A stretch of DNA of 16,476 nucleotides, taken from NCBI GenBank assembly GCA_020283715.1, contig JAIQCW010000235.1:1-16476 (forward strand), written 5' to 3'. Positions 1-16,476 of the stretch are shown piece by piece (positions within the stretch are counted from its first letter, which is position 1; every line of letters starts with the position of its first letter). The translations under genes were made by a program, and so were the position numbers. Source of the DNA: Cytauxzoon felis (Eukaryota; Apicomplexa; Aconoidasida; Piroplasmida; Theileriidae). The notes beneath the pieces were generated by a model. The model made no database searches. It had not been told where the DNA came from and saw only the letters and a list, made by a program, of their open reading frames with translations.

Positions 1-332
1 TTTTATAGATTCCTCCACGAATTTTTTCATGTAGGTAGTCTGATCATTGTTACAACAGTTACAACTATTAACTTCTACGCTTTTCAATAACTCTTTAATA
101 CCATCAGTTTCAACACTAGTTGCGGATTCCTTCAACCCACTGATACAACAATTATTATTCTGTTGACCATCTTGAGTTGCTACTTGAGAAGAAGCAGGTT
201 TACACCCATTAGTCTCAGCCTTATTCTTCTCCTCCTTCTTCGCTGGACACTCAATTTTCACATTCTCTTTGCATAGATTGATAATCTCCTGGAGTGTATT
301 AGATGCTCATCTACTGACGCTTTAATAGACAT
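1..332 (-). CDS. Partial hypothetical Cys-rich protein (runs off left edge)
   Basis: I do not recognise this gene. An uninterrupted minus-strand frame of 96 codons runs from 288 to 1 and leaves the window, so the C-terminus is missing. It is polar and Lys/Glu/Asn-rich with Cys pairs (CCISG, and CNCC near the left edge). No ATG opens this frame directly. A likely start is the ATG at 330-332 (MSIKAS) joined to the main frame across a possible 26-nt intron (289-314) that begins GTAGATG, contains CTAAT and ends CCAG; the join keeps phase. That intron is shorter than the 36-48 nt introns of neighbouring genes, so the first exon is tentative. A repeat copy lies just upstream (366-483). Coding potential is inferred only from the open frame and its composition. 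Confidence 0.5.
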
Positions 333-365
333 ATAAATAATTATTTTATTAAATTAAAATTACAT

Positions 366-483
366 CCGCCATCTACTACACTTCCGCCACGATCTCTGGG
401 AGTGGCTCTACCCTTTAGGGATAGGTAATTAAAAGAGGCCTCCACGGCGAGTGGAATGGGAGTTGTATTGGACCTCAAGTGGA
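366..483 (-). repeat. Mosaic repeat copy R1 (short form)
   Basis: A GC-rich block reads, on the minus strand, the right-end motif CCACTTGAGGTCC, then the CCACTCGCCGTGG hairpin, then the NYLSLKG/ATPRDRGG module (CTATCCCTAAAGGG ... CCACTCCCAGAGATCGTGG). It matches the inserts in the Pus7 gene and lies between the partial gene (start about 332) and the 109-aa ORF, whose TGA stop falls inside the repeat. Confidence 0.85.
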
Positions 484-804
484 TTGTATTTGTTCGTTTG
501 ATTTGTTATGATTGATGTATTCGTGTAAAAGATTCCAATTTTGTTGTGATTTGAGTATGATTTGATTGAGTGATTGTGTATTGATATTGATATTTGGATA
601 TTTATGGATGATTTGTTCGATTTTTGTTAATAATTCATCAGGATCTAATTGTATTTGATTAAAGATAATAAGAAAATCATTAATAAATTGTGGTGAATAA
701 AATAATAATTCTGTTGAATTAGAAATAGAATTTAATATTAATAAACTACAATCTCTATTTATTTCTGGTAATTTTATTAATGAATCTAATAAACGTAATT
801 CCAT
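475..804 (-). CDS. 109-aa hypothetical ORF, possible distal exon of the helical-repeat gene
   Basis: This ORF starts at an ATG preceded directly by TTTTTTTATAG, which also looks like a splice acceptor. The protein is Leu/Ile/Asn-rich and probably all helical (MELRLLDSLIKLPEINRD...), in the style of the helical-repeat protein immediately upstream. It could therefore be a third exon of that gene. I could not join them: all three frames upstream of the only good donor (GTATGT near 824) contain stops. It may instead be a separate small gene. Its last codons (QST, stop) run into repeat R1, which supplies the TGA. The true C-terminus may have been altered by that insertion. Confidence 0.4.
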   Translation of the reverse strand: MELRLLDSLIKLPEINRDCSLLILNSISNSTELLFYSPQFINDFLIIFNQIQLDPDELLTKIEQIIHKYPNININTQSLNQIILKSQQNWNLLHEYINHNKSNEQIQST

Positions 805-854
805 CTATAAAAAAATATTAAATAAAAACACTATAACCCAACATACTTTAATAT

Positions 855-2267
855 TTATATTTTAAAAATTTGTGGATCATTACGTTTATTTAATATATGA
901 GGTATAATATAACCATAAATAAAATCATAATTATAATAATCCAAATTTATCATACATTCAATCAATAATACCAAATGCTCATAATATAATACCACACAAT
1001 TTATACAACCAATTATACCTCCCAACACATCACTATAACCCAATTCCTTAGAACTATAAAAATATATATATGAAGCATACACCTCCACTCAAAATCCAAT
1101 CCATCTCTATTCATCCTGCCGTCAGCTTCCTTATTTACTTCCCCTTCCAGCTCCCGTAGATCGCTTCCAGGTTCCACTAGAGGTTATTTTCTAATCTCGG
1201 GGAGATATGAATAAAGTGACGGAATTCATGTTTGTAAGGATATCTCAATCAATATAAATTGAAATGAAGTGAGGATTCCTCAATCTAATACAATCATCAA
1301 ATTCCTTTTCAATGAAGTATTGACATTAGAAATTCATCCAGTATTCATTTAGATATTGCCAGGAGTTTCCCCAGAAATTCAAGATTTCCATCAAATTTCA
1401 GAGGTAAAAATGAAGTAGTGAAATCGGTGATTATTGACCTCAAGTGGAGTACCCGTAGCTGATCTCAGGGAAGCGGAGGGGGAAGTAAATAGAGAAGGCC
1501 GTCTGCAGGACGAAGAAAGTTGGATTGGATCTCGAGTGGATTATGACTTACAATTCTTTGAGATTAGAAAGTGCGATGGTATGTCTGAGTAGGTCGAGAT
1601 TGTCGATTGATTTGAGTCTATGATTGAGTTCTTGTAGATAATGGCTTAGTATTTCATGATGATTATTAAGTTTAGAATTTAAATTATAGACTTTACTTGT
1701 AGCGATGATGAAATTTGTAAATGAGACATTAGAGAGTTGTTTAAGATCAAGACTGATATTAAATATTAATATTTGTAAGAATTCTACATCATTAAATCTT
1801 AATTTTGTTAAATTATGTAATAATAAAACTTGATTTTTAGTATTAATATTTCCAATTGATATTTTTATATGTTCAATTAATGAATTTATTAAATCTGTAG
1901 AAGAATAATGTAATCTTCCACATGAATTTATAATTTTTATACATTCTTCTAATGTTGGATTAGATTTCTTTAATAATTCTTGTAATTTTGATGTTAATAA
2001 AGTAAATAATTGGAAATTGCGATAAATTGGTATAGAAAATGTATGTAATAATGATGTAATTTGTGATAAATTGAAATTATTTATAAATTCTTTAGTTTTA
2101 TCACTATAAAACTTCAAATCTTCAGCAGATGTTATACCTTTATATATATTATTATCATATCTATTATTAAACTCACCCTCATTTATACAACGCTTTATCA
2201 TCAATGGTAAATTACCACCATCCGATGATCTAATCTCATCCAATAATATTCTACGAACACTAGACAT
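855..2267 (-). CDS. Helical-repeat protein, RAP/FASTK-like (two exons)
   Basis: Exons are 1552..2267 (238 codons + 2 nt) and 855..1053. The 498-nt intron (1054..1551) starts with a perfect GTAAGT and ends TTTTTATAG; the join reads LKE-F-SKELG with phase preserved. The product is about 304 aa. Residues about 65-240 contain degenerate helical repeats of about 36 aa (for example LSQITSLLHTFS, LEECIKIINSCGRL, KNQVLLLHNLTKLR, VSFTNFIIATSKV). This pattern is seen in heptatricopeptide/RAP-FASTK proteins, which in apicomplexans are mostly organellar RNA-binding proteins. No C-terminal RAP domain is visible, so that role is inferred from the repeats only. The intron is almost entirely a full-length MITE-like repeat. 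The frame stops at 855, 50 bp before the next ORF, which may be a missing exon. Confidence 0.6.
1084..1540. mobile_element. Full-length MITE-like element R2 inside an intron
   Basis: This is an element of about 457 bp. The left terminal inverted repeat (1084-1186) and the right one (1435-1540) are each about 105 bp; both carry the (A)GATC..GGGA..GGGGAAGTAAATA segment and end in CCACTC.A / TCGAGTGG. The core (1187-1434) is AT-rich and shares GAATTCATGTTT, GATATCTCAAT and CAAATTCCTTTTCAATGAAG with the cores of R5 and R9. It fills the intron of the helical-repeat gene, starting 11 nt from the GTAAGT donor. There is no transposase ORF and I found no target-site duplication. Confidence 0.8.
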
Positions 2268-2327
2268 CTAATATAATACTTTATATTTTATACTTACAAA
2301 CAAATAAATGTTGTAATTATAATAGTA

Positions 2328-2778
2328 CCACACCCGAGGTAAAATCCACCGTAGGTCGTCTTGCAGACAGCTTATTCTATTTACATCCCCTCGGATTCCC
2401 ATAGATCATCCTCGGTATAATGTTAACCCGGAGGAACGTAAAATGTGTCTACTCGGAAGAACGTAGATATATCAACCCCTAAGAACAGGAATTATACCCG
2501 GAAGAACAAAAGGTGTCAACCCGGAAGAACAGAACTCCACCTGAGGTCCAATCAACCTGCGTTCTCCTGCAGAGAGCTCTTCTAATTACCTATCTCTAAA
2601 GAGTGATGCCACTCCCGGAGATCGTGGCGGAGAGAAGGTAGGAGTTGGATCCCAGGTGGAGACCTCAAGTGGAATACCTGGAAGCGATCCACGGGAGCTG
2701 GAAGGGGAAGTAAATAGAAGAGCTGACGGCAGGACGAAGAGAGGTGTATTGGAATGAGTTGGATTGGACCTGGGTGGA
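2328..2778. repeat. Compound repeat cluster R3 in the Ste24 / helical-repeat intergenic region
   Basis: The 564-bp gap 2268-2831 is largely this cluster. It begins with an inverted-orientation DLRE-type segment (about 2340-2410). An array of CCGGAAGAAC units follows (about 2430-2532) that closely matches the PEEQ-coding array in Pus7 insert 2. Next comes the plus-orientation module with TCTAATTACCTATCTCTAAAG and CCACTCCCGGAGATCGTGG (about 2580-2630), then the right terminal segment ending GGATTGGACCTGGGTGG. I see no gene in the gap. Confidence 0.8.
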
Positions 2779-2831
2779 ATGTCGAATGGATATAGTTAAA
2801 GTTATAGATAATAAAGAAATTATAGATGAGT

Positions 2832-5103
2832 TTATATTTTATGATTTTCGATAGCTTTGAACATTGCGTATATTCTTTCATATAGTACGGGATGTGTGAA
2901 ATGATACCAAGAATATAATGGATCATGATGTAGAATAGATTTATTTTCTTTATGTACTTCAATAAGTGCATCGATTAGATCAGTACCAAAACCAGCTTTA
3001 ACACCAAAATCATCAGCTTCAAATTCATTTTTACGTGACATTGTAGTAAAAAGTATATGTATAATTATACCAACAGGTGTATAAATATATCCAAATAATG
3101 TAATACCAATAATAAATGTAGTCATTGAACTAATATCAAATCCAAAACTTTCATACATCCTATAATCATCTTTAAATATTTTAAATAAATAAAACATTGC
3201 AAATAAATTTAAAAATGAAAATGATATAACCTTCCAAAAATGACATGATTTCCAATGACCTAATTCATGTGATGTTACAGCTATCACTTGTCTATGAGGC
3301 AACTTCAATAATGTATCATATACAACTATCTTCTTAAAACGCCAAATTCCATAAAAATACATATTCGAATGACTCGAACGCTTAGAACCATCCATCTCCT
3401 TTATACCCGTCAATGGAAAATCATAACGCCTCGCCTATATTATAATATTATCATCAATCAATCAACAAAGAACTCAAATATACATTGACCCCACCTGAGG
3501 TCCAATCCGCGTCTGTTCCACTCGCCGTGGAGGCTCTCCACCTGAGGTCATCCTGCCGTCAGCTCTTTTAATTAACTATCTCTAAAGAGTAGAGCCACTC
3601 CCGGAGATCGTGGTGGAAGTGTAAGTAATGATGTAACCTCAGGTGGAAGTGGAATACCTGGAAGCGGTCTATGGGAGCTGGAAGGGGAAGTAAATAGAAG
3701 AGCTGACGGCAGGATGAAAAGAGTTGGATTGGACCTCAAGTGGAGGTGGAAATATTATGATTATATATGACTTACTAGTTCTTCGATTTTTTCTTTAAGT
3801 TCTTGATCTTTGATTGGTTCATATTTGTTGAAGAGTGGTGCAATAAGTTCTGGGTAAATGACAAGAATTATAAAGTTGAGTACGACAACGAATGCGAATA
3901 TATATACATAAAATTTATCACCACCCCAATGAAATAAATAAATTATAGCACATAATGCCGGTGCACCAATAACTAATTGTATCAATAACGATAAAAATAA
4001 ATCTTTAACAAATAATCCATATGTCTTTTTATTAAATCCATGCTTCTGCTCCAATACAAAATCAGAATATAAACCAAATGGTACCTCAAATACTGTATCA
4101 AATAATAACTTGAAACCACAAAATAATAATGACTAAATATAAATTTAATTATCGAAATATAAACGGGAAAATAATACATTCTCCAACAGTGATTACACCT
4201 GAGGTCCAGTCCTACTCTCTTTCCCATTGCATGGAGCCTCTTATATTTACTTCCCCTTCCAGCTCCCGTAGATCGCTTCCAGGTTCTACTTGAGGTTAAT
4301 TTCTAATCTCGCCGATATAAGTCTAAAGTAAGAGAATTCATGTTTCATCGGATATCTCAATGAACATAAATTGGAATGAAGTGATAATCAGTAAACTCGA
4401 TAGAATCATCAAATTCCTTTTCAATGAAGTATTGAGATTAAAATTTCATCCAATAGTCATTGAGATATCATCATGAACTCCCCCAGAAATTGAGGATTTC
4501 CTTGAAATTTTGGAGGTAAAATGAACTTCTGAAATTAGTAGTAATTGACATCAAGTGGAGGACCTCAAGTGGAACCCGTAGCTGATCTCAGGGAAGCGGA
4601 GGGGGAGATAAATAGAAGAGCTGACGGCAGGATGGACCTCAGGTGGAACGGCGAGTGGAAAGATAGATTGGACTTCAGGTGGATTTCGCGATTAATATGT
4701 TTGTTAGTTAACTTACGTGTACATATTCTGATTTTTGTGGGTAAAGGGATTTGGAGTAGTTCCATAGTAATGGTCCGAATTTTGAGAATAATAGTACAAG
4801 TGTTAAAGTTGTATGTATTAATGATGATACGATTTGGTAGACGACTTTGTCGTATGCGTATTCTAGGGTTTTACGATAATCATTGGCCTTAAGATAGACA
4901 TCAAGTAATCTTTGAGTCTTGGTATGAGCATCATCATTTGAATTTTTTAAAGTATTAGTATTGTTATTTTCATTATTAAAATCACTTTTAATTACTGATA
5001 ATTGACGTACATTTAAATATTGTTCAAATAATTCATTTAATAAAACTACACCAACATAGAATTCAAAATGATAGGGTGGATTATATAAATTTAGGATACC
5101 CAT
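2832..5103 (-). CDS. STE24: CaaX prenyl protease 1 (Ste24, M48A zinc metalloprotease)
   Basis: Ste24 removes the C-terminal tripeptide from prenylated CaaX proteins and is an integral ER/nuclear-envelope membrane protein. Exons are 4717..5103, 3776..4132 and 2832..3434, all joined in phase 0, giving 448 aa (usual family length about 430-475). Exon 1 has FEQYLNVRQ, exon 2 has FVLEQKHGFNKKT and a membrane segment ending YPELIAPLFN, and exon 3 has GSKRSSHSNMYFYG, the zinc motif HELGH (residues 304-308) and NEFEAD, with the third ligand probably E385. Donors of both introns are GTAAGT; acceptors are ATTTAG and ATATAG. The start at 5103 (MGILNLYNPPYHFEFY) is preferred; an in-frame ATG at 5196 would add 31 residues of low-complexity AT-rich sequence. 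Both introns (4133-4716 and 3435-3775) are mostly repeat. The catalytic set is intact. Confidence 0.92.
3491..3744 (+). repeat. Short-form repeat R4 in Ste24 intron 2
   Basis: A block of about 254 bp, bounded by CCACCTGAGGTCCAATCC and GGATTGGACCTCAAGTGG, which are inverted copies. It contains the CCACTCGCCGTGG hairpin, the CTATCTCTAAAG / CCACTCCCGGAGATCGTGG module and a GGGAGCTGGAAGGGGAAGTA segment. The module is oriented antisense to the host gene. The remaining intron is about 90 nt of AT-rich DNA. Confidence 0.85.
4195..4683. mobile_element. Full-length MITE-like element R5 in Ste24 intron 1
   Basis: An element of about 489 bp with inverted terminal segments (4195-4299 and 4546-4683) around a core at 4300-4545. 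The core is itself palindromic: GATATCTCAATGA at 4351-4363 is an exact inverted copy of TCATTGAGATATC at 4457-4469. Core words GAATTCATGTTT and CAAATTCCTTTTCAATGAAG are shared with R2. It ends GGACTTCAGGTGGA 33 nt from the GTAAGT donor. The right arm carries an extra GGACCTCAAGTGG unit and the GCGAGTGG hairpin half. Confidence 0.8.
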
Positions 5104-5264
5104 ATTTAGATAATAATATATTAATTTATAATATTCATAGATATTAGATGCTATAATATCTATGCCCGATATTATTAATACATGTATACAACCCAACTAT
5201 AACATATATAGACATATACACATCTAATTACATTATTTACACTTCAAATAAATTAAAACTCAAT

Positions 5265-6496
5265 TTATTCCATTACTACATCGTCCTTAACATCACCTTC
5301 TTCTTCATTCACCTAAGCATCTTCTTAAAAACTAAAGTTTCCACATACTTGTTTTATATAAATGGATACCGTATCCTCATCCAATACCTTCCATGGTAAA
5401 TCCTTACCCAAAACACCAACTGTAACAACTTCAGTATCAAATCTATGATCATGTGATAACAAAAACCATTTAAACTCACTCTCCATCATTAGGTATCGTT
5501 GTCTTAAGCGCCTTTACAGCATGGTATATTAACCCATTCAAATCCAAAGATGAAAATTGACTAAAACATCTCTCCAAATACGTCTTGGCAGATTGACAAC
5601 GAGCACCAAATGCCGTAGCCTATTGAATATTAATATGTCACCGATATACAAAGGATCATTATATAATGACGATACAGTTTAGATCCAATCACTACCTTCA
5701 CCTTTTCCACTAGGCGTGGAGCCTCTTTTAATTACCTATCTCTAAAGAGTATAGCCACTCCCGGAGATCGTGGCGGTGAAGAAGGTGTTGGTAAAAGTAG
5801 TGTTGAGGATGTAACCTCAAGTGGAATACCCGCAGCTGATCTCAGGGAAGCGGAGGGGGAGATAAATAGAAGAGCTGACGGCAGGACGACCTCGGTGGAA
5901 CAGCGAGTGGAAAGGGTTGTTTAATATGTGTATAAACATACATTGAATTCGATGACGTTTCCGCTAGGGCAAGTTTCGAAGAGGTGTAGTCCATCGTGGT
6001 CGTATCCTGCTACGAGTAGACCTACACCGAATGGTCTTTTAGAGGAAACTTGTGTATTTGCTTGTGATTCTGAGGTATTTTATTGTTTATATATTGTAGA
6101 CATACTTTGTGATACGAGAGATACGAGTTTTTTCGTGGTGATATCACATCCGTATAAGAATTTATTATTTAGACATTCATTTCTCATATATGAAACAATC
6201 ATTTTAGCATCAGAAGTGATGCCGGACATAGCTACGCCGATATATTCTCCCACTTTATATAATTTATCTTGTACTTGTGCTAATTTTGAAATTTTACGCT
6301 TGAGAGCGCATAGTACCTTTAAGTGGAAGGTTGAATTATAGGAGAATATTTTTAAAAAACGTACTAAATGTGTATCAGATTTTATGCCTATGCAACAGGT
6401 ACCCTGTTTTACGGCTTCCATGGCGTATTCTACTTGGAATAGTCGACCTTGCGGTGACCATGTTATACAATCTGTATCATATTGATTTCTATACAT
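5265..6496 (-). CDS. PSMA1: 20S proteasome alpha subunit type 1 (alpha-6)
   Basis: A structural alpha-ring subunit of the 20S core particle. Six exons: 6365..6496, 6106..6316, 5942..6069, 5480..5619, 5349..5442 and 5265..5312, giving 250 aa (family about 260). The N-terminus has the alpha-subunit signature ([21 protein letters not shown]). Exon 2 carries ALKRKISKL and [16 protein letters not shown]; exon 3 [27 protein letters not shown]; exon 4 [12 protein letters not shown]; exon 5 [15 protein letters not shown]; exon 6 the acidic tail ([10 protein letters not shown]). Four introns are tiny (48, 36, 37 and 36 nt). The 48-nt first intron (6317-6364, GTACGT...TTAAAG) has no stop and is a multiple of three, so an unspliced reading would add 16 residues. 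Intron 3 (5620-5941, 322 nt) holds a repeat copy. It is divergent from the AGM1 gene across 165 bp. Confidence 0.93.
5682..5914 (+). repeat. Short-form repeat R6 in PSMA1 intron 3
   Basis: A plus-oriented copy, antisense to PSMA1. It has CCACTAGGCGTGG, TTAATTACCTATCTCTAAAG, CCACTCCCGGAGATCGTGG, ACCTCAAGTGGA, the GCTGATCTCAGGGAAGCGG segment and a GCGAGTGG half hairpin. Read on the plus strand it encodes [16 protein letters not shown]...[23 protein letters not shown] without a stop. The upstream PLGVEP segment is one nucleotide out of frame with it, unlike the Pus7 copies. Confidence 0.85.
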
Positions 6497-6661
6497 TTTT
6501 TATTGGCTAAAATATTACATGTATTAATTTTCTAGGTTGAACATGGATGATTTATCATATGTACTATTGTCAAAGTTGGTCATTGATCATCAGACATGGG
6601 GAATGATTACATCATGAATGCCATTGAGAATTATAAATAATATTTATGTGTTTTTTTTATA
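6497..6661. promoter_or_regulatory. Divergent promoter region between PSMA1 and AGM1
   Basis: This 165-bp AT-rich, repeat-free gap separates the ATG of PSMA1 (minus strand) from the ATG of AGM1 (plus strand), so it must hold both 5' regions. No specific element could be assigned. A run of T (about 6651-6659) lies just before the AGM1 start. Confidence 0.5.
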
Positions 6662-8419
6662 ATGATAGACTTTTCATTAATAGATAATGGTCCTCCTATA
6701 CCGTTAGGCTATGTAGACTTGAATTATGGTACATGTGGTTTCAGGGGATGTGTTGATATGCCTAAGGATCATTTAAATCACGTAATGTATAGAAGTGGAT
6801 TAACATTTACATTATTACCGTTTATAAGTCGTGATTTCATGAAGAAATATAATTGTACAGATGGTAAAGTAATGATGGGTGCTATGATTACCGCTAGTCA
6901 TAATCTGAGTATTGACAATGGTATAAAATTATTTACCCCTTCTGGTGATTTGATCGATGGTGATTGGGAATCTATCTTAATGGAAATTGTAAATTATCGT
7001 GGAGATGTAAAATTAAAATTAAATGAATTATGTCATAATGCAGCTCTAAATAATATTACAGAATTAATTATTTTAATAGGGCAAGATACACGATTATCAT
7101 GTTTTACATTAGTTAATCATTTATATATGGGGATTATTAACATTTTTAAATTATTTAATATAAATAATATTAATTGTAGAATATTGGGTAAAGTTACTAC
7201 CCCCACTATTCCATTATTATTGTATTATAAAATATATGACTGTATTAATGATGATTGTTACTTTAATAATATCAATAATTTCTTTACAAATTGTATAAAT
7301 ACCTTTATTAGTGGGGGTATTTTACCCTATAATATGAGAAATAAGATTGAATTATTTATAGATTGCTCTTATGGTATAGGTGGTTTAAAGATACAGTTGT
7401 ATTTTGATTTATTAAGGAGATTAAATATAATACCATATTTATTAAATTCATGTATATGGTATAATGATATAGAATCTAATAAACTATTAAATAAAAATTG
7501 TGGTGCACAATACATCATTAGCACTAGAAAAATACCCCATAGTATAAAAAATAATATAAATTTATATATAAATAAGAGATTCTGTGCATTTGATGGGGAT
7601 TGTGATCGGATAATTTACTATGTACCAATAAATAACGACGATGTAATTACATTAACGGGTAATCATATAATTATTCTACAAGCATTTTTCATTAATCATC
7701 TGTTATCATTGAGTCGTGATATTCATGAAGATATTAAAATTGGTATAATACAAAATCGCTATACAAATGGGGGTAATTTAAATTTTATTAAAAAGTTGAT
7801 AAATTGTCTCAACAATGGACAAAAATTGCCCGATGTTACACTTTATTTTCATGAGAAGATACATTGGCATCATGAGTTTGTGAATACAGGTGTAAAGAAT
7901 CTGAAGCCTGCATCCATGAATTATGACCTGTCGATATATTACGAAGATAACGGGCATGGAAATATAGTGGTAAATGTAGACGAGTTTAGGAAAAAGGTGA
8001 AAAATGATGTGCTAATAAGCTATCTAAGCCTTTTTATACCCTCTAGTTGTGACGCAATAATCAACTGTCTAGCAAATGAATTGGCATTTAAAGTACTAAA
8101 TATAACCTTCCATGATATTAAAGCATTATACAACGATCTTCCATCAATAAACACATACGTTGTTGTACCTAAAAAAATCTTCAATAATTTCCAATCCAAT
8201 AAGCTTAATGAATCCATATTGGACAAGCCCGTTGAAATTTCAATGGCAGTTACAGAATTGCTAAAAGAAACTGATGATAATCTTAGGGTATTCGTCAGAC
8301 CCTCTGGTACTGAACCAATTTGCAGAATTTACATTGAAGCTTCCAGTCAAAGCACAGTAGACACCATGTACAATAAAGTCAAATATATCATCACCAATTA
8401 TATCAACATCAATATTTGA
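6662..8419 (+). CDS. AGM1: Phosphoacetylglucosamine mutase
   Basis: Interconverts N-acetylglucosamine-6-phosphate and -1-phosphate, the step before UDP-GlcNAc, which feeds GPI anchors and any N-glycan precursor. It is an intronless 585-aa alpha-D-phosphohexomutase (human enzyme 542 aa). Diagnostic motifs are all present: the FGTxGxR-like N-terminus (YGTCGFRG, about 23-30), the phosphoserine loop ITASHN (S79), the metal loop DGDCDR (D311, D313, D315), the sugar-binding EDNGHG (428-433) and the phosphate-binding RPSGTEP (546-552). NTGVKNLKPAS followed by EDNGHG is typical of the PAGM branch rather than phosphoglucomutases. Asn-rich low-complexity stretches (about 195-215) explain the extra length. 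The catalytic residues look intact. It is the largest gene here with no repeat in or beside it. Confidence 0.92.
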   Translation: MIDFSLIDNGPPIPLGYVDLNYGTCGFRGCVDMPKDHLNHVMYRSGLTFTLLPFISRDFMKKYNCTDGKVMMGAMITASHNLSIDNGIKLFTPSGDLIDGDWESILMEIVNYRGDVKLKLNELCHNAALNNITELIILIGQDTRLSCFTLVNHLYMGIINIFKLFNINNINCRILGKVTTPTIPLLLYYKIYDCINDDCYFNNINNFFTNCINTFISGGILPYNMRNKIELFIDCSYGIGGLKIQLYFDLLRRLNIIPYLLNSCIWYNDIESNKLLNKNCGAQYIISTRKIPHSIKNNINLYINKRFCAFDGDCDRIIYYVPINNDDVITLTGNHIIILQAFFINHLLSLSRDIHEDIKIGIIQNRYTNGGNLNFIKKLINCLNNGQKLPDVTLYFHEKIHWHHEFVNTGVKNLKPASMNYDLSIYYEDNGHGNIVVNVDEFRKKVKNDVLISYLSLFIPSSCDAIINCLANELAFKVLNITFHDIKALYNDLPSINTYVVVPKKIFNNFQSNKLNESILDKPVEISMAVTELLKETDDNLRVFVRPSGTEPICRIYIEASSQSTVDTMYNKVKYIITNYININI

Positions 8420-8941
8420 AACATTAAGGACGAGTGAGGCGAAGGATGTCATTGAATGATGAAGGAATATAACGATTGAGGTGTTTTTCATTCCACTTGG
8501 TGTCCTTTACACTACACTTTTCTTCACATTTTTTTCATATACCAATGGTGATGTAACTATTATTATCGCATTTTTAATTTGTATAATAATTTATTTAATG
8601 TATAAGATTACTTACAATCTTCTTATAATATTATAATAATTTTATAGAATTGTAATTATTTATATAAATCTACTACTATACTATATAAGTAGTATACTTT
8701 ACATCATGTTAGTAGTTATATCGTATATATCTTATATTAATTATTTATATTAATAGATATATACCTTCATATAACTATACATCATCCTTCAATTGTATTA
8801 ATATATTGGTATATATTACAGTTATAGAGATATCTTCAATTGACATTAGTATTGTAGTGGAAATGGTGTTTTTTATCCCGACAACCCGATATTTGTAGTG
8901 TTATAAATATGGGGACTCCATAACATGTTACTCATATTCAA
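8420..8941. other. AT-rich intergenic region, no gene seen
   Basis: These 522 bp lie between AGM1 and the tandem-domain gene, both on the plus strand. Most is very AT-rich (TATATA and TAATTA runs, 8600-8830). No long ORF, repeat copy or RNA gene is evident. It should hold the AGM1 3' UTR and the promoter, and perhaps a first exon, of the next gene. A short frame at 8706 (MLVVISYISYINY) is hydrophobic, but I could not splice it to the downstream ORF. Confidence 0.6.
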
Positions 8942-10300
8942 GTGACGAAAACTCCAGTTAATCAATGGGTTTATTACAAACATTCTAATAGTGATGGTCA
9001 AGCATTTACACTCGGAAAGATAACTCACAGTGATGTTTTAATGAGTGGTGGAGGACTGAATGATAATATGAATATAGAAATTAAATCTGGAGGAGCTATC
9101 TATGTTTATTACGATAACAATGGAAATAATTTACATCAACCTAAAGTAATATGTATATCGAAGAATGGTCCAAGTGATACAGCTAATAACACGTGGTACA
9201 TAGCGGGTAGCGATGAATGTAGTTGGTCATTTAGTGGAACAGGTATAAATAATAAGAAAGATCCAACTGAAGTTACTGCAGATGACCTTACTAAAGCTAA
9301 AGCTGGAGAAATTAATATTCCAGGTACCACTTATGTAATTAAATTAGATAAGAGACCTCTAACTGCGGGTGATGATAAAAAGATTAAATATAGAACGAAG
9401 GGAACAGATATAGAAGTTGAGAAGAAAGATGGTGATGATGATAAAGTACCTACAGGATATGTGAGGTATAAACATGAAGGTAATATTAGTGATCCTAAGA
9501 TTAAACATAATGGCTTTGAATTGGAATTATCTCCAAATCCTACGGGAAATGTTTCAGCAGTTTATGTATATTATGAGAAAACTAACGATACTAAGCATGA
9601 ATTCCCATTAATTGTTTGTGTTAAGAGTGCCACTTTCACGTATTACAAAAGGGGGAACGAATGGACACGTATAACAGATACCAACCTCGATGGTAAGGAC
9701 CCGGAAACTTTAGAAGGTACTAATCTTACTACACTTGAACAGAAACTTGGTGAGGTTAAAGTTTTGTATGAAGTTAAACTCGAGAAGGATAATACGGGTG
9801 ATGGTAAATACTTTGCTCGCCCAGGTACCGATGAGGCCGATAAAATTACTGTTACAGAAGTATCTGAAAATGGTGGTTTTAAAGGTTTTAAACATCAAAT
9901 TCCTGCTAGTAAAAAGATAAATCGCATAACTATACACGGTCACATTACGGATGGAATTGAAGATAGTGTGCTTACTAGTCAGCAATTTAATACTACTGGA
10001 GGTGTATTTGTATATTTTGAAATCAATGATGCTAACACTAAACGTGAGAAACCTCTATTGATATGTTTATCTCAGGATGGTAGGGCTAACGCAACTACGA
10101 ATAAATGGTATAAACGGAAACCAGATATGACATGGCAGGAAGAGACGACTGGTTATGATCAGATACCTCCAGGTCCTTCAATTAATCCTACACTTAAAGG
10201 AAAACTCGGGACAATTAAAGGTGAACTTAACCCTAGAGGTAATAAAGATACAGGTTATCTTAACTTTGCATCTCATTTCAATAGTCACATAAACCCGTAG
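8942..10300 (+). CDS. Tandem-domain piroplasm protein (FAINT/DUF529-like family)
   Basis: About 450 residues form three tandem copies of a domain of about 145 aa, starting near residues 8, 170 and 312 (QWVYYKH, GYVRYKH, GFKGFKH). Each then has an aromatic beta-strand (AIYVYYD, AVYVYYE, GVFVYFE), a P-L/K-I-C strand (PKVICIS, PLIVCVK, PLLICLS), a W-containing segment and an LGE/LGT-type strand. This layout resembles the Theileria-specific FAINT/DUF529 families and related T. equi proteins, many of which are secreted; function is unknown. The open frame begins with GTG after an upstream TAA. The first in-frame ATG is at 9041, inside domain 1, so a 5' exon with ATG (and any signal peptide) is probably missing from this model. 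The last codons (NP, stop) lie in repeat R7, whose CCCGTAG provides the stop, so the C-terminus may be truncated. Confidence 0.6.
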   Translation: MTKTPVNQWVYYKHSNSDGQAFTLGKITHSDVLMSGGGLNDNMNIEIKSGGAIYVYYDNNGNNLHQPKVICISKNGPSDTANNTWYIAGSDECSWSFSGTGINNKKDPTEVTADDLTKAKAGEINIPGTTYVIKLDKRPLTAGDDKKIKYRTKGTDIEVEKKDGDDDKVPTGYVRYKHEGNISDPKIKHNGFELELSPNPTGNVSAVYVYYEKTNDTKHEFPLIVCVKSATFTYYKRGNEWTRITDTNLDGKDPETLEGTNLTTLEQKLGEVKVLYEVKLEKDNTGDGKYFARPGTDEADKITVTEVSENGGFKGFKHQIPASKKINRITIHGHITDGIEDSVLTSQQFNTTGGVFVYFEINDANTKREKPLLICLSQDGRANATTNKWYKRKPDMTWQEETTGYDQIPPGPSINPTLKGKLGTIKGELNPRGNKDTGYLNFASHFNSHINP

Positions 10301-10414
10301 CTGATCTCAGGGAAGCGGAGGGGTAACTAAATAGAGAAGGCCTCCACGGCGAGTGGGAAGACAGGGATAGGACCTCAAGTGGAGAAGCTGACGGCAGGAC
10401 TAACCTCAAGTGGA
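10293..10414 (+). repeat. Short repeat copy R7 at the 3' end of the tandem-domain gene
   Basis: Starts with ACCCGTAGCTGATCTCAGGG and continues through the GAAGCGGAGGGG segment, the CCACGGCGAGTGG hairpin, GGACCTCAAGTGGA and a GCTGACGGCAGGAC fragment, and ends AACCTCAAGTGG. It occupies most of the gap between the convergent tandem-domain gene and YKT6. The left part of a full element is missing. Confidence 0.8.
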
Positions 10415-10478
10415 GTGATAGAGATAACTTAATGTGGAGTAGATTTGTTTATCATATAAGGTGTAAATTGTTACGATA

Positions 10479-11090
10479 TTACATGATAGAGCAGCAGCTT
10501 TTTCTTCGTAATTTTTTGGATTTTGAGAAGACATCTTTAGTTTTTGATGAGAGATCTTTGCTTTGATTAACGAGTGCTTCGAGTGTTTCTTCATTTTTGA
10601 GTAAATCATTAACAGTTTTATGTACAACTTTGATAGTATCTTCGATTTTATTAGAGAGATTATAATATGCATCAACATTTGAAGGGTTTTTATATTTATG
10701 TACAAGTGATTTTATTTCGGAGATATTAAGATTGATATCTTGTGAGTATTGTATACCTCCATCTGGATATTTTTCTATAAAGATAAAGAAGATATGTTGA
10801 AGTAATGTGAATGCAATACGTGTAGGATAATTTTTATTACAAATACAAATGATACATATACCGATATCCCATTTATGGGCAAAGATATCATAATCATTAA
10901 CATTAATATTATTTAAACCGATATCAACACGACTAGCAATTTCTCTAGCAGTAAATGTAGCAATATTTTTAGCAGTAGATCTTGCTAATATAGATAAATT
11001 ATTAACATTATGATATTGCATTAAATATATAGGTGTATCATTACAACGAAATATACCAATATATGTAATTCTATTTTGTAATTGTTCCAT
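10479..11090 (-). CDS. YKT6: R-SNARE Ykt6 (longin domain, prenylated C-terminus)
   Basis: Ykt6 is a prenylated SNARE cycling between cytosol and ER-Golgi/endosomal membranes. Single exon, 203 aa (human 198). An N-terminal longin domain (about 1-130) includes NYPTRIAFTLLQ, followed by a SNARE motif (about 138-195) and a CCSIM end, the usual double-Cys CaaX box (C199, C200) of Ykt6. The residue expected to be the zero-layer Arg is Asn166: family LLERGEKLDDL aligns with LLKNEETLEAL here. The codon is clearly AAT. The upstream gene is PUS7 on the same strand, only 48 bp away; repeat R7 lies about 65 bp downstream of the stop. Confidence 0.93.
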   Translation of the reverse strand: MEQLQNRITYIGIFRCNDTPIYLMQYHNVNNLSILARSTAKNIATFTAREIASRVDIGLNNINVNDYDIFAHKWDIGICIICICNKNYPTRIAFTLLQHIFFIFIEKYPDGGIQYSQDINLNISEIKSLVHKYKNPSNVDAYYNLSNKIEDTIKVVHKTVNDLLKNEETLEALVNQSKDLSSKTKDVFSKSKKLRRKSCCSIM

Positions 11091-11138
11091 TAATTATATA
11101 AAATTATTATTATTATATAAATTAATATTATTTATATT

Positions 11139-14100
11139 TCATTCTAATGATTTATTATTTAATAATTCACGAAGTGCTATCGTTATATATGATGATCTCG
11201 GTAATGAACATTTAATTATTAATGCATCTTTATATATTACTTCATTTCCTCTTTTAAAATTTATAATTTTATTATCTGATATTGATTTTATTAATTTCAT
11301 ATATGGATCATCCAATTTATAAATAATCTCATACTGTACATCAGTAGGCCTTACAACAATATTACGATATGAACCACTAATACTAACCATATCACCAATT
11401 TTTGATGTAAACATAGATAATGGTATATTAAATTTATCCATTGATATCTTTTCATAATATTCTATCATATAACTAGGATATATCACATTATCACCAGGTA
11501 ATGGTAATACAACATCCTCTATACCATAATCTTCCAACTCACGCTCACATGTCAATTCTATTACCTCTAATCTATGCTTAAATAATAATGAATCATCCAT
11601 ATTCGATACAACTCTACTCGAAGTTATATCACTACATACACCAGTTCCACCTGAGGTCCTATCCCTGTCTTCCCACTCGCCGTGGTGGCCTCTTCTATTT
11701 ACTTCCCCCTCCGCTTCCCTGAGATCAGCTGCGGGTAGTCCACTTGATGTTACATCTACTACAATTGAAGTTTGTTCTTCGGGGTAGAATTTCTGTTCTT
11801 CCGGGTTGACATCGCCACGATCTCCGGGAGTGGCACTACTCTTTAGAGATAGGTAATAGGAAGAGGGCTCCACGCCGAGTGGAACAGTGGTTGTAACCTC
11901 AGGTGGAGAGGCTCCACGCCTAGTGGAAGGAGAGTTGGATTGTACCTCAGGTGGAGAGTTAATATTGGAGAGAATATTTGATGTAGAGGAGGTACGTGTA
12001 CATTTTCTTGGATTAATGGATTGTGGTTGTTTGATTACAAGATCACCAATTATTGGTTTAAGTCCATATTTGGTGAGTCTATGAGTAGCTGCGAGATTAA
12101 ATAATACACTTTGAGTGGCATGGACATATATACTGAGTATATTTTTAGGGATTTTCTCAAGACATTTTTCAAAACTTAAACCTTGTTTTATACCTTTTAA
12201 TATACTCCGTTCTATAAAAAAATGACGCGGTAAATACTTTAATGCATTTTCTACATCACCATCACGTAAATAATATTCTGTCGCATAACGATATTTCCTA
12301 TCATATGTTACATCAATGTCAACCTCATTACCATCCAACACTGTCAATAAACTACAATCATCTATATTCTCTTTAGCATCCATAGAATCTCCACATGAGG
12401 TTATTCCATTAGGCGTTCCACCTGATGTTTTCCACTCGCCGTGGTGGCCTTCTCTATTTACATCCCCCTCAAGTTCCCGTAGATCACTTTCGGGTATTCT
12501 ACTTCCACTTGAGGTCTGTTCTTCCGGGATAACATTATTCGTTCCCCCGGGTAGAATTCCTGTTCTTAGGGGTTGATTATCTACGTTCTTCCGGGTTAAC
12601 ACTTTCTGTTCTTCCTCATCACCTTCGCCACGATCTCTGGGAGTGGCTCCACCCTTCAGGGATAGGTAATTGGAAGAAGCCTCCACGGCGAGTGGAAGAG
12701 AGGTGGATTGGACATCAGGTGGAGCATCGTCATTTTCTTTTGGTTTCATTTCATTAAAGATTGGTATATTTTTGGCTTCATTTACATCACCTAATATGAG
12801 TTTGACGGTGTTATGATATTGATGTTTGATAATTGATGCTCCAATGATATGTGTACCGATTATATGTGTACCAAATCTTTGAAGTCCAAAATAATTTATG
12901 AATCCATATTGTTGTAGATGTTTAATATTTTTGATAATTTTATTAGCATCATTTAATCCTCTTATGGCAATTTGGAAATGATTTCCATTAAGATCACCTA
13001 AATGAAGTCGTTTTTCTGAATATTGAAAGTCAGATAAATAAATATCTGATGGCCAATCATTTAATGCCATAGCTGTAAAAATATCTTTAATATTACAACG
13101 TCTTATACATATTCTTTGTGTTGTAATTGCTCTCTTATCTTTATTACCAGCTGTAAAGAAGTCAAAACTACCCCTCTTTAATACTTTACATAATGAATTT
13201 ACAATCTCTGATGTATCTCTATTAACTTTAGTCAAATTGAAATGTAAATACTTCTTCCGTCTCATAATCTCCTTATGATCACTAGGGAAGTCATTATAAT
13301 CTGTAATGTCAACATAATTTATCATGTCTGACAGAGTATGTACACCGATATTACCCTTGATTGAAGGATTACCAAACTTTTCTACCTGATGTCCTGACGT
13401 TCCAACCGAGGTCGAGTCCACCTCTGTTCCACTAGGCGTTTCACCTGAGGTCGTCTTGCAGACAGCTCTTCTAATTACTTCCCCCTCCGCTTCCCTGAGA
13501 TCAGCTAAGGGTTTTCCACTTGAGGTTACATCCTCACTACCTTCACCTCCGCCACGATCTCCGGGAGTGGCATCACCCTTTAGGGATAGGTAATTGGAAG
13601 AAGGCTCCACGCCGAGTGGAACACTGGTTGTAACCTCAGGTGGAATGCCTAGTGGAACAGAGGTTGTAACCTCAGGTGCAAGGTGATGATATGAGTCAAT
13701 ATGATCATTGTCTATGTTTGATGTATTTTCAGATATAGAGTTTGATTTGTATGAGATTCTATACTCTTTGATAGATTTTAGACATATTTTCTTGGGTGTA
13801 ATAGCGATTACTGTAGAGTTTTTATCCCCACTTCCCCCATCAATTTGTATAGTTTTGCTATCTAGGAATGAGAGTTGTTGTTTAATGAATTCATGTAATA
13901 GTGTTCTATTGATTTTATTATTATCGATTAGTTTTAAATGACATATTGGTATTTTAATATCATGATTATATAATAATGATTTAAGTGATTGTAATAATAT
14001 ATTTAAATTATTATAGTCATCATCTGTTAACAAATTTGTTGGGTTTTTTAAGTTATTATTAAATTGTAATAGATAATAAACACCACATTCCAATTTTTTA

Positions 14101-14564
14101 ATATTATTTACCCCATTTTTAATTATATTACGATCGATATATTTATTTAGTTTTAATATATTACCATTTAAATCAATTTCATTTACATGGAAATCTTCAT
14201 ATAAGAAACGTATTATACCATCCATACGTATAGTATCACTGGATAATAATTCACCAATTGTACTAGTAATACCTAATATACTACATCTATCATATTCTAT
14301 CATCTTTCCAGTAGAATAAAGAGATGAATAATAATGTAATGGAATGGTTGGTATAAACTTAAGATTTCTAAAACGAATAGATGAACAATCTATTGTATCA
14401 ACACAATGGATGGAAGTATTATCAGGACAATAGGAAGTATCGTGATGATAATTAATGTGTAAAGAAGAATCTTCCCTATGTGTATGTCCAATGATTAATC
14501 TTCCTCCTTTACCCCTAATAATAAAAGTATGAATTAATGTAATATAAAATAAGAATATAAACAT
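11139..14564 (-). CDS. PUS7: tRNA/mRNA pseudouridine synthase, Pus7/TruD family, with three repeat-derived inserts
   Basis: Converts uridine to pseudouridine in RNA. One ORF of 1141 aa (human PUS7 about 660). TruD signatures in order: EDFHVNEIDLNGNI (about 117), YLHFNLTKVNRDT, the catalytic motif NKDKRAITTQ with D476, NYFGLQRFG (about 557), VHATQSVLFN and YGLKPIIGDLV, VVLPLPGDNVIYP, and VVRPTDVQYEI near the end. Three in-frame inserts (residues about 295-390, 614-725 and 870-974) consist of the mosaic repeat and fall between conserved blocks. None has a canonical GTAAGT/GTATGT donor at its 5' border. Without them the protein is about 830 aa. The hydrophobic N-terminus (MFIFLFYITLIHTFII) suggests a signal or organelle presequence, but the real start may lie further in. 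The ATG overlaps the upstream stop (TAATG). Confidence 0.88.
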   Translation of the reverse strand: MFIFLFYITLIHTFIIRGKGGRLIIGHTHREDSSLHINYHHDTSYCPDNTSIHCVDTIDCSSIRFRNLKFIPTIPLHYYSSLYSTGKMIEYDRCSILGITSTIGELLSSDTIRMDGIIRFLYEDFHVNEIDLNGNILKLNKYIDRNIIKNGVNNIKKLECGVYYLLQFNNNLKNPTNLLTDDDYNNLNILLQSLKSLLYNHDIKIPICHLKLIDNNKINRTLLHEFIKQQLSFLDSKTIQIDGGSGDKNSTVIAITPKKICLKSIKEYRISYKSNSISENTSNIDNDHIDSYHHLAPEVTTSVPLGIPPEVTTSVPLGVEPSSNYLSLKGDATPGDRGGGEGSEDVTSSGKPLADLREAEGEVIRRAVCKTTSGETPSGTEVDSTSVGTSGHQVEKFGNPSIKGNIGVHTLSDMINYVDITDYNDFPSDHKEIMRRKKYLHFNLTKVNRDTSEIVNSLCKVLKRGSFDFFTAGNKDKRAITTQRICIRRCNIKDIFTAMALNDWPSDIYLSDFQYSEKRLHLGDLNGNHFQIAIRGLNDANKIIKNIKHLQQYGFINYFGLQRFGTHIIGTHIIGASIIKHQYHNTVKLILGDVNEAKNIPIFNEMKPKENDDAPPDVQSTSLPLAVEASSNYLSLKGGATPRDRGEGDEEEQKVLTRKNVDNQPLRTGILPGGTNNVIPEEQTSSGSRIPESDLRELEGDVNREGHHGEWKTSGGTPNGITSCGDSMDAKENIDDCSLLTVLDGNEVDIDVTYDRKYRYATEYYLRDGDVENALKYLPRHFFIERSILKGIKQGLSFEKCLEKIPKNILSIYVHATQSVLFNLAATHRLTKYGLKPIIGDLVIKQPQSINPRKCTRTSSTSNILSNINSPPEVQSNSPSTRRGASPPEVTTTVPLGVEPSSYYLSLKSSATPGDRGDVNPEEQKFYPEEQTSIVVDVTSSGLPAADLREAEGEVNRRGHHGEWEDRDRTSGGTGVCSDITSSRVVSNMDDSLLFKHRLEVIELTCERELEDYGIEDVVLPLPGDNVIYPSYMIEYYEKISMDKFNIPLSMFTSKIGDMVSISGSYRNIVVRPTDVQYEIIYKLDDPYMKLIKSISDNKIINFKRGNEVIYKDALIIKCSLPRSSYITIALRELLNNKSLE
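11645..11955 (-). repeat. Exonic repeat insert 3 in PUS7
   Basis: About 104 codons in frame: [75 protein letters not shown]. It contains all module types, including two CCGGAAGAAC-type units. It is sense to the host gene and sits between YGLKPIIGDLVIKQ and the segment preceding VVLPLPGDN. Confidence 0.88.
12390..12724 (-). repeat. Exonic repeat insert 2 in PUS7
   Basis: About 112 codons in frame: PPDV, LPLAVEASSNYLSLKGGATPRDRG, a PEEQ-type array (12505-12620) that includes a CCCCTAAGAACAGG unit, TSSG, ESDLRELEGDVNREG, HHGEW. The array matches the intergenic array at 2430-2532 almost unit for unit, in inverse chromosomal orientation. Sense to the host gene. Confidence 0.88.
13395..13680 (-). 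repeat. Exonic repeat insert 1 in PUS7
   Basis: About 95 codons in frame: two tandem PEVTTSVPLG units, [57 protein letters not shown]. It precedes the conserved YLHFNLTKVNRDT block of the synthase. Sense to the host gene, with no PEEQ units. Confidence 0.88.
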
Positions 14565-15235
14565 TAATTCTTCTTCTTTTTAGCTAATAATGACGCCTGT
14601 TTTTGCCTTGAGATCATCTTCTTTTCCTCCAACCAAAATAATTCAGGATTTCTCTTTTTAATATCTAAATGTGGAAATCTAAGATACATTAACATACGAT
14701 AAACATCTAATTTCTTAATTTCATATTCTGTTAAGCTATCATTAATAATTTGATTCCTATATACAAAATTAAATGCCAACTCCTCAGGTAATGTATCGTA
14801 ATTGGACTTTACAGCTTCATCATATAAATTTTCCGGTAGATTCTCAATAGATTTAAATATTTCATCCCTAATATATAATTCCCTTTCTTTATATCTATCA
14901 ATTATTTTACTCTTGTATAAGTTATACACGTCATATACACGTTGATATATCCTACGGTCTTCTACACTGTCTAATGGATTTAATGGACTAAATATCAAAT
15001 CTAATATTTCTGTTAAAGATTCATTATCCTTCAATACAGTCACAGTATCACGTACAGTCTCTGGTGGTATATATGGTAAATAACGAGTTACTCCAACTTG
15101 TTGCTGTACAGTCTGACGCTTCAACTTAGATTTACTCTTTGCCTTAACCGGTGATTTTCTCAATGGTATACTAGATGTAAACTGATTAGCACGAAATAAT
15201 ATATTTAATAACATTAAACTTAATACTAAATACAT
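14564..15235 (-). CDS. 223-aa basic protein with N-terminal hydrophobic leader, possibly mitoribosomal mL40-like
   Basis: The open frame extends to a GTG at 15256. The first ATG is at 15235 (MYLVLSLMLLNILFRANQF), so I use that. A hydrophobic leader (about 1-15) is followed by a strongly basic stretch (KSPVKAKSKSKLKRQ), as expected for an organelle presequence. The body is helical and charged: RRIYQRVYDVYNLYKSK, RYKERELYIRDEIF, then LYDEAVKSNYDTLPEELAF and a Lys-rich end. The spacing of the basic helix followed by LY.EA....LP is reminiscent of mitochondrial ribosomal protein mL40, but similarity is weak and the identity is a guess. Its TAA overlaps the PUS7 ATG by one base. Confidence 0.65.
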   Translation of the reverse strand: MYLVLSLMLLNILFRANQFTSSIPLRKSPVKAKSKSKLKRQTVQQQVGVTRYLPYIPPETVRDTVTVLKDNESLTEILDLIFSPLNPLDSVEDRRIYQRVYDVYNLYKSKIIDRYKERELYIRDEIFKSIENLPENLYDEAVKSNYDTLPEELAFNFVYRNQIINDSLTEYEIKKLDVYRMLMYLRFPHLDIKKRNPELFWLEEKKMISRQKQASLLAKKKKN

Positions 15236-15320
15236 TAAACTTAATAATAGTCCCACAAATATAAGTGGCCCATCTAATTATAATATTTTCATAGTTAAAT
15301 CAATATAATAAATGCTCCAA

Positions 15321-15611
15321 CTCCACTCGAAATCCATTAACTAAGTTCTAGTACGACCTTATCTTCGTCTTGCAGACAGCTATCCACTCGAGGTCCATCT
15401 TTCCCATTGCATGGAGCTCCTTTATTTATCTCCCCCTTCGCTTCCCTGAGATCAGCTACGGGTTCCGCTCGAGGTCCAATCTACTTCACCTCCGCCGCGA
15501 TCTCTGGGAGTGGCATCACCCTTCAGGGATAGGTAATTGGAAGAAGGCTCCACGCCTAGTGGAAGAAGAGGTGGATGTAACCTCAGGTGGAACGGCATTA
15601 CCTCGAGTGGA
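15321..15611 (-). repeat. Short-form repeat R8 between the BI-1-like and 223-aa genes
   Basis: The 426-bp gap 15236-15661 is largely this repeat. It is bounded by CCACTCGAAATCC and ACCTCGAGTGGA and has a TCTTGCAGACAGC segment, a CCATTGCATGG hairpin variant, a minus-oriented GCTGATCTCAGGGAAGCG segment and a minus-oriented CTATCCCTGAAGGG / CCACTCCCAGAGATCGCGG module. On the minus strand PLGVEPSSNYLSLKGDATPRDRGGG is open, but the frame then breaks before DLREAEGE (TRS, stop). Confidence 0.85.
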
Positions 15612-15661
15612 TAGTTATATTATAGTATATTTCAATAATTTGTGTTGATATTGTTAATAAT

Positions 15662-16233
15662 TTATCGGCTTTTACGTTTTTTATCATCACGTCTTTGTTT
15701 TTGGTAAAGTATTTTAGCGAGTTTGATAAAGAGTCCAATAAGATCGACATAAAGTGATACGGCATGCATAATATAATCTTTATTACCATTATTAAAGTCT
15801 TTTAATGTAATTTGAGTATCGAAAATAATAAATCTATAAGATTAATAATAGAAATTTATAAATATAAACATACCCAACATATACAAATAGACTTATAAAT
15901 GATAATGTATGATCAACAAATGCTGATCTAAAGAAACGATTAAAAAATGTAACCATAACAATATAAGATAATGCACTAGATGATAATGATCCAATATACA
16001 TCCATAATCTTGTCTGCATCATTAATGATGATAATGAAAAACATGTAAATATTGTAACTGAACCAATCAATGACATCTTTATAATATCTATATTTTTTAT
16101 TTTCATTATTATATTTAATCAATTATCACATACCCGGATGCAAATCTAATAATACATATACAAAATCTCTAATCAATATCGCTTGACCAACAGATAATAC
16201 AGTCAATGCCACCAATCTCCTAATATCCAAATC
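15662..16233 (-). CDS. Bax inhibitor-1-like membrane protein (5' exon(s) outside window)
   Basis: A BI-1/TMBIM family multi-pass membrane protein, typically an ER calcium-leak and cell-death modulator. Exons seen are 16134..16233, 15874..16087 and 15662..15833, 161 codons of a protein of usually about 240. Introns are 46 nt (16088-16133) and 40 nt (15834-15873), both GTATGT...TATAG, and both joins restore conserved sequence (HP-D-IIKMSLIGS and YVG-FIIFDTQ). Family hallmarks are GSVTIFTCFSLSSL, IFDTQ...GNKDYIMHAVSLYVDLIGLFIKL and a basic C-terminal tail (KQRRDDKKRKSR). The start exon is missing: an acceptor (ATATATAG) precedes 16233, and the upstream intron, which holds repeat R9, continues past the right edge. 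Confidence 0.88.
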
Positions 16234-16276
16234 CTATATATCAATATTCACACATATTTATACAAGAAGTACAATA

Positions 16277-16476
16277 CACTCGAGGTCCAATCCAACTCTC
16301 TTGGTCCTGCAGACAGCTTCTCTATTTACTTCCCCCTTCGCTTCCCTGAGATCAGCTGCGGGTTCCACTTGAGATTATAAACCTTATTTCAGCGAGATAA
16401 GGATAAAGTGATGGAATTCATGTTTGTAGAGATATCTCAATGAATATAAATTGGAATAAGTGAGGTTGAGTAAATT
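16277..16476. mobile_element. MITE-like element R9 (cut by window edge) in a BI-1-like intron
   Basis: The left terminal repeat begins CACTCGAGGTCCAATCC and includes the TCCTGCAGACAGC segment and TTCGCTTCCCTGAGATCAGC. From about 16376 the AT-rich core follows, sharing GAATTCATGTTTG, GATATCTCAATGAATATAAATTG and the flanking order with R2 and R5. The right arm is outside the window. Confidence 0.75.

What the first reader, a model, noticed from the sequence alone, without database searches (positions are those of the whole stretch)
11645..13680. A repeat family inserted three times, in frame, into a pseudouridine synthase
Three blocks of about 286, 335 and 311 bp inside the PUS7 ORF consist of the same mosaic repeat found in introns and between genes here. 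All three stay open and in frame, adding about 310 residues (TSSG, DLREAEGEVNRR, NYLSLKG.ATPGDRG, PEEQ) between conserved TruD blocks; catalytic D476 and the other motifs are intact. This resembles Rickettsia palindromic elements, which insert in frame into bacterial proteins; I know of no described equivalent in piroplasms.
Basis: partly seen in the sequence, partly recalled or inferred. Interest (0 to 1): 0.9.

Follow-up and report, generated by a model that had tools for sequence, protein, structure and literature searches.

The report
Protein-coding hairpin repeats in cat parasite
A tick-borne cat parasite carries an estimated 3,000 copies of a hairpin-forming DNA repeat, and probably several hundred of them sit in frame inside protein genes, including a tRNA-modifying enzyme and a vaccine-candidate antigen, a situation described before mainly in bacteria.

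Summary
The window is from Cytauxzoon felis: the genome's cf76 gene is 723 codons, as published for the sequenced isolate. Three repeat blocks (11639-11958, 12401-12731, 13400-13682) lie in frame in a PUS7/TruD ORF. In a 200-kb sample the family covers 7.6% (70 blocks; GC 50% against 30%), about 3,000 copies by extrapolation.

Thirteen of 68 sampled blocks lie in long ORFs, 12 of 13 in one frame and orientation. Hosts include gamma-COP (three blocks in one ORF), Sec24, a RIO kinase, Noc2 and a DHHC transferase. Blocks fold far more stably than shuffles (29 of 30 with z < -2; controls 3 of 30).

The in-ORF blocks are probably not introns: a strong splice donor lies near 0 of 13, against 23 of 55 other blocks, and the published cf76 ORF, which holds two blocks, was amplified from cDNA. 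AlphaFold gives the PUS7 inserts very low confidence, as expected of disordered loops.

I found no target-site duplications, no transposase in the few families tried, no reverse transcriptase but telomerase, and no clear selection on the insert peptide. It behaves like Rickettsia palindromic elements but is longer, modular and eukaryotic. My searches found no earlier description. How it spreads is unknown.

The parts
11139..14579 (-). PUS7/TruD-type pseudouridine synthase ORF (1146 codons, stop to stop)
   Evidence: Pfam TruD E 1.3e-60; Foldseek best hits yeast PUS7 7mzv and human PUS7 5kkp
13400..13682 (-). in-frame repeat block 1 (about residues 300-400)
   Evidence: pLDDT mostly below 50; fold z -6.1
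12401..12731 (-). in-frame repeat block 2 (about residues 619-729)
   Evidence: pLDDT mostly below 50; fold z -6.7
11639..11958 (-). in-frame repeat block 3 (about residues 875-980)
   Evidence: pLDDT mostly below 50; fold z -3.4; its peptide's only protein-database hit at E <= 0.001 is C. felis cf76
4193..4683 (+). copy with AT-rich core in intron 1 of the M48 protease gene (gene on minus strand)
   Evidence: intron ends GTAAGT...TTTAG outside the repeat
3488..3750 (+). copy in intron 2 of the M48 protease gene, antisense to the gene
2329..2783 (+). intergenic copies
1075..1540 (.). copy with AT-rich core (mixed orientation)
   Evidence: D2/D11
360..484 (-). copy outside long ORFs
5688..5914 (+). 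copy outside long ORFs, near the proteasome-like gene
10292..10421 (+). copy whose bases supply the TAG stop (10298-10300) of ORF 8924-10300
15320..15611 (-). intergenic copy
16271..16467 (-). copy at the contig end, with part of the AT-rich core

Best explanation
The three blocks are copies of a dispersed, GC-rich, hairpin-forming repeat family of Cytauxzoon felis, here called a protein-compatible palindromic element, that has inserted in frame into many protein genes. Each copy is a mosaic of short modules, most of them between 12-mer ends that are reverse complements of each other (TCCACCTGAGGT ... ACCTCAGGTGGA). One of its six frames is poor in stops and reads PPEV..SSNYLSLKGxATPGDRG..TSSG..ADLREAEGEVNRR..TSGG. 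Shown: dispersal, hairpin potential, the common frame, 3n module spacing even in most copies outside long ORFs, and (from a paper) two blocks in cf76 cDNA. Predicted: disorder in PUS7. Inferred: copies land widely; those in coding sequence survive only in the open frame and in a loop, where they stay as tolerated filler; copies spread through a single-stranded hairpin intermediate captured at breaks, or by ectopic exchange between copies, since no target-site duplication or mobilising enzyme was found.
For: Abundance: 70 blocks and 7.6% of 200 kb, GC 50.5% against 30.3%. In-frame residence: 13 of 68 blocks have at least 55 open codons on both sides. At 57 codons 11 of 68 are open through, against means of 0.80 of 55 and 0.70 of 13 when the same blocks were placed at random. 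Common frame: 12 of 13 (L049:2825-2887 is antisense). Of 55 non-ORF blocks, 37 have no open frame on either strand. Insertion inside a conserved domain: in gamma-COP, homology to coatomer gamma-1 (5a1u_E) stops at its residue 277 and resumes at 276, with a block between. Six of ten scanned hosts have a Pfam family, all housekeeping-like. Hairpins: mean z -5.68, 29 of 30 randomly chosen elements below -2; controls -0.45, 3 of 30; by class 7 of 9 in-ORF and 37 of 41 other. End motifs: 45 of 60 blocks, 0 of 300 control segments. Not introns: donors near 0 of 13 in-ORF and 23 of 55 other blocks (Fisher p 0.003). cf76 has two blocks; its 2172-bp ORF was amplified from cDNA and the gene is called single-exon (PMC3748084, section 13 and passages). 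PUS7 inserts: pLDDT below 50 almost throughout. Module spacing is a multiple of 3 in 25 of 38 pairs not classed as coding (p 4e-5 if copies were independent).
Against: No target-site duplication in 45 blocks with both ends; end similarity beyond the 12-mer is no better within a copy than between copies (8.0 against 7.7 of 24), so the ends are not long matched terminal repeats. No transposase: Y1_Tnp, DDE_3 and rve gave 0; DDE_Tnp_1_7 gave 0 but its control did not ring. Best neighbours within the sample are mostly 90-93% identical over 80 nt or more (54 of 55 elements), so recent activity is not shown. No clear purifying selection on the peptide in coding copies (N/S 1.39 and 0.64, against 0.91 and 0.71 in other copies). 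The 0 of 13 donor count is what coding background alone gives (7% of pseudo-blocks in open ORFs), so it speaks only against the intron-like rate. Low pLDDT is also expected of any sequence without homologues. No RNA or peptide evidence for PUS7 itself.
Confidence: 0.8

Rival explanations
1. The blocks are introns, or sit inside introns, and are spliced out; the open frame is accidental.
For: Copies of the same repeat do sit inside introns here (M48 gene), and 23 of 55 non-ORF blocks have a GTAAGT/GTATGT donor within 120 nt, against 441 of 2814 (16%) pseudo-blocks outside open ORFs.
Against: 0 of 13 in-ORF blocks have such a donor nearby; PUS7 has neither hexamer upstream of any block. All three PUS7 blocks are open and in frame. 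Open-through blocks far exceed random placement. The cf76 ORF amplified from cDNA has the full genomic length with two blocks. Weaker donors were not excluded.
Confidence: 0.05
2. The repeat is at root a coding sequence: a species-specific disordered segment that spreads between genes by ectopic recombination or gene conversion, with the intergenic copies as strays. There is no mobile element.
For: Copies not classed as coding keep 3n module spacing (25 of 38; 14 of 23 distinct lengths) and the fewest stops in the sense frame (2.76 per 100 codons against 2.96-6.89). No target-site duplications, no mobilising enzyme found. Allelic differences in cf76 cluster on repeat block 1: 47 of 61 differing columns, all 61 between residues 119 and 298. 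Coding copies are closer to each other than expected (15 of 26 nearest neighbours coding, about 7 expected; several share a gene).
Against: 55 of 68 sampled blocks are outside long ORFs, though some may be in short exons. The strong hairpin potential is not explained. Tree label changes are 20 against a shuffled mean of 23.1 (13 of 300 shuffles at 20 or fewer), so coding copies are only weakly clustered.
Confidence: 0.25
3. The inserts are kept for a function of the peptide, for example as shared antigenic decoy sequence across many parasite proteins.
For: The strongly seroreactive C-terminal region of cf76 (PMC3748084) spans a repeat block.
Against: No clear purifying selection on the peptide. 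The six in-ORF hosts with a Pfam family look like intracellular or housekeeping proteins. Reactivity was not mapped to the repeat itself.
Confidence: 0.07

Closest known systems
Rickettsia palindromic elements (RPE; Ogata 2000, 2002, as summarised in PMC10969869 and PMC2996958, passages read)
   Same: Palindromic repeats in frame in unrelated housekeeping or metabolic genes, also outside genes; said to lie typically in non-structured segments.
   Different: Nucleus of a eukaryote; 130-490 nt between end motifs and modular, against about 150 bp; copy number estimated near 3,000; also inside introns; no sequence relation tested.
Protein-coding palindromes of Wolbachia and Methanocaldococcus jannaschii (named in PMC2996958, passages read)
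   Same: Palindromic repeats with coding capacity inside host genes of prokaryotes.
   Different: Other domains of life; the papers on those families were not read.
[quoted passage not shown] abstract and passages read)
   Same: Palindromic coding repeats, some in eukaryotic microbes, mobilised within genomes.
   Different: PARCELs are tandem 25-residue amphipathic units in genes of unknown function; here dispersed single blocks, several in housekeeping genes, with predicted disorder in PUS7.
Introner elements (recalled; no paper read)
   Same: High-copy repeats found in introns.
   Different: The M48 intron ends lie outside the repeat, and in-ORF copies lack strong donors nearby.
[quoted passage not shown]
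   Same: Short, non-autonomous, inverted terminal motifs, high copy number.
   Different: No target-site duplications and no matched transposase found in the families tried.

Membership tests
Rickettsia palindromic elements | Palindromic, stem-loop-forming DNA | tested here: met
   29 of 30 elements z < -2 with RNA energy parameters, controls 3 of 30
Rickettsia palindromic elements | In-frame insertion in unrelated protein genes | tested here: met
   13 of 68 sampled blocks; hosts; PUS7 in the window
Rickettsia palindromic elements | A shared peptide and reading frame among coding copies | tested here: met
   12 of 13 in the same frame
Rickettsia palindromic elements | Length about 150 bp | tested here: not met
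   end-motif spans of 130-490 nt, modular
Rickettsia palindromic elements | Sequence homology to an RPE family | not tested
   no RPE sequence was fetched; membership is therefore not claimed
Introner elements | Element carries the splice sites that make it an intron | tested here: not met
   M48 intron ends lie outside the repeat; 0 of 13 in-ORF blocks near a strong donor
MITE | Terminal inverted repeats | tested here: inconclusive
   12-mer inverted motifs in 45 of 60 blocks, 0 of 300 control segments; no longer matched ends
MITE | Target-site duplication | tested here: not met
   no excess at 2-10 nt in 45 blocks
MITE | Autonomous partner transposase in the genome | tested here: inconclusive
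   Y1_Tnp, DDE_3, rve 0; DDE_Tnp_1_7 uncontrolled; other families not searched
PARCEL | Tandem array of a 25-residue amphipathic unit | tested here: not met
   by inspection, single mosaic blocks without such an array; the PARCEL HMM itself was not run

The most novel reading that the evidence does not exclude
A nuclear genome has been colonised by a hairpin element that is tuned to be translated. Its roughly 3,000 coding and non-coding copies form one exchanging pool, so that new peptide variants arise in spacers and are moved in frame into hundreds of proteins. Allelic variation of the cf76 antigen, which clusters on a repeat block, would be one product of that exchange.
Probability: 0.2. 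Interest if true: 0.95.

Novelty: new variant of a known kind. Interest (0 to 1): 0.85.

Why it matters
Protein-coding palindromes are on record for a few bacteria and an archaeon, and in a tandem form (PARCELs) for some algae. A eukaryote with an extrapolated 560 or so in-frame dispersed copies (13 per 200 kb; several hundred allowing for the small count) makes it testable how proteins accept foreign segments: gamma-COP, Sec24 and PUS7 each have homologues of known structure. It also matters practically. Gene models, and the vaccine-candidate antigen cf76, contain a sequence shared by many predicted parasite proteins, so antibodies or diagnostics aimed at that part may not be specific for one protein.

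Tried and rejected
Splicing was considered first and held unlikely for in-ORF blocks (cf76 cDNA). Its donor test was controlled late: 83 of 1186 pseudo-blocks in open ORFs (7%) and 441 of 2814 outside (16%) have a donor by chance. Purifying selection on the peptide was looked for and not clearly found. Target-site duplications and long matched terminal repeats were looked for and not found. Rfam: 0 matches in the window. The cytochrome b family gave 0 matches in the genome, so a mitochondrial marker could not be used for naming; cf76 was used. A protein search with block 1 gave nothing at E <= 10; with block 3 only cf76 at E <= 0.001. A folding run timed out and was repeated on 30 elements with RNA parameters only. 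That all in-ORF copies share one frame had to be cut to 12 of 13: L049:2825-2887 is antisense. The 12 of 12 coding copies with 3n spacing are so by definition and count for nothing. An AT-rich tract was tested as a separate repeat; it occurs once in 200 kb, inside a block.

Papers: PMC3748084 outline, section 13 and passages; PMC6310948, PMC10730637 and PMC10969869 passages; PMC2996958 outline with abstract, and passages. Absence from print rests on the search listings (some showing only the best 20 or fewer), in an open-licence library.

Full report
WHAT WAS CHECKED. The window (G000:C137:1-16476, a genome of 8.62 Mb in 181 contigs) has a minus-strand ORF at 11139-14579 of 1146 codons that is a PUS7/TruD pseudouridine synthase (Pfam TruD E 1.3e-60; Theileria orientalis, T. 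annulata and T. parva proteins are the best of 23 hits). Three blocks of repeat interrupt it. With elements from other contigs as probes, the blocks are 11639-11958, 12401-12731 and 13400-13682, and nine more stretches of the window match. These probes give 1299 hits to the window and 0 to the reversed window.

WHICH ORGANISM. The peptide of PUS7 block 3 hit one protein at E <= 0.001 in a database of about 5.8 billion sequences, within the length range that the search allows: the C. felis surface antigen cf76 (P0024, E 2.5e-4, 41% identity). The genome holds cf76 on C114. It is 723 codons long, the length that Tarigo et al. report for the isolate used for genome sequencing, most others being about 706 (PMC3748084, section 13). 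All 61 differing columns between the deposited 706-residue form and the genome copy fall in residues 119-298; the rest is identical. I take the genome to be C. felis. It is smaller than the published 9.1 Mb in 361 contigs, perhaps a filtered version of that assembly, which I did not test.

HOW COMMON. It has 70 blocks covering 7.6%, with GC 50.5% against 30.3% overall. Scaling gives about 3,000 blocks genome-wide; the first-look candidate counts of 3,026 and 3,708 are of that order, but only 40 and 150 were scored.

IN-FRAME COPIES. Of 68 blocks of 60 nt or more, 13 lie in an ORF that runs at least 55 codons beyond the block on both sides. Of the other 55, 37 have no open frame at all on either strand. 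At a cut of 57 codons 11 of 68 are open through. The same block sequences put at random places gave means of 0.80 of 55 and 0.70 of 13. Twelve of the 13 are read in one frame and orientation: PPEV, SSNYLSLKGxATPGDRG, TSSG, ADLREAEGEVNRR, TSGG in order, with modules missing or varied in some. One, L049:2825-2887, is read antisense. A genome-wide protein search reported 151 matches; of the 150 rows that I tallied, 64 lie in open frames of 300 codons or more, 8 in open frames of 150-299, 62 in open frames under 150 and 16 contain a stop. That search favours open copies.

HOSTS. Ten host ORFs were scanned against Pfam; six had a family: Noc2, RIO1, an AAA/3'-5' exonuclease/DNA polymerase A protein, Sec23/Sec24, DHHC and gamma-COP; four had none. 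In gamma-COP three blocks lie in one 1183-codon frame. Homology to coatomer gamma-1 (5a1u_E) stops at its residue 277 and resumes at 276, with query residues 186-345 between; a block occupies 207-320 of these. This is an insertion inside a conserved domain. The Sec24 alignment starts after its block, apart from a 2.5-bit piece before it, and does not show the junction.

NOT INTRONS. In the same window copies do sit in introns of the M48 gene, but the intron's own ends (GTAAGT......TTTAG) are outside the repeat. A GTAAGT or GTATGT donor within 120 nt occurs at 23 of 55 non-ORF blocks and 0 of 13 in-ORF blocks (Fisher p 0.003). The chance rate is 441 of 2814 (16%) for pseudo-blocks outside open ORFs and 83 of 1186 (7%) inside. 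So the non-ORF blocks include many in introns, while 0 of 13 is no more than coding background gives. PUS7 has neither hexamer upstream of its blocks; weaker donors were not excluded. cf76 contains two blocks (residues 171-273 and 573-658). Its 2172-bp ORF was amplified from cDNA, it is described as a single exon, its transcripts were seen in schizonts, and sera of surviving cats react strongly with the whole protein and its C-terminal part (PMC3748084). The authors note that ten of eleven samples carry a 30-bp tandem repeat in that part where one carries it once. Block 2 holds a duplicated EADGRNVTSGG (33 nt); whether this is their repeat I did not test. For PUS7 itself retention is inferred.

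STRUCTURE OF THE REPEAT. Elements fold far below dinucleotide shuffles: mean z -5.68, 29 of 30 below -2, against -0.45 and 3 of 30 in neighbouring controls (RNA parameters); the PUS7 blocks score -6.1, -6.7 and -3.4. By class, 7 of 9 in-ORF and 37 of 41 other blocks of 180 nt or more are below -2. Of 60 blocks of 150 nt or more, 45 have the 12-mer TCCACCTGAGGT near one end and its reverse complement near the other with at most two mismatches each; 0 of 300 control segments do. Beyond the 12-mer the two ends of one copy are no more alike than ends of different copies, and there is no target-site duplication. The inside is a mosaic of modules.

FRAME AND SELECTION. Spacing between two conserved modules is a multiple of 3 in 25 of 38 pairs not classed as coding, in sample plus window, and in 20 of 38 in 27 extra loci. 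The binomial p is 4e-5 and 0.011. It is overstated, because copies are related and because some of these may be coding: short exons, or in the extra loci ORFs cut by the locus end. The 12 and 14 coding pairs are 3n by definition. In 36 non-ORF blocks the sense frame has the fewest stops (2.76 per 100 codons; the others 2.96 to 6.89) and is the only frame ever fully open (7 of 36). Copies outside ORFs thus seem to carry a trace of coding constraint, which fits either an element adapted to translation or a source in genes. Within coding copies the peptide shows no clear purifying selection: N/S 1.39 (bootstrap 1.10-1.73) and 0.64 (0.50-0.85) for two modules, 0.91 and 0.71 in other copies. A tree of 102 copies, 95 of them labelled, needs 20 label changes; shuffles average 23.1, and 13 of 300 reach 20 or fewer. 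The coding class is weakly clustered, partly because blocks share genes, so many separate arrivals are likely. Within the sample, best neighbours over 80 nt or more are mostly 90-93% identical, at most 96.9% (54 of 55 elements), so there is no sign of a very recent burst; closer copies elsewhere in the genome were not excluded.

WHAT THE INSERTS DO TO THE PROTEIN. AlphaFold on PUS7 with 22 homologues (one of the 23 found was left out) gives a mostly confident core and pLDDT below 50 nearly throughout 285-411, 616-755 and 853-1002, which contain the three inserts; mean pLDDT is 61.7. Low confidence is also expected of any stretch without homologues. The fold matches yeast and human PUS7 (7mzv, 5kkp). 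The GNKDKR motif is kept: G478, K480, D481 and R483 are invariant in the 23-row alignment. The simplest reading is tolerated disordered loops. This is a prediction, not an assay.

HOW IT SPREADS. Unknown. The only reverse-transcriptase ORF found is telomerase (Telomerase_RBD plus RVT_1). Y1_Tnp, DDE_3 and rve gave nothing; DDE_Tnp_1_7 gave nothing but its control did not ring either. Other transposase families were not searched. I infer hairpin-assisted copying at breaks or ectopic exchange. The concentration of cf76 allelic differences on block 1 (47 of 61 columns in a block of 103 residues) fits exchange but could also be relaxed constraint.

COMPARISON WITH THE KNOWN. RPEs were reported as about 150-bp palindromes, many in frame in Rickettsia genes (PMC10969869 passages), with relatives in kind in Wolbachia and M. 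jannaschii and a tandem variety, PARCELs, in bacteria and a few algae and diatoms (PMC2996958). The present family works like an RPE. I do not file it as one: it is longer and modular, and sequence homology was not tested. No paper in the listings of eight searches appears to describe it, in an open-licence library that lacks most subscription journals.

Noticed in passing
L051 (G000:C114), cf76: Allelic differences between the deposited and genome cf76 are confined to residues 119-298, centred on in-frame repeat block 1 (171-273); the rest is identical.
   Followed up: partly
window 8924-10300 (+): This 458-codon ORF, without a Pfam hit, takes its TAG stop (10298-10300) from a repeat copy read out of the usual frame; the protein may be truncated by the insertion. 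It looks to me like a FAINT-type piroplasm protein (recalled, untested).
   Followed up: no
window 1191-1430, 4303-4521, 16383-16467: An AT-rich core of about 240 nt replaces the usual core between the same repeat ends; one more copy in the 200-kb sample (L042:1896-2143). It may be a second, rarer element type.
   Followed up: partly
L048:6452-10000 (-): Gamma-COP gene with three in-frame blocks in one open frame; the first splits a conserved domain at residues 276/277 of coatomer gamma-1 5a1u_E.
   Followed up: partly
L052 (G000:C56:73001-75000): Telomerase reverse transcriptase, the only RVT_1 ORF found in the genome.
   Followed up: yes
window 6080-6499 (-): Start of a gene that resembles a 20S proteasome alpha subunit (recalled motif, not scanned), with a repeat copy at 5688-5914 in or beside it.
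   Followed up: no
L049:2825-2887: A 63-nt piece of the repeat read antisense inside a 572-codon ORF, the one exception among 13 to the common frame.
   Followed up: partly
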